Shown: positions 1 to 64,000 of the stretch, piece after piece
Numbering within the stretch: the stretch's first letter is position 1
Layout of the letters: the number at the start of each line of letters is the position of its first letter
The notes under the pieces: generated by a model
Database searches by the model: none
The model's input: only the letters and a program-made list of their open reading frames with translations
What the model was told of the DNA's origin: nothing
Position numbers and translations under genes: made by a program
DNA from: Cryptosporangium arvum DSM 44712
GTDB taxonomy: Bacteria > Actinomycetota > Actinomycetes > Mycobacteriales > Cryptosporangiaceae
Reading direction: 5' to 3'
Length of the DNA: 64,000 bases
Assembly: GCF_000585375.1 (NCBI RefSeq)
Contig: NZ_KK073874.1
Location: forward strand, 806,001 to 870,000

Positions 1-2
1 AG

Positions 3-1226
3 GTCGTCGCGCGCGCGTACGCGCCGTACCCGGGAGCGGTCGGCTGGCCCGCGGGGCACGCCGACCCGGCGGGCTGGCTCGCGGGCGTCACGGCCGCGCT
101 GGAGTCGGTCCTCGCGGAGTTGCCGTCCGATCGCCCCTGCGCGGCGATCAGCCTCGGCGGTCAGAGCCCCACCACGGTGCCGGCGAACGGCGGCCTGGCC
201 GTGACGTACCGCCACCCGGCCGGAGCCACCGGTACGCCGGCCGAGCAGCACGCGGCCCAGCTCTCGGTGCTGAGCGACGAGTCCGGGGGAGGCATCGAGC
301 CGCTGCAGGTCTACGACTGGCTCAGCGCGCGGCTCGGCGCCGAGCGCGTCCAGTCGCGCTGGCCCGGCGACCCGGAGCTGCCCGGTTACGGGCCGGTCGT
401 CACCACCGGCGTCGCGATCGGACGCACCGACGGCAGCCACGGGCTACCGGCCGGGATCCCGCTCGTGGCCGGTGCGCAGGACGCGTACCTGGCGTTCTGG
501 GCCGGAGCGCTGGACCGCCCCGGGCGCGGCATGGACCCCGGTGGCCGGACCGGCGGCATGGCGGTCGTGGTTCCCGAGGACGTGCGGCTGCCCGGCATGT
601 ACGCGCTCACCAGCGCGCTCTCCGGCCTCGATATCCTCGGCGGCCCGGTGAGCGGCCACGGGCTGATGCTGGAGTGGCTCCGGACGATCACCGGGTGCGG
701 TATCCCGGAGCTGATCGACCTGGCCGCGACCGTGCCGGCCGGCGCGGACGGCGTCCTCGTGCTGCCGTACCTGGAGGGGGCGCGGGCGCCGCGCTGGAAC
801 CGGCAGCTGCGGGCCGAGATCGTCGGTCTCGGCTCGGACGCCGGTCGGCCGCAGCTGGCCCGCGCGGTGCTCGAAGCGACCGCCTACGGGCTGGCGCACG
901 TCGCCGAAGGGCTGGCGGCCGGTGGGTTCACGCTGACGACGCTCGTCACGGCGGGCAACCCGGCGCGCAGCCCGCTCTGGAACCTGATCAAGGCTTCGGT
1001 GCTCGAGGTGCCGGTGGAGGTACCGGAGGAGACCGACCTGGCCGCGTACGGTTCGGCGCTGTCGGCCGGCGCCGGGGTGGGCTGGTGGCCGGGTCCCGGC
1101 CAGTGCGCGACCCACGCGTGGCCGCGCCCGACGGTGACCGTCGTCGACCCCGAGCCTCAGCAGGCCTACCACGAGGGCTACCAGCGCTTCCTGGAGTTGG
1201 GTTCCGCCTCCGAGTCGCGCAAGTAG
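3..1226 (+). CDS. FGGY-family carbohydrate kinase, 5' end missing
   Basis: The reading frame is open from the left edge of the window, so the N-terminus lies outside it; about 407 residues are visible. The C-terminal part has the FGGY kinase layout: a DGSHGLPAGIPLVAGAQDA stretch in the middle of the protein, a VLPYLEGARAPRW block, and a helix EATAYGLAHVAEGL followed by VTAGNPARSPLW, the usual ADP-binding region of xylulokinase-like enzymes. These kinases phosphorylate a sugar or polyol with ATP in the cytoplasm. The substrate cannot be told. The following gene is on the other strand, so nothing downstream belongs to this operon. Confidence 0.85.
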   Translation, partial: VVARAYAPYPGAVGWPAGHADPAGWLAGVTAALESVLAELPSDRPCAAISLGGQSPTTVPANGGLAVTYRHPAGATGTPAEQHAAQLSVLSDESGGGIEPLQVYDWLSARLGAERVQSRWPGDPELPGYGPVVTTGVAIGRTDGSHGLPAGIPLVAGAQDAYLAFWAGALDRPGRGMDPGGRTGGMAVVVPEDVRLPGMYALTSALSGLDILGGPVSGHGLMLEWLRTITGCGIPELIDLAATVPAGADGVLVLPYLEGARAPRWNRQLRAEIVGLGSDAGRPQLARAVLEATAYGLAHVAEGLAAGGFTLTTLVTAGNPARSPLWNLIKASVLEVPVEVPEETDLAAYGSALSAGAGVGWWPGPGQCATHAWPRPTVTVVDPEPQQAYHEGYQRFLELGSASESRK

Positions 1227-1241
1227 CCCTCGCGGCTGCGG

Positions 1242-2270
1242 TCAGCGGCGGCGGAGGCCGGCGTCGGTCAAGGCACGGGGTCGGTCGCCGGCGCCGGCCT
1301 GGTGCAGGTTGACGCCGGGCTCGACGACCGCGTCGATCCGGTCCAGGATGTCGTCGGACAGGACGACGTCGGCCGCCCCCAGCTGCGACTCGAGCTGGTC
1401 CATCGTGCGCGGCCCGATGATCGCCGCCGACACCGCCCGGTGCGCCAGCACGAACCCGAGGGCCAGCTCGACGAGCGTCACGCCCGCTTCCTTGGCGATG
1501 TCCTCCAGCGGCTGGATCCGCGACAACTTCGCGTCGCGCACCTCGGCGGCCTTGAAGTCGAAGTGGTCGCCGTTGGTGTACGCCCGCGAGCCCTCCGGGG
1601 CCTCCGCGCCCGGCCGGTACTTGCCGGTGAGCCACCCGCCGTTGAGCGGGCTGAACACCAGCACGCCGAGCCCGTGACGTTCGGCCGTCGGCAGCGCGTC
1701 GTACTCGGCGTGCCGGTCGAAGATCGAGTACGCCAGCTGCTCGGTGCGGAAGCGCTCGAAGCCTCGCCGCTCGGCGGCCCACTGCGCCTCGACCAGGTCA
1801 CCGCCGGGGAAGTTCGACGTGCCGATCGCCCGCACCTTGCCCTGCCGGACGAGGTCGCTGAGCGCGCTCAGCGTCTCCTCGATGTCGGTGTCGGGGTCGG
1901 GCCGGTGGAACTGGTACAGGTCGATGTAGTCCGTACCGAGGCGGCGCAGCGAGTCCTCCACCGCGCGCACGATCCAGCGCCGGCTCCCTCCGGAGCGGTT
2001 CACCGGGCCCGGTCCGACCGGCTCGCAGAACTTGGTGGCCAGCACGATGTCGTCCCGGCGGCCCTTGATCGCCTTGCCGACGATCTCCTCGGTCTCGCCG
2101 AACGCGTAGACGTCGGCCGCGTCCAGGAAGTTGATGCCGGCGTCGAGCGCCGCGTGGACGATCCGGATGCACTCGTCGTGGTCCTTGTTGCCCCAGGCGC
2201 CGAACATCATCGTGCCCAGGGCGAGCGGGGTCACGCGGATGCCGGTCCGGCCGAGTAGTTGCGTACGCAA
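1242..2270 (-). CDS. Aldo/keto reductase
   Basis: The protein has 342 residues and is a cytosolic NADPH-dependent oxidoreductase of the AKR (TIM-barrel) superfamily. The tetrad is visible as D50 and Y55 in the FLDAADVYAFGETE block, K80 in LATKF and H122 in YQFHRPD. The C-terminal GTSNF and AIIGPRTMDQLESQL blocks are typical of AKR11/12-like proteins that bind the cofactor there. I chose the TTG at 2270 because AGAGAGG stands about 8 bases before it and the MRTQLLGRTGI start matches the family; the frame stays open further upstream but without family similarity. It is monocistronic and diverges from the VOC gene at 2529. Confidence 0.85.
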   Translation of the reverse strand: MRTQLLGRTGIRVTPLALGTMMFGAWGNKDHDECIRIVHAALDAGINFLDAADVYAFGETEEIVGKAIKGRRDDIVLATKFCEPVGPGPVNRSGGSRRWIVRAVEDSLRRLGTDYIDLYQFHRPDPDTDIEETLSALSDLVRQGKVRAIGTSNFPGGDLVEAQWAAERRGFERFRTEQLAYSIFDRHAEYDALPTAERHGLGVLVFSPLNGGWLTGKYRPGAEAPEGSRAYTNGDHFDFKAAEVRDAKLSRIQPLEDIAKEAGVTLVELALGFVLAHRAVSAAIIGPRTMDQLESQLGAADVVLSDDILDRIDAVVEPGVNLHQAGAGDRPRALTDAGLRRR

Positions 2271-2410
2271 GGAACATCCTCTCTGGGAGCGCCCCCGCGT
2301 ACCGGAGCCGGCACACGAGAGGCCGGCCCCATTAGGCGCTGGGAACCACGCGCAAACCGATACGCCGCAACCTTCGCACAGAGCGCGACGAAGTCTCATG
2401 TTTCGCGGGG

Positions 2411-2452
2411 GCAGAGTGTCCGGGACTTCTTTGTCCCCCCGGCACATTCTGT
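2411..2452. promoter_or_regulatory. Imperfect inverted repeat in a divergent promoter region
   Basis: Between the divergent aldo/keto reductase and VOC genes (2271-2528) lies GGGAC (2422-2426), TTCTTT, GTCCC (2433-2437). The symmetry extends outwards: CAGAGTGTCCGG on the left pairs, with a few mismatches and a bulge, with CCGGCACATTCTG on the right. This could be an operator or a hairpin; no regulator gene is adjacent. The rest of the 258-base gap shows no gene. Confidence 0.4.
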
Positions 2453-2528
2453 GACGGCGAACGCCTCAGTACGGTAGTCACCAACGCCAGAGCGCTGTGC
2501 CAGGGCTGAACCGAAGAGGAGTACCCCC

Positions 2529-2981
2529 GTGGCGGACACGAAGCTGACGCAGGCACGGTGGACGCATGTCGCGCTGCCGTCCGGCGACCTCGACAAGTCC
2601 ATCGAGTTCTACACCTCGCTGACGCCCCTGGTCGTGCTGGAGCGCTTCTCCGACGACGCGGGTCAGAGCGCCTGGCTGTCCAACGACAAGCAGGTCGACA
2701 GCCCGTTCGTCCTGGTCCTGGTCGACTTCAACAAGGACCACGGCGGTCAGCACGGGCAGCTCACGCCGTTCGCGCACATCGGCATCGAGGTGCCCAACCG
2801 CGAGGACGTCGACGCGATCGCCGACAAGGCCCGCGAGATGGGCAACCTGCACTGGGAGCCCGCGGACATCGGCGGCGTCGTCGGCTACGTCTGCGCGTTG
2901 AAGGACCCGGACGGCAACGTCATCGAGATCTCGCACAACCAGCGGGTCTTCTCGACGATCCGGGAGAAGTGGGGCAACTGA
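2529..2981 (+). CDS. VOC (glyoxalase/dioxygenase fold) protein
   Basis: A 150-residue vicinal-oxygen-chelate protein with two beta-alpha-beta-beta-beta halves: THVALPSGDLDKSIEFYTSL at the N-terminus and FAHIGIEVPNREDVDAIADKA in the second half, ending with the usual LKDPDGNVIEISH signature. H14, H85 and E132 are plausible metal ligands. The GTG start is preceded by GAAGAGGAG. It heads a three-gene operon with an NTF2-like protein and a TauD-type dioxygenase. The reaction cannot be assigned: VOC proteins include isomerases, lyases and resistance proteins. Confidence 0.8.
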   Translation: MADTKLTQARWTHVALPSGDLDKSIEFYTSLTPLVVLERFSDDAGQSAWLSNDKQVDSPFVLVLVDFNKDHGGQHGQLTPFAHIGIEVPNREDVDAIADKAREMGNLHWEPADIGGVVGYVCALKDPDGNVIEISHNQRVFSTIREKWGN

Positions 2982-3355
2982 GCCAGACCCGGGCGGTCGT
3001 CGAGCGGTACCTGGCCGCGCTCAACGCCGGCGACGCCGACGAGGTCGCGGCGTGTGTGACCGAGGACTTCCACAACGAGCACACGTCCGCGACCGCCCGT
3101 AGCCTGACCGGCCGCACCGCCTACCGGGAGCGCCTCGGCGGCTTCCTGGCCGAGTTCGAGAACCTGCACTACGACGTCGAAGAACTTCTCGTCGACGACG
3201 ACCGCGCCGCGGTCGGGTACGTGATGACGTTCCGCATCGGCGGCAAACCGGTGCGAGTTCGCGGAATGTTCTGGTTCCGCGTCGAAGAGGGCTTGATCGC
3301 GCATCGGCGCGACTACTGGGACGGCACCACCGTCAAGCAGCAGCTAGAGCAGTGA
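2969..3355 (+). CDS. NTF2/SnoaL-like protein
   Basis: About 128 residues with the SnoaL-like cone fold pattern: a first helix VVERYLAALNAGDADEVAAC, then TEDFHNEH and a beta-rich C-terminal half ending in IAHRRDYWDGTTV, which is a common closing motif of this superfamily. Members are small cyclases, isomerases or binding proteins. The start is uncertain: the in-frame GTG at 2969 overlaps the VOC gene by 13 bases, while a CTG at 2978 is better spaced from GGGAG. Either way translation is likely coupled to the upstream gene. Confidence 0.7.
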   Translation: MGQLSQTRAVVERYLAALNAGDADEVAACVTEDFHNEHTSATARSLTGRTAYRERLGGFLAEFENLHYDVEELLVDDDRAAVGYVMTFRIGGKPVRVRGMFWFRVEEGLIAHRRDYWDGTTVKQQLEQ

Positions 3356-3416
3356 CGCCCGAGTCGCCGGCGACGTCCGGCTGGGCCGCAGTTCCATTCC
3401 TTAGGGAGACACCACG

Positions 3417-4502
3417 ATGACCGTCACCACGGACCTGTCCCCGGTCACCGGACCGGCGGCCTGGCGGGGCGACCAGCTCCAGGACAACAAGACCTGGATC
3501 TACCACCTGAGCGACGCCGAGATCGCCGAGCTCGAGGCCGTCGGCCGCAAGTTCGTCGAGGACGACCCGGACCTGCGCGTCGTCACCAAGGCGGACTACC
3601 CGCTTCCGGTCTGCGAAGAAGCCATCAAGACCTGGGCCAGCGACATGGACCGCGGCCGCGGCTTCGTGCTCATCCGCGGGCTGAAGACCGAGCTCTACTC
3701 CGACGCGCTGTCCGGCGCGATCTTCTACCTCACCGGCCTGCACCTCGGCGTGCCGATGAAGCAGAACGAGATGGCCGACCTGATCGACCACGTCATCGCG
3801 ACCTCGACGAAGACGATGGACGACCCGTCCGCGCTGTCCTCGCGGGTCGCCGACAAGCTCGTGTTCCACTCCGACAGCTCGGACGCGGTGGCGCTGTTCT
3901 GCCTGCGCCCGGCCAAGGAGGGTGGCGCGTCCAGCCTGGTCTCCGGCGCGCAGATCTACAACGAGATCCTGTCCCGGCGCCCCGACCTGGCCCCGCTGCT
4001 GCACGAGCCGTTCTACTTCGACTGGTACAAGCAGGACCACGACGCGCCGGAGAAGACGTACACGTCGCCGATCGTCAGCATCAAGGACGGCGTGTTCAGC
4101 ATGTACGCCGGCTCGACGTACATCTTCACCGCGCAGGACTACCCCGAGGTGCCGCGCCTGACCGAGCAGCAGATCGAGGTCATCCGGCTGTTCGACGAGA
4201 TCACCTACGAGCCGGGCATGGCGCTGGACATGGACTTCCAGCCCGGCGACATCCAGTGGGTCTCGAACTACGCCGCGCTGCACTCGCGGACCGCGTTCAC
4301 CGACTGGCCGCAGTACGGCCGCAAGCGTCACCTGCTGCGCCTGTGGCTCAAGCGCGACAGCGACCGGCCGCTCGTCGACAAGTTCGGCAAGCACGTCGTG
4401 AAGGCGCGCGAGGAGGACCGCGAGGACACCTCCGGCGTCGAGGACGTCGGCCAGTTCTCGGTCAAGACCGCTGTCGTTCCCCGCATGGACTGGGGTCTCT
4501 GA
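3417..4502 (+). CDS. TauD/clavaminate-synthase-like Fe(II)/2-oxoglutarate dioxygenase
   Basis: A 361-residue cytosolic oxygenase of the TauD/TfdA group. The iron facial triad is seen as H151 and D153 in VFHSDSSD and H289 in AALHSRTAFTD, followed by an arginine-rich HLLRLWLKR strand that should hold the 2-oxoglutarate carboxylate. Such enzymes hydroxylate or cleave small organic acids. Its 60-base spacing from the NTF2-like gene and the strong terminator after it suggest it closes a VOC-NTF2-dioxygenase operon. The substrate is unknown; a start with TTAGGGAGAC upstream supports the ATG chosen. Confidence 0.85.
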   Translation: MTVTTDLSPVTGPAAWRGDQLQDNKTWIYHLSDAEIAELEAVGRKFVEDDPDLRVVTKADYPLPVCEEAIKTWASDMDRGRGFVLIRGLKTELYSDALSGAIFYLTGLHLGVPMKQNEMADLIDHVIATSTKTMDDPSALSSRVADKLVFHSDSSDAVALFCLRPAKEGGASSLVSGAQIYNEILSRRPDLAPLLHEPFYFDWYKQDHDAPEKTYTSPIVSIKDGVFSMYAGSTYIFTAQDYPEVPRLTEQQIEVIRLFDEITYEPGMALDMDFQPGDIQWVSNYAALHSRTAFTDWPQYGRKRHLLRLWLKRDSDRPLVDKFGKHVVKAREEDREDTSGVEDVGQFSVKTAVVPRMDWGL

Positions 4503-4513
4503 CCCCTCCGATT

Positions 4514-4557
4514 CACCCCCCGACCAGGTACACCCCCTGGTCGGGGGTGTTTGTTTT
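4514..4557 (+). terminator. Rho-independent terminator
   Basis: A GC-rich stem (CACCCCC..GACCAGG, 4514-4528, with CCTGGTCGGGGGTG, 4536-4549, one unpaired C) is followed by TTTGTTTT. It ends the operon of the TauD-type gene. The convergent modC gene stops at the edge of its T tract. Confidence 0.85.
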
Positions 4558-5597
4558 CAGGCCGGGTACGCGGTGATCGACGACGCCTTGGCGGTGAGCC
4601 AGACGGTGTGACCGGCGGCGAGGTCGAGGTCGGCCACCGCGTCCGGGGTCAGGTCGACGAGCGTCGGCGGTTCGCCGTCGACCGCCACCCGCACCCGGTC
4701 ACCCCACGCCTCGACGCCGACGATCCGGCCGCGCCAGGTGTTCCTCGGGCTACCGGCGGTGGGCTCCGAGCGGTACAGCGCGATCTCCGAGGGGCGCACG
4801 GCCACGTGCACGGGCCCGGTCAGGGTGCGGTCGGCGATCGTGAACGCCCCACCGGCGTCGAGCGTCGCGTGTCCGTCCGCGGCGGTCCCGCGGTACAGGT
4901 TGAGCCCGACGAGACGCGCGACGTAGTCGGTGGCCGGCCGCCTGGTCACCTCGGTGGCCGAGCCCTCCTGCACGATCCGGCCGCCTTCGAGCACGACGAG
5001 CCGGTCGGCCAGGATCATCGCCTCGATCGGGTCGTGGGTGATCACCAGCGAGGGCCCGCGGTAGGACGTCAGGTGGGTGCGCAGGTCGGTGCGCAGCCGC
5101 AGCCGGGTGCCCGCGTCGAGCGCGGAGAGCGGCTCGTCGAGCAGCAGCAGGTCCGGATCGACGGCGAGGGCGCGGGCCAGCGCCACCCGCTGGGCCTGCC
5201 CGCCGGAGAGCCCGCCCGGACGCTTCCCCGCGTGCCCGGCCAGGCCGAACCGGTCGAGCCACTCGTGCGCGGCCGCCCGGGCCTCCGCTTTCCGCACGCC
5301 GCGCACCCGCAGCCCGTAGGCGACGTTCTCCAGCGCGGACAGGTGCGGGAACAACAGGTAGTCCTGGAAGACGACACCGACCTTGCGGTCCTCGACCGGC
5401 ACGTCGTCCAGCCGCCGCCCGGCGAGCTCGATCCGCCCGCCGGTCAGCGGCGTCAGCCCGGCGAGCGCGCGGAGCAGCGTCGTCTTCCCGGCGCCGTTGG
5501 GGCCGATCACGCCGAGGACCTGTCCCGGCTCGGCGGTGAACGCCACGTCGAGCGCGAACGTGCCGCGGTCGACCAGGAGGTGCGCGTCGAGGCTCAT
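4557..5597 (-). CDS. modC: Molybdate ABC transporter ATP-binding protein
   Basis: A 346-residue ABC ATPase that drives molybdate import from the cytoplasmic face. Walker A is GPNGAGKTT (residues 32-40), the signature LSGGQ lies at about 130, Walker B is LLLLDEPLSALD, and the switch histidine is in VITHD. The C-terminal 100 residues form a TOBE domain that senses oxyanion, as in ModC. The ATG at 5597 overlaps the modB stop (ATGA), showing translational coupling. It is the last gene of the modABC operon. The pairing with ModA/ModB makes molybdate (or tungstate) rather than sulfate the expected substrate. Confidence 0.9.
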   Translation of the reverse strand: MSLDAHLLVDRGTFALDVAFTAEPGQVLGVIGPNGAGKTTLLRALAGLTPLTGGRIELAGRRLDDVPVEDRKVGVVFQDYLLFPHLSALENVAYGLRVRGVRKAEARAAAHEWLDRFGLAGHAGKRPGGLSGGQAQRVALARALAVDPDLLLLDEPLSALDAGTRLRLRTDLRTHLTSYRGPSLVITHDPIEAMILADRLVVLEGGRIVQEGSATEVTRRPATDYVARLVGLNLYRGTAADGHATLDAGGAFTIADRTLTGPVHVAVRPSEIALYRSEPTAGSPRNTWRGRIVGVEAWGDRVRVAVDGEPPTLVDLTPDAVADLDLAAGHTVWLTAKASSITAYPA

Positions 5598-6382
5598 GCC
5601 GAGCGCACCACCCGGTCGCGCAGGGCCACCAGGATCAGGATCGAGACGACGAGCAGCACGAGCGAGAGCGCGATCGCCGCGTCCGGGTCGCTCTCCAGCG
5701 CCAGGTAGACCGCGAGCGGCATCGTCTGGGTGGTGCCCGGGTAGTTGCCGGCGAAGGTGATCGTCGCGCCGAACTCGCCCAGCGCGCGGGCCCAGCAGAG
5801 CACCGCGCCGGCCAGCACCGACGGCGCGACGAGCGGCAGCGTGATGCGGCGGAACGTGGTCAGGCGGCCGGCGCCGAGGCTCGCGCTGGCCTCCTCGAAG
5901 CGGCGGTCGGCGGCCCGCAGCGCGCCTTCGACGGTGAGGATCAGGAACGGCATCGCGACGAACGTCTCGGCGAGCACCACGGCCGTCGTGGTGAACGGGA
6001 TCGTGTAGTCGAACCACTGGTCGAGGTAGCGCCCGACGATCCCGCGTCGGCCGAACGCGAGCAGCAACGCCACGCCCCCGACGACCGGCGGCAGCACCAG
6101 CGGCACGGTCACGAGCGCACGCAGCAGCGCCTTGCCGGGGAACTCGGCGCGGGCGAGCACCCAGGCCAGCGGCACGCCGAACACCAGCGAGAGCGCGGTG
6201 GCGAGCAGCGCGCTGATCACCGAGAGCCTGAGCGCCTCGGCCACCAGAGGATCGCTCAGGAGGTGCGGCAGCGTCGCCCACGGCGCCCGCACCAGCAGCC
6301 CGAGCAGCGGCAGCGCCAGGAACACCACCGCGATCAGCGCCGGTACCGCGAGCGGCGCCGGCGCTCCCGTGCGTCGACTCAC
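5594..6382 (-). CDS. modB: Molybdate ABC transporter permease
   Basis: A 262-residue integral membrane permease with about five to six hydrophobic segments and the EAA loop EEASASLGAGRLTTFRRITLP around residue 165, which contacts the ATPase. The length and the GNYPGTTQTMPLAVY block are typical of ModB/CysT-type permeases. The GTG start at 6382 overlaps the modA stop (GTGA) and its own stop overlaps modC. Confidence 0.9.
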   Translation of the reverse strand: MSRRTGAPAPLAVPALIAVVFLALPLLGLLVRAPWATLPHLLSDPLVAEALRLSVISALLATALSLVFGVPLAWVLARAEFPGKALLRALVTVPLVLPPVVGGVALLLAFGRRGIVGRYLDQWFDYTIPFTTTAVVLAETFVAMPFLILTVEGALRAADRRFEEASASLGAGRLTTFRRITLPLVAPSVLAGAVLCWARALGEFGATITFAGNYPGTTQTMPLAVYLALESDPDAAIALSLVLLVVSILILVALRDRVVRSA

Positions 6383-7179
6383 GGAGCGGTGAAGCCCGCC
6401 GCCTCGAGGACCTTCGTCCCGTCGGCGGACAGGACGTAGTCGACGAACGCCTTCGCGCCGTCGGCGTTCGGGGCGTCCTTCAGCGTCGCGATCGGGTACG
6501 CGGTGGAGGCGTTCTGGTCGGCCGGGATCTCGATGCCCTTGACCTTGTCACCGGCGGCCCGGACGTCGGTCTTGTAGACGATGCCGGCGTCGACCTCGCC
6601 GAGCGACACGGTGGTCAGCACCGACTTCACGTCGGCGCCGAGCGTCTTCGGCGTGACCGTGACCTCGGCCTGGTCGAGGACCTTCTTGGCGGTGGCGCCG
6701 CAGGGCACCTGCTCCTGGCAGAGCGCGACCTTCAGACCGGGCTTGGCCAGGTCGGCCAGCGCGGTGACCTCACCGGGGTTGTCCGGCGGCACCGCGATCT
6801 CCATCGTGTTCCGCGCGAAATCCTTCGGGTCGACCGCGTCGCCGTCCTTGCTCACGCCGTCCATGGTCTTCGTGCTCGCGGACGCGAACACGTCGGCGGG
6901 CGCGCCCTGGCCGATGCTCTCGGCCAGCGCCGAGCTCGCCCCGAAGTTGAACTTCACGGTGACGCTCGGGTTGGCCTGTTCGAACTGCTTGCCGAGCGTC
7001 GTGAACGACTCGGTCAGCGAGGCGGCCGCGAACACCGTCACGGTGCCTTTCAGCCCGTCGGCGCTGGCCGACGCCGAGCTCGAGCTGCCTGCGGTGTCGC
7101 TGCTGCTGTCGCCGCAGCCGGCGAGCAACAGCGACGCGGCCGCAGCCGCGACCGCGACGAGGAGGGCAGGACGACGCAC
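6379..7179 (-). CDS. modA: Molybdate-binding lipoprotein
   Basis: A 266-residue extracytoplasmic solute-binding protein. The chosen GTG start (7179) has GGAGG five bases upstream and gives a short basic start followed by a hydrophobic stretch and the lipobox LLLAGC, so it should be lipid-anchored at the outer face of the membrane. The mature part has the ModA signature TVFAAASLTESF, a serine-rich ligand loop, and FVDYVLSADGTKVLEAAGF at the C-terminus. An in-frame GTG at 7203 would add eight residues but has no good ribosome site. First structural gene of modABC. Confidence 0.9.
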   Translation of the reverse strand: MRRPALLVAVAAAAASLLLAGCGDSSSDTAGSSSSASASADGLKGTVTVFAAASLTESFTTLGKQFEQANPSVTVKFNFGASSALAESIGQGAPADVFASASTKTMDGVSKDGDAVDPKDFARNTMEIAVPPDNPGEVTALADLAKPGLKVALCQEQVPCGATAKKVLDQAEVTVTPKTLGADVKSVLTTVSLGEVDAGIVYKTDVRAAGDKVKGIEIPADQNASTAYPIATLKDAPNADGAKAFVDYVLSADGTKVLEAAGFTAP

Positions 7180-7227
7180 GGTGGCCTCCGGGGAAGGTGT
7201 CACCGGCTCCGCCGGCGAAATGGGCGG

Positions 7228-7641
7228 TCAGTCGGGGTGGCGGGGGACTTCGACGACGACGTTCGTGGACTTGACCGCGGCCACCGCGAGGACGCCGGGC
7301 TCGAGACCGAGCTCGTCGGCGGACTCGCGGCTCATCAGGGAGACCACCCGGTGCGGGCCGGCCTGGATCTCGACCTGGGCCATCACGCCGTCCCGGACCA
7401 CCCGGGTGACGATTCCGGCGAAGCGGTTGCGCGCCGACTCGGCGACGATGGGGGAGTCGAACCCGGCGGGACGGTCGGCCGCGATGTCGGCCGCGAACGC
7501 GGCGAGCTCGCGCCCGTCGATCGCGATCCGCGAGCCGGGCTCGCGCACGGTGGGCAGCTTCCCGGCCTCGGCCCACCGGCGCACGGTGTCGTCGCTCACG
7601 CCGAGGAGCGCGGCGGCTTCACTGATCCGGAAAGTGGGCAC
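7228..7641 (-). CDS. HTH-TOBE molybdenum-responsive protein
   Basis: A 137-residue protein with an excisionase/MerR-like helix-turn-helix at the N-terminus (ISEAAALLGVSDDTVRRWAEAGKLP) and a single TOBE (Mop) domain from about residue 70 (NRFAGIVTRVVRDGVMAQVEIQ). This pairing is found next to mod operons in many actinobacteria and binds molybdate. It lies 48 bases upstream of modA on the same strand, so it is probably the first gene of the operon and a sensor or regulator of it. Start is GTG. Confidence 0.85.
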   Translation of the reverse strand: MPTFRISEAAALLGVSDDTVRRWAEAGKLPTVREPGSRIAIDGRELAAFAADIAADRPAGFDSPIVAESARNRFAGIVTRVVRDGVMAQVEIQAGPHRVVSLMSRESADELGLEPGVLAVAAVKSTNVVVEVPRHPD

Positions 7642-7693
7642 CGCGTCACGCTAGCACCGCATCTGCGGATCAGACAGCGGAGAACAGCCGCAT

Positions 7694-8713
7694 CTACTTG
7701 CCCGCGCGGAGCGGAGCGCCGACCCGGTGCATGTGGCGCAGTGCCTGTGCGTACGAGTCGATCAGCCCGGTCTCGCCGTACGGCACCCCGATCTCGGCGC
7801 AGTAGGCCCGGACGATCGGCTGGGCCTTGGGCAGGTTCGCGGTGGGCATGCTCGGGAAGAGGTGGTGCTCGATCTGGTAGTTGAGGCCGCCCAGCGCGAC
7901 GTCGAGGATCGGCCCGCCGCGGACGTTGCGTGAGGTGAGGACCTGCCGGCGCAGGAAGTCGCGCCGGTGCTCCTCGGCGGGTTCCGGCATCCCCTTGTGG
8001 TTCGGAGCGAACGTGCAGCCGAGGTAGACGCCGAGCACGGCGTGGTGCACCGCGGCGAAGGCCAGCGCACGGCCGGGGGAGAGCACGAGCAGCAGCGCGG
8101 CGACGTAGCCGACGAAGTGCGCCAGGAGCAGCGCGGCCTCCAGCACCCGGTGGCGCATCGTCGGCCTCCGCAGCGCGAGGATGCTCGCCACGTGCAGGTT
8201 GACGCCTTCGAACGTCAGCAGCGGGAAGAACAGGAACGCCTGCCACCGGCCCACCACCCGGGCCGCGCCGCGGGCGTCACGGGCCTGCTCCTCCGACCAC
8301 ACGAGCAGGTCGGGGGCGACGTCCGGGTCGAGTTCGGAGTGGTTGGGGTTCGCGTGGTGGCGGGTGTGCTTCTCGCTCCACCAGCCGTAGCCCATGCCGA
8401 TTCCCAGGTTGCCGACGATCCGGCCGGCGATGCCGCTGGCCCGCGCGGTGCGGAACACCTGTCGGTGGGCGATGTCGTGCGCGAGCAGACCCAGTTGGGC
8501 GGAGAGGACCGCGACCCCCGCGGCCACCCACAGCTGCGCCCAGGAGTCGCCGAGCGAGAGGTAGGCCGCCGCGGCGGCCAGCCCCAGTGCGAGGAGCAGG
8601 CCGGTCCGCACCGCGTAGTACCCGGGACGTCGGTCGAGGAGTCCGGCTGCGGTGATCCGCCGGGCCAGCAGTCCGTAGTCGGTCCCGGTGGATGGCACGT
8701 CCGTCGTGGTCAT
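7694..8713 (-). CDS. Membrane fatty-acid desaturase
   Basis: A 339-residue integral membrane di-iron desaturase. The three histidine boxes are HDIAH (79-83), HTRHH (116-120) and QIEHH (280-284); the Q in the last box is the mark of front-end (delta-5/6-like) desaturases, which insert a double bond into acyl chains using electrons from a ferredoxin or cytochrome b5-like donor. Four hydrophobic segments surround the boxes. It is transcribed alone; a perfect palindrome sits directly before its start codon and may be its operator. Confidence 0.88.
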   Translation of the reverse strand: MTTTDVPSTGTDYGLLARRITAAGLLDRRPGYYAVRTGLLLALGLAAAAAYLSLGDSWAQLWVAAGVAVLSAQLGLLAHDIAHRQVFRTARASGIAGRIVGNLGIGMGYGWWSEKHTRHHANPNHSELDPDVAPDLLVWSEEQARDARGAARVVGRWQAFLFFPLLTFEGVNLHVASILALRRPTMRHRVLEAALLLAHFVGYVAALLLVLSPGRALAFAAVHHAVLGVYLGCTFAPNHKGMPEPAEEHRRDFLRRQVLTSRNVRGGPILDVALGGLNYQIEHHLFPSMPTANLPKAQPIVRAYCAEIGVPYGETGLIDSYAQALRHMHRVGAPLRAGK

Positions 8714-8730
8714 GGTTCGATCCTCGAACC
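8714..8730. promoter_or_regulatory. Palindrome at the desaturase start
   Basis: GGTTCGA-TCC-TCGAACC is a perfect 7-bp inverted repeat abutting the desaturase ATG (8713) on its upstream side. A second near-palindrome, GGGGTAGGCCTAACCCC, lies at 8767-8784 on the way to the kinase gene. Both fit operators in this 128-base divergent region; the regulator is not identified. Confidence 0.45.
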
Positions 8731-8841
8731 CGCTCCCCGGCGTGACACTGGTTCCAGCACCCCACGGGGGGTAGGCCTAACCCCATGGGCGCAGCGGCCG
8801 GAGTGGACCACAATCGAGGCTCCACGACCGTCGGAGGCACC

Positions 8842-10161
8842 GTGAGCGAACTCAGCAACGACCTCCGCTCCGGCGTCCGGCGTGGCGGTGTCGCGGTGGT
8901 CCAGGGACTGACGTTCCCGGTGCTGGGGTTGGGACTCGGGTTACCGCTGTTCGTCCTCTTCGTGCTGTCGTCCGCGTTCCTCGTGCTGGGGATCGGGTTC
9001 GTCCTCCTGCCGCTGGTGGTCGTCGCGATCAGGAACCTGGCCACGCTGCACCGGCGGTTCGCGGCGGAGTGGGCCGGTCTCCCGATCGCGTCGCCGTACC
9101 GGCCGGCGCCGGCCTACTCCGGGTTCGCTCCCCGTCGGGCCGGCCAGCGGGTCCGGTGGATGCTGCGTGACCCGGCCACCTGGCGTGATCTGCTCTGGCT
9201 GCTCGGCGAGGTTCCGGTCGGCCTGTTGCTGGGGTTGCTGCCCGCCGTCGCCGTCGTCAGCGGGGTCGAGGGCATCGTGGTTCCCCAGGTGCTCTGGATG
9301 CTGGACGTGCTGCCGAACGGGTACGGCTTCGGCACGGTGTGGCCGATCGAGACGGCCCGGGACGTCGGCCTGGCCGTGAGCCAGGGCGTCCTGCTCGTGT
9401 TGATCGGGCTGTTGATCGCTCCGTGGGCGCTGTGGGCGCACTCGATGTACGGCCGGTTGCTGCTGGCCCCCACCCGCAAGAGCCAACTCGCGCTCCGGGT
9501 CACCCAGCTGACCCGGACGCGGACCGAGACCGTCGACGCCCAAGCGGCCGAGCTGCGCCGGATCGAGCGTGACCTGCACGACGGCGCGCAGGCGCGGCTG
9601 GTGTCCCTGGCCATGAGCATCGGGATGGCCGAGGACCTGATCGGCCGGGATCCGGACGGTGCCAAGGCGCTGCTGGTCGAGGCCCGGGAGTCCAGCGTGC
9701 TGGCGCTCTCCGAGTTACGCGATCTCGTCGCCGGAATCCATCCGCCGATCCTCGCCGAGCGCGGGCTGGACGGAGCGATCCGTGCGTTGGCCATGGCCTT
9801 GCCGATCGCGGTGGAGTGCACCGTGCTGCTGCCCGGCCGGCCCCCGGCGCCGGTGGAGTCGGCGCTCTACTTCGCGGCGTCGGAGGCGCTGACGAACGTG
9901 GCGAGGCACAGCGGAGCGGCGAGTGCCTGGATCGAGCTGGAGAGCACCGGCACGCACCTGCGTCTGACCGTGGGCGACCGTGGTCGCGGCGGCGCGTCGA
10001 TCGAGGCGGGAACCGGGCTCCGCGGTGTCGAGCGCCGGTTGTCGGCGTTGGACGGCACGCTAGCGTTGAGTAGCCCATCGGGTGGACCGACCGTCGTGCT
10101 GCTGGAGATACCGTGCGTGTTGTCCTCGCCGAAGACCTCGCGCTCCTTCGGGACGGCCTGA
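8842..10161 (+). CDS. NarL-type sensor histidine kinase
   Basis: A 439-residue membrane kinase. The N-terminal 220 residues hold several hydrophobic segments in the layout of actinobacterial sensors with a DUF4118/PspC-like or putative sensor domain; then comes the HisKA_3 dimerisation motif ERDLHDGAQARLV with H246 as phosphoacceptor, an N box EALTNVARHSGA and a G box GTGLRGVERRL. GGAGG four bases before the GTG at 8842 decides the start over the ATG at 8785. Its 3' end overlaps the response regulator by 49 bases, so the two are a cognate pair. The signal is unknown. Confidence 0.88.
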   Translation: MSELSNDLRSGVRRGGVAVVQGLTFPVLGLGLGLPLFVLFVLSSAFLVLGIGFVLLPLVVVAIRNLATLHRRFAAEWAGLPIASPYRPAPAYSGFAPRRAGQRVRWMLRDPATWRDLLWLLGEVPVGLLLGLLPAVAVVSGVEGIVVPQVLWMLDVLPNGYGFGTVWPIETARDVGLAVSQGVLLVLIGLLIAPWALWAHSMYGRLLLAPTRKSQLALRVTQLTRTRTETVDAQAAELRRIERDLHDGAQARLVSLAMSIGMAEDLIGRDPDGAKALLVEARESSVLALSELRDLVAGIHPPILAERGLDGAIRALAMALPIAVECTVLLPGRPPAPVESALYFAASEALTNVARHSGAASAWIELESTGTHLRLTVGDRGRGGASIEAGTGLRGVERRLSALDGTLALSSPSGGPTVVLLEIPCVLSSPKTSRSFGTA

Positions 10162-10757
10162 TCCGGCTGCTCACCGCGTACGACTTCGACGTCGTGGAGG
10201 CGGTCGACAACGCGCCGTCGCTGCTGCGGGCGCTGATCACGCATCGGCCGGACGTCGCGGTGATCGACGTCCGCTTACCGCCCACGTTCACCGACGAGGG
10301 CTTACGGGCCGCGATCCAGGCCCGGACGGAGATCCCGGGGCTGCCGGTGCTGGTGCTCTCCCAGCACGTCGAGCAGCTGTACGCGCGGGAGCTGCTCTCC
10401 GACCGCGCCGGTGGCGTCGGCTATCTGCTCAAGGACCGGGTCTCGCACGTGGGTCAGTTCGTCGACTCGGTGCGCCGGGTCGCAGCCGGTGGCACCGCGA
10501 TGGACCCGGAGGTGGTGTCACGCCTGCTGGCCCGGCACAGTGCCGACGAGCCGCTGGGCCGGCTCACCCCGCGTGAGCGTGAGGTGCTGAGCTTGATGGC
10601 CGAGGGGCGTTCCAACGCGGCGATCGCCAGCCGGTTGTTCGTCACCGAGAAAGCCGTCGGGAAACACATCAACAGCATCTTCGGCAAGCTCGACCTGCCG
10701 CCCTCCGAGGACGACAACCGGCGCGTCCTCGCCGCCCTGGCCTACCTCAACGGCTGA
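10113..10757 (+). CDS. LuxR/NarL-type response regulator
   Basis: A 214-residue regulator with a receiver domain (acidic pocket E7/D8, phosphoacceptor D52 in AVIDVRLPP, K in LLKDRV) and a C-terminal LuxR helix-turn-helix (LTPREREVLSLMAEGRSNAAIA). It starts with GTG inside the 3' end of the kinase gene and must be its partner. A strong inverted repeat right after the gene probably ends the operon. Confidence 0.9.
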   Translation: MRVVLAEDLALLRDGLIRLLTAYDFDVVEAVDNAPSLLRALITHRPDVAVIDVRLPPTFTDEGLRAAIQARTEIPGLPVLVLSQHVEQLYARELLSDRAGGVGYLLKDRVSHVGQFVDSVRRVAAGGTAMDPEVVSRLLARHSADEPLGRLTPREREVLSLMAEGRSNAAIASRLFVTEKAVGKHINSIFGKLDLPPSEDDNRRVLAALAYLNG

Positions 10758-10782
10758 GCGCCCCGGGACCGGGAACGGGAAC

Positions 10783-10814
10783 GGCGCCGGGTCGCAGCGT
10801 TGCGACCCGGCGCC
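10783..10814. terminator. Convergent terminator hairpin
   Basis: GGCGCCGGGTCGC (10783-10795) pairs perfectly with GCGACCCGGCGCC (10802-10814) across a 6-base loop. There is no T tract, as is common in actinomycetes. It lies between the convergent response regulator and aldehyde dehydrogenase genes and could serve both. Confidence 0.75.
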
Positions 10815-10853
10815 CAGGCCGGTGTCAAGGTCCGGCCGTCGAAGGCGTCCGGC

Positions 10854-12305
10854 TCAGTCGAGCGGACGCATCTTGATGGTCACGCCCTTCTCGGACGTGT
10901 ACTCCTTCATGGCCTCGTATCCGCCGCCCTGGCTGAACCCGCTCTCCTTGGCCAGGTTGAACGGGAAGCCGATGATCGCGGAGTTGGCGAACTCGTTCAC
11001 CGACACCTGGCCCGAGCGCACCTCCTGGGTGACCCGCAGCGCCCGGGACAGGTCGTTGGTCCAGACGCTGACCAGCAGCCCGTACGGGGTGGCGTTGACG
11101 CGGTCGATCGCGTCCCGCGCGCCGCGGAACGACTCTGCCGCGAGCACCGGGCCGAAGATCTCCTCGCGGACGATCGGCATGTCCGGCGTGACCTTGTCGA
11201 ACAGCGTCGGCTTGACGTACCAGCCGTCGGCGCCGCCGGGCCCACCGGTGACGACCCGGGCCCCGTCGGCGACCCCGCCGCTCAGGAAGCCCGACACGCG
11301 CTCGTGCTGGATGCCGTTGACGAGCGGCCCCATGTCGAGGTCCTCGTGCCACGGGCCGGCCTTCACGGCCTCCATCGCGGCCGCGAGGCGGGCGACCACC
11401 TCGTCGTAGATCGGCTCCTCGATCAGCAGGCGCGAGCCCGCATAGCAGTTCTGCCCCGAGTTCTCGACTATCGACTCGAGGATCGCCGGCACCGCGGCGT
11501 CCAGGTCGGCGTCGGCGAAGACTACGTTCGGTGACTTACCGCCGAGCTCGAGCTTCACCGGAACGAGGTTCTCGGCGGCCGATCGCATGATGGCCCGGCC
11601 GGTGGCGGAGCTTCCGACGAAGCTGATGTGGTTGATGCCCCGGTGCGAGGTCAGCGGCTGGCCCGCCTCCGGGCCCAGGCCGGTGACGACGTTCAGAACG
11701 CCAGGCGGGAGGCCTGCTTCCTCGGCCAGCGCGGCGATCGCGAGCGGGCTCATCGGCGCGTACTCCGACGGCTTGAGCACGATCGTGTTGCCGGCGGCGA
11801 GCGCGGGAGCGGCGTCGGCCATGAAGAGGATCGCCGGGACGTTCCACGCGATCACCATCGCGCAGACGCCGAGGGGCTCACGCAGGGTGAAGCCGGCGTT
11901 GTCGGCCGAGCGGGACGGTAGTGTCGCACCGTGCAGCTTGTCGGCCGCACCGGCGAAGTAGCCGAGGATGCTGCCGGCGATGAAGATGTTCGTGCGTGCG
12001 TCGGACAGCGGCTTGCCGACGTCCTGCGCCTCGTACCGCGCGAGTTCCTCGACGTGCTGGAAGATGAGCTGCGACCAGCGGGCGAGAATGGCACCACGGT
12101 CGGACGGGTTCATCCGGGACCAGCCGGAGTAGGCGGCACGGGCCGCGGCGACGGCGGCGTCCACGTCGGGGGCGGTCGCTCGGCCCGCCTGGTGGAACGC
12201 TTGCTGGGTGGCCGGGTCGAGCACCGGCAGGGCCTCTCCGGAGGCGGGAGACTGCCAGCTCCCGGCGATCAGGAGGCGGTTCTCTGGGACGGCGAGCTCG
12301 CTCAT
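10854..12305 (-). CDS. NAD(P)-dependent aldehyde dehydrogenase
   Basis: A 483-residue member of the ALDH superfamily that oxidises an aldehyde to the acid. The cofactor block IAWNVPAILFMADAAPALA, the general-base motif LELGGKSPNVVF and the nucleophile cysteine in NSGQNCYAGSRL are all present, as is EEIFGPVLA. It starts divergently from a zinc alcohol dehydrogenase with two copies of the CATCTCA-type element between them, so it is most likely part of the aromatic catabolic island, oxidising the aldehyde released by the alcohol dehydrogenase or by the aldolase. The ATG at 12305 fits the family; an ATG at 12341 is also open. Confidence 0.88.
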   Translation of the reverse strand: MSELAVPENRLLIAGSWQSPASGEALPVLDPATQQAFHQAGRATAPDVDAAVAAARAAYSGWSRMNPSDRGAILARWSQLIFQHVEELARYEAQDVGKPLSDARTNIFIAGSILGYFAGAADKLHGATLPSRSADNAGFTLREPLGVCAMVIAWNVPAILFMADAAPALAAGNTIVLKPSEYAPMSPLAIAALAEEAGLPPGVLNVVTGLGPEAGQPLTSHRGINHISFVGSSATGRAIMRSAAENLVPVKLELGGKSPNVVFADADLDAAVPAILESIVENSGQNCYAGSRLLIEEPIYDEVVARLAAAMEAVKAGPWHEDLDMGPLVNGIQHERVSGFLSGGVADGARVVTGGPGGADGWYVKPTLFDKVTPDMPIVREEIFGPVLAAESFRGARDAIDRVNATPYGLLVSVWTNDLSRALRVTQEVRSGQVSVNEFANSAIIGFPFNLAKESGFSQGGGYEAMKEYTSEKGVTIKMRPLD

Positions 12306-12326
12306 ACCGGAAGTCTTGACGGCTAC

Positions 12327-12366
12327 CATCTCAGAAGTCAAGATGCCGTCTCGCCATAGTGAGATA
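12327..12366. promoter_or_regulatory. Operator-like repeats between aldehyde and alcohol dehydrogenase genes
   Basis: CATCTCA (12327) and CGTCTCG (12347) are spaced by exactly 20 bases on the plus strand, and TGAGATA (12360-12366) is an inverted third copy. The same element recurs at 16859-16885 and 21171-21244 in the other control regions of the island. An IclR regulator gene in the island is the obvious candidate binder, by inference. Confidence 0.55.
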
Positions 12367-12379
12367 ACGGAGAGTTCTC

Positions 12380-13459
12380 GTGGACATTACCGTCGCCGCC
12401 GTCACCGCGGAAAAGACGTTCGAACTTCGTCCGGCCCAGCTCGAGGAGCCCCGCGCCGACGAGGTGCTGGTGCGCCTGAGCGCGGTCGGCATCTGCGCCA
12501 CCGACCTGCACTTCGCTACGTTCCTACCCACCAACGCCGTGCTCGGACACGAGGGCGCCGGTGTGGTCGAGGCCGTCGGTGCCGGGGTCAGCGGCGTCGA
12601 GGTCGGCGACCAGGTGGCGTTGGCGTTCACGTCCTGCGGCGTCTGCAAGCAGTGTCGCACCGCGTCCCCGTCGTACTGCGCGCAGTTCGACGCGCTGAAC
12701 TTCGCGGGGGCCCGGTCGGACGGGAGCTCGGCGCTGAGCATCGACGGCCAGCCGGTCTACGGCCACTTCCTCGGCCAGTCGGCGTTCGCCACCCACGCGG
12801 TCGTCAGCGCCCGCAGCGTCGTCACGCTGCCCGACACCGCCGACCTGCGTACCGCCGCTCCGTTCGGCTGCGGGTTCATGACCGGCGCCGGGGCGATCCT
12901 GCACACGGTCAAGCCGGGGCCGGAGAGCGCGGTGGCCGTCTTCGGCGCCGGCGCGGTCGGCCTCGCGTCGGTGATGACCGCGGCCGCCGCCGGCGCGCAG
13001 ACGATCATCGCGGTCGACGTGAGCCCGAGCCGCCTGCAGACCGCGCAGGAGGTCGGCGCCACGCACGTGCTCGACTCGCGCGAGGGTGACGTCGTCGAGC
13101 GGATCCGGGCGATCGTGCCGGACGGCCTCGACGGCTCGGTCGACACCACCGGGCGCGCCGACGTCGTGAAGTCCGCCGTGACCGCGCTGCACACCCGGGG
13201 TACCTGCGCCGTCGTCGGTGTCGGTCCGAGCGAGAACGTCGAGGTCGAGTGGCGGACGCTGCTCAACGGCCGCACGGTCACCGGCGTGATCTCCGGCAGT
13301 GCGGTGCCGCAGGTGCTGGTGCCGCAGCTGCTCGAGTGGCAGCGGGCCGGTCGCTTCCCGGTCGAGAAGCTGATGGCCCACTACGCGTTCGCCGACATCA
13401 ACGAGGCCGCCGCGGCCACCAAGCGCGGCGACGTCGTCAAGGCCGTCCTGACTTTCTAG
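12380..13459 (+). CDS. Zinc-dependent alcohol dehydrogenase (aryl-alcohol type)
   Basis: A 359-residue medium-chain dehydrogenase. Catalytic zinc ligands appear as C38 (GICATD) and the GHEGAGVVEAVG block; structural-zinc cysteines lie in CGVCKQCRTASPSYC; the NAD fold has GAGAVGLASVMTAAAAGA followed by AVDVS, which favours NAD. The spacing and the SPSYCAQFDALNFAG region resemble benzyl-alcohol dehydrogenases. CGGAGAG precedes the GTG start. It diverges from the aldehyde dehydrogenase; together they would turn a (hydroxymethyl)arene or similar alcohol into an acid. Confidence 0.87.
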   Translation: MDITVAAVTAEKTFELRPAQLEEPRADEVLVRLSAVGICATDLHFATFLPTNAVLGHEGAGVVEAVGAGVSGVEVGDQVALAFTSCGVCKQCRTASPSYCAQFDALNFAGARSDGSSALSIDGQPVYGHFLGQSAFATHAVVSARSVVTLPDTADLRTAAPFGCGFMTGAGAILHTVKPGPESAVAVFGAGAVGLASVMTAAAAGAQTIIAVDVSPSRLQTAQEVGATHVLDSREGDVVERIRAIVPDGLDGSVDTTGRADVVKSAVTALHTRGTCAVVGVGPSENVEVEWRTLLNGRTVTGVISGSAVPQVLVPQLLEWQRAGRFPVEKLMAHYAFADINEAAAATKRGDVVKAVLTF

Positions 13460-13487
13460 TAAGCGGCTCGCCGGAACAAAACAAACG

Positions 13488-13520
13488 CTTCACGTTTGTG
13501 CTCGTGCGTGAAGGTTTTAT
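13488..13520 (+). terminator. Terminator after the alcohol dehydrogenase
   Basis: CTTCACG (13488-13494) pairs with CGTGAAG (13507-13513) across 12 bases and is followed by GTTTTATTT. The 200-base gap 13460-13662 is distinctly AT-richer than its surroundings and must also hold the P450 promoter; I see no gene in it. Confidence 0.6.
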
Positions 13521-13662
13521 TTCGCGCACCCCTTGCAAGCGAGTGTCAAAACTCCGATTCGGGTCCTCTGAGCTGCACGGATGCAAATTGGAGTCCTTTT
13601 CGGACCGAATTTCCGGCTGATTGACGCCTTTCTGGGCGCCGTTTACGGTTGGGAGAACTCCG

Positions 13663-15909
13663 GTGGCGCGGCCGGGGCAAACACCGCGCAAGTTAGCTTC
13701 GGATGCCGTGGAGATGGCAGTGGAAGCAGCACGACCGACGGTCGAATTCGACCATCACGCCCCGGAGTTGATCGACGATCCGGTGCGTCCCTACGCCGAG
13801 GTCCGGGGTAAATGCCCGGTCGCTTGGACCGAGTCCCACGGTGGTCACTGGGTGACCACCCGCTACGAGGACATCGCCAGAATCGCCCGTGACGACGCGA
13901 CGTTCTCGTCGGCTCGCCGCAGCGAGGACAGCGGGCTCGGGTTCGTGATCCCGGAAGGCAAAGCGAGCCCGCAGTACCCGATCGAGCTCGACCCACCCGA
14001 GTCGACGATCTACCGGGACCTGATCAACCCGCTCCTGAGCCGCTCGGCGATCGAGAAGCTCGTCCCGATGATCGCGCAGCACGTCACCGACGTGGTCGAC
14101 GCGTTCGTCGAGGACGGCCACGCCGACCTGGTGCAGCAGCTCACGAACCCGGTGCCCACCGCGGTGACGCTCGACTGGCTCGGCTTCCCCCGCGAGGACT
14201 GGAAGCGGCTGGCCGGGCCGATCCACGACCTGTTCGCCGCCCAACCGGGCAGCGAGCGGGAGATGCGCGGCGGCATGGGCCTAGCGTTCATGGGTGACCG
14301 GATCGTCGAGATCATGGACGAGCGGCGCGCCGAGCCGGAGAACGACGCGGTGTCCTGGCTGGTGCAGCAGGTCAAGCCGACCGGTGAGCCGTTCAGCAAC
14401 GACGAGATGACCTCGGTGATCTTCCTGCTGATCGCCGGCGGGGTGGACACCACGACGGCGCTCACCAGTTCGACGCTCGTGCACCTGAGCCGGCACCCCG
14501 AGGACCGGAAGCGGCTGATCGAGGACCCCGCGTTGCTCGACGTCGCCACCGAGGAGTTCCTGCGGGCCTACCCGCCGGCCCAGGCGATGGCCCGGACGGT
14601 CATGCGCGACACCGAGATCGGCGGCTGTCCGGTGATGAAGGGCGACCGGGTCCTGATTCCCTGGGTCGCGGCGAACTACGACCCGGAGGCGTTCCCGGAG
14701 CCGGAGAAGTTCGTCCTCGACCGCGACCCGCGCGGTCACCTGACCTTCGGCATCGGCAGTCACCGCTGCCCGGGCGCCCACCTGGCCCGGGCCATGTACC
14801 GCGAGATGATCACCCAGGTCCTGGAGCGGCTGCCCGACTACCGGATCGACCCGGTCGGGCCGACGCCCACCGAGTCGTGGGGTAGCCAGTCGGGCTGGGA
14901 CCACATCCCGGTGACGTTCACGCCGGGCCCGAAGCGCGAGACGGCCACGACCAAGAGCGCCACCGGCCTCGACGTCCAGCTGCTCTCGCTGGCCGCGGTG
15001 GAGCCGATCGCCGACGGCGTGGTGTCGCTGCGCCTGACCGGCGACGGCGAGCTCCCGAGCTGGGAGCCCGGCGCCCACCTCGACCTGATCCTCCCCTCGG
15101 GGAAGGTCCGTCAGTACTCCCTCTGCGGCGACCCCGCGGACACCACGTCCTACACGGTCGCGGTCCTGCGTGAGCAGGACGGACGCGGCGGTTCGGTCGA
15201 GGTGCACGACGTGCTGGCGGTCGGGTCGCCGATCCGGGTGCGCGGCCCGAAGAACCACTTCCGGATGGTCGACGCCGAGCGCTTCCTGTTCGTCGCCGGC
15301 GGCATCGGCATCACGCCGATCAGCGCGATGGTGCGTGAGGCCGAGACCCGCGGCGCCGACTGGACGCTGCTCTACGGCGGCCGCACCAGGGCGTCGATGG
15401 CGTTCGCGACGAAGCTCCAGGAGCAGTACGGAGACCGCGTCCAGCTCGTTCCCCAGGACGAGCTCGGGCACCCCGACCTGATGGCCGCGTTCGCGGCGGC
15501 CAAGCCGGGTACCCAGGTCTACTGCTGCGGCCCGGAGGGGCTGCTCAAGGCCGTCGAGAACACCGTCGGCGACCTCGACCTGCACGTGGAGCGGTTCACC
15601 AGCAGCGGCACGGACCGGGTGGCCCCCATCCCGGCGGACTCGAGCGAGTTCATCGTGAAGCTGGCCCGGGCGGGCCACGAGTTCCGGGTGCCGGCCGATC
15701 GCACGCTGCTCGAAGCGGTGCGTGACGTCGTCCCCGGCGTGCCGTACGACTGCGAAGAGGGCTTCTGCGGTTCGTGCGAGACCCGGGTGCTAGCCGGCCG
15801 GGCCCTGCACCGGGACACGATCCTGACCGAGGCCGAACGGGCCGAGAGCAGCTCGATGATGATCTGCGTCAGCCGGTGCGCATCCGACCGGCTGACGCTG
15901 GATCTGTGA
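13663..15909 (+). CDS. Self-sufficient cytochrome P450-reductase fusion (CYP116B type)
   Basis: A single chain of about 748 residues joins a P450 to a phthalate-dioxygenase-reductase module, the class VII layout of P450RhF. P450 part: I-helix GGVDTTTAL (about 260), ExxR as EFLR (298-301), heme loop FGIGSHRCPGAHLAR with cysteine near 369. Reductase part: FMN motif RQYSLCG near 483, NADH motif GGIGITPISAM near 546, and a plant-type 2Fe-2S cluster CEEGFCGSC from 697 with a fourth cysteine in MMICVSR. It needs no partner protein to monooxygenate its substrate. The start is uncertain: GTG 13663 has GGGAG upstream; GTG 13720 with GGAG is an alternative. Confidence 0.9.
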   Translation: MARPGQTPRKLASDAVEMAVEAARPTVEFDHHAPELIDDPVRPYAEVRGKCPVAWTESHGGHWVTTRYEDIARIARDDATFSSARRSEDSGLGFVIPEGKASPQYPIELDPPESTIYRDLINPLLSRSAIEKLVPMIAQHVTDVVDAFVEDGHADLVQQLTNPVPTAVTLDWLGFPREDWKRLAGPIHDLFAAQPGSEREMRGGMGLAFMGDRIVEIMDERRAEPENDAVSWLVQQVKPTGEPFSNDEMTSVIFLLIAGGVDTTTALTSSTLVHLSRHPEDRKRLIEDPALLDVATEEFLRAYPPAQAMARTVMRDTEIGGCPVMKGDRVLIPWVAANYDPEAFPEPEKFVLDRDPRGHLTFGIGSHRCPGAHLARAMYREMITQVLERLPDYRIDPVGPTPTESWGSQSGWDHIPVTFTPGPKRETATTKSATGLDVQLLSLAAVEPIADGVVSLRLTGDGELPSWEPGAHLDLILPSGKVRQYSLCGDPADTTSYTVAVLREQDGRGGSVEVHDVLAVGSPIRVRGPKNHFRMVDAERFLFVAGGIGITPISAMVREAETRGADWTLLYGGRTRASMAFATKLQEQYGDRVQLVPQDELGHPDLMAAFAAAKPGTQVYCCGPEGLLKAVENTVGDLDLHVERFTSSGTDRVAPIPADSSEFIVKLARAGHEFRVPADRTLLEAVRDVVPGVPYDCEEGFCGSCETRVLAGRALHRDTILTEAERAESSSMMICVSRCASDRLTLDL

Positions 15910-15920
15910 GTGCCGGCGCG

Positions 15921-16742
15921 CTAGAAGCCCCGGGTGATGGGGCCACTGGCGCCCAGCTCCTGGGTGAGCGATCGGGAGATGTGCAGCAGGGACTGCGCGG
16001 CCGGCGAACCGGTCTCGTCGGCCACTGCTGCCGTCGTCCCGACGATCGCCATCGTCGCGACGATCGTCGCGTCCTGGAACACGGGCGCGGCGATCGTGCG
16101 GACACCGTTGTCGGCCGGGGTGTTCACGCTGATGCCGTTCTCCCGGATCGCTTCGAGCTCGGAGCGCAGATCGGGGTTGCGGCGCAGCAGGCTGCCCAGG
16201 CCGGGCACCTCGTCCTCGTCCAGGAACGCGCAGAACACGCGGCCCTGGGCCGACCGGGACATCGAGAGCCGGGCGCCGGTGCGGACGCTGATCCGCACCG
16301 TGCGGTCGGTGTTGTCGTCGACCCGGACGACCACGGCGGTGTCGCCGTCCCAGACCGAGAGGACGACGGTTTCGCCGGCCTCGCGGACGAGCTCCTCCAT
16401 GTACGGGCCGGCGATCGTGATGATCGGCAGCCCGGCGCGCGCGGCGGCCGAGAGCGTCAGCACCTGGGGGCCGAGGGAGTACAGGGCTTCCCGCTCGTCG
16501 TAACGCAGGAGGTTCACCGATCGCAGCGCTTTGGTGTAGCGGTGCGCGGTGGCCTTGCTGGTACCGAGCCGGGCGGTCAGTTCGTTCAGGCTCAGCCGCG
16601 GTCGGCCGACGCTAAAGGCGCCGAGAATCGTGGCTGCACGTTCGACGGCCTGAATGGCGGGGGTACCCCGCTCGGCACGGGGAAGTTCCTCGTCGCCGGG
16701 GGCGGGGGAAACCGGGGCAATTTCCGGCACGGGCTCAAGCAT
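15921..16742 (-). CDS. IclR-family transcriptional regulator
   Basis: A 273-residue regulator with an N-terminal winged helix (RAATILGAFSVGRPRLSLNELTARLGTSKATAHRY, given here in part) and a C-terminal IclR effector domain (GETVVLSVWDGDTAVVVRV; APVFQDATIVATMAIVG). AAGGA six bases before the ATG sets the start. It diverges from the Rieske oxygenase genes with an inverted repeat and spaced repeats in between, the usual arrangement for IclR control of aromatic catabolism. It probably binds a pathway intermediate and controls the island. Confidence 0.88.
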   Translation of the reverse strand: MLEPVPEIAPVSPAPGDEELPRAERGTPAIQAVERAATILGAFSVGRPRLSLNELTARLGTSKATAHRYTKALRSVNLLRYDEREALYSLGPQVLTLSAAARAGLPIITIAGPYMEELVREAGETVVLSVWDGDTAVVVRVDDNTDRTVRISVRTGARLSMSRSAQGRVFCAFLDEDEVPGLGSLLRRNPDLRSELEAIRENGISVNTPADNGVRTIAAPVFQDATIVATMAIVGTTAAVADETGSPAAQSLLHISRSLTQELGASGPITRGF

Positions 16743-16858
16743 GAATTGTCCTTTTTTGTGGTCGGGGACGACCACGGGGGCTGAATCCAGCAGGCGTGAT
16801 GCTACCAACCGGGCTCGAACTCGCCGGGTCCGTTGACAGTACGCACTCTGCAATACAC

Positions 16859-16885
16859 CATGTCGTAATGCGAGATGGCATCTCT
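16859..16885. promoter_or_regulatory. Operator-like site between iclR and Rieske genes
   Basis: GAGATG-G-CATCTC (16872-16884) is a perfect palindrome just upstream of the Rieske alpha gene. Its right half CATCTCT (16879) stands exactly 20 bases after a related CATGTCG (16859). A TTGACA at 16833-16838 may be the -35 element of the plus-strand promoter. The element matches those at 12327 and 21171. Confidence 0.6.
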
Positions 16886-16902
16886 CACAACGAGGACCGA
16901 AG

Positions 16903-18249
16903 ATGACACAGACAATGGCTGAGGGTCTGGTCGATACCGGCCACGGTGGCCTGATCGCGCAGGACTGGAACCAGTTGACCTTCCGGGTCAACCGTGAGGC
17001 GTACCGCTCGGCGGAGGTCTTCCAGGCCGAGCGCGACCGGATCTGGAACCACAACTGGCTGTACCTGGGCCACGAGACCGAGATCCCGAACAAGAACGAC
17101 TACAAGGTCCGGACGCTCGGCGGGAAGCCGCTGATCTTCGTCCGCGGCGGCGACGGCGTCGTGCGGGCATTCCTCAACTCGTGCCCGCACCGCGGCACCG
17201 TGGTCTGCCGGGAGGAGCAGGGCAACGCCCGCAACTTCCAGTGCTTCTACCACGCCTGGACGTTCAACTCGTCCGGCAAGCTCTCCGCGCTCCCCGGCGA
17301 CGACGCGTACGCCGAGCTCGAGCGGTTCAAGGGCACGATGGACCTGCGTCCGGTCGCGAAGCTCGACATCCACGAGGGCTTCGTCTTCGTGTCGTTCGAC
17401 CCGGACGTGCCGCCACTGCTGGAGCACCTGGGCGAGGCGGCCGACGTCCTGTCGATGGCGGCCGAGCAGTCGGCCTCCGGCATGACGACGCTCCCCGGCA
17501 TCCAGCGCTACGGCGTCAAGGGCAACTGGAAGCTCGCCGTCGAGAACGCGATGGACGGCTACCACTTCGCGCCGACCCACAACACGTTCGTCGGCTACCT
17601 GCGTGAGACCGGCTTCCCGGTCACCGACGACGACCAGTACGCCCACGACCTGGGCAGCGGACACTCGATGCTGGTGCTCACCGGGCACAACGGCCGGCTG
17701 GGCATGATCTGGGAGCCCCGTTTCGGCGAGGCCGAGAAGGAGCGCACCCGGCTCAACCGCGAGGCGATGGCCGAGCGTCTGGGCCAGGAGCGCGCCGACG
17801 AGATCGGTGACGCCAGCCGGATCCTGTTCGTCTTCCCGAACCTGCTGTTCTTCGACCTCGAGGCGCTGACGATCCGTCAGCTCGAGCCGGTCGCTCCGGG
17901 CCGCACCGACGTCCGGGCCTGGCAGTACGTGCCGGTCGACGAGGAGCCCGACGTCCGCGCGATGCGGCTGAAGACGATGACGAGCTTCGTCGGCCCCGGT
18001 GGCCTGGCGACGCCGGACGACATCGAGGCCTACGAGGCCGTCCAGCGCGGCATCGAGGCCAGCAAGGGTGACACCCGGGGCTTCAACGACTGGAGCGACA
18101 TGTCCCGCGGCATGGAGCGGGAGTCGAAGGGCGAGAAGGGCCGCTCGATCGACGAGGGCGCGATGCGCAGCTTCTGGCGGCACTGGGACAAGTCGCTCGG
18201 CAAGGTCTCCGACGCGACCGCGACTGAGTACGGGAGTGGTTGCGAATGA
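16903..18249 (+). CDS. Rieske aromatic ring-hydroxylating dioxygenase, alpha subunit
   Basis: A 448-residue catalytic subunit. The Rieske cluster ligands are C94, H96, C114 and H117 (CPHRG and CFYHAW); the mononuclear iron site is D218/H221/H226 in MDGYHFAPTH, with the aspartate of ATPDDIEAYE as likely third ligand. Such enzymes add O2 across an aromatic ring to give a cis-dihydrodiol. The stop overlaps the beta-subunit start (ATGA). Electrons would come from the ferredoxin and reductase encoded at 23303-24603. The ring substrate cannot be read from the sequence. Confidence 0.92.
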   Translation: MTQTMAEGLVDTGHGGLIAQDWNQLTFRVNREAYRSAEVFQAERDRIWNHNWLYLGHETEIPNKNDYKVRTLGGKPLIFVRGGDGVVRAFLNSCPHRGTVVCREEQGNARNFQCFYHAWTFNSSGKLSALPGDDAYAELERFKGTMDLRPVAKLDIHEGFVFVSFDPDVPPLLEHLGEAADVLSMAAEQSASGMTTLPGIQRYGVKGNWKLAVENAMDGYHFAPTHNTFVGYLRETGFPVTDDDQYAHDLGSGHSMLVLTGHNGRLGMIWEPRFGEAEKERTRLNREAMAERLGQERADEIGDASRILFVFPNLLFFDLEALTIRQLEPVAPGRTDVRAWQYVPVDEEPDVRAMRLKTMTSFVGPGGLATPDDIEAYEAVQRGIEASKGDTRGFNDWSDMSRGMERESKGEKGRSIDEGAMRSFWRHWDKSLGKVSDATATEYGSGCE

Positions 18250-18740
18250 GCGCCCCCACGATCACTGTGACCCGGGCCGACGCGGAGGACTTCCTCTACC
18301 AGGAGGCCATGCTCCTCGACGAGTGGCACCTGGACGCGTGGCTCGCGCTGTTCGAGGAGGGCGGCACGTTCGAGGTGCCGACCACCGACTACAAGGGGTG
18401 GGACCGGACCGGCGGCGGCTTCTTCGTCCTCGACGACTGGGACCTGCTCAACGCGCGCGTCAAGCGGCTGAAGAGCCGTAAGGCGCACGCCGAGAACCCG
18501 CACTCGCGCACCCACCGGATGATCAGCAACGTCCGCCTGATCCAGGGCGCCGGCGGCATCGAGATCAAGGCGAACTTCGTCATCAACCGGTTCCGCGACC
18601 TCACCCACCACACCTACGTGGGGCGGTACCACCACGACGTGGTGCAGAACGAGGAGGGCGAGCTCAAGTTCGTCCATCGCCGCGCGTACCTCGAGCACGA
18701 GCTGCTCGAGCACGGCGCCCGTCTGAGCTTCATCCTCTGA
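18246..18740 (+). CDS. Ring-hydroxylating dioxygenase, beta subunit
   Basis: A 164-residue small subunit with the NTF2-like cone fold used by ring-hydroxylating dioxygenase beta subunits: AEDFLYQEAMLLDEWHLDAW at the N-terminus and FVHRRAYLEHELL near the end. It stabilises the alpha3-beta3 hexamer. Translation is coupled to the alpha gene through ATGA. Confidence 0.9.
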   Translation: MSAPTITVTRADAEDFLYQEAMLLDEWHLDAWLALFEEGGTFEVPTTDYKGWDRTGGGFFVLDDWDLLNARVKRLKSRKAHAENPHSRTHRMISNVRLIQGAGGIEIKANFVINRFRDLTHHTYVGRYHHDVVQNEEGELKFVHRRAYLEHELLEHGARLSFIL

Positions 18741-18756
18741 GCGGGGGAAACGACAC

Positions 18757-19974
18757 ATGATCAGGCACGTCGTCGCGTTCAAGTTCAAGCCGGAGACATC
18801 GGCCGAGACGGTGGCCGCGGTGCTCGCCGAGGTGGAGTCGTTCCCCAGCCGGTACCCGCAGATGCGGAGTTTCGTGCTGGGGCCGAACATCTCGCTGCGC
18901 GACACCCGGATGTCGCACGTGTTCACGATCGAGTTCGACGACGAAGACGATCTGAAGTCCTACCTCAACAGTGAATCGCACGAGACGTTCGTGCGGGAGA
19001 CGTGGCGGCCCGTCATCGACAGCCAGACCATCGTCACACTCGCCGCTTCGTCGCCGTTCCGATCGGAGAGTGTCTTGCCCGAGAACAACCGCCCGCGCGG
19101 TCCGTACGGCATCCAGTTCGCCCGGCTCGCCACGCCGGCCCTCGACGAGGCCGTGGAGTTCTACACCTACCTCGTCGGCCTCCAGGTGGAGGCGCGCACC
19201 GCGGAGTACGCCCAGCTGCGTGCCGGCACCGAGCACCACTCGATCGAGCTGGTCAGCGACCCGAGCCTGACCCAGTTCCAGCCGCTGGCGATCGGCCTGA
19301 GCGTCGAGTCCGAAGCGGTCCTGGACGACCTGGAGAAGCGGCTGCGTGCCGAGGGCGCGGAGATCCTTCCGCTGCACGAGCGCACCGCCTCGATCGTCAC
19401 CAGGGGCTTCGCCACGAAGGACCCGAACGGCCTCACGCTGGAGTTCGGCTACGAGTTCCTGGAGTACGCCGAGCCGCCGATGCTCGAGTACAGGCCGCTC
19501 GACCTGGTGCACCCGTTCCTCTCCACCGACAAGTACGAGGAGAGCCTGCACTTCTACCTGAACGTGCTGGGCTTCCAGGCCTCGGACTACGTGATGACGC
19601 CGGGCCGCGGCACGTCGGCGTTCATCCGGTCGGAGGACCGCTACCACCACTCGGTCGCGCTGCGCCGTGACAACACGTTCTTCCTGGCGCACCTGTGCTT
19701 CCGGATGAAGAGCCTCGACCACGTCATGCGTGGCCGGGCGAAGGCGCTCTACAAGAACGTCGAGATCGCGTCGGACATCGTGAACCACTCGGCCTCGACG
19801 TCGATCGCGTTCTACCTGTACGACGAGCGGTTCGGTCCCCGGATCGAGCTGTGCGACGGCCACCGCGTGTTCACCCCGGAGGAGCACGAGACGCACAAGG
19901 CCCGTCGGATGGGCGGCGACCCGCGCAACATCGACGTGTGGCGTGCGGCCGCCGACGACTGGGAGCGGTTCTGA
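18757..19974 (+). CDS. Extradiol dioxygenase with N-terminal Dabb domain
   Basis: A 405-residue fusion. Residues 1-96 form a Dabb (stress-responsive alpha/beta barrel) domain with the typical start MIRHVVAFKFKP and SHVFTIEFDDEDDLKSYL. Residues 107-400 form a two-domain type I extradiol dioxygenase. The Fe(II) ligands fit H252 (DLVHPF), H312 (FFLAHLCFRM) and E364 (PRIELCDG), with spacings of 60 and 52 residues as in catechol-cleaving enzymes. It should open the ring of the catechol formed downstream of the Rieske dioxygenase. The extra Dabb domain is unusual; it may help dimerisation or act on the unstable ring-fission product. Sixteen bases separate it from the beta subunit gene. Confidence 0.85.
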   Translation: MIRHVVAFKFKPETSAETVAAVLAEVESFPSRYPQMRSFVLGPNISLRDTRMSHVFTIEFDDEDDLKSYLNSESHETFVRETWRPVIDSQTIVTLAASSPFRSESVLPENNRPRGPYGIQFARLATPALDEAVEFYTYLVGLQVEARTAEYAQLRAGTEHHSIELVSDPSLTQFQPLAIGLSVESEAVLDDLEKRLRAEGAEILPLHERTASIVTRGFATKDPNGLTLEFGYEFLEYAEPPMLEYRPLDLVHPFLSTDKYEESLHFYLNVLGFQASDYVMTPGRGTSAFIRSEDRYHHSVALRRDNTFFLAHLCFRMKSLDHVMRGRAKALYKNVEIASDIVNHSASTSIAFYLYDERFGPRIELCDGHRVFTPEEHETHKARRMGGDPRNIDVWRAAADDWERF

Positions 19975-19991
19975 GCAATCCCGAGGACGCG

Positions 19992-21200
19992 GTGCTGGCT
20001 GTGCTCTCAGAGCTGGCCGGCACCGCGAGCCCCCACGGCGGCGAGCGGGCGCTGGCCGAATCGTTCGTGCGATTCGCGTCGGACCGCTGGCCGCTCATCG
20101 ACTGGCAGGTGCGCCGTCTCGACGGTGATGCCGCCAGTGTCCTTGCGACCGTGCTTGGGGAAGCGGATCGGCGCGTGGACGACCATGTCGGCGGGGCCGT
20201 CTCTCCCCGGCCCGCCGACGTGGTGCTCTACTCCCACCTCGACACGTCGCTGACCGGCGATCCGGCCGTCGACGCGGCGATCACCGGGCGAGCCGACACC
20301 CCGGCGCCGTTCGCGGTGTCCGGCGACACGGTGTGCGGCTTCGGTCTCGGCGTCGCGAAGGCGCCGGCCGCGGCGGCCGTGGTCGGGTTCGTCCGGGCGG
20401 CGGAGCGGGCGCACGCGTCCGGCTCCGCGCTGAACGCCCACCTCCTGCTCGCCGCGCGCGGCACGCACCGCACGTCCTGGGACGGGCACGCGAGCACCGG
20501 GGTCAGCGAGTACCTCGGCACGTTCCCGCCGCCGCGGGCGGCCGTGGTGGCCAAGGGCGGCCCGCCGGGCGTGCTGCGCCAGGAGCCGGCCGCGCTGTAC
20601 CTGCGCGTGCGGCTGTCCGGGGCGTGGGGCCCGTTGATGCTGTATCCGAACGGTGGCCTGTTGGCGCGGGCCGGTGACCTGCTCACCGCCGTCTCGGCCT
20701 GGGGCGCCTCGTACACCGCGCACCGCGACGACCCGACCCGGCAGGACGGAGCCTCGTTCGGGCTCGGAGCACTGCGGGCCGGATCACCGGAGAAGTCGGA
20801 CCTCGCGCCGGCCGGGCTCGAGCTGTACTGCTATCTCGTGCTGCCCGGCCCGGTCGTGCCGGGGGAAGCCGCGGCATCGCTGCGAGCCGCGCTCGGCGAC
20901 GAGGTGTCGGTGGACGAGATGATCCTCGGGAACGGGCCGGGAACCCCCGGCGACGCACCGATCATCCGGGTGGCGACCGACGCCTACACGTCCGAGTTCC
21001 CCGCGGCACCCCCGCTGACCGGCTGGACCGGCTCCACCGACGGCGTGGTGTTCCGCGCCGCGGGCATCCCCACCGCACGCCTGGGTCCGCGCCCGCTCGG
21101 CGGCGGTGCGGACCCGCGTGTCGACACGTTCTCCGGGGCGGAACTCGCCCGGTGGGCGCGGGTCTATGAACGTCTCATTTCGGATAGCTGCATCTCATAA
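19992..21200 (+). CDS. M20-family metallohydrolase homologue with altered active site
   Basis: About 402 residues with the overall M20 (ArgE/DapE-type) pattern: a first strand ending in YSHLDTS, a G-rich turn, and TGSTDGVVFRAAGIPTARLGP near the end. Most metal-site residues are not where the family has them: the bridging aspartate of the GRG..D.KG motif is replaced (GFGLGVAKAP), the catalytic Glu-Glu pair is absent (LLLAARGTHRTSW), and the C-terminal histidine is missing. It may use other ligands or be non-hydrolytic. The start is uncertain: GTG 19992 has GAGGA upstream, while a CTG at 19971 would overlap the dioxygenase stop. Its 3' end contains the first operator-like repeats of the next promoter. 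Confidence 0.7.
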   Translation: MLAVLSELAGTASPHGGERALAESFVRFASDRWPLIDWQVRRLDGDAASVLATVLGEADRRVDDHVGGAVSPRPADVVLYSHLDTSLTGDPAVDAAITGRADTPAPFAVSGDTVCGFGLGVAKAPAAAAVVGFVRAAERAHASGSALNAHLLLAARGTHRTSWDGHASTGVSEYLGTFPPPRAAVVAKGGPPGVLRQEPAALYLRVRLSGAWGPLMLYPNGGLLARAGDLLTAVSAWGASYTAHRDDPTRQDGASFGLGALRAGSPEKSDLAPAGLELYCYLVLPGPVVPGEAAASLRAALGDEVSVDEMILGNGPGTPGDAPIIRVATDAYTSEFPAAPPLTGWTGSTDGVVFRAAGIPTARLGPRPLGGGADPRVDTFSGAELARWARVYERLISDSCIS

Positions 21201-21244
21201 TGAGTATCGCCGTCTCACTTGACATGATGGCGGCTCGCATCTCA
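21171..21244 (+). repeat. Four 20-bp-spaced operator-like repeats upstream of the FAH gene
   Basis: CGTCTCA (21171), CATCTCA (21191), CGTCTCA (21211) and the weaker CGGCTCG (21231) are spaced by exactly 20 bases; another CATCTCA stands at 21238. Two helical turns between copies would put all of them on one face of the DNA. The array runs from the end of the M20-like gene to 11 bases before the FAH gene and matches the elements at 12327 and 16859. Confidence 0.6.
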
Positions 21245-21255
21245 AGATCTTTGGC

Positions 21256-22077
21256 ATGGAAACGCTCGTCACCCGCTACGGCATCGCCCGGGTCGAGGGC
21301 GACGAGCTGGCCGTCGTCGACCTGCCCTACCCGGACCTTTCGGCCTTACTGGCGGCCGGCGCGACCCTCGCCGAGGTCGACGGGGCCGCGGTGACCCGCC
21401 GCCTGCCGAAGGCCGACCTGGACGAGGTCGCGCTCGCGCCGCTGTCGCTGCGCACGACGTCGGTCTGGGGCGTCGGGCTCAACTACCACGGCAAGGCCGC
21501 CCTCACCGGCCGGCCGGTGCCGACCAGCCCGATCCTGTTCCTCAAGCCGACCACCGCGCTCTCCGGCCACCGCGACGCCCTCGCGATCCCGGCCGGCCTC
21601 ACCGAGCAGTTCGACTACGAGGCCGAGGTCGGGATCGTCATCGGCCGCGCGCTGGCCGACGTCTCGCCGGCCGAGGTGCTGGGTTCGGTCGCCGGCATCA
21701 TCGCCGCGAACGATACGACCGCCCGCGACGTCATGAAGGCCACCGGCGCGCCGGTGCTGGCCAAGGGGTTCCCGGGGTGCGCTCCGCTCGGCGCGACCGT
21801 GCTGCCGTGGGGGGAAATCCCCGACCCGAACGCTATTCCGGTCGCCTCCTGGGTCGATGGGGAACAGCGGCAGAGCAGTACCACCGCCGACCTGATCTTC
21901 GACGTGGCCGACCTGGTGTCCCGGCTCTCGCGCTACGCCCGGCTGGAGCCGGGTGACGTCGTCCTCACCGGCACCCCGCCCGGTACCGGGCAGGACCGAA
22001 ACGAGTTCCTGCGCGCCGGTCAGCAGGTCACGATCGCGGTCGGTGGTCTGACCCCGCTCGTGAACACCATCTCCTAA
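21256..22077 (+). CDS. Fumarylacetoacetate-hydrolase-fold enzyme
   Basis: A 273-residue FAH-superfamily protein. Metal ligands are seen as E122 and E124 in QFDYEAEVGIVIG and the aspartate in ANDTTARDV; the C-terminal VVLTGTPPGTG loop is typical. In meta-cleavage pathways members act as 2-oxopent-4-dienoate hydratase, 4-oxalocrotonate decarboxylase or isomerase, or cleave acylpyruvates. Between an extradiol dioxygenase and an HpaI aldolase, a hydratase or acylpyruvate hydrolase role is the best inference. Confidence 0.85.
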   Translation: METLVTRYGIARVEGDELAVVDLPYPDLSALLAAGATLAEVDGAAVTRRLPKADLDEVALAPLSLRTTSVWGVGLNYHGKAALTGRPVPTSPILFLKPTTALSGHRDALAIPAGLTEQFDYEAEVGIVIGRALADVSPAEVLGSVAGIIAANDTTARDVMKATGAPVLAKGFPGCAPLGATVLPWGEIPDPNAIPVASWVDGEQRQSSTTADLIFDVADLVSRLSRYARLEPGDVVLTGTPPGTGQDRNEFLRAGQQVTIAVGGLTPLVNTIS

Positions 22078-22122
22078 CCATCCCCAGCGTCCCTCTACGG
22101 GACCCCGCCCGTGGAGGTCTCC

Positions 22123-23283
22123 ATGTCCGAAAACCTGTACGACACCGTGGTGCGCGGTGGCACCGTGCTCGACCACGCGTCGGGTCTGAACCAGGTCGCC
22201 GACCTCGCGATCAAGGACGGGAAGGTCGCCGCGATCGGCGACGACCTGGCCCGGTCGGCCGCGAACGTCGTCGACGCCACCGGCGCGACCGTGCTGCCTG
22301 GGCTGGTCGAGGGCCACACGCACATCTTCGAGAAGGTGTCGAAGGTCGGTGCCCCGCAGGACGAGGCCCACCTGCGCCGCGGGGTCGTCGCGGCCGCCGA
22401 CGCCGGCACCGCCGGTGCGTCGACCTTCCCGGCGTTCCGCACGCTCGTCGTCGAGCCGACCGTGATGCGTATCGTGAACTTCCTGAACGTCTCGGTGCTC
22501 GGCCTGATCGACTTCCGCTACGGCGAGCTGCTCAACCCCGACACGTTCAACGTCGACGACGCACTGGCGACCGCCGCCGAGAACCCGGACGTCGTCCGCG
22601 GCTTCAAGATCCGCCTCTCCGAGGACGTGCTCGGCGACAAGATCGTCCCGCTGCTCGAGAAGGCCATCAACCTGGGCGAGCAGGCCGGACTGCCGGTCAT
22701 GGTGCACATCGGCGAGACCGCGCTGACGCTGCCGGAGATCCTGGACCGGCTGCGCCCGGGCGACATCATCGCCCACTGCTACACCGGCAAGGAGAACGGC
22801 ATCCTCGACGAGAACGGCGCCGTTCTGCGCGAGGTCTACAAGGCCCGCGAGCGTGGCGTCATGTACGACTCGGCGCACGGCAAGTCGAACATGTCGTTCA
22901 AGGTCGCGAAGCCCGCGATCGCCGAGGGCTTCCTGCCCGACATCCTGAGCTCCGACACCTCCGGCCGCAACTGGCGCGGCCCGGTCTTCGACCTGGTGAC
23001 GTCGATGTCGAAGTTCCTCGCGCTGGGCGTGCCGATGTCGGAGATCCTGCCCCGCGTCACGACCGTGCCCGCCAAGTACCTCGGCCTGGACGTCGAGGGC
23101 TACGGCTCGCTGACGGTCGGCGGCCCGGCGCACGTCACCGTGCTGAAGGAGGTCGGCGCGACGGTTCTTCCGGACGCGGCCGGCAACACGATCGAGGCGC
23201 CCCGGCTCGAGCCCACTGCGGTGTTCGTCAACGGCGTGTCCCACGAGCTGACCGAGTGGCGCGGCAACGCGCCCTCGGCCTGA
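22123..23283 (+). CDS. Amidohydrolase-superfamily deacetylase-like metallohydrolase
   Basis: A 386-residue TIM-barrel metallohydrolase. The first metal motif is H65-T-H67 in EGHTHIFE; GFKIRLSEDV carries a lysine that could be carboxylated; MVHIGE, IIAHCYTGKENGI and DILSSDTSG provide further histidines and the catalytic aspartate. This motif set is that of the dihydroorotase-like amidohydrolase/deacetylase group. GGAGG five bases before the ATG at 22123 sets the start. In this setting it may hydrolyse an amide or lactone produced by the pathway; its presence suggests a nitrogen-containing or acylated substrate, but that is speculation. Confidence 0.8.
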   Translation: MSENLYDTVVRGGTVLDHASGLNQVADLAIKDGKVAAIGDDLARSAANVVDATGATVLPGLVEGHTHIFEKVSKVGAPQDEAHLRRGVVAAADAGTAGASTFPAFRTLVVEPTVMRIVNFLNVSVLGLIDFRYGELLNPDTFNVDDALATAAENPDVVRGFKIRLSEDVLGDKIVPLLEKAINLGEQAGLPVMVHIGETALTLPEILDRLRPGDIIAHCYTGKENGILDENGAVLREVYKARERGVMYDSAHGKSNMSFKVAKPAIAEGFLPDILSSDTSGRNWRGPVFDLVTSMSKFLALGVPMSEILPRVTTVPAKYLGLDVEGYGSLTVGGPAHVTVLKEVGATVLPDAAGNTIEAPRLEPTAVFVNGVSHELTEWRGNAPSA

Positions 23284-23302
23284 GCATTAAGGCAATACGG
23301 CA

Positions 23303-23620
23303 ATGGCCTACGTCGTCACTGACGCCTGCATCGACGTGCAGGACAAGTCCTGCATCGAAGAGTGCCCGGTCGACTGCATCTACACCGGTCCGCGGATGAT
23401 GTACATCAACCCGGAGGAGTGCGTCGACTGCGGTCGCTGCGAGCCGGCCTGTCCGACCGTGTCGATCTACCACGAGGAAGACCTGCCCGCCGACCGCGAG
23501 CAGTTCGCCGCGATCAACGAGACGGTGTTCATCACGCTCGGGATCGGTTCGCCGGGCGGCGCGCGCAAGATCCCGCCGCTCGCGGCCGACCACGAGGAGG
23601 TCGCGTCGTGGACGAAGTAA
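23303..23620 (+). CDS. fdxA: Seven-iron type ferredoxin
   Basis: A 105-residue ferredoxin of the FdxA type. CIDVQDKSCIEECPVDC and CVDCGRCEPACP supply the cysteines for one 3Fe-4S and one 4Fe-4S cluster, and the C-terminal tail is of the usual length. Encoded just before a ferredoxin reductase that overlaps it, it should carry electrons to the Rieske dioxygenase of the island. Confidence 0.9.
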   Translation: MAYVVTDACIDVQDKSCIEECPVDCIYTGPRMMYINPEECVDCGRCEPACPTVSIYHEEDLPADREQFAAINETVFITLGIGSPGGARKIPPLAADHEEVASWTK

Positions 23621-24603
23621 CCGTCGACGTTCTCATCATCGGGGCGGGGCCGGTCGGGCTGTACGGCGCGTACTACGCCGGGTTCCGGGGCATGTCGGTC
23701 GCGGTGATCGACTCGCTGCCGGAGGTCGGCGGCCAGCTGGCCGCGCTCTACCCGGAGAAGAACATCTACGACGTCGCCGGGTTCCCCGCCGTCCGTGGCC
23801 AGGACCTGGTCGACGCCCTGCTGGAGCAGGCGCAGCAGTCCAAGCCGACGTTCCTCCTGGAGCAGCGCGCGACGACCGTCGACATCCACGACGACGGCGT
23901 GACGGTCACGACCGAGCCCTCGACGCCGGGCGAGCCCGGGGTGACCGTGCACGCCCGCGCGGTGCTGATCGCCGGGGGCATGGGCACGTTCGAGCCGAAG
24001 GAGCTGCCCGCCGGCGGCGACTTCGCGGGGCGCGGGCTGCGGTACTTCGTGCCGCGGCTCGCGGACCTGACCGGCCACGACGTGGTCGTGGTCGGGGGTG
24101 GCGACTCGGCGGTCGACTGGGCGCTCGCGCTCGAACCGCTGGCCAACTCGGTCGCGCTCGTGCACCGCCGGGACGCGTTCCGGGCGCACGAGAAGAGCGT
24201 CGCCCAGCTGCAGGAGTCGTCGGTCGAGCTGGTCACGCCGTACGAGGTCACCGAGGTGCACGGCGGTGACGCGGTCGAGCGGGTCACGCTCGAGCACGTC
24301 GAGACCAAGGAGACGGTGTCCAGGGACGTGAAGACGGTCGTCGCGGCGATCGGCTTCCTCACCGACCTGGGGCCGATGGCGGAGTGGGGCATGGACCTCA
24401 AGCGCCGCCGGATCCTGGTCGACCGCACCCAGCGGACGAACCTGCCGCGGGTGTTCGCGGCCGGCGACATCGCGATGTACGAGGGCAAGGTCGCGTTGAT
24501 CTCGGTGGGCTTCGGCGAGGCCGCCACCGCGATCAACCACATCGCGCCCCTCGTCAACACGAAGTGGAAGACCACCCCGGGCCACAGCTCGGACGCCCTC
24601 TGA
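23608..24603 (+). CDS. Thioredoxin-reductase-like ferredoxin-NAD(P)+ reductase
   Basis: A 331-residue flavoprotein. An FAD motif GAGPVGLYGAYYAG near residue 12, GGQLAALYPEKNIYDVAGFP, an NADPH motif VVVGGGDSAVDWAL near 165 and a C-terminal FAAGDIAMYEGKVALISVGFGEAA are all present; the CxxC pair of thioredoxin reductase is missing. This is the TrxR-like FNR class. GAGGAGG seven bases upstream sets the GTG start, which overlaps the ferredoxin gene by 13 bases. It should reduce the ferredoxin with NAD(P)H. Confidence 0.9.
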   Translation: MDEVTVDVLIIGAGPVGLYGAYYAGFRGMSVAVIDSLPEVGGQLAALYPEKNIYDVAGFPAVRGQDLVDALLEQAQQSKPTFLLEQRATTVDIHDDGVTVTTEPSTPGEPGVTVHARAVLIAGGMGTFEPKELPAGGDFAGRGLRYFVPRLADLTGHDVVVVGGGDSAVDWALALEPLANSVALVHRRDAFRAHEKSVAQLQESSVELVTPYEVTEVHGGDAVERVTLEHVETKETVSRDVKTVVAAIGFLTDLGPMAEWGMDLKRRRILVDRTQRTNLPRVFAAGDIAMYEGKVALISVGFGEAATAINHIAPLVNTKWKTTPGHSSDAL

Positions 24604-24673
24604 TGTTCGCCGCGAGCGGGTCCGGTCCGGCGCGCGACGGCGCGCTCGAACGGGGCCGCTTCGGCGGGGCGCG

Positions 24674-25429
24674 GTGAGCGCGCGGGCGCGCCTGCGTGCG
24701 GCGTTGAGCGCCGGGCGCGCGGTGCGGGGCACGTTCGTGAAGCTCGCGGGCGAGGAGACAGTCGATGTCGCCCGTGCGGCGGGGGTGGATTTTGTCGTCG
24801 TGGACCTGGAGCACTCGCAGCTGAGCGAGGAACAGGCGCGGCGGGCGGTGAGTCGGGCGGCTGCGATCGGGCTGCCCGCGCTGGTGCGGATTCCTACCGT
24901 GGATTCCGGGCTGATCAACCGCCTCCTGGAAGCGGGTGCCGTCGGCCTCCAGCTCTCCACGCTCCGATCGGCGGCCGAGACCCGGGCGCTGATCGGAGCG
25001 ACCCGGTACGCCCCGGCCGGCACCCGCAGCATCTCGCTGGCCCATCCCGGCGCGAACTACAGCGGCGTCCCGCTCGCCGACTACCTGGCCACCGAGCACG
25101 AGACCCCGCCGCTCCTCGTCGGCCAGATCGAGACGGCCACCACCGACGACCCGCTGCCGGACGTCGTCGAAGGCCTTGATGTTGCTTTTCTGGGCGTGAC
25201 CGACCTGGCCGTGAGCGTGGGCCTGGACGACGAAGACGCGATCGCCGCGCGGGTGGCTGAGATCCGCGCGACCGCCGCGGCGGCCGGCGTGATCGCCGGT
25301 TCGTGGGCCGTGTCGCCGGACGCCGCCGGCGACGCGGCCGCGGCCGGTGACCGCTACCTCGTGGTCGGCTCCGACCTGCAGTTCCTCGCCGCCTCGATGC
25401 GGAAACACTTTGCGAAGGGTGCCGAATGA
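24674..25429 (+). CDS. HpcH/HpaI-family aldolase
   Basis: A 251-residue class II aldolase of the HpcH/HpaI family. DFVVVDLEHSQLS holds the conserved D-x-E-H-S block, VRIPTVDSGLINRLLEAGAVGLQL the substrate-binding arginine region, and GQIET the metal-binding glutamate; a second metal aspartate is expected in VAFLGVTDLAVS. Enzymes of this family split 4-hydroxy-2-oxoacids to pyruvate and an aldehyde, the last carbon-carbon cleavage of meta pathways. ATGA overlap with the cupin gene. Confidence 0.87.
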   Translation: MSARARLRAALSAGRAVRGTFVKLAGEETVDVARAAGVDFVVVDLEHSQLSEEQARRAVSRAAAIGLPALVRIPTVDSGLINRLLEAGAVGLQLSTLRSAAETRALIGATRYAPAGTRSISLAHPGANYSGVPLADYLATEHETPPLLVGQIETATTDDPLPDVVEGLDVAFLGVTDLAVSVGLDDEDAIAARVAEIRATAAAAGVIAGSWAVSPDAAGDAAAAGDRYLVVGSDLQFLAASMRKHFAKGAE

Positions 25430-25812
25430 AGCTCAGTGAAGCGCTGTACCGGACGGTCGTGAACTGGGACGACGTCCCCGAGGACGTGATCCGTCCCGGT
25501 GTCCGCCGCCGGGTCTACAGCACCGACGAGGTCATGCTCTGCTGGCACTCGCTCTCGGTGGGCATGGACCTGCGCCCGCACTCGCACGCCGACTTCGACC
25601 AGCTCGCGCTGATCCTGGCGGGCGAGGCCGACTACTACATCGACGACGTGCCGCACCGGATGACCGCCGGCTCGATGCTGCTGGTGCCGGCCGGGGCCGA
25701 GCACTACATCAAGCCGCTCACCGAGCCGTGCATCAACCTCGACGTGTTCGCGCCGCCGCGTGCCGACTACGCCGACATCGCGCGCAAGCTGACTGATGTA
25801 CTAGAGCAGTGA
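25426..25812 (+). CDS. Cupin-domain protein
   Basis: A 128-residue single cupin. Motif 1 is PHSHADFDQLALILAGEADYYID with two histidines and a glutamate-like position, and motif 2 is PAGAEHYIKPL with the last histidine. It could be a sugar or keto-acid isomerase or a dioxygenase. Overlaps both neighbours by ATGA/GTGA, so it is made with the aldolase and the kinase. Confidence 0.8.
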   Translation: MKLSEALYRTVVNWDDVPEDVIRPGVRRRVYSTDEVMLCWHSLSVGMDLRPHSHADFDQLALILAGEADYYIDDVPHRMTAGSMLLVPAGAEHYIKPLTEPCINLDVFAPPRADYADIARKLTDVLEQ

Positions 25813-26672
25813 ACAACTTCGACATCGTCGTCGTCGGCAGCCTGAACATCGACGTCACGGTCGACGTGCCGCAGGCGCCGTCCGCCGGTCAGACGCTCCT
25901 CGGCGGCGACTCGCGACGCAGCGGCGGAGGCAAGGGCGGCAACCAGGCCGTCGCCGCGGCGAGGCTGGGCCGCCGCACGGCAATGGTCGGTGCGGTCGGC
26001 GCCGAGGACGGCGAGTTCCTGCTGAACCTCCTGCGCGAGGAGAAGATCGACCTCTCCGGCGTCCGGCCGGTGTCGGCGCCGACCGGGCAGGCGTTCGTGT
26101 TCGTCGACACCGAGGGCGACAGCACGATCGTGGTGAGCCCCGGCGCCAACGACCACGTCGAGGTGGATCGTGAGCTCGTGGCGTCGGCCCGGGCCGTCCT
26201 GCTCCAGCAGGAGGTGCCGGCCGCGGTGATCGAGGAGGCCGCCGCGGTGGCCGACGGGTTCGTGGTGCTGAACCCGGCGCCGGCCCGCCCGGTCCCGGCG
26301 TCGCTGCTGGCCAACGTCGACCTCCTGGTACCGAACCGGGGCGAGCTGCTCGGCCTGGCCGGCGTCGACCGGGGTGACCTGGTGCAACTCGCCCAGGGCC
26401 TCGGCACCCGCGGGCCGGTGGTGGTCACGCTGGGCGCGCAGGGCTCGCTGGTGGTGGAGGCCGAGCGGTCGACCAGGGTGCCGGCCGAGCAGGTCAAGGC
26501 CGTCGACGCGACCGCGGCCGGCGACAGCTTCTGCGCGGCGCTGGCCGACGCGATCCTCGACGGCGCGGATGTCGTCGAGGCCGCCCGCTGGGCCACCCGC
26601 GTCGCCGCCGTGACCGTGACCCGCCCGGGGGCGATGGCGTCCCTGCCTACCCGGGCCGAACTGGGGAGCTAA
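25809..26672 (+). CDS. PfkB-family (ribokinase-like) kinase
   Basis: A 287-residue kinase of the ribokinase family: N-terminal VVVGSLNIDVTVDVP, GGKGGNQAVAAARLG, and the catalytic DATAAGDSFCAAL with the base aspartate. It should phosphorylate a sugar or nucleoside. The GTG start overlaps the cupin stop. A kinase at the end of an aromatic operon is odd; with the cupin it may form a separate sugar function co-transcribed with the aldolase. Confidence 0.85.
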   Translation: MNNFDIVVVGSLNIDVTVDVPQAPSAGQTLLGGDSRRSGGGKGGNQAVAAARLGRRTAMVGAVGAEDGEFLLNLLREEKIDLSGVRPVSAPTGQAFVFVDTEGDSTIVVSPGANDHVEVDRELVASARAVLLQQEVPAAVIEEAAAVADGFVVLNPAPARPVPASLLANVDLLVPNRGELLGLAGVDRGDLVQLAQGLGTRGPVVVTLGAQGSLVVEAERSTRVPAEQVKAVDATAAGDSFCAALADAILDGADVVEAARWATRVAAVTVTRPGAMASLPTRAELGS

Positions 26673-26739
26673 TCGCCTCAGGAGTGCAGGGCCCCCGTCG
26701 AATTGGCTAGGGAGGCGAGCCAACAGGCGGGGGTGGGCG

Positions 26740-27957
26740 GTGTCGGTAGCCGGTGCCGTGCGCGCGGAGGAGGCCCGGCTGGCCGTCCTGCGTGGGCACG
26801 AGATCCTGGACACGGCCGCCGAACCCGAGTTCGACGACATCGCGATGCTCGCCGCGGAGATCTGCGGTACGCCGATCGCGATGGTCAGCCTGGTGGACTC
26901 CGACCGGCAGTGGTTCAAGGCCCGCGTCGGCGTCGACGCGCCCGAGACCTGCCGCGACGCCGCGTTCTGCGCCCACGCGCTGGAGCAGCCCGACGTGCTC
27001 GAGGTGCCGGACGCGGCGAGCGATCCCCGGTTCGCCGGCAACCCGCTGGTGCTCGGCGAACCGTTCATCCGTTTCTACGCGGGCGCGCCGCTGCGGGTGG
27101 AGAACGGCGTCAGCCTCGGCACCGTGTGCGTCATCGACCAGCAGCCCCGCTCGCTCACCGCGCCGCAGCGCCGGGCGTTGCGTGCGCTGGCCCGGCACGC
27201 CGCGGCCGAGATCGAGCTGCGGTCCTACGCCCGGCGCACCGCGGACGTCACCCGCCGCGTCGTCGAGCTCGAAGAGCTGAAGAACCGCATCCTGACGACG
27301 GTCAGCCACGAGCTGCGGACGCCGCTCGCGTCGATCCGCGGCTACCTGGAGCTGCTGCTCGACGACTCCGACCCGCTCGACCCGCAGACCGGTCGCGACT
27401 TCCTGGCCGTCATGCAGCGCAACGCCCACCGGCTGACGCAGCTCGTCGACGACATGCTGCTCGCGACGAAGGTCGGTGCCGGAGGGCTCGAGCTGAACCG
27501 CTCGCCGATCGACCTCACCGAGCTGGTCGCCGCCGTGGTCGCCGGCAGCCGTCCGCTGGCCGAGCACAAGGGGCTCGCGGTGATCGTCGACCGGCCCGAG
27601 CAGGTGATCGTCTGCGGCTCCCACCGGGAACTGACCCAGGCGCTCCAGCACGTGCTGCTCAACGCCATCAAGTTCACCTCGGACGGTGCGATCACCGTGC
27701 AGATCGCCGACGCGTCGGCGCCGACCGTGATCGTCACCGACACCGGGAGCGGCATCGACGACGTCGACCTGCCCCGGCTGTTCGACCCGTTCTACCGCGG
27801 CGAGACCGCCGAGGCCGCCGCCATCCAGGGACCGGGACTCGGCCTGACGCTCGTGCGCGCGATCGTCGAGGCGCACGGCGGCCAGGTCGATCTGCGTAGC
27901 CGGCTCGGTGCGGGCACCAGCGTCGCGCTGCGCTTTCCGCCCTGTGATCCGGGATGA
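26740..27957 (+). CDS. GAF-domain histidine kinase
   Basis: A 405-residue soluble sensor: an N-terminal GAF domain (about 20-165, with CRDAAFCAHAL and VSLGTVCVIDQQPRSLT), HisKA with H190 in VSHELRTPLASI, and a HATPase (N box HVLLNAIKF, G1 DTGSGI, G2 GPGLGLTL). No membrane segment is visible. It overlaps the next kinase gene by ATGA and no response regulator is near. The GTG start follows a G-rich stretch. Confidence 0.85.
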   Translation: MSVAGAVRAEEARLAVLRGHEILDTAAEPEFDDIAMLAAEICGTPIAMVSLVDSDRQWFKARVGVDAPETCRDAAFCAHALEQPDVLEVPDAASDPRFAGNPLVLGEPFIRFYAGAPLRVENGVSLGTVCVIDQQPRSLTAPQRRALRALARHAAAEIELRSYARRTADVTRRVVELEELKNRILTTVSHELRTPLASIRGYLELLLDDSDPLDPQTGRDFLAVMQRNAHRLTQLVDDMLLATKVGAGGLELNRSPIDLTELVAAVVAGSRPLAEHKGLAVIVDRPEQVIVCGSHRELTQALQHVLLNAIKFTSDGAITVQIADASAPTVIVTDTGSGIDDVDLPRLFDPFYRGETAEAAAIQGPGLGLTLVRAIVEAHGGQVDLRSRLGAGTSVALRFPPCDPG

Positions 27958-29990
27958 GCGTCGACACGACCGCGCGGGTGCTCGATCCCGAGCGGCTGCG
28001 CGTGCTCACCGAGACCGGCCTGCTCGACAGCCCGTCGGTCGCAGTGCTGGACCGGCTGACCAGCCTGGTCACGCGGGTGACCGGGGCGCCGGTCGCGCTG
28101 GTCTCGCTCGTCGACGCCGGCCGCCAGTTCTTCGTCAGCGCGGTCGGGCTGCCCGAACCGTGGCGGGAACGGCGTCAGACACCGCTCTCGCACTCGTTCT
28201 GCCAGTACGTCGTCTCCGCCGACGCGCCGCTGATCATCAGCGACGCCCGGGCCGACGAGCTGCTCTGTACGAACCTGGCGATCCCCGACATCGGGGTGAT
28301 CGCCTACGCGGGCTTCCCGCTCCGGTCCCCGGAGGGCCGGCCGCTCGGGTCGTTCTGCGTGATCGACACCCGGCCCCGGGAGTGGAGCCAGGCCGACCTG
28401 GGTGTCGTCGCGGATCTGGCCGCCGCGGTCGAGTCGGAGATCGCTCTGCGGCTGAGCCACACCAGGCTGCTGCGCGCACGGAAGGCCGAGGCGCGCACCG
28501 AGCAATTGCGTGAGGTGCAGCACGCGGTCGCGACCAGCCTGGCCGAGGCCCGGTCGAGCACGGACGCCGCGGCCCGGACCGTCACGGCCGTGGCCGGCGA
28601 ACTCGGCTGGGCCCACGGCGAGTACTGGCAGCTGGGCGACGACGAGCAGACGCTCACCCGGATCGCGGCCCGGACGGCCCCGGGCTGGGACGCCGCCGAC
28701 TTCTCCGGCGGGTCGGGCGGGTTCGCCGCGCACGTCCGCGCCACCGCGGTGCCCACCCGGGTGCCCGAGGCCGCCGCTCCGGCCGAGGCCACCGGGCTCG
28801 GCTTGCCGGTACGCAGCGGCGACCGTGTCCTCGGCGTGCTGGTCTTCCACCACGACGAGCCGCTGGGCTGCGACGCCGAGCTGCTGAGCCGGCTCGACAG
28901 CGTCGGCGCCCACCTCGGGCGCTTCATCGAGCGGCGCCGGGCCGACGCCGCCCGCCGGGCGTTCGAACGTGTGGTCTCCGGCATCGACGACTACGTGTGG
29001 ACCGTCGAGATCACTCCGGACGGTGCTCTCCAGCCGGTGTTCGGCAGCGCGAACGAGGCGGCCGTCTTCGGCGCCGACCTCCGGGCGACCCCGCTGGCCG
29101 ACCTGGTCGACCCGCGGGACGCGGCGCGGTTCGCCGAGTTCCGCGGCACGGTGCTCGAGGGCAGGCCGGGAAACCTGGAGGCCCGCTTCATCGGCGCCGA
29201 CGGTGTCACCCGCTGGGTCTGGAGCCGGGCGGTGCCCCGGTTCGAGGAGGGGCGGGTGTACGTCGACGGCATCTCCACCGACGTCACCGAGCGCCACCGC
29301 ATCTCCGAGCAGCGCGACGAGCTGGTCGCTCTGGTCACGCACGAGCTGCGGTCGCCGATCACGTCGATCCGCGGCTACCTGGAGCTGGTCTTCGACGACG
29401 AGGGCTCGTACTCCCCGTCCGCGGAAGGGTTCCTGCGCATCGTCGACCGGAAAGCCGCCGACCTGCAGCGGCTCACCGACGACCTGCTCGACCTGGCGCG
29501 GCTGGACGCCGGCGAGATCTCGGTCGACACCCGTCCGGTGTCACTGGCCCGGTTGCTCGGCGACGTGATCACCGACCTACGCCCGGCCGCGGAAGCCAAG
29601 CACCTCACGATCGACGTCGTCACCGACGGGCCGATCGTCGTCTGCGTCGACCCGGCCCGGTTCCGGCAGGTGCTCACGAACGTCGTCTCGAACGCGGTGA
29701 AGTACACGCCCGACGGTGGCCGGGTGATCGCCAGGGCCGGCGCGGCCGACGGAGTCGCGACCGTTAGCGTCGCCGACACCGGCATCGGCATCCCCGCCGA
29801 CCAGTACCCGCGCCTGTTCGAACGCTTCTTCCGGACGAGCAACGCGGTGCAGGAGGGCATCAAGGGCACCGGCCTGGGCCTGGCGATCACGAAGGCGATA
29901 GTCGAGCGGCACGGCGGCACGATCGCCGCCCACCCCGGCGAGCCCTGCGGCACGGTCTTCGAGATCACGCTTCCGGAAGCGTCACCCTGA
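27954..29990 (+). CDS. GAF-GAF-PAS histidine kinase
   Basis: A 678-residue soluble kinase. Order: a GAF domain like that of the upstream kinase (about 1-165), a second GAF (about 185-325), a PAS domain (about 335-455, with TRWVWSRAVPRFEEG and DGISTDVTERH), HisKA with H463 in VTHELRSPITSI, and HATPase (NVVSNAVKYTP, DTGIGIP, GTGLGLAITKAIVERHGG). The shared first GAF and the near-identical HisKA region with the upstream gene suggest duplication. Its stop overlaps that of the convergent gntR gene by 9 bases. Confidence 0.87.
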   Translation: MSVDTTARVLDPERLRVLTETGLLDSPSVAVLDRLTSLVTRVTGAPVALVSLVDAGRQFFVSAVGLPEPWRERRQTPLSHSFCQYVVSADAPLIISDARADELLCTNLAIPDIGVIAYAGFPLRSPEGRPLGSFCVIDTRPREWSQADLGVVADLAAAVESEIALRLSHTRLLRARKAEARTEQLREVQHAVATSLAEARSSTDAAARTVTAVAGELGWAHGEYWQLGDDEQTLTRIAARTAPGWDAADFSGGSGGFAAHVRATAVPTRVPEAAAPAEATGLGLPVRSGDRVLGVLVFHHDEPLGCDAELLSRLDSVGAHLGRFIERRRADAARRAFERVVSGIDDYVWTVEITPDGALQPVFGSANEAAVFGADLRATPLADLVDPRDAARFAEFRGTVLEGRPGNLEARFIGADGVTRWVWSRAVPRFEEGRVYVDGISTDVTERHRISEQRDELVALVTHELRSPITSIRGYLELVFDDEGSYSPSAEGFLRIVDRKAADLQRLTDDLLDLARLDAGEISVDTRPVSLARLLGDVITDLRPAAEAKHLTIDVVTDGPIVVCVDPARFRQVLTNVVSNAVKYTPDGGRVIARAGAADGVATVSVADTGIGIPADQYPRLFERFFRTSNAVQEGIKGTGLGLAITKAIVERHGGTIAAHPGEPCGTVFEITLPEASP

Positions 29991-30629
29991 GTCCGGTTCC
30001 GGGTCCAGGGCGGCGGACGCGTTGCGGATGTGGGCGGCCACCAGGGCAGCGGCGAGTTCTTCGTCCCGGTCGCGGATCGCGCGCACGATCGCCAGGTGTT
30101 CGTCCCACGAATGACCGGCGCGGTGGTCGACCCGGGAGGCGTAGACCCACTCGGTCTTGGCCCGGAGCTGCTGCACGGTCTCGGCCAGTAGCCGGTTGCC
30201 GCTGGCCTCGGCGAGCAGCAGGTGGAACTGGCCGTTCAGCGCCGGGAGCTCGTCCAGGCGACCGTCGGCGATCAGCGCGGTGCCGGCGGCAAGCGTGGCC
30301 TCCATGGCGTGGAGCTGTTCCGGGGTGCGGCGTTTCGCGGCTTTGCGCGCGGCCAGCGGCTCGACCGCGCCGCGGAGCTCGAGCAGGTCGGTGGCCGCGC
30401 TGGAGGGCAACTCCGCGACCCGCGTCCCCCAGTAGGGACGAACCTCGACGAAGCCTTCGGACGCCAGCACCCGCAGGGCTTCCCGGATCGGAACCCGGGA
30501 GACGCCGAAGCGCTGCGCGAGCGCGGGTTCGGTCAATCGTTCGCCGGGCGGTAGTTCACCGGTGACGATGGCCTGGCGCAGTTCGTCGGTGATCAGCGGG
30601 GCGCGCACGCGCGATTCCCCGGCCACCAT
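29982..30629 (-). CDS. GntR-family regulator (FadR/FCD type)
   Basis: A 215-residue repressor with a winged helix (LRQAIVTGELPPGERLTEPALAQRFGVSRVPIREALRVL, quoted in shortened form) and an all-helical FCD effector domain (LLELRGAVEPLAARKAAKR; FHLLLAEASGNRLL; HLAIVRAIRDRD). FCD regulators bind organic acids and control sugar-acid or aromatic catabolism. It lies directly downstream of the LysR gene with 10 bases between, so the two may be co-transcribed. Its target is not evident. Confidence 0.87.
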   Translation of the reverse strand: MVAGESRVRAPLITDELRQAIVTGELPPGERLTEPALAQRFGVSRVPIREALRVLASEGFVEVRPYWGTRVAELPSSAATDLLELRGAVEPLAARKAAKRRTPEQLHAMEATLAAGTALIADGRLDELPALNGQFHLLLAEASGNRLLAETVQQLRAKTEWVYASRVDHRAGHSWDEHLAIVRAIRDRDEELAAALVAAHIRNASAALDPEPDSG

Positions 30630-30639
30630 GCGGGTGAGT

Positions 30640-31506
30640 TTAAGCGGCGGGGTTGGGGTGGTCCCCGGCGGTGCGGATCGCGGCGGCGAGCGCCTCGGCC
30701 GACTCCGGGACGACCCGGTCGGTGTGCAGCAACACGAAGTCGACGTCACCGAGCGCCGGTAGGCGGTACTGCGGTGGCATCTCGGTCAGTCCGGCTGGGG
30801 CCAGCCGCTGGACGAACGGAACCACGCCGAGCCCGCCCAGCGCGGCGGCCGCCAGCCCGTTGAGGCTCGCGCTCGTGCACACCGTGCGCCAGGGACGACG
30901 CTGCTCGGCCAGTACCTCCAGCGCCCGTTCCCGGGTGAGGCTGGGCGGCGGGTAGATGATCAGCGGCACCGGCCCGGCCGGGTCGAGCCGAAGGTCGGGC
31001 ACGCCCAGCCAGACCAGCCGCTCGCGGTAGACCAGCTGGCCGTCGGCCTGGCCGGCGATCCGCTTGGCGAAGACGAGGTCCAGTTCGCCGGACTTCAGCC
31101 GCGCGTGCAGCGTCCCGCTCAGTTCGACGGTGAGTTCCAGGTCGACGAGCGGATGCGTCCGACGGAAGTCGCGCAGGATGCGTGGCAGCTGGGTCAGCGC
31201 GAGGTCCTGCGAGACGCCGAACCGGAGCCGTCCGCGCAGCTCCGAGCCGGCGAAGTAACCCGCGGCCTGGTCGTGGATCTCGGCCAGCGCCCGGGCGAAA
31301 CCGAGCATCGCCTCGCCGTCGGCGGTGAGCAGCACGGTGTGGGTGTCGCGCAGGAACAGCGGACGCCCGGTGGCCTGTTCCAGCTTCCGGATGTGCTGGC
31401 TGACCGTCGACTGCTGCACGCCCAGGTCGGCGGCGGCGCGGGTGAAGCTGCGGGCCCGGGCGACGGCGAGGAACGAGCGGAGCTGGACCGGGTCGAACAT
31501 CATCAC
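30640..31506 (-). CDS. LysR-family regulator
   Basis: A 288-residue LysR-type activator: N-terminal helix-turn-helix (LRSFLAVARARSFTRAAADLGVQQSTVSQHIRKLE, shown in part by its first motif FLAVARARSFTRAA) and a periplasmic-binding-like effector domain. The codons GTG, ATG, ATG at 31506-31498 are all possible starts. It diverges from the transporter gene at 31606, with TTTTATGATCACAG-like AT-rich DNA between, and probably controls that gene. Confidence 0.88.
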   Translation of the reverse strand: MMMFDPVQLRSFLAVARARSFTRAAADLGVQQSTVSQHIRKLEQATGRPLFLRDTHTVLLTADGEAMLGFARALAEIHDQAAGYFAGSELRGRLRFGVSQDLALTQLPRILRDFRRTHPLVDLELTVELSGTLHARLKSGELDLVFAKRIAGQADGQLVYRERLVWLGVPDLRLDPAGPVPLIIYPPPSLTRERALEVLAEQRRPWRTVCTSASLNGLAAAALGGLGVVPFVQRLAPAGLTEMPPQYRLPALGDVDFVLLHTDRVVPESAEALAAAIRTAGDHPNPAA

Positions 31507-31605
31507 ATTTTATGATCACAGTCAGAGGGGTGATCGCACTTCACGATCAGCGGCGCGTGTCGCACGCTTGGATGGTTGGTCCTTGCGTCTGTTCGGAAGA
31601 GGTTC

Positions 31606-32634
31606 ATGTCCGCGCTCCGTCGGTTCCGCCCCGACCCCTACATCGTCGCGTTGCTCTCGACGGTGGCGTTCGCGTCCGTCCTGCCGGCCTCCGGGGTGGT
31701 CGAAGACGTACTCGACCAGCTCATCATCGTCGCGATCGGGTTCCTGTTCTTCCTCTACGGGGCGCGGCTCTCGACCGAGACGATGGTCGCAGGCATGCGG
31801 CACTGGCGGCTGCACCTGCTCGTGCTGGCGCTCACGTTCGTGCTCTTCCCGGTGTTCGGGCTCGCGTTGCGGCTGCTCCCGGAGGTGGTGCTCGACCCCG
31901 AGCTGGCGGCCGGAATATTGTTCCTGTGCCTGCTGCCCTCGACGGTGCAATCATCGATCGCGTTCACATCGGTGGCCAAGGGTAACGTCGCGGCTGCGAT
32001 CTGTACTGCTTCGCTGTCGAACGTGCTCGGCGTGGTGCTGACGCCGCTGCTGGTCGCGATGCTGCTCTCGTCCGGAGTACACGTTTCCGGGGGCACGGTC
32101 GTGAGGATCGTCGTCCAGCTGCTGGTGCCGTTCGCTCTCGGTCAGCTGCTGCGGCCCTGGATCGGCGGGTTCGTCACCAAGCACAAGCAAGTGCTGGGGC
32201 TGCTCGACAAGGGCTCGATCCTGCTCGTCGTCTACACCGCGTTCAGCGGCGCGGTCGTGGCCGGCGTGTGGAGCATGCTGAGCGGGTGGGACCTGGCCGC
32301 GCTGGCGATCTCGTGCGTGGTGCTGCTGGCGCTGGTGCTGGTCGTGACCTGGTTCGTCGCGTCCCGGCTGCGGTTCTCCCGGGAGGACCGGATCACGATC
32401 ATGTTCACCGGGTCGACGAAGAGCCTCGCCACCGGCGTGCCGATGGCGACGGTCATCTTCGCCGGCACGGGGGCCGGGCTGGTGATCCTGCCGCTGATGC
32501 TGTTCCACCAGCTGCAGCTGATCACGTGTGCGGTGCTCGCCCGCCGCTGGGCCGCCCAGGCCCCGGCGGAGTCGGAGTCGGAGTCGGCGGAGGCCGTGCC
32601 GGAACCCGCCGCGCCGCAGCCCGCCGCGCCGTAG
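31606..32634 (+). CDS. Bile-acid:sodium-symporter-family transporter
   Basis: A 342-residue integral membrane protein of the SBF-like BASS superfamily (YfeH-like), with about nine to ten hydrophobic helices. Family marks are [37 protein letters not shown], and [15 protein letters not shown], the last two being the crossover regions that bind sodium. The tail is rich in glutamate, proline and alanine. AAGAGG lies three bases before the ATG, closer than usual; a TTG at 31576 is possible. The divergent LysR gene is its likely regulator. Substrate is probably an organic anion. Confidence 0.85.
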
Positions 32635-32644
32635 CCCGCGCTCG

Positions 32645-32947
32645 TCAGAGTTTGAAGACGAAGGCGTAGGAGATCGCGCCGGCGGCGACCGCCCCGATGA
32701 GCGCGGCCCAGACCGACCAGCCGAACGGGAACGCCAGCAGGCCGAACACCAGCACGGCGGCGACGGCGGGGACGACCCACTTCGGGATCGGCGGGATCGC
32801 CGGGCGCGGTTTCTCCGCGGGCCTGGCGTCGATCTCGGGGAGGTAGCCGGTGACGTCGGGGGCCTCCGGGTTCGGGACCGCGTCGCGGGCTGCGGCGTCG
32901 CGGGCTTCGAGGTCGGAGGGGGTGGCGTCCGAGGGGTTCGCAGTCAT
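32645..32947 (-). CDS. Small membrane protein of unknown function
   Basis: A 100-residue protein with a hydrophilic acidic N-terminal half and two closely spaced hydrophobic helices ([16 protein letters not shown] and [17 protein letters not shown]). I do not recognise a family. It is the gene downstream of rpmG on the same strand but the strong hairpin at 32983-33010 separates them. Confidence 0.6.
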
Positions 32948-32982
32948 GCCACTGTCGCTACCCGGAGCGGACCCCGCGCACA

Positions 32983-33010
32983 CGAAAGGGCCCGTTACCG
33001 GGCCCTTTCG
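32983..33010 (-). terminator. Terminator after rpmG
   Basis: CGAAAGGGCCCG (32983-32994) pairs perfectly with CGGGCCCTTTCG (32999-33010) around a TTAC loop, seven bases beyond the rpmG stop. Confidence 0.8.
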
Positions 33011-33016
33011 CAGGTG

Positions 33017-33184
33017 TCAGCGCTCCTCGCGGAACTCGACGTGACGCCCGGCGCGCGGGTCGTACTTCGTCAGCGTGAGCCGGTTGGGGTCGTTCCGCCG
33101 GTTCTTCCGCGTGACGTAGGTGTAGCCGGTGCCCGCCGTCGACCGCAGCTTCACCACGGGACGGAGCTCGTTGCCCTTGGCCAT
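33017..33184 (-). CDS. rpmG: 50S ribosomal protein L33, zinc-independent form
   Basis: A 55-residue L33 ([15 protein letters not shown] start, [17 protein letters not shown]). It contains no cysteine, so it is the C-minus paralogue that replaces the zinc-ribbon form when zinc is scarce. GGGAGG lies upstream of the ATG. It diverges from the L31 gene, also cysteine-free, across a Zur-like box. Confidence 0.92.
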
Positions 33185-33214
33185 GTGGGGCCTCCCTCTT
33201 CTCGCGGTTACCAT

Positions 33215-33232
33215 AACGAAAACCATGTTCAA
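33215..33232. promoter_or_regulatory. Zur-like box between rpmG and rpmE2
   Basis: AACGAAAACCATGTTCAA resembles the actinobacterial Zur operator (TGAAAATCATTTTCA): GAAAA, a 4-base centre CCAT, then GTTC. It lies about 31 bases before rpmG and 70 before the L31 gene and would repress both when zinc is plentiful. The match is by eye. Confidence 0.6.
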
Positions 33233-33301
33233 GAATTCCCGGGAATGCCGGCGTGGTCAGTTGGGTTATCCAACCGAGAACGAAGAGAGAGGAACGAAGG
33301 C

Positions 33302-33550
33302 ATGAAGCCTGGCATCCACCCCCAGTACCGTCCCGTGGTGTTCCGTGACCGGTCGGCGGACGAGGCGTTCCTGACCCGCTCGACGGTGAGCACCGACCGC
33401 ACGATCGAGTGGACGGACGGGAACACCTACCCGCTCGTCGAGGTCGACATCTCGTCGGCGAGCCACCCGTTCTACACCGGCAAGCAGCGCATCCTCGACA
33501 GCGCCGGCCGCGTGGAGAAGTTCCGGGCGCGGTACGCGAAGAAGAAGTAA
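33302..33550 (+). CDS. rpmE2: 50S ribosomal protein L31, type B
   Basis: An 82-residue L31 type [17 protein letters not shown] at the start, then SHPFYTGKQ and [14 protein letters not shown] at the end. The zinc-binding CxxC pairs of type A are absent. GAGAGGAACGAAGGC precedes the ATG. In other actinobacteria this protein displaces zinc-bearing L31 and frees zinc. Confidence 0.93.
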
Positions 33551-33561
33551 CCACGAACCAC

Positions 33562-33589
33562 CGATGGCCCCGCGAAAGCGGGGCCATCG
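33562..33589 (+). terminator. Terminator after rpmE2
   Basis: CGATGGCCCCGC (33562-33573), loop GAAA, GCGGGGCCATCG (33578-33589): a perfect 12-bp stem with a stable tetraloop, 12 bases after the stop. Confidence 0.85.
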
Positions 33590-33631
33590 TCGTGTCGCGA
33601 ACCTTTGGCTGATCACCCCCGTGGTCCATCC

Positions 33632-36394
33632 ATGCTCATCCCGCCCGAGATCAGCGCGCGGCTCGACGACGTGCACGCGGTCGTGGTCCAGGGGCCGCCG
33701 GGCATCGGCCGGACGTCGCTGCTCCGGCAGGTCGCGGCGACCGCCGACGGGTCGGAGGTGCTGACCGCGGAGGGCGTGGAGACCGAGACCGGCCTCCGGT
33801 TCGCCGCGCTGCACCGGCTGCTGATGCCGTTGGCCGACCGGATCCCGTCGCTGCCGAAGCGGCCGGCGGCGACGCTCGCCCGGATGATGGCCGGTGACGC
33901 TCCGGCCGGACTACCGCTCGGCGTCGCGGTGCTCGAACTGCTCACCCGGGCGGCGCGAAGACAGCCGGTGCGCTGCTGCGTGGACGACGTCCACCTGGTC
34001 GACGACGCCTCCCGGGACGTGCTGGCGTTCGTGGCCCGCCGGATCGCGTCCGAGCCGATCACGATGCTGTTCACGATGCCCGACGACCGGCCGCCGCTGC
34101 CCGGTCTGCCGTCGGCCACGCTGCCCGGGGTCGACGCCGTGCAGTTCCTCGCCGGAACGGTCCCCGCCGACGTGGCGGCCGCGATCGGACGCGGGTGCGG
34201 TGGCAACCCCCGCGCGATCGAGGAGCTGACGCGCACGCTCTCGGCCGATCAGCGCGACGGCCGCGCCCCGCTCCCGGAGACGCTGCCGCTCTACGGCCGG
34301 GTGCGCCGCGAGTACGACGCGCGCCTGGCCCGGTTGCCGGTCGCGGCCCGCCGGCTCCTGCTGCTCGTCGCGGCCGACGAGCAGGTGGACGTCCGCACGC
34401 TCGGTCGCGCGGCCGCGGCGGCCGGGGGAGATCTGTCGGCGCTCGCGCCGGCGGAGGCCGCCGGGCTCGTCCACGAGGCCGACGGCTCGATGCGCTTCCG
34501 CTTCCCGCTGCTGCGTGGAGCGGTCTACCACGCGGCGTCCGACGACGACCGCCGCGCCGCCCACCGCCTCCTCGCCGACGTGCTCGCCGGTGAACCCGCC
34601 GGAGCCGACCTCCGAGCCGAGGCCCGTCGCCACCTCCGCCGGGCCTGGCACCTGGCCGCACTCACCCCACCTCCGCCCGACGGACCGACCGCTGCCGGCC
34701 GCACGAAGGCCGACGTCGGAAACGGCGGCGGGAGCGCGGACGGCGAGCGGGGTGCGGTCGCGGAGGAGCTGACGCGGGCGGCGGAGGTCGTTCGCGGGAA
34801 CGGCGATCACGCGGCGGCCTCCGAGGCGGTCGAACGGGCCGCGGAGCTCACCGCGAACCCGGACGACAAGGCCGAGCACCTGCTCGCGGCGGCCAGGGAC
34901 GCCTGGCTGGCGGGCCGGCCGCACCGCGCCGGTGTGCTGCTCGCCCGCCTGCGCCCCCCGCACCCGGAGGCCGCGCTACTCGGTTTCCGCGACCTGCTCC
35001 GCGGCGAGATCGCGCTGCGGACCGGCACCCCCACCGCCGCCCAGGAGTTGCTGCTCGCCGCGGCCGACCGCCTCGGCGAGCCCCACCGCACCGCCGCGAT
35101 GATCGCGCTCATCCACGCCAGCGAGGTCGACTTCGTCTCCGGCGACGAACGCCGCTACCTGCGCACCCTGCACCGGGTGATCGCGCTGCGCCGCGGCGAC
35201 GAGTCCGGCGCCGCCGAGCTGATGTTCGAGTTCTGCACCGGCATGGCCGCGACCTTCGAACGCCGGCACGCCGACGCGGTCGCCCCGCTGCGCCGCGTGC
35301 TCGAACTCAGCACCCAGCACCACGACCCGACGTTGCTGAGCTGGGCCGCCCTCACCGCGTGCATCCTCGGCCAGGAGGACACCGCCCTCGGGCTCTCGGT
35401 GCGGGCCCGCGCCTCGGCGCAGGTGCGCGGCGAGATCGCGGCCCTGCCCCGCACCTTCGAGCTCAGCACCTACGCCCAGCTCTGGTTGGGACGCCACGCC
35501 GGTGCCACGTCCACCGCGGACGAAGGCCTCGCGCTGGCCCGCTCCCTCGGCCAACCGGGCTCGGCGAGTTTCCAGCTGGCGAGCCTCGCGCTGCTCGCGG
35601 TGCCCCGGGGCGACGAGCCGACCTGCGTGGTGCGCGCCCGCGCGGCGATCGCCGAGGCCGACGACCGCGGCCCGGGGATGTCGGTGGCGATGGCCCACTG
35701 GGCGCTGGGCGCGCTCGATCTCACCGTGGGCCGCACGACCGAAGCGATGGCGAGGCTCCGCGTGCTCGTCACCGCGAGCGGACGGAGCCATCCGTTGGTG
35801 AGGATGATGGCCGCGCCGCACTTCGTCGAGGCGGCTCTGCGCTACGGCGACCGTGGGGCCGCGGCCACGGTCGGCGGCCACTTCGACGCCTGGGCGAACG
35901 CGACCGGCAGCCCGGCCCCGATGGCGCTCGCGGCCCGGTGCCGGGCGCTCGTCGCGTCCGACCCCGCGGTGGCCGAGGAGAACTACCGGGAGGCGATGCG
36001 GCTGCACCGCCTCGGCCGGCACGAGTTCGAACGGGCCCGCACCGAGCTGCTGTACGCCCACGAGCTGCGTCGACGCCGGGGTGCGCCGGCGGCGCGCGAG
36101 GTGCTGCACGACGCACTGGACACGTTCCGGCAGCTGGAGGCCGAACCGTGGGTGCGCGCGTGCCAGGGCGAGCTCCGCGCGACCGGCGAGGACGTCCGGC
36201 CCGAGCGCGCACACCGCCCCGACCTCACCCCGCAACAGCTGCGGATCGCCCGGTTCGCCGCCCAGGGAGCGACGAACCGGGAGATCGCCGCCCAGCTCTA
36301 CCTGAGCGTGCGAACCGTGGACCACCACATGCGCAACATCTTCGTCCGCCTCGGCGTCCGGTCCCGGGTCGAGTTGGTCCGCCGCCTCTCCTAG
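33632..36394 (+). CDS. LuxR-family regulator with N-terminal ATPase (LAL type)
   Basis: A 920-residue regulator. The N-terminal AAA-like part has GPPGIGRTSLL near residue 20 and VRCCVDDVHLVDD as Walker B; the Walker A lysine is an arginine here. A long alanine-rich helical repeat region follows (TPR-like), and a LuxR helix-turn-helix ends the protein (LTPQQLRIARFAAQGATNREIAAQ). Such proteins are large activators of catabolic or secondary-metabolite genes. The ATG at 33632 has no clear ribosome site; a TTG at 33605 is also open. It converges on phosphoketolase with a 4-base overlap. Target genes unknown. Confidence 0.85.
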   Translation: MLIPPEISARLDDVHAVVVQGPPGIGRTSLLRQVAATADGSEVLTAEGVETETGLRFAALHRLLMPLADRIPSLPKRPAATLARMMAGDAPAGLPLGVAVLELLTRAARRQPVRCCVDDVHLVDDASRDVLAFVARRIASEPITMLFTMPDDRPPLPGLPSATLPGVDAVQFLAGTVPADVAAAIGRGCGGNPRAIEELTRTLSADQRDGRAPLPETLPLYGRVRREYDARLARLPVAARRLLLLVAADEQVDVRTLGRAAAAAGGDLSALAPAEAAGLVHEADGSMRFRFPLLRGAVYHAASDDDRRAAHRLLADVLAGEPAGADLRAEARRHLRRAWHLAALTPPPPDGPTAAGRTKADVGNGGGSADGERGAVAEELTRAAEVVRGNGDHAAASEAVERAAELTANPDDKAEHLLAAARDAWLAGRPHRAGVLLARLRPPHPEAALLGFRDLLRGEIALRTGTPTAAQELLLAAADRLGEPHRTAAMIALIHASEVDFVSGDERRYLRTLHRVIALRRGDESGAAELMFEFCTGMAATFERRHADAVAPLRRVLELSTQHHDPTLLSWAALTACILGQEDTALGLSVRARASAQVRGEIAALPRTFELSTYAQLWLGRHAGATSTADEGLALARSLGQPGSASFQLASLALLAVPRGDEPTCVVRARAAIAEADDRGPGMSVAMAHWALGALDLTVGRTTEAMARLRVLVTASGRSHPLVRMMAAPHFVEAALRYGDRGAAATVGGHFDAWANATGSPAPMALAARCRALVASDPAVAEENYREAMRLHRLGRHEFERARTELLYAHELRRRRGAPAAREVLHDALDTFRQLEAEPWVRACQGELRATGEDVRPERAHRPDLTPQQLRIARFAAQGATNREIAAQLYLSVRTVDHHMRNIFVRLGVRSRVELVRRLS

Positions 36395-38811
36395 TAAGGC
36401 GCGGTGCCCCGGGCGGGGAGTACCCAGTCGGCCACCTCGGGCATGTCCTCCAGGTGTTCGACCACGTACTGCTCGTGCTTGGCCAGCTGCGCCTCGCACC
36501 AGGCCTTGAGCTCCGACGCGCCCGGCGGCGTGCGTCGCGCGTTGTTCAGCGCGTCGATCACCAGGTGGTAGCGCGACGCCTTGTTCTTCACGGTCATGTC
36601 GAACGGCGTCGTCGTGGTGCCTTCCTCGATGAACCCGCGGACGTGGAACCGGTCGGCGTCCGGGCGTCCGTGCACGACCTGGTGGATCGCTCCCGGGAAC
36701 CCGTGGAACGCGAAGACGACGTCCACGTGGTCGGTGAACAACTCGCGGAAGAGCATCGGCTCCATGCCGTGCGGGTGGTCCTTGGGCCGCTGGAGCGCCA
36801 TCAGGTCGACGACGTTCACGACCCGGGTGCGGAAGTGAGGCAGCCGCTCGGTGAGGATCTGGGCCGCCGCGACGGTCTCCATCGTCACGACGTCACCGGC
36901 GCAGGCCAGCACGATGTCGGGGTCGCTGGTGCCGTCGTCGTTGCCGGCCCACTCCCAGATCCCGGCACCGCGCGCGCAGTGCTCGATCGCCTCGTCGATC
37001 GTCAGATACTGCAGTTGCGGTTGCTTGTCGATGACGATCAAGTTGGTGTAGGACCGCGAGCGGAAGCAGTGGTCGGCCACCGAGAGCAGGCAGTTCGCGT
37101 CCGGCGGCAGGTAGATCCGCGACACCGTTCCGCGCTGGGTGAGCACGGTCTGGATCAGGCCGGGGCCCTGGTGGGAGAACCCGTTGTGGTCGTTGCGCCA
37201 GGCCGTCGAGGTGAGCAGGATGTTCAGGCTCGGCACCTTCGCCCGCCACGACAGGTGGCTGGCTTCCTCCAGCCACTTGCTGTGCTGGACGGTCTGCGAG
37301 GCGCTGACCATCGCGAACGCCTCGTAGGTGCCGAACAGGCCGTGGCGGCCGGTGAGCGTGTAGCCCTCCAGCCAGCCGTGGCAGTTGTGCTCGCTCAATA
37401 CCTCCATCACCCGGCCCTGATGGCTCAGCGAGATGTCGCTGTCGTAGACCTTTTCGGCCCAGGCCCGGTCGGACACCTCGAACACCGCACCCAGGCGGTT
37501 GCTGTTCGTCTCGTCGGGGGAGAACAGCCGGAAGCGGTCGGGGTTGCGGGCGTAGATGTCACGCATCAGCTCGCCGAGCTTGCGTGTCGACTCCGCCCGC
37601 GTACCGGCCGGCGCCTCGACGTCGATCGCGTAGTCGCGGAAGTCGGGCAGGTCGAGGTCCCGGGTGAGCAGCCCGCCGTTGGCATGGGGCGTGGCCGACA
37701 TCCGCAGGTCACCGGCCGGGTTCGCGGCCAGCACGTCAGCGTTCGGCGTCCCGTTCTCGTCGAACAGCTCGTCCGGACGGTACGAGCGCATCCACCGCTC
37801 GAGCTGAGCCAGGTGCTCGGGGTTGTCCTTGACGCCGGAGAGCGGAACCTGGTGCGCGCGGAACGTGCCGGCCACCTGTGTGCCGTCGACCACCTCCGGG
37901 CCGGTCCAGCCCTTCGGCGTCCGCAACACGATCATCGGCCACCGCGGGCGGGAGCCGTCCCAGCCGCCGTCGCGGGCCGACTCCTGGATCCGCCGGATCG
38001 CCGCCCACGCCGTGGCCAGCGCCGCGGCGAAGCCGTGGTGCATCCCCGGCAGGTCGGAGCCTTCGACCTCGATCACGTCGTAGCCGTGGCCGGAGAACAG
38101 CTCACGCACCTCGGCCGGGTCCTTGCGGGCGAGCACCGTCGGACCGGAGATCTTCGCGCCGTTGAGGTGCAGCACCGGCAGGACCGCGCCGTCGCGTGCG
38201 GGGTTGAGGAACGAGATGCCCTTCCAGGCGCCCTCCAGCGGGCCGGTCTCGGCCTCGCCGTCACCGACGACCGCGAGCGCGAGCAGGTCCGGGTTGTCCA
38301 TGACCGCGCCGAACGCGTGCACCAGGACGTAACCGAGCTCGCCGCCCTCGTGGATCGACCCCGGCGTGGTGACCGAGACGTGGCTCGGGATACCACCCGG
38401 TGCCGAGAACTGGCGGAACAGCCGGTGCAGACCGCTCCCGTCGCGGCCGACGCGCGGATAGACCTCGCTGTAGGTGCCCTCCAGCCAGCCGGCCGCCACC
38501 AGCGCGGGGCCACCGTGACCGGGACCGGCCAGGTAGAGCGCCTGCTGACCGGTGATCCGGATCAGGCGCGACAGATGGGCGTAGAGGAACGACAGACCGG
38601 GGCTGGTACCCCAGTGCCCGAGCAGCCGGGGCTTGATGTGCTCCGGCCGCAGCGGCTCCCGCAGCAGGGCGTTGTCCTGCAGGTAGATCTGTCCGACGGT
38701 CAGATAGTTGTTCGCCCTCCACCACGCGTCGACGCGAGCCAGGTCCGTGTCGTCGAGTTGCCGGACGCGTTCGGCGAGATCGATGGCGGTGGTATCGGTG
38801 CCGAGACTCAT
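36391..38811 (-). CDS. xfp: Xylulose-5-phosphate/fructose-6-phosphate phosphoketolase
   Basis: An 806-residue thiamine-diphosphate enzyme that splits xylulose 5-phosphate or fructose 6-phosphate to acetyl phosphate and a smaller sugar phosphate. GHWGTSPGLSF and GPGHGGPA near the N-terminus, the cofactor motif VVGDGEAETGPLEG, and SHQGRVMEVLSEHNCHGWLEGY are phosphoketolase signatures, and the length is normal. The start has no evident ribosome site and may be leaderless. It diverges from cydAB; a DosR-like box lies midway, which suggests both are induced when respiration is limited. Acetyl phosphate would provide ATP under low oxygen. Confidence 0.93.
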   Translation of the reverse strand: MSLGTDTTAIDLAERVRQLDDTDLARVDAWWRANNYLTVGQIYLQDNALLREPLRPEHIKPRLLGHWGTSPGLSFLYAHLSRLIRITGQQALYLAGPGHGGPALVAAGWLEGTYSEVYPRVGRDGSGLHRLFRQFSAPGGIPSHVSVTTPGSIHEGGELGYVLVHAFGAVMDNPDLLALAVVGDGEAETGPLEGAWKGISFLNPARDGAVLPVLHLNGAKISGPTVLARKDPAEVRELFSGHGYDVIEVEGSDLPGMHHGFAAALATAWAAIRRIQESARDGGWDGSRPRWPMIVLRTPKGWTGPEVVDGTQVAGTFRAHQVPLSGVKDNPEHLAQLERWMRSYRPDELFDENGTPNADVLAANPAGDLRMSATPHANGGLLTRDLDLPDFRDYAIDVEAPAGTRAESTRKLGELMRDIYARNPDRFRLFSPDETNSNRLGAVFEVSDRAWAEKVYDSDISLSHQGRVMEVLSEHNCHGWLEGYTLTGRHGLFGTYEAFAMVSASQTVQHSKWLEEASHLSWRAKVPSLNILLTSTAWRNDHNGFSHQGPGLIQTVLTQRGTVSRIYLPPDANCLLSVADHCFRSRSYTNLIVIDKQPQLQYLTIDEAIEHCARGAGIWEWAGNDDGTSDPDIVLACAGDVVTMETVAAAQILTERLPHFRTRVVNVVDLMALQRPKDHPHGMEPMLFRELFTDHVDVVFAFHGFPGAIHQVVHGRPDADRFHVRGFIEEGTTTTPFDMTVKNKASRYHLVIDALNNARRTPPGASELKAWCEAQLAKHEQYVVEHLEDMPEVADWVLPARGTAPY

Positions 38812-38846
38812 GACTTGAGGGTTTCGCAGGTGCGGGTCGATAAACA

Positions 38847-38864
38847 GAGGACTTTGGTCCCTGA
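38847..38864. promoter_or_regulatory. DosR/DevR-like box between xfp and cydA
   Basis: AGGACTTTGGTCCC (38849-38862) differs from the mycobacterial DosR core GGGACTWWAGTCCC at two positions. It is centred about 44 bases from both the xfp and the cydA start codons. A DosR-like regulator is encoded at 43316. Confidence 0.6.
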
Positions 38865-38898
38865 CCTCTTCCCGCCACCCGGTGTTCAGCTGTGAACC

Positions 38899-40272
38899 AT
38901 GGATCAGCTCGACATCGCGCGGTGGCAGTTCGGCATCACCACCGTGTACCACTTCATCTTCGTGCCGATCACGATCGGCCTGTCGGTGCTGGTCGCGATC
39001 CTGGAGACCGCGTACGTCCGCACCGGTAAGGAGCACTACAAGCGGGCGACGAAGTTCTGGGGAAAGCTCTTCCTGATCAACTTCGCGCTCGGGGTGGCCA
39101 CCGGCATCGTCCAGGAGTTCCAGTTCGGGATGGCCTGGAGCGACTACTCCCGCTACGTCGGTGACATCTTCGGCGCGCCGCTGGCCATCGAGGGTCTGCT
39201 CGCGTTCTTCCTCGAGTCGACGTTCCTCGGGCTCTGGATCTTCGGCTGGGACAAGCTGCCGAAGGCGATCCACGCGGCCTGCATGTGGGCGGCCTCGATC
39301 GGCACCGTGCTCTCCGCGTACTTCATCCTGGCCGCGAACTCGTGGATGCAGCACCCGGTGGGGTACCGGATCAACGCCGAGACCGGGCGGGCGGAACTCG
39401 TCGACTTCCCGGCCGTGCTCACGAACTCCACGACGCTCGTCACGTTCCCGCACGTGGTGCTGGCCGCGTTCATGACCGGGGCGGCGTTGATGATCGGCGT
39501 CGCGGCCTGGCACCTGGCCCGCGGGCGTCACGCCGACGTCATGCGTCCGTCGCTGAAGCTGGGGGCGTGGTTCCTGCTGGTGGCGTCGATAGGCGTCGTG
39601 ATCAGCGGGGACGCGCAGGCCAAGATCATGACCGAGCAGCAGCCGATGAAGATGGCCGCGGCCGAGGCGCTGTACGACACGGTGGCGCCGGCGTCGTTCT
39701 CGGTGTTCACGATCGGCTCGCTGGACGGCAGGGACGAGGTGTTCAGCATCCGCGTGCCGCGGTTGCTGTCCTATCTGGCCACCGGCCGCTGGGACGGTGA
39801 GGTCGAGGGGATCAACGACGTCCAGCGTGACTCCGAGGCCGCCTACGGCCCGGGCGACTACCGGCCCGTCGTTCCGGTCACCTACTGGTCGTTCCGCCTG
39901 ATGATCGGGTTCGGCCTCCTGGCCCTGGCCGTGTCCGCGGCCCTGTTGGTCTTCCTCCGCAGGCCCCGGCCCTGGCTCTGGAAGGTCGCGGTGTGGGCGA
40001 TCCCGCTGCCGATCCTCGCGAACTCGTTCGGGTGGATCTTCACCGAGATGGGCCGTCAGCCGTGGGTCGTGCACGGGCTGCTGCGCACCGCCGACGGTGT
40101 CTCGCCGAACGTCCCCGCGGCCACGATCGCGACGTCGCTCACCGTCTTCACGCTGCTCTACGGCGCGCTCGCCGTGGTGGAGTTCGGGCTGATGGCGAAG
40201 TACGCGAAGGCCGGGCCCGACGAAGCCGCCGCCCCTGACGACGCCGAGCGCCCCGTCGCGTTCGCCTACTGA
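38899..40272 (+). CDS. cydA: Cytochrome bd oxidase subunit I
   Basis: A 457-residue membrane subunit. The heme b595 ligand histidine is in VYHFIFVPITIG near residue 18, the heme b558 histidine in TFPHVVLAAFMTG near 193, and GRQPWVVHGLLRT is the conserved block after the Q loop. The Q loop is short, as in most Gram-positive CydA. The enzyme oxidises quinol and reduces oxygen with high affinity at the membrane. It begins the cydAB operon. Confidence 0.95.
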   Translation: MDQLDIARWQFGITTVYHFIFVPITIGLSVLVAILETAYVRTGKEHYKRATKFWGKLFLINFALGVATGIVQEFQFGMAWSDYSRYVGDIFGAPLAIEGLLAFFLESTFLGLWIFGWDKLPKAIHAACMWAASIGTVLSAYFILAANSWMQHPVGYRINAETGRAELVDFPAVLTNSTTLVTFPHVVLAAFMTGAALMIGVAAWHLARGRHADVMRPSLKLGAWFLLVASIGVVISGDAQAKIMTEQQPMKMAAAEALYDTVAPASFSVFTIGSLDGRDEVFSIRVPRLLSYLATGRWDGEVEGINDVQRDSEAAYGPGDYRPVVPVTYWSFRLMIGFGLLALAVSAALLVFLRRPRPWLWKVAVWAIPLPILANSFGWIFTEMGRQPWVVHGLLRTADGVSPNVPAATIATSLTVFTLLYGALAVVEFGLMAKYAKAGPDEAAAPDDAERPVAFAY

Positions 40273-40283
40273 GGACGTTTCCC

Positions 40284-41282
<999 letters not shown>

Positions 41283-41291
41283 ATTACATCC

Positions 41292-41930
41292 ATGGAATTC
41301 GAACCCTCCGAGCCGGGGCCCCGTTCTCTTTCCGTGGACTTGTCGGAGAGAACGCTACGGCTGGAGAACGTCAGGGACGGTGTCTCGTTCGAGGTCCGGC
41401 CACGGCGGGTCACCGCGCTGTTCGGCTCCGACGACGCGTCGAACCTGCTGACCGTCGCACTCGGTCTGGTGCGGCCCGAGCAGGGGCGGGTCACGGTCGA
41501 CGGCGTCGATCTGGACGATCTCGACCCTTCGGCCTGGTGGTCCGAGGTCGCCTGGGTGCCGCGGCGGCCGGCGCTGGTCGCCGGTTCGATCGCGGAGAAC
41601 ATTCGGATGGGGTGGTCGGCGACCGACGCCGAGGTCGCGGACGCGGCGCGTGCGGCCGGTCTCGACGGGACGCTCGACGCGGTGGTCGGCGAGGACACCC
41701 GGGCCGACGACCGGCGTCAAAGGATCGGGCTCGCGCGGGTGTTCCTGCGTAACTCCGCCGTCGTGCTGCTCGACGAGCCGACGGCGATGCTCGACGCCGA
41801 CGGCGAGGAAGCGCTCGCGGTGCTGCGCCGGCTGGTGGCCGGGCGGACCGTGCTGCTGGCCGTGCACCGGCCCGCCCTGCTGGCCATCGCCGACGTCGTC
41901 ATCGCGGTGCCCGCGCTCGTGCCGGCCTAG
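41292..41930 (+). CDS. CydD-like ABC ATPase domain, stand-alone and degenerate
   Basis: A 212-residue protein that matches only the nucleotide-binding half of CydD/CydC exporters (VDGVDLDDLDPSAWWSEVAWVP, AGSIAENIRMG). The membrane domain is missing. Walker A is changed to FGSDDASNLL, without the lysine or serine, and the LSGGQ signature has become TRADDRRQR; Walker B (VVLLDEPTAMLD) and the switch histidine (LLAVHRPALL) remain. It lies 9 bases after cydB, where cydDC normally stand. It is probably unable to hydrolyse ATP by itself; it is either a relic or a regulatory partner of an unseen protein. Confidence 0.8.
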   Translation: MEFEPSEPGPRSLSVDLSERTLRLENVRDGVSFEVRPRRVTALFGSDDASNLLTVALGLVRPEQGRVTVDGVDLDDLDPSAWWSEVAWVPRRPALVAGSIAENIRMGWSATDAEVADAARAAGLDGTLDAVVGEDTRADDRRQRIGLARVFLRNSAVVLLDEPTAMLDADGEEALAVLRRLVAGRTVLLAVHRPALLAIADVVIAVPALVPA

Positions 41931-41949
41931 GGTCTGTTCCGAACGGGGC

Positions 41950-42561
41950 CTAGTGCAGCCGGTCGCGCCACTGACGTTCGAACAGCAGCCACTCGCGGGT
42001 CCAATCGGCGTCGCGCCGCTCGTCCAGGCGGCCACGGCCCCACTGGTAGAGGCCCCAGATCATCAAACCGAACATGCTGACGCAGCCGAGCACCGTCGCT
42101 CCGGCCCGGAACCGCAGGTCGGCGGGTTCGACCGGGGGCCGCACCGGCGCGTAGTCCGCGTCCATCCACACCTCGACCGACGCGCCGCCGAGCGCACCGG
42201 CCGGTGCCCCGAACACGTTGCCGGTCCGCATCGTGCCGTCGGGGAGCGTCCAGGTGGCCGGCACGCCGGGCCCCCGCGCGGGCGGCACCGAGCCGACCGG
42301 GGTGCGTCCGCCCGGGGTCTCGGAGAGCAGCACGACCGGCACCTGACGCAGGTGCGACCGCACGGCGGTGGCCTCGTCCAGGCCCCGGTGGTAGGTGCCG
42401 AGGACGACCAGGAACGAGATCACCGACACCGCGAGGACGGCCAGCGACGAGAGGATTCTGAGCGTGCGCTCCAGCCGATCGACCCGGCGCCGCAGCGGGC
42501 TCCTGGTCAGCCCGAGCGACCGCACCGCACGGCGGCCGAGCGTGTACTTCGGCTGGCGCAT
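41950..42561 (-). CDS. Rv1733c-like membrane protein
   Basis: A 203-residue protein with two membrane helices (near 45-65 and 160-180) flanking an extracytoplasmic part. The order hydrophobic segment, HLRQVPVVLLS, VPATWTLPDGTMRTGNVFG, VEVWMDADYAPVRPP, second segment matches the mycobacterial Rv1733c family, whose founder belongs to the dormancy (DosR) regulon. AAGGAG eight bases before the ATG sets the start. A GGGACC half site lies 64-69 bases upstream. Function unknown; it stands between cydAB and the DosR-like gene. Confidence 0.75.
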   Translation of the reverse strand: MRQPKYTLGRRAVRSLGLTRSPLRRRVDRLERTLRILSSLAVLAVSVISFLVVLGTYHRGLDEATAVRSHLRQVPVVLLSETPGGRTPVGSVPPARGPGVPATWTLPDGTMRTGNVFGAPAGALGGASVEVWMDADYAPVRPPVEPADLRFRAGATVLGCVSMFGLMIWGLYQWGRGRLDERRDADWTREWLLFERQWRDRLH

Positions 42562-42630
42562 CGATGGTTCTCCTTGCCGGTGTCCGGACCCTCCGTCAGC
42601 TAGACGACGCGAGCGTGGGGTCCCGTTCAT

Positions 42631-43261
42631 TCAGGCGTCGAACGGCACCGTCCAGTGCAGACGCGCGACGTTCGTCAGCGCCTCGCCGCGCAGTCCGCTG
42701 GGCCGGTCGACCGGTCGGCCGGACCCCACCGCCAGCGCGGCCTGCCCGGCGAACGCCTGCACCATCCGGACGCCGGCGTCCCCGAACGGCTTCCCGCCGG
42801 GCCCGCGAACCACCGCGATCAGGCCGAGCAGGTGCCCACCGGCCACCGGCGGCACGAGTACCGCCGGACCGTCGAACGGGTTCGGAGTCTCCTCGGGGGA
42901 GAGGGGGCGGCTCCCGGCGGCCAGCGGGTACCGCGCGCGCTGGGTGTGTCGAGCGCGGCGGCGATCGTCTCGTCGAGCCGGTAACGGTGGCCGGTGACCG
43001 GCTCCATCAGCCCGGAGCCTTGGCCGCTCTCGCGGGAGCAGGAGCAGCGCGGAGTCCGCGTGCGCGATCTCGGTGGCCTCGGCCGTGATCAGCGCGGCCG
43101 TCCCGGTCGTGTCCGCACCCCGCAGCAGCGCGGCCGTGACGTCGGTGGACGCGGTGAGCCACTGCTCGGGCCGGTGGGTGGTGGGGCGGGCTCAGGTCGC
43201 TGGCGATCGACACCACGGCGTCGAGCAGCCGGTGCAGCCGTCCGAGTGGAACGTCGGCCAC
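42631..43261 (-). pseudogene. Decayed DosS/DevS-like sensor kinase
   Basis: Minus-strand pieces in different frames line up with a GAF histidine kinase of DosS type. From the 5' end: GRLHRLLDAVVSIASDL (from 43261), then in another frame PEQWLTASTDVTAALLRGA with a following helix ending LLLLPRE (about 43200-43030), then MEPVTGHRYRLDETIAAAL (about 43010-42930), then VPPVAGGHLLGLIAVV and MVQAFAGQAALAVG (about 42860-42720), and finally GEALTNVARL, which looks like a kinase N box, before a stop at 42631. The first GAF domain, the phosphoacceptor helix and most of the ATPase are gone. At least three frame changes and two deletions are needed. Confidence 0.7.
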
Positions 43262-43263
43262 GA

Positions 43264-43282
43264 TTCGGGACTTTAGCCCGTG
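43264..43282. promoter_or_regulatory. DosR/DevR-like box
   Basis: TTCGGGACTTTAGCCCGTG matches the DosR consensus (TTSGGGACTWWAGTCCC) at all but one core position. It lies 33 bases before the DosR-like gene and right at the start of the decayed kinase gene, which would have been the divergent target. Confidence 0.7.
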
Positions 43283-43315
43283 TCGGGAACGCGCCGAACG
43301 TCCTAGCGTGAAGGG

Positions 43316-43951
43316 GTGATCAGGGTCTATCTCCTCGACGACCACGAGGTCGTCCGTCGTGGTCTGGCCGCGCTCCTGGAATCCAGCGGTGACATCGAGG
43401 TGATCGGGGAGTCCGGCTCCGCACCCGAGGCCACCCGGCGGATCCCCGCGCTGCGCCCGGACGTCGCCGTGCTCGACGCCCGCCTCCCCGACGGCAACGG
43501 CATCGACGTCTGCCGTGACGTCCGGTCGGCCGACCCGTCGATCAAAGCCCTGATCCTCACCTCGTACCAGGACGACGAGGCCCTGTTCAGCGCGATCATG
43601 GCCGGAGCCGCCGGCTACGTGCTCAAGCAGATCCGCGGCACCGACCTGGTCGACGCGATCCGGCGGGTCGCGGCCGGGCAGAGCCTGCTCGACCCCGCGG
43701 TGACCCAGCAGGTGCTCACCCGGATCCGCGACGGCCACGACGACCAGCCGCCGGAGCTGGCCCGGCTCACCGGGCAGGAGCGGCGGATCCTCGAGCTGAT
43801 CGCGCAGGGGCTGACCAACCGGCAGATCGGCGACGAGATGTTCCTGGCCGAGAAGACGGTCAAGAACTACGTCTCCAGCCTGCTGTCGAAGCTCGGGCTC
43901 GAACGCCGCACCCAGGCCGCGATCCTCGCGACCAAGCTGCTCGCGAACTAG
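43316..43951 (+). CDS. devR: DosR/DevR-like response regulator
   Basis: A 211-residue NarL-type regulator very close to mycobacterial DosR: LLDDHEVVRRGLAALL at the start, phosphoacceptor D54 in VAVLDARLPDGNGI, ILTSYQDDEA, AGAAGYVLKQI, and a LuxR domain with LTNRQIGDEMFLAEKTVKNYVSSLLSKLGLERRTQAA (quoted here by its parts). DosR turns on genes for survival under hypoxia, NO or CO when phosphorylated by DosS/DosT. The kinase beside it is decayed, so phosphorylation must come from elsewhere. GTG start; a DosR box upstream suggests autoregulation. Confidence 0.88.
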   Translation: MIRVYLLDDHEVVRRGLAALLESSGDIEVIGESGSAPEATRRIPALRPDVAVLDARLPDGNGIDVCRDVRSADPSIKALILTSYQDDEALFSAIMAGAAGYVLKQIRGTDLVDAIRRVAAGQSLLDPAVTQQVLTRIRDGHDDQPPELARLTGQERRILELIAQGLTNRQIGDEMFLAEKTVKNYVSSLLSKLGLERRTQAAILATKLLAN

Positions 43952-44057
43952 CCACCGCGGCAGGCCGGGAGGGGGGAGTTTCGGCCGGCCGCGGTGGAAC
44001 CCGGTTCGGGTAACTCGGATACGTGCGCACTTGGTTGCGGGTTCACGACTTACCTAG

Positions 44058-44079
44058 TTACTACACAGGTATGTAGTAA
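44058..44079. promoter_or_regulatory. BlaI-like operator
   Basis: TTACTACA-CAGGTA-TGTAGTAA is a perfect 8-bp inverted repeat in an AT-rich promoter region (43952-44115), about 37 bases before the DUF2231 gene. TACTACA/TGTAGTA arms are those bound by BlaI/MecI repressors, and a BlaI gene is encoded two genes downstream. Confidence 0.65.
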
Positions 44080-44115
44080 TAATGGGAAGTAGTTGAACGC
44101 TAAAGGAGATGCGCC

Positions 44116-44595
44116 GTGCCCACCGAGATCAACGGGCTGCCTGCCCACGTATTACTCGTCCACTTCGTCGTCGTGATGATCCCGATCACCGCGCTGATGC
44201 TCGTCGCGAGCGCCTTCTGGCCGAACGCGCGCCACCGCATCGGCGTCGTGCTGCCGATCGCCGCGCTGCTCTCGCTGATCAGCGTCCCGGTCACCGCGAA
44301 CGCGGGGGACTGGCTCCGGCAGCGGATGGGCGGCGGTAGCCCGCAGGTCGCGCAGCACGCCCACTTCGCCGACCAGCTGCTGCCCTGGACCATCGGCCTG
44401 TTCGTGGTGTCGGTCGCGGTCTGGGCCGTGCACCGGTTCGTGCCCGCGGCCCGCTCGGGCTCGAGCAAGACCGCGCTCACCGTCGGGCTGGCCGTGCTGG
44501 CGGTGGTCGTCGCGGTCGGATCCGTCTACGCGACGTACCGGGTCGGTGACTCCGGGGCGAAGGCCGCCTGGGACGGCGTGATCGCGGCAGAATAG
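44116..44595 (+). CDS. DUF2231 membrane protein
   Basis: A 159-residue protein with four hydrophobic helices and the DUF2231 pattern (NGLPAHVLLVHFVVVMIPITAL at the start; HAHFADQLLPWTIGLF in the middle). Function unknown. AAGGAGATGCGCC leads to the GTG start. It is the first gene of the blaI/M56 operon and is itself probably the controlled gene. Confidence 0.82.
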   Translation: MPTEINGLPAHVLLVHFVVVMIPITALMLVASAFWPNARHRIGVVLPIAALLSLISVPVTANAGDWLRQRMGGGSPQVAQHAHFADQLLPWTIGLFVVSVAVWAVHRFVPAARSGSSKTALTVGLAVLAVVVAVGSVYATYRVGDSGAKAAWDGVIAAE

Positions 44596-44620
44596 GTGCT
44601 CACGGTGGCAGGAGGTAGCA

Positions 44621-45010
44621 GTGGACGAGCAGCGGGGCCAGGCGCGGCGGTCGAGCGGATCGCTGGAGCGTGCCGTGCTCGAGGTCCTGGCCAACTCGTC
44701 CGGGCCGCTCACGGTCCCGGAGGTCCGGGACGCCCTCTCGGTCGAACTCGCGTACACCACCGTGCAGACCGCACTGGTCCGGCTGCACACCAAGGGCGTG
44801 TTAGCGCGGGAGCGCTCCGGCCGGTCGTTCGCGTACCGGCCGGTGGAGACCCCGGAAGCCATGCAGGTGGGCGCCGCCGCCCGGCGGATGCGCAAGATTC
44901 TGGACTCCGGCGGCGACCGGCGCGGTGTCCTCGCCCGGTTCGTCGCTGATCTCAGCCACGAGGACGAGGCGATCCTGGCGGACCTGCTGGCCGAGACGGA
45001 GCCGGAATGA
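44621..45010 (+). CDS. blaI: BlaI/MecI-family repressor
   Basis: A 129-residue winged-helix repressor: LERAVLEVLANSSGPLTVPEVRDAL, TTVQTALVRLHTKGVLARER and a C-terminal dimer helix (FVADLSHEDEAILADLLAE). GGAGG precedes the GTG. Overlaps the M56 peptidase gene by ATGA. The protease normally inactivates the repressor on a cell-wall signal. Confidence 0.9.
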   Translation: MDEQRGQARRSSGSLERAVLEVLANSSGPLTVPEVRDALSVELAYTTVQTALVRLHTKGVLARERSGRSFAYRPVETPEAMQVGAAARRMRKILDSGGDRRGVLARFVADLSHEDEAILADLLAETEPE

Positions 45011-45999
45011 ACTGGGAGACGCTGAACTGGTTCGGGGTGAGCTGCTGGCTGCTCGCGGCGGTACTGCCGTGGGCGGTGGCGGCGATCGTCGGCCTGGCGG
45101 CACCGGACCTGGTCCGCCGCGTCCACCCGGCGACGGCCACCTGGAGCCTGACGCTCGTCGCGCTCGGGGTGGCCACCGCGACCGCGATCGGGGCGGGCGC
45201 CGCGGCCGTGGCGTTGCTGCGCCCTCTGCTCTGGGAGGCGCCGCTGCCCGACGGCTACGGGCTGCACACGCCCGGCCGGGTCGCGGTCGTGCTGCTCGTC
45301 GGGTTGCCGCTGCTCGCCGCCGCCGCGGCGGTGGTCCCGGTCGCCTGGTCGGCGGTCCGTGACCTGCTGGCCGCGAAGGACACCTGGGGCCGCGCGCGCC
45401 CGGTCGACGGCGTCCTCATCGTCGACGACCCCGACCCGGAGGCGTACGCGGTGCCCGGCCGGCCGGGGCTGGTCGTGATGCACACCGGCCTGCTCGAGGT
45501 GCTGGCGCCGGGCGAGCAGGAGGTCGTGCTCGCCCACGAGCGGTCGCACCTGCGCCGCCGCCACTACGCCCACGTGCTGCTCGTCCGGGTGACCACGTGG
45601 TTGAACCCGCTGCTCCGGCCGCTCGTCGCGTCGGTCACCGAGCAGGTCGAACGCTGGGCCGACGAGGACGCCGCCCGCGAGGTGGGGGACCGCACGGTCG
45701 CCGCCCGTGCGATCGCGAAGGCCGCGCTGGCCCGGTCGGCCGTCCGGTCGGGGCGGTCGCCGGTGGTGCGCCGCACGCCGCAACCGGTGCTCCGAGCCAC
45801 CACGGGCGACGCGACCGCCCGCGCCACCGCGCTGATGACACCGCCGCTGCCGGCCGGTCGCCCGCTGCTGGCGCTGGTCATCGTGCTCGCGCTGGCGCTG
45901 CCGATCCACTCCGGGTGGGGCGCGCGTGCGGTCGAGAGCCTCTACCGGTCCGCGTGCGCGCAGATCTCGGAGCAGGTCAGGCCAGACGACGGCCGGTGA
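45007..45999 (+). CDS. M56-family (BlaR1-like) membrane metalloprotease
   Basis: A 330-residue membrane protein with about four helices and the zinc motif HERSH near residue 177 (VLAHERSHLRRRHYAH). It lacks the large penicillin-sensor domain of staphylococcal BlaR1, as usual for actinobacterial M56 proteins. It should cleave or trigger loss of the BlaI repressor. Converges on the PPOX gene with a 23-base overlap. Confidence 0.88.
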   Translation: MNWETLNWFGVSCWLLAAVLPWAVAAIVGLAAPDLVRRVHPATATWSLTLVALGVATATAIGAGAAAVALLRPLLWEAPLPDGYGLHTPGRVAVVLLVGLPLLAAAAAVVPVAWSAVRDLLAAKDTWGRARPVDGVLIVDDPDPEAYAVPGRPGLVVMHTGLLEVLAPGEQEVVLAHERSHLRRRHYAHVLLVRVTTWLNPLLRPLVASVTEQVERWADEDAAREVGDRTVAARAIAKAALARSAVRSGRSPVVRRTPQPVLRATTGDATARATALMTPPLPAGRPLLALVIVLALALPIHSGWGARAVESLYRSACAQISEQVRPDDGR

Positions 46000-46381
46000 C
46001 TCGCTCGGCGCTGATCCGCAGCACGTGATCGCGTTCGTCGCTCGTCCACGACTGCAGCGGCAGTGCCCGGATCCGGGCGCGCTCGGCCTCGTCGGTGACC
46101 TCGCTGACCCGTCCGACCACGGTCACGCTCCAGCCGGTTCGGGACGTCTCGTCGACCCGGTCGGCGTGGAACGCCAGCACCGTGCCGTCGCTGACCCGCG
46201 CCAGCACCGAGCCGCTCGCGACCGACAACACCACGCTGTCGCCGTCCACCCGGAAGTTCACCGGCAGGATCTCGGGCAGCGCCCGCGCGTTGAACACCAC
46301 CTGGCCCACCGGCACGCTCGCGAGCAGGGCGAGGCACTCGTGGTGGTCGAGTGCGGCGAGCGCACGGTGGAGAGTGTCCAT
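45977..46381 (-). CDS. PPOX-family flavin-binding protein
   Basis: A 134-residue split-barrel protein of the pyridoxamine-5'-phosphate-oxidase-like superfamily: LALLASVPVGQVVFNARALPEILPVNF at the start (ligand-binding strand), SVVLSVASGSVLA, and WSVTVVGRVSEV. It resembles mycobacterial Rv3129-type proteins, which are in the DosR regulon, and a DosR-like site lies upstream. Binds FMN or F420, activity unknown. Confidence 0.78.
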   Translation of the reverse strand: MDTLHRALAALDHHECLALLASVPVGQVVFNARALPEILPVNFRVDGDSVVLSVASGSVLARVSDGTVLAFHADRVDETSRTGWSVTVVGRVSEVTDEAERARIRALPLQSWTSDERDHVLRISAERVTGRRLA

Positions 46382-46416
46382 GGTGACGAGTGTGCGTCGC
46401 GCCGGCGGCCCGCCCC

Positions 46417-46432
46417 AGGGCCGGAAGTCCCG
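46417..46432 (-). promoter_or_regulatory. Possible DosR-like site before the PPOX gene
   Basis: Read on the minus strand, GGGACTTCCGGCCC keeps the left half GGGACT exactly and four of six bases of the right half. It is 37-50 bases before the PPOX start, a normal position for DosR boxes. Weaker than the sites at 38849 and 43264. Confidence 0.35.
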
Positions 46433-46521
46433 TCCCGGCGAAAGCGAACAGTGGGTGAACAGGACGTGAGCACCCTTACTGCCCCCGGGCAACTCTCGAC
46501 ACGGCGCGTAACACTCGATTC

Positions 46522-47097
46522 ATGGTGGTCATGGCGTGCGAGTTCGGAATCGAGCTTTCGCGGGACTTGGCGCGGGTGCTGCTCCCGCCGCCGGCCGAGC
46601 GGTGGTTCCACACCGCCGGAGTGGCCGCCCGCGCGAGACAGCTCGCCTCCGCCGTCGACCAGGAAGACCGCGACCTGCTCGTGGCTGCGGCCTGGTTGCA
46701 CGACATCGGCTACGCCGACCAGGTCCGCGACACCGGCTTCCACCCGCTCGACGGAGCACGCTACCTCGACCGGTTAGGTCTCCCCAAGCGTCTGACCAGC
46801 CTGGTCGCCCATCATTCCGGCGCACGGTTCGTCGCCGAAGCGCGGGGGCTCGGCGCCGCGATGGCCGACTTCCCGGTAGAGGTCTCGCTGGTCTCGGACG
46901 CGCTCACCTACGCCGACCAGACCGTCGGCCCGCACGGGCGGCCGTACAGCGTCGACAAGCGCATGGCCGAGATGCTCGGACGGCACGGCCCGGACTCCCC
47001 GCAGGCGCGGGCGCACCGGGCTCGCGCCCCGTACCTACGCGGGGTCGCGAGCCGGATGGAGAACGTGTTACGGCTCGTGACTGTCGGTGATCAGTAG
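46522..47097 (+). CDS. HD-domain phosphohydrolase
   Basis: A 191-residue HD-domain protein: WFHTAGVAARARQLA supplies the first histidine, AAWLHDIGYAD the HD pair, and LVAHHSGARF a further histidine. Such proteins hydrolyse nucleotides or other phosphate esters. The 3' end overlaps the convergent glutamine-synthetase-like gene by 7 bases. Confidence 0.82.
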   Translation: MVVMACEFGIELSRDLARVLLPPPAERWFHTAGVAARARQLASAVDQEDRDLLVAAAWLHDIGYADQVRDTGFHPLDGARYLDRLGLPKRLTSLVAHHSGARFVAEARGLGAAMADFPVEVSLVSDALTYADQTVGPHGRPYSVDKRMAEMLGRHGPDSPQARAHRARAPYLRGVASRMENVLRLVTVGDQ

Positions 47098-48479
47098 AGC
47101 CAGCGGTGGCCGTCGATCACGTCCTCGATCGACCGGTCCTGTGCCCAGAGGTGGTCCGAGCGCCGCACGGCCGCGAACGCGCCGGCCAGCTCCGGGCCGA
47201 GCACCGCGGCGATGCGCGGGTTCTCCTGCAGCGCGCCGAGTTGTTCGTCGGTGCTGATCGGCAGCCGCCGGATGTTCTGGCTCGAGCGCCGCTCCTCCGG
47301 CCAGGTGCCGACGTCCTCCTGGATCGGCTCCGGCAGTTCCAGCTTCTCCTCGATGCCGGCCAGGCCCGCGCCGATCACCACGGCCAGTGCCAGGTACGGG
47401 TTGGCCGACGCGTCGGACGGCGTGAGCTCGATGTTGGCGTGCGACGGGCCGAGCATCGAGGTCGACGGCAGGAAGCGCAGCGGAGCCTCCCGGTTCCCGA
47501 TCCCCCAGAACGCGTAGGCGCCCGCGAACGCGCTCGGCCGCAGCCGGGTCAGCGACGGGACGCTCGGAGCGCTCACGGCGGCGATGGCCGGCAGGTCGCG
47601 GAGCAGCCCGGCCAGGTAGCCCGCGCCCTCCTCGGAGAGGCCGTGCGGACCGTCGCCGTTCATCAGCAGGTTCTTGTTCCGCCGCCACGGCGAGCTGTGC
47701 AGCCGCCAGACGTTGCCGATCCCCGCGACGTCGACCACCGGCGCGAAGCTGGCCCGCAGCCCCTGGGCACGGGCGGCCGCGTGGATGGTCTGCCGGGCGA
47801 GCATCTGGCGGTCGGCCGCACTGACCGGGTCGGTCGCGGTGATCGTGACCTTCAACCGGGACTGGCCGTGCTCGGCGTGCAGCTGCCCCACCGGGACGCC
47901 GTCGGCGTTGAGATCGGAGAGCAGTTGGGCGACGAACTCGTCGACCCGGAGCAGCGCGGTGGGGCTGTACGCGGGTCCGCGGTGCGCGGGGGTGAGCTCG
48001 GCGTCCTTGCAGAGGTAGAACTCGAGTTCGTAGCCGGCGCGGACGGCGATCCCGGCGTCCTGGGCGCGTTCCACCTGTCGTTCCAGCACCGAGCGCTGGT
48101 CGTAGGGCGTGGGGAGGCCGTCGGCGCCGAGCTGGCGGCCCGGGGCCCAGGCGAACGCCGGCTGGCCCTTGAGCCGCACCAGGCGGTCGATGACCGGCAC
48201 CAGCCGCACCTCACCGGAGGGTGTGGACAGGTCCTGGTGGGAGAACGTGGTGCCGTCGTGGGAGTCGAGGACCGCGAACAGCGACGTGAGGCCGACGCCG
48301 TAGCGGGAGCAGCTGGCCAGCTGGTCGATCGGCACGATCTGGGACCGCGGGATGCCGTTGTTGTCCGCCCACACGATCGTCACGCCGATCACACCGGCGT
48401 TCGCGAGCTCCTCGGCGGCACGCGCCCAGAGCTCCTCCGGGGTCGGGATGGCCGGGGGGCTCATGGTGCTGAGAGCCAT
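47091..48479 (-). CDS. Glutamine-synthetase-like (gamma-glutamyl-amine ligase type) enzyme
   Basis: A 462-residue GS-fold ligase. GYELEFYL holds the metal glutamates, RLRPSAFAGAYAFWGIGNREAPLRF the ATP and glutamate arginines, and NIELTPSDASANPYLALAVVIGAG the C-terminal metal site. The usual G-G-S-G-M-H-x-H block is changed (VAGIGNVWRLHSSPW) and the adenylylation site is absent, so this is one of the non-canonical GlnA paralogues that join glutamate to an amine or polyamine rather than ammonia. GAGGAG five bases before the ATG at 48479 sets the start. Confidence 0.82.
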   Translation of the reverse strand: MALSTMSPPAIPTPEELWARAAEELANAGVIGVTIVWADNNGIPRSQIVPIDQLASCSRYGVGLTSLFAVLDSHDGTTFSHQDLSTPSGEVRLVPVIDRLVRLKGQPAFAWAPGRQLGADGLPTPYDQRSVLERQVERAQDAGIAVRAGYELEFYLCKDAELTPAHRGPAYSPTALLRVDEFVAQLLSDLNADGVPVGQLHAEHGQSRLKVTITATDPVSAADRQMLARQTIHAAARAQGLRASFAPVVDVAGIGNVWRLHSSPWRRNKNLLMNGDGPHGLSEEGAGYLAGLLRDLPAIAAVSAPSVPSLTRLRPSAFAGAYAFWGIGNREAPLRFLPSTSMLGPSHANIELTPSDASANPYLALAVVIGAGLAGIEEKLELPEPIQEDVGTWPEERRSSQNIRRLPISTDEQLGALQENPRIAAVLGPELAGAFAAVRRSDHLWAQDRSIEDVIDGHRWLY

Positions 48480-48580
48480 GCTCACTCCTCGCTTGCCGCC
48501 GATAACCGCCTAAAAAACCCAAAACTTAAGAAAACAGTAGTACGGGACAAGCTCGGACAGTCAAGCGAGGTTCCCGGTTT

Positions 48581-48600
48581 TCCGGGTTAGGCTGCCCTTA
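48581..48600 (+). promoter_or_regulatory. Iron box (IdeR/DmdR type)
   Basis: TCCGGGTTAGGCTGCCCTTA keeps the centre GGTTAGGCT and the outer CCT-TA of the iron-box palindrome TTAGGTTAGGCTAACCTAA. It is 25-44 bases before the siderophore-interacting protein gene and should be bound by an iron-loaded IdeR/DmdR repressor. Confidence 0.65.
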
Positions 48601-48624
48601 GTAGCGAGCAGAGAGAGGTTCCGG

Positions 48625-49479
48625 ATGACCCAGCCCCGCCGGAAGCGGTCGATTCGATCGGCGACCGTGTTGCGAACCGAGCAGCTCACCCCGCACATGG
48701 TCCGGGTGGTGCTCGGCGGCGAGGGACTCGCCGAGTTCCCGGCCGGCGAGTTCAGCGACCATTACGTCAAGCTGATGTTCCCGCAGGACGGCGTCGACTA
48801 CCCCGAGCCGTTCGACATGGACGTGGTGCGCGAGACGCTCCCGCGCGAGACCTGGCCGCGGGTACGCACCTACACCGTCCGCAGCTGGGACGCCGAGACC
48901 GGCGAGCTGGCGATCGACTTCGTCGTGCACGGTGACGAAGGCGTGGCCGGTCCGTGGGCCGCCGCGGCGAAACCCGGCGACCGGCTGCTGTTCATGGGCC
49001 CCGGCGGAGCGTACGTGCCGACCGAGGACGCCGACTGGCACCTCCTGGTCGGCGACGAGGCCGCGCTACCGGCGATCGCCGCGTCGCTCGAGCGGGTGCC
49101 GGCCGGGAAACCCGCGTACGCGTTCATCGAGGTCGCCGGGCCGGAGGAAGAGCAGAAACTCGGTACCGACGCCGACGCGCACGTCGTCTGGCTGCACCGC
49201 GGTGACCGGCCGGTCGGCGACGCGCTGGTCGAGGCGGTACGCGCCCTCGAGTTCCCCGCCGGTGCGCCGCTGGCGTTCGTGCACGGTGAGGCCAACTTCG
49301 TCAAGGAGCTGCGCCGGTACCTCCGCGTCGAGCGGGGCGTCGAGCGGGAGCAGCTGTCGATCTCCGGCTACTGGCGCCGCGGGCGCGACGAGGACGGCTG
49401 GCAGTCCTCGAAGGCCGAGTTCAACGCGCGGATCGAGGAGGAGGAAGCCCAGGCGCTTGCTACTTCCCCAGGAAAATGA
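48625..49479 (+). CDS. Siderophore-interacting protein (flavin reductase)
   Basis: A 284-residue SIP-family flavoprotein: TPHMVRVVLGGEGLAEF, a FAD motif RVRTYTVRSWD, GPWAAAAKPGD, and LVGDEAALPAIAASLERVP for NAD(P)H binding; ISGYWRRGRDEDGWQ closes it. It reduces ferric siderophores in the cytoplasm to release iron. The iron box upstream supports this role. AGAGAGG precedes the ATG. The 3' end overlaps the convergent gene by 20 bases. Confidence 0.9.
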   Translation: MTQPRRKRSIRSATVLRTEQLTPHMVRVVLGGEGLAEFPAGEFSDHYVKLMFPQDGVDYPEPFDMDVVRETLPRETWPRVRTYTVRSWDAETGELAIDFVVHGDEGVAGPWAAAAKPGDRLLFMGPGGAYVPTEDADWHLLVGDEAALPAIAASLERVPAGKPAYAFIEVAGPEEEQKLGTDADAHVVWLHRGDRPVGDALVEAVRALEFPAGAPLAFVHGEANFVKELRRYLRVERGVEREQLSISGYWRRGRDEDGWQSSKAEFNARIEEEEAQALATSPGK

Positions 49480-50209
49480 CGGTGATCGGCACGTTGCGTG
49501 AGTCGAGCGCCATGTCGGCGCCGACCGCGCGGTAGCCGCACCTCAGCGCCCCGCTGGACTGCGCGCGGACGGTCTTGTCGGTGGACTTGGTGAAGCCGAC
49601 CCGGGCCGCCTCGTTCGGTGACTCGGCGCCGAGCACGATCGCTTCCAGAACGTTGCGCCGGTACCCGGCGGCCCGGGCCCGCTTGCCCGGGTCGCTGTCG
49701 TCGGGGCCGATCAGCTTGAGGTAGCCGGTCCGGATCATCGAGGCCAGGTGCGCCCTCGACGCCTTCTGCAGCGTCGCGGAGTAGGTGACCTCGTCGCAGC
49801 CCATCGAGGTCAGCGACTTGTTGATCGAGGCCAGCACGGCCCGGTTCGTGGCGTCGCCCGCCGCTGGTGGGCCGACCGGTTTCGACGGCGTCGGCGACCC
49901 GGACGGCCGGGCCCCGTCGGGTGTGCCGCCGGGGGCCGCCGGGGCGATCGGCGCCGCCGGGTCCGCGCTCGGCGGTGCGTCGTCGGGCGCGCCGGGACTC
50001 GGGGTGGGTGCGTCGAGGGCGGTGCCCTGGGTGTCCGACGGGGAGTCCGACGTGCCGTAGCGGCCGAGTTCACTGGTGAGCAGGGCCCCCAGCACGAGCA
50101 CGAGCGCGACGAACCCCGCGGCGATCGTGCCCACTCCGGTGAATCTGCGCCGGGACCCGGAATAGATGTCGGGCCGGCTGGCGTGGTTTCCGTACGTCGA
50201 CCCGAACAT
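49460..50209 (-). CDS. Membrane-anchored CAP/SCP-like protein
   Basis: A 249-residue protein with one N-terminal membrane helix (near 25-47), a proline-, alanine- and serine-rich linker (50-115) and a C-terminal domain with the helix pattern of bacterial CAP proteins (VTYSATLQKASRAHLASMIRTG, RARAAGYRRNVLEAIVLG, FTKSTDKTVRAQSSG, then VPITVIFLGK). Two cysteines (GCDEV and LRCGY) could form a disulfide. The histidine of the usual FSH-x-G motif is missing, so any metal-dependent function is doubtful. Extracytoplasmic. Confidence 0.7.
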   Translation of the reverse strand: MFGSTYGNHASRPDIYSGSRRRFTGVGTIAAGFVALVLVLGALLTSELGRYGTSDSPSDTQGTALDAPTPSPGAPDDAPPSADPAAPIAPAAPGGTPDGARPSGSPTPSKPVGPPAAGDATNRAVLASINKSLTSMGCDEVTYSATLQKASRAHLASMIRTGYLKLIGPDDSDPGKRARAAGYRRNVLEAIVLGAESPNEAARVGFTKSTDKTVRAQSSGALRCGYRAVGADMALDSRNVPITVIFLGK

Positions 50210-50456
50210 TGCTCACCCCTCGACCGGCCGTCGTGTCGAAATCACGGATCTTTGTGCGCAGGGGTTCACATCCGGCCCGGGATTCCCGTTCATTTTTGAG
50301 CAGTTGCACGATCACGTGGTCCGAGCGGCGGCTCGCACGAACAGTGAATGAACACACGTTCGCCGAGGTGAATCCGGGTGTCCGGAGCGAGTCCACCGGG
50401 TCGGCGGCTACTACGCTTCAAGGGTGTTGACGTCGAAAGACGCCTAGGAGGCGACC

Positions 50457-51419
50457 GTGTCGTTCCCCACCCACGCCGGGGAGTTCGCGCTCGGCACGTT
50501 CGCCCACGTCGGTGGCCGTCCGTTCCCCGGCCTCGTCGTCGACGGGCGGGTGCGTGACGTCTCCGCGCTCGGTCGCACGGTCCGTGACCTGCTCGTCGAC
50601 TGGGACTCGACGCTCACGTCGCTGCGCCGGCTGGCCGCGGACCCGCGTGGTGACTGGCGGGGCGGCGACACGCTGCTGGTGCTGCCGCCGCTCGAACCGG
50701 GGCAGATCCTGCAGAGCGGCGCCAACTACCGGCAGCACGTGATCGACCTGGTCGCCGCGGAACGGGAGGCCGCGAACGGCGCGACGCCGGAGGAGGCCAG
50801 AGCCGACGCCGCCGCGATGATGGACGCCAGAGCCGAGAGCGGCACCCCGTACCTGTTCCTCGGCTCGCCGCGGGCGATGTGCGGCGCCTTCGACGACGTC
50901 GTGCTGCCCCGGGAAGGCGAGCAGCACGACTGGGAGCTCGAGCTCGCGCTGGTGATCGGCAGGCCCGGCCGGCGCATCCCGCGGTCGGAGGCGATGTCGC
51001 ACGTCGCGGCGTACACGATGAGCAACGACATCACGACGCGCGACCGGCTCTACCGCCCCGACCTGAAGGCGATCGGCACCGACTGGTTCGTCGCCAAGAA
51101 TGCGATGACGTTCCTGCCGACCGGCCCGTTCCTGGTGCCGGCGGAGTTCGTCGGTGACCCGATGCGGCTGCGGATCCGCCTCGAGCACAACGGCGTGGTG
51201 CGGCAGGACGAGTCGACCAAGGACATGATCTTCGACGTCGCCCGGCTGATCGAGTACGCGTCGACGATCACCGAGCTCCGGCCGGGTGACCTGCTGCTGA
51301 CCGGCTCACCGGCCGGCAACGGCGCCCACTGGGACGTCTTCCTGAAGCCGGGCGACGTGCTGGAGTGCTCGATCACTGGGCTCGGAGCGCAGCGCAATAC
51401 CTGCGTCGCTGAGGATTAA
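50457..51419 (+). CDS. FAH-family hydrolase/isomerase
   Basis: A 320-residue fumarylacetoacetate-hydrolase-fold protein. DWELELALVIGR carries the two metal glutamates and SNDITTRDRLYRPD the aspartate; DLLLTGSPAGNG is the C-terminal glycine loop. The longer N-terminal region fits the subgroup of ureidoglycolate-lyase/acylpyruvate hydrolases. TAGGAGGCGACC leads to the GTG start. It stands alone, unlike its shorter paralogue at 21256. The 247-base gap before it shows no gene. Confidence 0.85.
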   Translation: MSFPTHAGEFALGTFAHVGGRPFPGLVVDGRVRDVSALGRTVRDLLVDWDSTLTSLRRLAADPRGDWRGGDTLLVLPPLEPGQILQSGANYRQHVIDLVAAEREAANGATPEEARADAAAMMDARAESGTPYLFLGSPRAMCGAFDDVVLPREGEQHDWELELALVIGRPGRRIPRSEAMSHVAAYTMSNDITTRDRLYRPDLKAIGTDWFVAKNAMTFLPTGPFLVPAEFVGDPMRLRIRLEHNGVVRQDESTKDMIFDVARLIEYASTITELRPGDLLLTGSPAGNGAHWDVFLKPGDVLECSITGLGAQRNTCVAED

Positions 51420-51457
51420 CACCCATCTCCGGGCTAATCCTTCGGGTCTGTCACCAG

Positions 51458-51670
51458 GTGTACCACTTCTCCATGGGGATCAACGCGTACATCGGCTGTC
51501 CGGATCTGCAGTGCGACTACCGGGTGCGGTTCCACGCCCCGGACGTCACCTCCCCGCCGGATTCGCTCATCGAGGCGTGGACGCAGCTGCTCTGGGTCGA
51601 ACACCCGCTGCATCCCCGTTCGCTCCCGCGCCACCGGAGCCAGACCGTTCCGGCCCGCCCCACGCATTGA
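51458..51670 (+). CDS. Possible small protein with two cysteines
   Basis: A 70-codon frame in the 343-base gap between the FAH-family gene and moeA. Third positions are strongly G/C and GCPDLQCDYRVRF looks like a small metal- or disulfide-type start. No ribosome site is clear; an internal ATG at 51473 is an alternative start. I recognise no family. The rest of the gap (51671-51762) is the moeA promoter region. Confidence 0.35.
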   Translation: MYHFSMGINAYIGCPDLQCDYRVRFHAPDVTSPPDSLIEAWTQLLWVEHPLHPRSLPRHRSQTVPARPTH

Positions 51671-51762
51671 GAGAGCCGGGTCGAGAGGCGTCGCGGTCGG
51701 CTTCCAAAATGGCCGGTGGTCGCATACTGTAGACAAAAGCCCACGTCGAGTGGGGAGCGTCC

Positions 51763-52926
51763 GTGACCCTGGTGGAACCCCACACGAGTACCACGAACTG
51801 GTACGAAGCCCGTGCCCGCGCACGGGGGTGCGCAAACCCCCGGCCGGCTGAGACCGTTCCGCTCGGATCGGCGATCGGCCGGGTGCTCGCCGACGCCGTC
51901 CACTCGCGAACGATGGTGCCCGGGTTCGACACCGCGGCGATGGACGGGTACGCGGTCGCCGGGAGCGGGCCGTGGCGGATCGCCGGGCGGGTGCTCGCCG
52001 GCACGGCCGACCCCGGCCGGGTCGAGGCGGGCGCCGCGGTGGAGATCGCGACCGGTGCCCCGGTCCCCGACGGCACGTCGGCCGTGATCCCGTACGAGGA
52101 GACCGCCGTGGCCGGGGGCGTGCTCGAGGCACCGGCGCCCCAGCGGCGGCACATCCGGCGCGCCGGGGAGGACCTGCGCCGCGGCGACGTGCTCGCGGAC
52201 GCCGGCCGGGAGCTCACCCCCACGTTGTCGGGCCTGCTCGCGCAGGGCGGCGCCGACACGGTCGCGGTGCGGCGCCGGCCGGTGGTGCGGATCGTGGTCA
52301 CCGGCGACGAGGTCGTCCAGGCCGGGTTGCCGCAGGCCGGGCAGGTGCGCGACGCGCTCGGCCCGATGGTGGTGGCGCTGATCGAGGCGGCCGGAGCGGC
52401 CCCACCGTCGCTGGTGCCGGTGCCGGACGAATTCTCGCGGCTGCGCGAGGCGTTGGTCCGGGAGGGACCGGACGTGCTCGTGGTGACCGGTTCCTCATCG
52501 GTCGGCCGGGCCGATCACCTGCACGCCGTGCTCGCCGAGCTGGGCGCGGCGTTGCTCGTCGACGGGGTCGCGTGCCGGCCAGGGCATCCTCAGCTGCTGG
52601 CGTCGCTGCCTGGTGGGCGGTGGGTGGTCGGGCTCCCTGGTAACCCGTTCGCGGGCCTGGTCGGAGCGCTCACGCTGCTGGTCCCCCTGCTCGACGGCCT
52701 GCTCGGCCGGGCGGCCCGGCCGGTGTTCCGGCTTCCGGTGGTGGGAGCGGTGCGTGCGCCGGGTGCGATCACGAGGCTGCAGCCGGTGCGGCTGGGGGAC
52801 GGGGTGGCGGTGCCGGTCGCCGACGCGGGGCCCGCACGTCTCCGCGCGGCCGCCGACGCCGACGGGGTGGCGGTGCTGGAACCCGGCTGGGAGCCCGGCG
52901 CTCTCGCCGAGATCCTGCGGTTCTGA
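51763..52926 (+). CDS. moeA: Molybdopterin molybdotransferase
   Basis: A 387-residue MoeA. Signatures are TMVPGFDTAAMDGYAV, IATGAPVPDGTSAVIPYE, ITGDEVV-type VVTGDEVVQAG, VTGSSSVGRADHL and GLPGNPFAGLV. It inserts molybdate into the adenylylated pterin to give the molybdenum cofactor. GGGGAG precedes the GTG start. Functionally linked to modABC at 4557-7179, although 45 kb away. Confidence 0.92.
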   Translation: MTLVEPHTSTTNWYEARARARGCANPRPAETVPLGSAIGRVLADAVHSRTMVPGFDTAAMDGYAVAGSGPWRIAGRVLAGTADPGRVEAGAAVEIATGAPVPDGTSAVIPYEETAVAGGVLEAPAPQRRHIRRAGEDLRRGDVLADAGRELTPTLSGLLAQGGADTVAVRRRPVVRIVVTGDEVVQAGLPQAGQVRDALGPMVVALIEAAGAAPPSLVPVPDEFSRLREALVREGPDVLVVTGSSSVGRADHLHAVLAELGAALLVDGVACRPGHPQLLASLPGGRWVVGLPGNPFAGLVGALTLLVPLLDGLLGRAARPVFRLPVVGAVRAPGAITRLQPVRLGDGVAVPVADAGPARLRAAADADGVAVLEPGWEPGALAEILRF

Positions 52927-52930
52927 CGGC

Positions 52931-53791
52931 TCAGCGGCGGACCGCGAGGGCGAAGAAGCGCTCCTCCGCGTCGTCGTACCGGGTGAGTTCCCAGCCGGAG
53001 CGCGTGGTGGATTCGCGGAGCGGGCCCGCGGACAGTGCCTCGTCGGGACGTAGCTCGCGACCGTGCCTCGCGGCCAACGCGGCCCGGCCGGTCGGGTGGA
53101 AGAACGCCAGCCGCCCTCCGCTCCGCGTGACCCGGGCGAACTCGCGCAGCCCGGCGTCCGGATCGGGCAGGTGCATGAGGAGCCCGGCGGCGAAGACGCC
53201 GTCGACGGACGCGGAGCCGAACGGGAGGCGGCACGCGTCCGCCAGCACGAGCGGAGCGTGCTCGGCGACGCCGTGGCCCCGGGCCTCGGCCAGCATCTCG
53301 GGGGTCAGGTCGAGCCCGAGGACCACGCCGGCGGGCCCGACCGCGGAGCGCAGCGCCGGCAGCGCGCGCCCGGTACCGCACCCGACGTCGACGACGACCC
53401 CGCCGGGCCGGAAGCCCGCGTCGCCGACGGCGGCGGAGTAGGCCGGCCGGTCGTCGCCGAACCGGCGGTCCCAGCCGGCGGCCTTCGCGGCGAAGAACGC
53501 GCGTGACTCGGTCAGGTGCCAGCGGTCGGCGTTCGCCAGCCGCGTGTCCACGTGCCGGATCACCGGCCAGCCCGGATCACGCAGATCCACGACGACGTCG
53601 GCGGCGTCACGCCGCCCGTTCGTGCTGATGCGCACGTCGCCGCGGGTGCCGACGGGCACGCCGGCCGCGGTCAGGCGGGCGGCCAGTTCGTCGGAGCCCT
53701 CGACGACCACGGCGGCCCCCGGCGGGACCAACTCCGCCAGCGTGCGCAGCACCGCGCTCCAGCGCTGCTCCTGGGTCTGCGACCAGCTCAC
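52931..53791 (-). CDS. SAM-dependent methyltransferase with extra N-terminal domain
   Basis: A 286-residue protein. Residues about 120-286 are a class I methyltransferase: VVVDVGCGTGRALPAL (SAM motif I), LGLDLTPEML, LLMHLPDPDAGLREFARVTRSGGRLAFF. The first 115 residues look like a truncated uridine-kinase-type fold (VVDLRDPGWPVIRHVDTRL; WHLTESRAFFAAKAAGW) and lack a P-loop. The GTG start overlaps the stop of the AraC/GlxA-type gene (GTGA). Substrate unknown. Confidence 0.8.
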   Translation of the reverse strand: MSWSQTQEQRWSAVLRTLAELVPPGAAVVVEGSDELAARLTAAGVPVGTRGDVRISTNGRRDAADVVVDLRDPGWPVIRHVDTRLANADRWHLTESRAFFAAKAAGWDRRFGDDRPAYSAAVGDAGFRPGGVVVDVGCGTGRALPALRSAVGPAGVVLGLDLTPEMLAEARGHGVAEHAPLVLADACRLPFGSASVDGVFAAGLLMHLPDPDAGLREFARVTRSGGRLAFFHPTGRAALAARHGRELRPDEALSAGPLRESTTRSGWELTRYDDAEERFFALAVRR

Positions 53792-54774
53792 GCGTGCACC
53801 CTCGCTCGGTATCGGAACACGTGCCGGTACGTCTGCGGCGACACCTCGACCAGCCGCTGGAAATGGTGGCGCAGGTTCGCCGGCGTTCCGAACCCGGCCA
53901 GCCTGGCGATCCGCTCGACCGGCTCGTCGGTCGTCTCGAGCAGCTCCTGCGCGCGCCGCACCCGCTGCTCCACCAGCCACTGCAGCGGCGTGGCGCCGAG
54001 CGTCGTCCGGAACCGGCGGGCGAACGTCGTCGGGCTCAGGTGCGCCTGCCGGGCCAGGTCGGCCACGGCGAGCGGCTGGTCGAGCCGCTCCTGCGCCCAG
54101 GCCAGCACCGCGCTCAGGTCGTCCGGCCGCCGTGGGTCACCCAGCCGCGCGGACAACGGCGTGGGGTGCTGTGCCTGGCTGCCCTGCCGCGGCGGCGCCA
54201 CCACCATCCGGCGGGCCACCTCGGCCGCCACCGCCGATCCGTGGTCCTGCCGCACGATGTGCAGGCTCAGATCGATTGCCGCCGCGGTGCCCGCGCTGGT
54301 CAGGAGTTGCCCGTCGTCGACGTAGAGGACGGTCGGGTCCACCTGCACGCGCGGGAACCGGTGCGCGAAGTCGAGCGCGTTCATCCAGTGCTGGGTCGCC
54401 CGCCGCCCGTCGAGCAGCCCGGCCGCCGCCAGGACGTAGCCGCCACCGCAGAACGAGACGATCCGCTTGCCGGCGCCGTAGGCACGGCGCAACGCGTCGA
54501 GCAGCGGTTCGGGTGGGTCCAGCTGGGTGCTGCGGTGGATGCCGGGCACCAGCACGGTGTCGGCCGCGACCAGGTCGTCGAGGTCGTACGGAGTGTCCAC
54601 GCCCAGCCCGGCCGCGGTACGCAGTGGCCCGGCCTCGGCCGCGCAGAGCCGCAGCTCGTACCAGGGGTCGACGATGTCGCTGCGGTCGAGCCCGAAGACC
54701 TCGCACGCCACCGCCAGTTCGAAGACGGGCAGCGAGCCGGTCACCGCGACTGCGACGACGTGCGCCTGGCCCAT
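53788..54774 (-). CDS. GlxA-type AraC-family regulator
   Basis: A 328-residue regulator: an N-terminal DJ-1/PfpI-like domain (VAVTGSLPVFELAVACEVFGLDR; IVSFCGGGYVLAAAGLLDGRRATQHW) and a C-terminal AraC domain with two helix-turn-helices (VADLARQAHLSPTTFARRF; IARLAGFGTPANLRHHFQ). It is co-transcribed with the methyltransferase and diverges from the APC permease at 54846, which it may control. Confidence 0.9.
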   Translation of the reverse strand: MGQAHVVAVAVTGSLPVFELAVACEVFGLDRSDIVDPWYELRLCAAEAGPLRTAAGLGVDTPYDLDDLVAADTVLVPGIHRSTQLDPPEPLLDALRRAYGAGKRIVSFCGGGYVLAAAGLLDGRRATQHWMNALDFAHRFPRVQVDPTVLYVDDGQLLTSAGTAAAIDLSLHIVRQDHGSAVAAEVARRMVVAPPRQGSQAQHPTPLSARLGDPRRPDDLSAVLAWAQERLDQPLAVADLARQAHLSPTTFARRFRTTLGATPLQWLVEQRVRRAQELLETTDEPVERIARLAGFGTPANLRHHFQRLVEVSPQTYRHVFRYRARVHA

Positions 54775-54845
54775 GGCAGGAATTTAGCGCAGTCCGCTGG
54801 GATCCGGCCTGTTCGCGCCCGACGTCCCGCCGGAGGGTGAGGTGC

Positions 54846-56060
54846 ATGAACTCCATCAACGGCACGGCGATGTACGTCGGCGCCGTGCTCGGCACCGGCG
54901 TCATCGCGCTGCCCGCGCTCGCGGCCGAGGTGTCCGGTCCCGCGTCGCTGCTGGCCTGGGTGCTGCTCGTCGTCGCGTCGGCGCCGCTGGCGGCCACGTT
55001 CGCCGCGCTCGGCGCCCGCTACCCCGACGCCGGCGGGGTCTCGACGTACGCCCGGCTGGCGTTCGGCCCGTCGGCCGCGTCGGTGGTCGGGTGGTGCTTC
55101 TTCTTCGCGGTTCCGCCGGGCGCCGCGGCGGCCGCGCTCTTCGCCGGGGCGTACGTCGAGTCCGCTACCGGCGGCGGCCGGGCCCTCACCGCGATCGCGC
55201 TGATCGTCGGGGCCGGCGTCACGAACGCGTACGGCGTCCGCCTGTCCGGGCGGGTCCAGTTCGGACTCTCCCTGCTCCTGGTGGCGTTCCTGCTCGTGGC
55301 CGTGGTGCTGTCGGGGCCGCATTTCCGCACTGGGAACCTGACCCCGTTCGCGCCGCACGGCTGGGGTGCGATCGCCCCGACCGTGGCGCTGCTGGTGTGG
55401 AGCTTCGTCGGCTGGGAGGCGATCACGCACCTCACCGCCGAGTTCCGCCGACCCGAACGCGACCTGCCCCGCGCCACCGCGGCCGCGGTCGTCGTCGTCG
55501 GGGTGCTGTATCTGGCGGTGGCTTTCGCGGTGATCGGGGTGCTCGGGTCCGCGGCGGGGGAGTCCGCAGCGCCGCTCGGTGAGCTGCTCGCCGCGGCCCT
55601 CGGGGGCGACGCCCGGCTGCTCGCCGCGCTGGCGGCGCTGCTGCTGACGTTCGGCACGATAAACACGTACTTCGCCGGCGCGGCCAAGCTCGGCGCGGCG
55701 CTCGGCCGGGACGGCGCGCTACCGGCCTGGCTCGGACGGGGGAGCAGCGCGGGTGAGGTACCTCGACGCAGCCTCGGGGTGCTCGTCGTCGCGGTGCTGG
55801 CGGCGCTGATCGGCGTGCTCGCCGCCGGGATCGGGCCGGGTCCGCTGGTGCTGGCGACCACCGGGCTGTTCGTGACCGTCTACGCGGTCGGGGTCGCGGC
55901 GGCGGTGAAGCTGCTGCGGGGACGCCCGGTCGCGGTCGCGGCGCTCGGCATCGTGCTGGTGCTCACGGTGCTGACCGGCAAGTACCTGCTGTGGGCCGCG
56001 GTCGTGGCGGCCGGCGCGCTGCTCTACCTCCGGGTCAGGCGAATGCCAGCGACGCGCTGA
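54846..56060 (+). CDS. APC-superfamily amino-acid permease
   Basis: A 404-residue membrane transporter with about eleven to twelve helices. GAVLGTGVIALPALAA is the unwound first helix that binds the amino-acid backbone; GVSTYARLAFGP and FVGWEAITHLTAEFRRPERDLPRA are further APC marks. GGAGGGTGAGGTGC precedes the ATG. It is probably an importer or exchanger of an amino acid or amine. Its 3' end overlaps the convergent GGDEF-EAL gene by 26 bases. Confidence 0.87.
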   Translation: MNSINGTAMYVGAVLGTGVIALPALAAEVSGPASLLAWVLLVVASAPLAATFAALGARYPDAGGVSTYARLAFGPSAASVVGWCFFFAVPPGAAAAALFAGAYVESATGGGRALTAIALIVGAGVTNAYGVRLSGRVQFGLSLLLVAFLLVAVVLSGPHFRTGNLTPFAPHGWGAIAPTVALLVWSFVGWEAITHLTAEFRRPERDLPRATAAAVVVVGVLYLAVAFAVIGVLGSAAGESAAPLGELLAAALGGDARLLAALAALLLTFGTINTYFAGAAKLGAALGRDGALPAWLGRGSSAGEVPRRSLGVLVVAVLAALIGVLAAGIGPGPLVLATTGLFVTVYAVGVAAAVKLLRGRPVAVAALGIVLVLTVLTGKYLLWAAVVAAGALLYLRVRRMPATR

Positions 56061-58392
56061 TCTCCGCCGCCGGCACCGGCTTGCTGTAGTAGTAGCCCTG
56101 GCCGAGGCCGCAGCCGAGCAGCCGCAGGATCCGGGCCTGCTGGGGTGTCTCGACGCCTTCGACGACGGTGCCGAGCCGCAGCCCGCGCGCCAGCTGGACG
56201 ATCGCGCGGACCAGCGCGAACTGCTGGGAGTCGTAGACCTCGCCGCACGGGACGAACGCGCGGTCGATCTTGATCGTGTCGATCGGCAGGGTCTGGAGGT
56301 AGGCCAGCGACGAGAAGCCGGTGCCGAAGTCGTCGATCGCCACCGCGACGCCCGCCTCGCGGAGCTCGGTGAGGTGCGCGATCGCCTGCGCGCGCTGGGT
56401 GCCCGCGCCGACCAGGACGCTCTCGGTGATCTCCAGCGAGAGCGCCTGGGCCGGCAGCCCGCTGTCGGTGAGCGCGCTGCGGATGGTGTTCGCGAACTCG
56501 GCGTCGCGCAGCTGGTGCACGGAGACGTTCACGGCGAGCCGGGTGCCGTGCTCGCGGTGCCAGACGGCGGCGTCCCGGCAGGCCTGACGCAGCACGAAGG
56601 TGCCGAGCGCGACGATCAGCCCGCTGTCCTCGGCGGCGGGGATGAACTGGTCGGGGCTGACCGACCACTCCTCGGTCTCCCAGCGTGCCAACGCCTCGAC
56701 CGTCACCCAGCGGTCGCTCGCCAGGTCGACGACCGGCTGGTAGAAGACCGAGAGCTGGTCGTGCTCGAGCGCGTCCCGGAGACGGTCGACCATCCGGGCC
56801 TGCGCCAGGTGCCTGGTCCGCAACTGCGGGTCGTAGCTGACGAGTTGATCGCGCCCGGCGGCCTTCGCCGCGTAGAGGGCCAGGTCGGCGTCGCTGAGCA
56901 GGCGCGCGGTGCCGGTCTCCGGGTCGAGCGGGCGCAACCCCAGGCTGGCCGCGGTGTACAGCTGGTACGCCCCGACCTGGAACGGACCCCGCAGCGCCGC
57001 GAGGATCTCCTGGGCGTGGCGCAGGCTCGCGGCCTCGTCGGTGCGGCTCAGCAGCACCGCGAACTCGTCGCCACCGAGCCGGGCGAGCGTGTGCGGCGGC
57101 GGCACGGTCGTGAGCAGCCGCTCGGTGATCGCGAGCAGGAGGTCGTCGCCCACCTCGTGCCCGTACCGGTCGTTGACGTCGGCGAAGCCGTCCAGATCGA
57201 AGAGCAGCAGCGAGCCGGGCTGTCCCTCGGTGAGCGCCTCGTCGACGGACTCGTTGAACAGCATGCGGTTCGGCAGACCGGTGAGCGGGTCGTGGGTGGC
57301 CTGGTGGCTGAGCACCTTGCGCAGCGTGACCTGTTCGGCCAGCGCGGTCTCGAGCGCGTCGGTGCGCGTGTCGAGCGCGGTGGCGCGCTGCTCGGCGACC
57401 CTGGCGAACGCGGTCAGCCGGAAGACCAGCAGGATCGCGGTGACCGTGGTGGCGACAAGCGGCACCACGACGTCGAGCACGTCGACCTCGAAGCCGTGGT
57501 TCATCTCGCGGACCAGCGCCAGCGCGGTGGCCGCGGGGCCGACCAGGATCAGCAGCACGTAACCGCGCGCGATCACGCCCCGGCGGTTCCGTTGAGCGGG
57601 GAGCGGTTCGACGGCCGCGGAGGGGTGGAGCGCGGCCGCGGCGATCAGCACGGTCGCGACGAGCCACCCCAGCATCGACGGCTGCGGTCCGGCGACGACG
57701 CCTTCGTCCAGGCGGGTGGCCATCGACGCGGTGTCGCCGGTCAGCAGGACGAGCAGGGCGACGACCGTGAGGATCCCGGCCGGTGACCGCCGGCCGAGCG
57801 TGAGGAGTCGCCGCGCGATCGTGGTGACCATCAGCAGGCCGAGCATCGGCAGCAGCGACGCGGTCACCGCGACGACCGGGTCGATCCGGGACGAGTCCAG
57901 CGCCGGATCGATGACGCCGGACCAGGCCAGGACCACGACCGTGCAGGCCAGGATGCCGCCCTCGGTCACGCTCGTGAGCTTGGTCTGGCGGCGGCCGTGC
58001 AGCGGGAGGATGCCGAGAGCGAGCGCCAGGGCCAGGTAGGAGATCAGGTACAGCCAGTCGGTGACCGGGGTGGGGAGGCTGAACCCGGGGTCGAAGACCG
58101 TGTCGGCGCGGCGGGCCAGTTTGGTCACGGTGACGAGCGTGACCGCACCGAACACGAGCACGACGATCACGCGCTGCGGTGGCCGGTTGAGCCGGAGCCC
58201 GATGGCGAAGACGGCCAGGGTCGCGATCTCCACGACGCTGCACGCGATCGGCCGCGTGTCGTCGGGGAACAGGTTGACCACGCCGACGGCGACCGCGCCG
58301 CCGATCAGCGCGACGATCCAGCCGTTCTTCGTGTCGCTGCTCGCCGACGCGCTCCGGGCCACGGGTCTACCCACGAGTGACGCCAAGACCAA
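56035..58392 (-). CDS. Membrane GGDEF-EAL protein (cyclic-di-GMP turnover)
   Basis: A 785-residue protein: about eight to ten hydrophobic helices (20-330), a GGDEF domain with an intact LGGDEFAVLL motif and DLDGFADVND, and an EAL domain with EALARW, NVSVHQL, EITESVL, DDFGTGFSSL, KIDRAF and VVEGVET, so both synthase and phosphodiesterase sites look complete. The TTG at 58392 and GTGs at 58374 and 58362 are all possible starts. It would link a membrane-sensed signal to the c-di-GMP level. Confidence 0.9.
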   Translation of the reverse strand: MVLASLVGRPVARSASASSDTKNGWIVALIGGAVAVGVVNLFPDDTRPIACSVVEIATLAVFAIGLRLNRPPQRVIVVLVFGAVTLVTVTKLARRADTVFDPGFSLPTPVTDWLYLISYLALALALGILPLHGRRQTKLTSVTEGGILACTVVVLAWSGVIDPALDSSRIDPVVAVTASLLPMLGLLMVTTIARRLLTLGRRSPAGILTVVALLVLLTGDTASMATRLDEGVVAGPQPSMLGWLVATVLIAAAALHPSAAVEPLPAQRNRRGVIARGYVLLILVGPAATALALVREMNHGFEVDVLDVVVPLVATTVTAILLVFRLTAFARVAEQRATALDTRTDALETALAEQVTLRKVLSHQATHDPLTGLPNRMLFNESVDEALTEGQPGSLLLFDLDGFADVNDRYGHEVGDDLLLAITERLLTTVPPPHTLARLGGDEFAVLLSRTDEAASLRHAQEILAALRGPFQVGAYQLYTAASLGLRPLDPETGTARLLSDADLALYAAKAAGRDQLVSYDPQLRTRHLAQARMVDRLRDALEHDQLSVFYQPVVDLASDRWVTVEALARWETEEWSVSPDQFIPAAEDSGLIVALGTFVLRQACRDAAVWHREHGTRLAVNVSVHQLRDAEFANTIRSALTDSGLPAQALSLEITESVLVGAGTQRAQAIAHLTELREAGVAVAIDDFGTGFSSLAYLQTLPIDTIKIDRAFVPCGEVYDSQQFALVRAIVQLARGLRLGTVVEGVETPQQARILRLLGCGLGQGYYYSKPVPAAEISASLAFA

Positions 58393-58552
58393 TCACACCC
58401 CCGGCATCGCCAGTGTCCGGTCGCCCCACCAGATGACAACCATGGCACCACGGACGGTCGTCCGCGTGCAAAACTCCGGCAGCAGTTCCAATCTTCTGGC
58501 CGATTAGGACAGACACGCATTTCGGTGACGCAATTTGCCGCCCAATTGGGGG

Positions 58553-59305
58553 TCAGGCTCGATGGATCGCGAATGCGGTGAGAAATCCCAGCGAGGTCAC
58601 CAATCCGGTCAGGATCTGCGTGCGGGCGAACGCCTCCGGAATCATCGTGTCGGCGATCATCGTCAGCATGGCGCCGGCCGCGACCGCGGTGATCACGGCG
58701 AGCACCGTCGCCGAGGCGCCACCGAGGACCGCGTACCCGACGAGCGCGGCGACGCCACTGGCGATCGCGATGCCACCCCAGACGCCGAACACGTACCGGG
58801 CCGAGCGGCCCGCGGCCTTCATCCCGGCCGCGCTCGACAGGCCCTCGGGGATGTTCGAGATGAACACCGCGGCGATGACGGCCGTGCTGACCTGGGCTCC
58901 GCCGAGCAGGCTGACGCCGAGCACGACCGACTCGGGGATGCCGTCCAGCAGGGCTCCGACCGCGATCGCCATCCCACTGCCGCCCTGCTGCCGCTCGGAG
59001 GGCTGCTCGTCCCCGGCGCGTTTCCGGTGCCGTGCGCCCCGGCGGTCGAGCGCGACGTTGGCCAGGACGTAGACGACCGCGCCACCGAGGAACCCGATCG
59101 TGGTCGGGCCGACGCCGGCGTTGTCGGCCGCCTCGGCGACCAGGTCGAACGCGAGCGCGGAGATCAGGACGCCGGCACCGAACGCCATGATCGCGGCGAC
59201 GATCGAACGCCGCACCGGGATCCACCAGGCGACCGCGGCCCCGATCACGAGTGCGGCTCCGCCGAGCAGGCCCCAGAGTCCGGCCTCGAGCCAGGTGGGA
59301 ATCAT
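58553..59305 (-). CDS. ZIP-family metal transporter
   Basis: A 250-residue membrane protein with eight helices. GALLDGIPESVVLGV and FISNIPEGLSSAAG are the helix 4 and 5 metal-binding motifs (H of the usual HNIPEG replaced by D/S-N as in many bacterial members), and a histidine/arginine-rich loop lies between helices 3 and 4. The ATG overlaps the stop of the TetR gene, so the regulator and transporter form an operon. Metal is likely zinc or another divalent cation. Confidence 0.85.
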   Translation of the reverse strand: MIPTWLEAGLWGLLGGAALVIGAAVAWWIPVRRSIVAAIMAFGAGVLISALAFDLVAEAADNAGVGPTTIGFLGGAVVYVLANVALDRRGARHRKRAGDEQPSERQQGGSGMAIAVGALLDGIPESVVLGVSLLGGAQVSTAVIAAVFISNIPEGLSSAAGMKAAGRSARYVFGVWGGIAIASGVAALVGYAVLGGASATVLAVITAVAAGAMLTMIADTMIPEAFARTQILTGLVTSLGFLTAFAIHRA

Positions 59306-59871
59306 GCCTGCGGCCACGAGCGGAATGCCGTATCCAAGGTCGAGATCAGGCGCCGGAATGAACGGTCGACGTCGTGAGGCATTCCGAAACCACCTCCGCT
59401 TTCCAATGACACGAATCCGTGCAATGAACTGCGGAGCGTCCGAGTGGCGTCCACCGCGTCATCGCCGGTGAGGCCGTACCCGGAAAGGACGGCGTAAATC
59501 GTGGTGAGCGCGCGTTCCGCGGCCCGCGCGTGCGCGGCGTCGTCGGGTTGGGGTGCCCGGGTGGTGGCCGGGTAACGGCCGGGATGGGTGAGCGCGTACT
59601 CGCGGTAGGCGTCGGCCATGGCGAGCAGCGCGTCCGGGCCCGAACGGCCGACCGCCGCTTCGGAGAGCGCGTCCGCCAACTCGCCCGCGGCCAGGGCCGC
59701 GATGTGCCCGCGCAGCGCGTCCAGACCTTTGACGTGTTTGTACAGGCTCGGCAGAGCGACGCCGAGGCGCTGGGCGACGACCGCGAGCGTCAGCTTGTCG
59801 AGCCCGACCTCGTCGGCCAGGCGGGCCGCCTCGGCGACGACGACGGCCGGTGTCAATCCTGCTCTGGGCAT
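59302..59871 (-). CDS. TetR-family repressor
   Basis: A 189-residue repressor with an N-terminal helix-turn-helix (LTLAVVAQRLGVALPSLYKHVKG) and a C-terminal TetR_C WHG-type domain (LRSSLHGFVSLESGGGFG). It diverges from the DUF1330 gene across a palindrome and is coupled to the ZIP transporter gene. Confidence 0.88.
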   Translation of the reverse strand: MPRAGLTPAVVVAEAARLADEVGLDKLTLAVVAQRLGVALPSLYKHVKGLDALRGHIAALAAGELADALSEAAVGRSGPDALLAMADAYREYALTHPGRYPATTRAPQPDDAAHARAAERALTTIYAVLSGYGLTGDDAVDATRTLRSSLHGFVSLESGGGFGMPHDVDRSFRRLISTLDTAFRSWPQA

Positions 59872-59879
59872 CCGTCAAA

Positions 59880-59894
59880 GCTAACTAGATTAGC
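59880..59894. promoter_or_regulatory. TetR operator-like palindrome
   Basis: GCTAA-CTAGA-TTAGC is a perfect 5-bp inverted repeat nine bases before the tetR start codon and 74 before the divergent DUF1330 gene; TAGATT-like sequence there could also be part of a -10 element. Fits autorepression by the adjacent TetR protein. Confidence 0.5.
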
Positions 59895-59967
59895 CAGAAG
59901 TGTCCAGCTCATCGGCCTTACCTCGGACGTAATCGACGCCCGGTCGCGCGGCCGGGACAGTGGTGGC

Positions 59968-60309
59968 ATGGCCGCATACGCGCTAGCGCACCTGTACGAG
60001 ACCTCGAACCACCCCGACGTGTTCGAGTACATCGAGCGGATCCAGCCCACGATGGATCCGTTCGGCGGACGCTTCGTCGTCCACGGCACGATGCCCGAGG
60101 TGATCGAGGGCGAGTGGCCGGGGACGCTCGTGATCATCGAGTTCCCGGACCTCGACCGCGCCCGGGCCTGGTACGCCTCACCGGCGTACCAGGAGATCCT
60201 GCACCTGCGTACCGACCACATCCCGGGCAGCGCGATCGTGGTCGACGGCGTCGGCCCCGACTACGACGCGGTCACCACCGCCCAGAAACTCCGCGCCGCG
60301 GTGAGCTAG
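59968..60309 (+). CDS. DUF1330 protein
   Basis: A 113-residue ferredoxin-like alpha/beta-barrel protein: FGGRFVVHGTMPEVIEGEWPGT and IIEFPDLDRARAWYASPAYQEI are the DUF1330 signature. Function unknown; members are small dimers near oxidoreductases. Probably under the control of the divergent TetR. Converges on the PemK-like gene with a 4-base overlap. Confidence 0.85.
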   Translation: MAAYALAHLYETSNHPDVFEYIERIQPTMDPFGGRFVVHGTMPEVIEGEWPGTLVIIEFPDLDRARAWYASPAYQEILHLRTDHIPGSAIVVDGVGPDYDAVTTAQKLRAAVS

Positions 60310-60788
60310 GCCCAGTTGTATTCGGTGCGGAGTTGCTTCGCGACCGCGTCGAAACGGTCGCGGGGGAGGATCGCGCCCTCGCGGCGGATGCCGTCCTCGT
60401 CGACCTCGATGACGCGGTCCAACCGGATCCAGCTGGGCCGGTTCTCCCGGTCCCACTCGCCGGCGCCGAGCGCGAACCAGTCCCGCTGCCCGTCCCGGTC
60501 GCTCTTCGACGAGAGCATCAGGCCGAGCAGCTTCTTGCCCTGGCGCCCGACGACGAGCACCGGGCGGTCCTTGCCCTGGATCGGGTCGTCCTCGTAGGGC
60601 ACCCAGGTCCAGACGATCTCGCCCGGGTCGGCGTCGCCGTCGAGGTTCGGGGCGTAGGTGAGGTGCCGTCCGCTCGGCGCGGGCGTGCCGCCGTTGACCC
60701 GTGCGGCCATCTCGGCCGGCGAGGGACCCCGGCGCGCGGCGCGCTTCGGACGGAGTTTGCTGAGCACCTTGCGGAGGGTTTGAGCCAC
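60306..60788 (-). CDS. PemK/MazF-like protein
   Basis: A 160-residue protein whose C-terminal 110 residues follow the PemK/MazF fold (GEIVWTWVPYEDDPIQGKDRPVLVVGRQG; WIRLDRVIEVDEDGIRREGAILPRDRFDAV, given in pieces). MazF-type proteins are ribonuclease toxins. The basic N-terminal 40 residues are extra. No antitoxin frame is seen on either side, so it may not be a classical toxin. Confidence 0.72.
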   Translation of the reverse strand: MAQTLRKVLSKLRPKRAARRGPSPAEMAARVNGGTPAPSGRHLTYAPNLDGDADPGEIVWTWVPYEDDPIQGKDRPVLVVGRQGKKLLGLMLSSKSDRDGQRDWFALGAGEWDRENRPSWIRLDRVIEVDEDGIRREGAILPRDRFDAVAKQLRTEYNWA

Positions 60789-60821
60789 GGGGGAACACTA
60801 GCGAACACCAATCGCTGTCGA

Positions 60822-60842
60822 TTTTTTGCGCTAATTTGCAAG
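60822..60842. promoter_or_regulatory. Possible operator before lacI-type gene
   Basis: TTTTTTGCGCTAATTTGCAAG directly precedes the GTG of the LacI-type gene. The TTGC/GCAA words recur at 61855-61870 and 61941-61957, upstream of the importer genes. Confidence 0.35.
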
Positions 60843-60843
60843 C

Positions 60844-61851
60844 GTGACGAGGCGGCTTGCGGAAGTAGCCCAGAAGGTCGGCGTCAGCGAAGCCACGGTG
60901 AGCCGTGTCCTCAACGGACGGCCGGGGGTCTCGGACGCCACCCGGGAAGCCGTGCTCACCGCGCTCGACGTGCTGGGGTACGAGCGCCCCACCCAGTTGC
61001 GCGGGGAACGCGGGCGGCTGGTCGGCCTGGTGCTGCCGGAGTTGCAGAACCCGATCTTCCCGGCGTTCGCCGAGGTCGTCGGCGACGCGCTGGCGCAGAA
61101 GGGCTTCACGCCGGTGCTGTGCACGCGCACCGCGGGCGGCGTCAGCGAGGCGGAGTACGTCGACCTGCTGCTGGAGCAGCACGTGTCCGGCGTGATGTTC
61201 GCGAGCGGCCTGTTCGCCCAGGCCGACGCCGAGCACGCGCACTACGAGCGCCTGGCCGCCCGCCGGCTCCCGGTCGTGCTGGTCAACGCGGGGATCGAGC
61301 GGCTGCGCTTCCCGCGCGTCTCGTGCGACGACGGGGTTGCGGTCGAGCAGGCGCTCGGGCACCTCCGTTCGCTCGGGCACGAGCGGATCGGGCTCCTGCT
61401 CGGCCCGGCCGACCATGTGCCGTCGCAGCGCAAACTTGCGGAGTTCCGCACGATCGCCGCCGAGCTCGGCGTCCCCACCCCGCCGGATTTCGTCGAGAAT
61501 GCGATGTTCTCGCTGGAGGGTGGACAGGCCGCGGCGACGAAGCTGATCGAGCGTGGTGTGACCGGGGTGATCTGCGCGAGCGACGTGCTGGCGCTCGGCG
61601 CGGTACGGGCCGCGCGGCGCCGTCGGCTCTCGGTGCCGGCCGACCTCTCGGTGGTGGGGTTCGACGACTCGGCGTTCATGAACTGCACCGATCCTCCTCT
61701 CACGACGGTGCGCCAGCCGATCGAAGCGATGGGGCGTGCCGCGGTGGAGCTGCTCGCCAACCAGATCCGGGGTGTCTCGGTGGCCCCGGACGAGCTCCTG
61801 TTCGAGCCGGAGCTGGTGGTGCGCGCAAGCACGGCCCGCGTGGCGACGTAA
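60844..61851 (+). CDS. LacI-family transcriptional regulator
   Basis: A 335-residue repressor: N-terminal LacI helix-turn-helix (LAEVAQKVGVSEATVSRVLNG) with hinge helix, and a periplasmic-binding-like effector domain (GLVLPELQNPIFPAFAEVV; LLLGPADHVPSQRKLAEF; GVICASDVLALGAVRAA; VVGFDDSAF). It lies directly upstream of a sugar ABC importer on the same strand and should control it. Confidence 0.9.
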   Translation: MTRRLAEVAQKVGVSEATVSRVLNGRPGVSDATREAVLTALDVLGYERPTQLRGERGRLVGLVLPELQNPIFPAFAEVVGDALAQKGFTPVLCTRTAGGVSEAEYVDLLLEQHVSGVMFASGLFAQADAEHAHYERLAARRLPVVLVNAGIERLRFPRVSCDDGVAVEQALGHLRSLGHERIGLLLGPADHVPSQRKLAEFRTIAAELGVPTPPDFVENAMFSLEGGQAAATKLIERGVTGVICASDVLALGAVRAARRRRLSVPADLSVVGFDDSAFMNCTDPPLTTVRQPIEAMGRAAVELLANQIRGVSVAPDELLFEPELVVRASTARVAT

Positions 61852-61854
61852 GCC

Positions 61855-61870
61855 GCGCAAATCGTTTCGC
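61855..61870. promoter_or_regulatory. Possible LacI-type operator
   Basis: GCGCAAATCGTTTCGC, an imperfect palindrome around a central CG, begins 4 bases after the lacI-type stop codon. Central CG symmetry is typical of LacI-family sites. Confidence 0.35.
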
Positions 61871-61940
61871 AGCTACCGTCGAAATAGGGCTTTTGAGCAG
61901 CGATAACCGCTGACTGCATTCAGAAATCCGTGATCATGTT

Positions 61941-61957
61941 GAGATTTTGCAAATCTC
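61941..61957. promoter_or_regulatory. Palindrome upstream of the sugar-binding protein gene
   Basis: GAGATTT-TGC-AAATCTC is a perfect 7-bp inverted repeat 104 bases before the binding-protein gene, just upstream of the promoter at 61968. A likely operator or activator site. Confidence 0.5.
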
Positions 61958-61967
61958 GGTTCGGATC

Positions 61968-61997
61968 TTGCGGCGCGCCATAGTGCCCACCTATGGT
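61968..61997 (+). promoter_or_regulatory. Candidate promoter with overlapping palindrome
   Basis: TTGCGG (61968-61973), 18 bases, TATGGT (61992-61997). The palindrome CCATAG-N7-CTATGG (61978-61996) covers the spacer and -10 hexamer, so a bound repressor would block the polymerase. Confidence 0.45.
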
Positions 61998-62060
61998 CTG
62001 CGGCACGCGCTCTCCGTAACCACCCCGCAACGGTGAGCCCGCGACGAAGGGCACTCGACG

Positions 62061-63398
62061 ATGAGAGCAACCCGTGCTGTCGGTGCGGCGCTGGCCGCTG
62101 GATTACTCCTGGCCGGCGCCGCGTGCACCAGTTCGGACGACGGCAAGTCCGCCGACGGGAAGGTTCGGATCACGGTCAACTGCGAACCCCCGAAGTCCGC
62201 GGCGATCGACCGGCGCAGCTTCGAGGAGGACATTGCGATCTTCGAGAAGCAGAACCCGGACATCGACGTCGTCGCGCACGACGCGTTCCCGTGCATGGAC
62301 CCGAAGACGTTCGACGCGAAACTGGCCGGCGGTCAGATGGAGACCGTCTTCTACGTCTACTTCACCGACGTGGCGAACGTGATCAAGCGCAAGCAGGCGG
62401 CGGACGTCTCCGAGTACGTCGACGCGGTGAAGGGCTACGGCGACATCCAGGCCTCCGTGACCGACATCTTCACCAGCGACGGCAAGACCTACGGACTGCC
62501 CCGCACGAACTACTCGATGGGCCTGATCTACAACAAGGCTCTGTTCACCAAGGCCGGTCTCGACGCGTCGAAGCCTCCGACGACGTGGGAAGAGGTCCGG
62601 GCGGCCGCGAAGAAGATCGCCGGGCTCGGCAACGGCACCGTCGGGTACGCCGACTACAGCGCGAGCAACCAGGGCGGCTGGCACTTCACCGCCGAGATGT
62701 ACTCGCAGGGCGGCACGATGGTGTCCGAGGACGGTAAGAGCGCGACGGTGAACACGCCCCAGGGCAAGGTCGTGCTCCAGACCCTCAAGGACATGCGCTG
62801 GACCGACGACAGCATGGGCTCGAAGCAGCTCCTGCAGATCACCGACGTCCAGCAGATGATGGGCTCCGGCAAGCTGGGCATGTACCTCTCGGCGCCCGAC
62901 AACATCCCCGAGGTCGTCAAGAAGTACCAGGGCTCCTACGACGACCTGGCGATCGCTCCGATGCCCGGCGCCAAGGGAACGCTCCTCGGCGGCGACGGCT
63001 ACATGTTCAACCGCAAAGCGACGCCGGAGCAGATCCGGGCCGGCGTGAAGTGGGTCGAGTTCCAGAACCTCACCCCGGGCACCGGGGCGAACAACTGGGA
63101 GCGCGCGGCGAAGAACAAGGCACCGGTCGGGTTGCCGCAGCCCAACCTCTGGACCGGCGCCACCGCGGACGCGGACAACAAGCTCAAGGCCCAGTTCGCG
63201 AACGTACCGGTGGAGAACTACCAGCTGTTCCAGACGACCGAGGTGCCCGGGAAACTCGAGCCGCCGCAGGCGCAGCAGATCTACTCGGTCATGGACGGGG
63301 TGATGTCGTCGGTGCTCACGAACCGCAACGCGAACATCGACCGGTTGCTCTCCGACGCGTCGGACAAGATCGATCGCCTGCTGGCGAACCAGCGCTGA
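62061..63398 (+). CDS. Sugar ABC transporter substrate-binding lipoprotein
   Basis: A 445-residue extracytoplasmic binding protein of the family-1 (MalE/UgpB-like) type. It starts MRATRAVGAALAAGLLLAGAAC, in which LAGAAC is the lipobox (quoted here in full only as the last six). GLIYNKALFTKAGLDASKPPT-like text (begin GLIYNKALF), WEEVRAAAKKI and GGDGYMFNRKATPEQ are family marks. GAAGGG precedes the ATG. It captures a sugar or glycoside for the permease encoded next; the stop overlaps the permease start by one base. Confidence 0.9.
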   Translation: MRATRAVGAALAAGLLLAGAACTSSDDGKSADGKVRITVNCEPPKSAAIDRRSFEEDIAIFEKQNPDIDVVAHDAFPCMDPKTFDAKLAGGQMETVFYVYFTDVANVIKRKQAADVSEYVDAVKGYGDIQASVTDIFTSDGKTYGLPRTNYSMGLIYNKALFTKAGLDASKPPTTWEEVRAAAKKIAGLGNGTVGYADYSASNQGGWHFTAEMYSQGGTMVSEDGKSATVNTPQGKVVLQTLKDMRWTDDSMGSKQLLQITDVQQMMGSGKLGMYLSAPDNIPEVVKKYQGSYDDLAIAPMPGAKGTLLGGDGYMFNRKATPEQIRAGVKWVEFQNLTPGTGANNWERAAKNKAPVGLPQPNLWTGATADADNKLKAQFANVPVENYQLFQTTEVPGKLEPPQAQQIYSVMDGVMSSVLTNRNANIDRLLSDASDKIDRLLANQR

Positions 63399-64000
63399 TG
63401 GCCGTCCCCACCCTGATCGCCCCGGCCCCGCGGCTCGCTCCGAGCCGCGGGGCCCGGCCCCGGCGGCGCCGCCGGGTCACCGAGAACCTCACCGCCTACG
63501 CGTTCCTCGCCGGAGGGTTGCTCTGCTTCGGGCTGTTCTCCTGGTATCCGGCGGTCCGCGCGCTGATGCTGGCGTTCCAGCAGTCGAACTCGGTCGATTC
63601 GGCCACCTGGGTCGGGCTGGACAACTTCCGGCTCCTGTTCGCGGACCCGGAGTTCGGCGCGGCCTGGCGCAACACGTTCACGTTCACCGGGTTGGCGCTG
63701 GTGATCGGGTTCGCGGTGCCGTTCGCGCTCGCGGTGCTGCTCAACGAGTTGCGTCACGCGAAGACGTTCTTCCGGATCGCCGTGTACCTGCCGGTGATGA
63801 TCCCGCCGGTCGTCACCGCGCTGCTGTGGAAGTGGTTCTACGACCCGGGGCCGGGCCTGTTCAACGAGGCGCTCCGGTTCCTCCACCTGCCGACCTCGAA
63901 CTGGACGAACTCGACGTCGACCGCGCTCGTCTCGCTCGTTCTCGTTGCCACCTGGGCCAACCTCGGCGGCACCGTATTGATATATCTAGCCGCGCTCCAG
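63398..64000 (+). CDS. Sugar ABC transporter permease (MalF-like), 3' end missing
   Basis: The first 201 residues of an integral membrane permease run off the right edge. After a proline- and arginine-rich cytoplasmic start come a first helix (AYAFLAGGLLCFGLFSWYP), WVGLDNFRLLFADPEF typical of MalF/UgpA permeases, and NTFTFTGLALVIGFAVPFALAVLL. It is translationally coupled to the binding-protein gene (TGATG). A second permease and perhaps an ATPase would be expected beyond the window. Confidence 0.9.
   Translation, partial: MAVPTLIAPAPRLAPSRGARPRRRRRVTENLTAYAFLAGGLLCFGLFSWYPAVRALMLAFQQSNSVDSATWVGLDNFRLLFADPEFGAAWRNTFTFTGLALVIGFAVPFALAVLLNELRHAKTFFRIAVYLPVMIPPVVTALLWKWFYDPGPGLFNEALRFLHLPTSNWTNSTSTALVSLVLVATWANLGGTVLIYLAALQ

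Follow-up and report, generated by a model that had tools for sequence, protein, structure and literature searches.

Immediately downstream of the cydA and cydB genes at one locus of Cryptosporangium arvum DSM 44712 lies a short gene that resembles the ATPase part of a CydD exporter subunit. The question raised by this locus is whether such a fragment is a remnant of a lost exporter or a protein that has been put to another use. The initial annotation of the window (the whole 64,000-nucleotide stretch of DNA that was analyzed) had offered both, a relic under relaxed selection or a repurposed, non-catalytic subunit of cytochrome bd assembly. The 212-residue open reading frame that it described is indeed present, beginning with an ATG 9 nt past the cydB stop codon. 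No Shine-Dalgarno-like sequence lies 5' of this ATG, which leaves it in a weak start context. The coordinates of the gene and its surroundings are given in Table 1.

Table 1. Features of the second cyd operon and its surroundings, in window coordinates.
Feature	Coordinates	Strand	Evidence
Phosphoketolase (XFP), divergent, conserved left border of the locus	36391..38811	-	NF003619, 1265 bits; 88-92% identity in three congeners
14-bp palindrome AGGACTTTGGTCCC, between XFP and cydA	38848..38861	+	1 mismatch to GGGACTTTNGTCCC; DosR/DevR box-like
cydA of the second cyd operon, 457 aa, seemingly intact	38899..40272	+	PF01654, 584 bits; tree
cydB of the second cyd operon, 332 aa, seemingly intact	40284..41282	+	TIGR00203, 369.6 bits (cut-off 117.3)
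Orphan CydD-type NBD, 212 aa, without membrane domain	41292..41930	+	TIGR02857 match 331-529; motif table
Rv1733c-family membrane protein, convergent with the orphan NBD, right border	41950..42630	-	NF050032, 106 bits (cut-off 80)

The best-matching family of the encoded protein is CydD (TIGR02857, E=1.7e-43), with a score of 149 bits where the cut-off for the whole protein is 435. The match is confined to model positions 331-529 of 529, which is the nucleotide-binding domain (NBD) alone, and Pfam ABC_tran likewise finds one domain (56.5 bits). With CydD as its best model and a place in the tree with the CydDs of the genus, the protein is a CydD-type ABC exporter NBD. The membrane domain (TMD, model positions 1-330) is absent: the match begins at 331, and the gap to cydB is too short to hold it. 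For the motif comparison, the intact CydD of C. arvum itself served as the reference. The Walker A motif GPSGTGKST reads GSDDA--SN as aligned, with no Lys and two codons deleted, and so departs from the pattern GxxGxGK[ST]; the ABC signature LSAGE has become -ADDR, which does not fit the pattern LS[AGS]G[EQ]. Thus, the loss of the P-loop Lys and of the signature, both of which had been claimed, is borne out by the alignment, as is the claimed retention of the Walker B Asp-Glu and the switch His; the LD of the D-loop is kept as well. In addition to the losses described earlier, the A-loop Tyr is missing and the Q-loop Gln is replaced by Arg. We infer that the product cannot serve as an exporter subunit because the TMD and the P-loop are missing and, in C. 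arvum, the signature loop as well. Single-sequence structure prediction gave a mean pLDDT of 40.5 and an unusable model.

The closest paralogue of the orphan NBD in its own genome (60% identity, at 7.657 Mb) lies within a full cydA-cydB-cydD-cydC operon at about 7.655-7.661 Mb (L031 13302..7447, minus strand). The operon in the window is therefore a second, pared-down copy, which we call cyd2. The earlier claim that the ATPase half survives only as a fragment thus holds for the locus but not for the genome, in which a search for a complete cydDC finds it in the cydABDC operon at ~7.65 Mb. This complete CydDC would carry out the heme/thiol export needed for bd assembly. The second cydAB (38899-41282) has no cydDC of its own; judged by sequence, these two genes probably still make an oxidase, and they presumably depend in trans on the single CydDC of the genome.

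We compared the locus, read in window orientation, with those of three congeners (G001, G002 and G003), each of which has one complete cyd operon. In C. arvum the order is phosphoketolase(-), cydA, cydB, NBD and Rv1733c-family gene(-), and relatives of the last of these are present in all three congeners. The G001 locus consists of phosphoketolase(-), NBD and Rv1733c-family gene(-), with cydAB absent. In G003, phosphoketolase(-) and the Rv1733c-family gene(-) lie ~140 bp apart with no NBD, and in G002 phosphoketolase(-) stands beside a GAF sensor kinase and a DUF2231 gene, again with no NBD. Among the three congeners, a stand-alone NBD at the locus is thus found in G001 alone, and an orthologue with an intact exporter at the locus is found in none of them. 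On these grounds, we reject the idea that an intact exporter at this site was truncated recently. The suggested link to bd assembly is weakened as well, since the NBD of G001 persists without adjacent cydAB and a complete cydDC lies elsewhere in both genomes. The G001 gene also bears on whether a sequencing or assembly artefact has cut a complete cydD in C. arvum. Such a fault does occur in the genus, in that an N interrupts the main cydD of G003 (L064, G003:C63), which is divided and in part duplicated there, probably through an assembly fault. However, the C. arvum genome is a single 9.2-Mb contig, the 9 nt after cydB leave no room for a TMD, and the orthologous NBD-only gene was found independently in G001, which refutes this explanation and reduces its probability to almost nothing.

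In G001, the NBD gene is open over 195 aa; it lacks the ATG used in C. arvum, and its first start is a GTG further downstream. A TAG that had seemed to be an internal stop proved to be the gene's own stop codon. The two orphans are 63% identical over aligned columns, and both have the Walker B Asp-Glu and the switch His. In the G001 orphan, Walker A (GP---GTET), A-loop and D-loop are gone, and the Q-loop and an LTAGE signature are kept, whereas C. arvum has lost the Q-loop and signature and kept the D-loop. The only ATP-site losses common to both are therefore those of the A-loop and P-loop. Such species-specific lesions are as expected if the motifs drifted freely after function was lost. A profile of the two orphans was searched in 299 genomes of the order and 395 of the class, and among the ~150 best matches listed for each there is no further stand-alone full-length NBD gene besides that of G001. 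Among these matches, CydD-type NBDs sit in frames of >500 aa with the exception of a few shorter frames, which were mostly at contig ends or in incomplete genomes and were left out of the stand-alone verdict. A contig scan with the single orphan protein, based on species-specific peptides, returned only seven matches, all to distant ABC proteins. No report of a stand-alone CydD NBD was found in the open-access library of papers that was searched.

The NBD tree groups the two orphans together (support 99), next to the main CydDs of all four congeners. Likewise, the CydA tree places the window copy as sister to a group formed by the four main-operon CydAs of the genus, with both splits at 100. 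Since the window CydA and the orphan NBD are sister to all of the main copies, the trees show that duplication of the cyd operon predates the diversification of the genus. The CydA tree gives no support to horizontal acquisition of the window cydAB from a source outside the genus. The rpoB nucleotide tree makes C. arvum and G001 sister species (96); the rpoB protein tree is uninformative, with G004 badly aligned, and the small single-gene cyd trees leave the root of the genus without clear placement. A position of G001 as the outgroup, first hinted at by the XFP identities, is spoken against by the rpoB and CydA trees.

These results suggest an order of events. After the early duplication that the trees show, one copy of the cyd operon would have lain between the phosphoketolase and Rv1733c-family genes. 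In the line leading to C. arvum and G001, the copied cydD would then have lost its membrane domain and cydC would have been deleted, leaving cydAB and a free NBD. The sequence alignable between the two orphans starts at the C. arvum start codon, and because this 5' boundary is common to both species and the TMD is missing in both, the cut may be taken as a single shared event that most likely preceded their split. Afterwards, the NBD would have lost ATP binding through lesions that differ by species, cydAB would have been lost from G001, and the whole copy would have been lost, once or twice, from G002 and G003. Upstream of the NBD, the G001 sequence passes directly into a stretch shared with G002 and G003, the conserved promoter region of phosphoketolase, indicating that the loss of cydAB from G001 extended as far as this junction. 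Weakened but real purifying selection would have kept the fold, so that the gene would encode a pseudo-NBD on its way out and would not be a dead pseudogene.

Selection was estimated for 10 sequences with our own implementation of a codon model (GY type, F3x4, branch-specific omega). When all columns were used, omega was 0.153 on the two orphan branches versus 0.09 elsewhere; omega=1 on the orphan branches was rejected (2dlnL 69), and the difference between orphan and background omega was not significant (2dlnL 2.8). In 137 conservative core columns, the joint omega of the orphans was 0.116 and omega=1 was again rejected (2dlnL 62). A dN/dS near one, which the initial annotation had named as the mark of simple decay, is thus not what we observe for the two branches jointly (0.12-0.15). 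A plain pseudogene, neutral since truncation and still open because stops are rare in GC-rich DNA, finds some support when the branches are fitted separately with free lengths in the core columns, since omega for C. arvum is then 0.87 and indistinguishable from 1. That fit assigns dS values of 0.11 and 1.92 to two equally old branches, a sign of saturation and poor identifiability. When tip dS was instead set to 0.5-0.8 to match the main copies, omega was 0.12-0.36 for C. arvum and 0.13-0.24 for G001, and 1 was rejected each time. Chance does leave some frames open, as simulated neutral sequence (d=0.3-0.8, 72% GC) stayed open in 7-19% per lineage before indels. However, the gaps in the coding part of the nucleotide alignment of the two orphans (6, 12, 15, 6 and 3, 12, 15, where the 12/15 pair is adjacent and may be one event) are all multiples of three, while several frameshifts would be expected at an assumed indel rate of 5% of substitutions. 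A local control is provided by the sensor-kinase gene at ~42.63-43.24 kb, ~1 kb away, which is intact in G002 but visibly decayed, with frameshifts and deletions, in C. arvum. Neutral decay over the whole history of the gene is rejected by these codon comparisons, and we consider a plain pseudogene improbable.

The constraint on the orphan NBD is, by the same kind of evidence, real but clearly weaker than that on intact CydD, and the selection shown is an average over branches. Differences at codon positions 1/2/3 are 0.275/0.244/0.43 between the orphans and 0.155/0.099/0.433 when the main CydDs of C. arvum and G001 are compared, such that the orphans differ ~2x as much as intact CydD at replacement positions. 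Residues at the ATP site are the most affected. Out of 17 that are invariant in 12 intact CydDs, 10 are changed in C. arvum and 7 in G001, compared with 13/62 (21%) of the other invariant residues in each orphan; intact congeners show 0/17 ATP-site changes and 0-5% of the others. When pooled, 17/34 ATP-site positions are changed versus 26/124 elsewhere (p=0.002, a value inflated because one deletion takes out several residues; for G001 alone the contrast is not significant). This preferential loss indicates that ATP use was released more than the framework was. We favor, with a probability of about 0.5, the reading of the gene as an ATP-dead truncation relic of the second cyd operon, encoding a pseudo-NBD under weakened constraint. 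Of the original pair of alternatives, the old relic stands in so far as its constraint is weaker than that of intact CydD, while decay throughout does not. Omega below 1 and indels in threes count against this reading as well, as they indicate that selection has not simply lapsed. If truncation preceded the species split, selection acted on a protein without a TMD, which argues for some function.

Such a function is offered by repurposing, in which an ATP-less free NBD would retain its fold as a partner or regulator of another NBD, the likeliest being that of the genome's complete CydDC. Purifying selection on the orphan branches, frame-preserving indels and retention of most of the framework while ATP-site residues were lost would all fit this alternative, as would the persistence of the NBD in G001 after cydAB loss and the almost intact LTAGE signature loop there. 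E. coli CydDC offers a parallel, since CydD is degenerate and the catalytic site is that of CydC, faced by the CydD signature loop (PMC10374445). A CydD-type domain therefore need not hydrolyze ATP to matter, and action in trans is possible in principle. However, C. arvum has lost the signature loop and Q-loop, exactly the parts that such pairing needs; the pattern of ATP-site loss is unshared beyond the A-loop and P-loop, about a fifth of the framework invariants have changed too, and the gene is absent from G002 and G003. Repurposing is thus a possibility to be taken seriously, but one that we do not expect to hold. The specific version in which a free-standing, ATP-less CydD NBD acts in trans in this one actinobacterial clade, with the complete CydDC or bd oxidase assembly at low oxygen as possible targets, is more tentative still and rather unlikely.

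Bacterial operon duplication followed by partial deletion can leave gene remnants, and cyd2 resembles such cases in that a redundant operon has been lost stepwise and differently per species. It differs in that the orphan keeps its reading frame and much of its fold, with omega below 1. Compared with the CydD of CydDC (TIGR02857), the orphan is a direct paralogue, sister to the CydD NBDs of the genus and matched over the full NBD span, but it lacks the TMD, Walker A, A-loop, Q-loop and signature. The degenerate sites of heterodimeric ABC exporters, as described in a review (PMC7756269) and, for E. coli CydD, in PMC10374445, are similar in that an NBD needs no ATP hydrolysis of its own. Those NBDs keep a TMD and work inside a transporter, and E. 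coli CydD still binds nucleotide, whereas the orphan has lost both TMD and P-loop. The four congeners amount to a natural experiment, with a duplicated bd-oxidase operon at different stages of loss and an ATPase part reduced to an ATP-less NBD whose release by selection is still incomplete. If the orphan is functional, a CydD-type NBD can act without a membrane domain and without ATP, which would bear on the role of the degenerate half of CydDC. If it is not, the case advises caution, as stop-free fragments of low omega can outlive their function.

The surroundings of cyd2 have features of their own. The divergent phosphoketolase/cydA promoter region (38811-38899) carries the palindrome AGGACTTTGGTCCC, and at the corresponding place the three congeners, which have no cydAB here, share a conserved AACAGGG...CACTGTT inverted repeat. 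Phosphoketolase, cydAB, the Rv1733c family, a NarL/MadR-type response regulator and GAF sensor kinase remnants are members of the locus, and this content, with AGGACTTTGGTCCC before cydA, recalls the DosR hypoxia regulon of mycobacteria. The palindrome may serve as a lead to a DosR-like box and is not significant by itself in the window, where there are 4 matches at <=2 mismatches versus 1.6 expected by chance. The GAF sensor histidine kinase remnant (42631-43241, minus strand) has frameshifts and large deletions and is 58% identical to residues 199-360 of the intact 574-aa kinase of G002 (L065 7526-9250). Beside it, the NarL-type response regulator at 43316-43951 is intact and is possibly an orphaned regulator.
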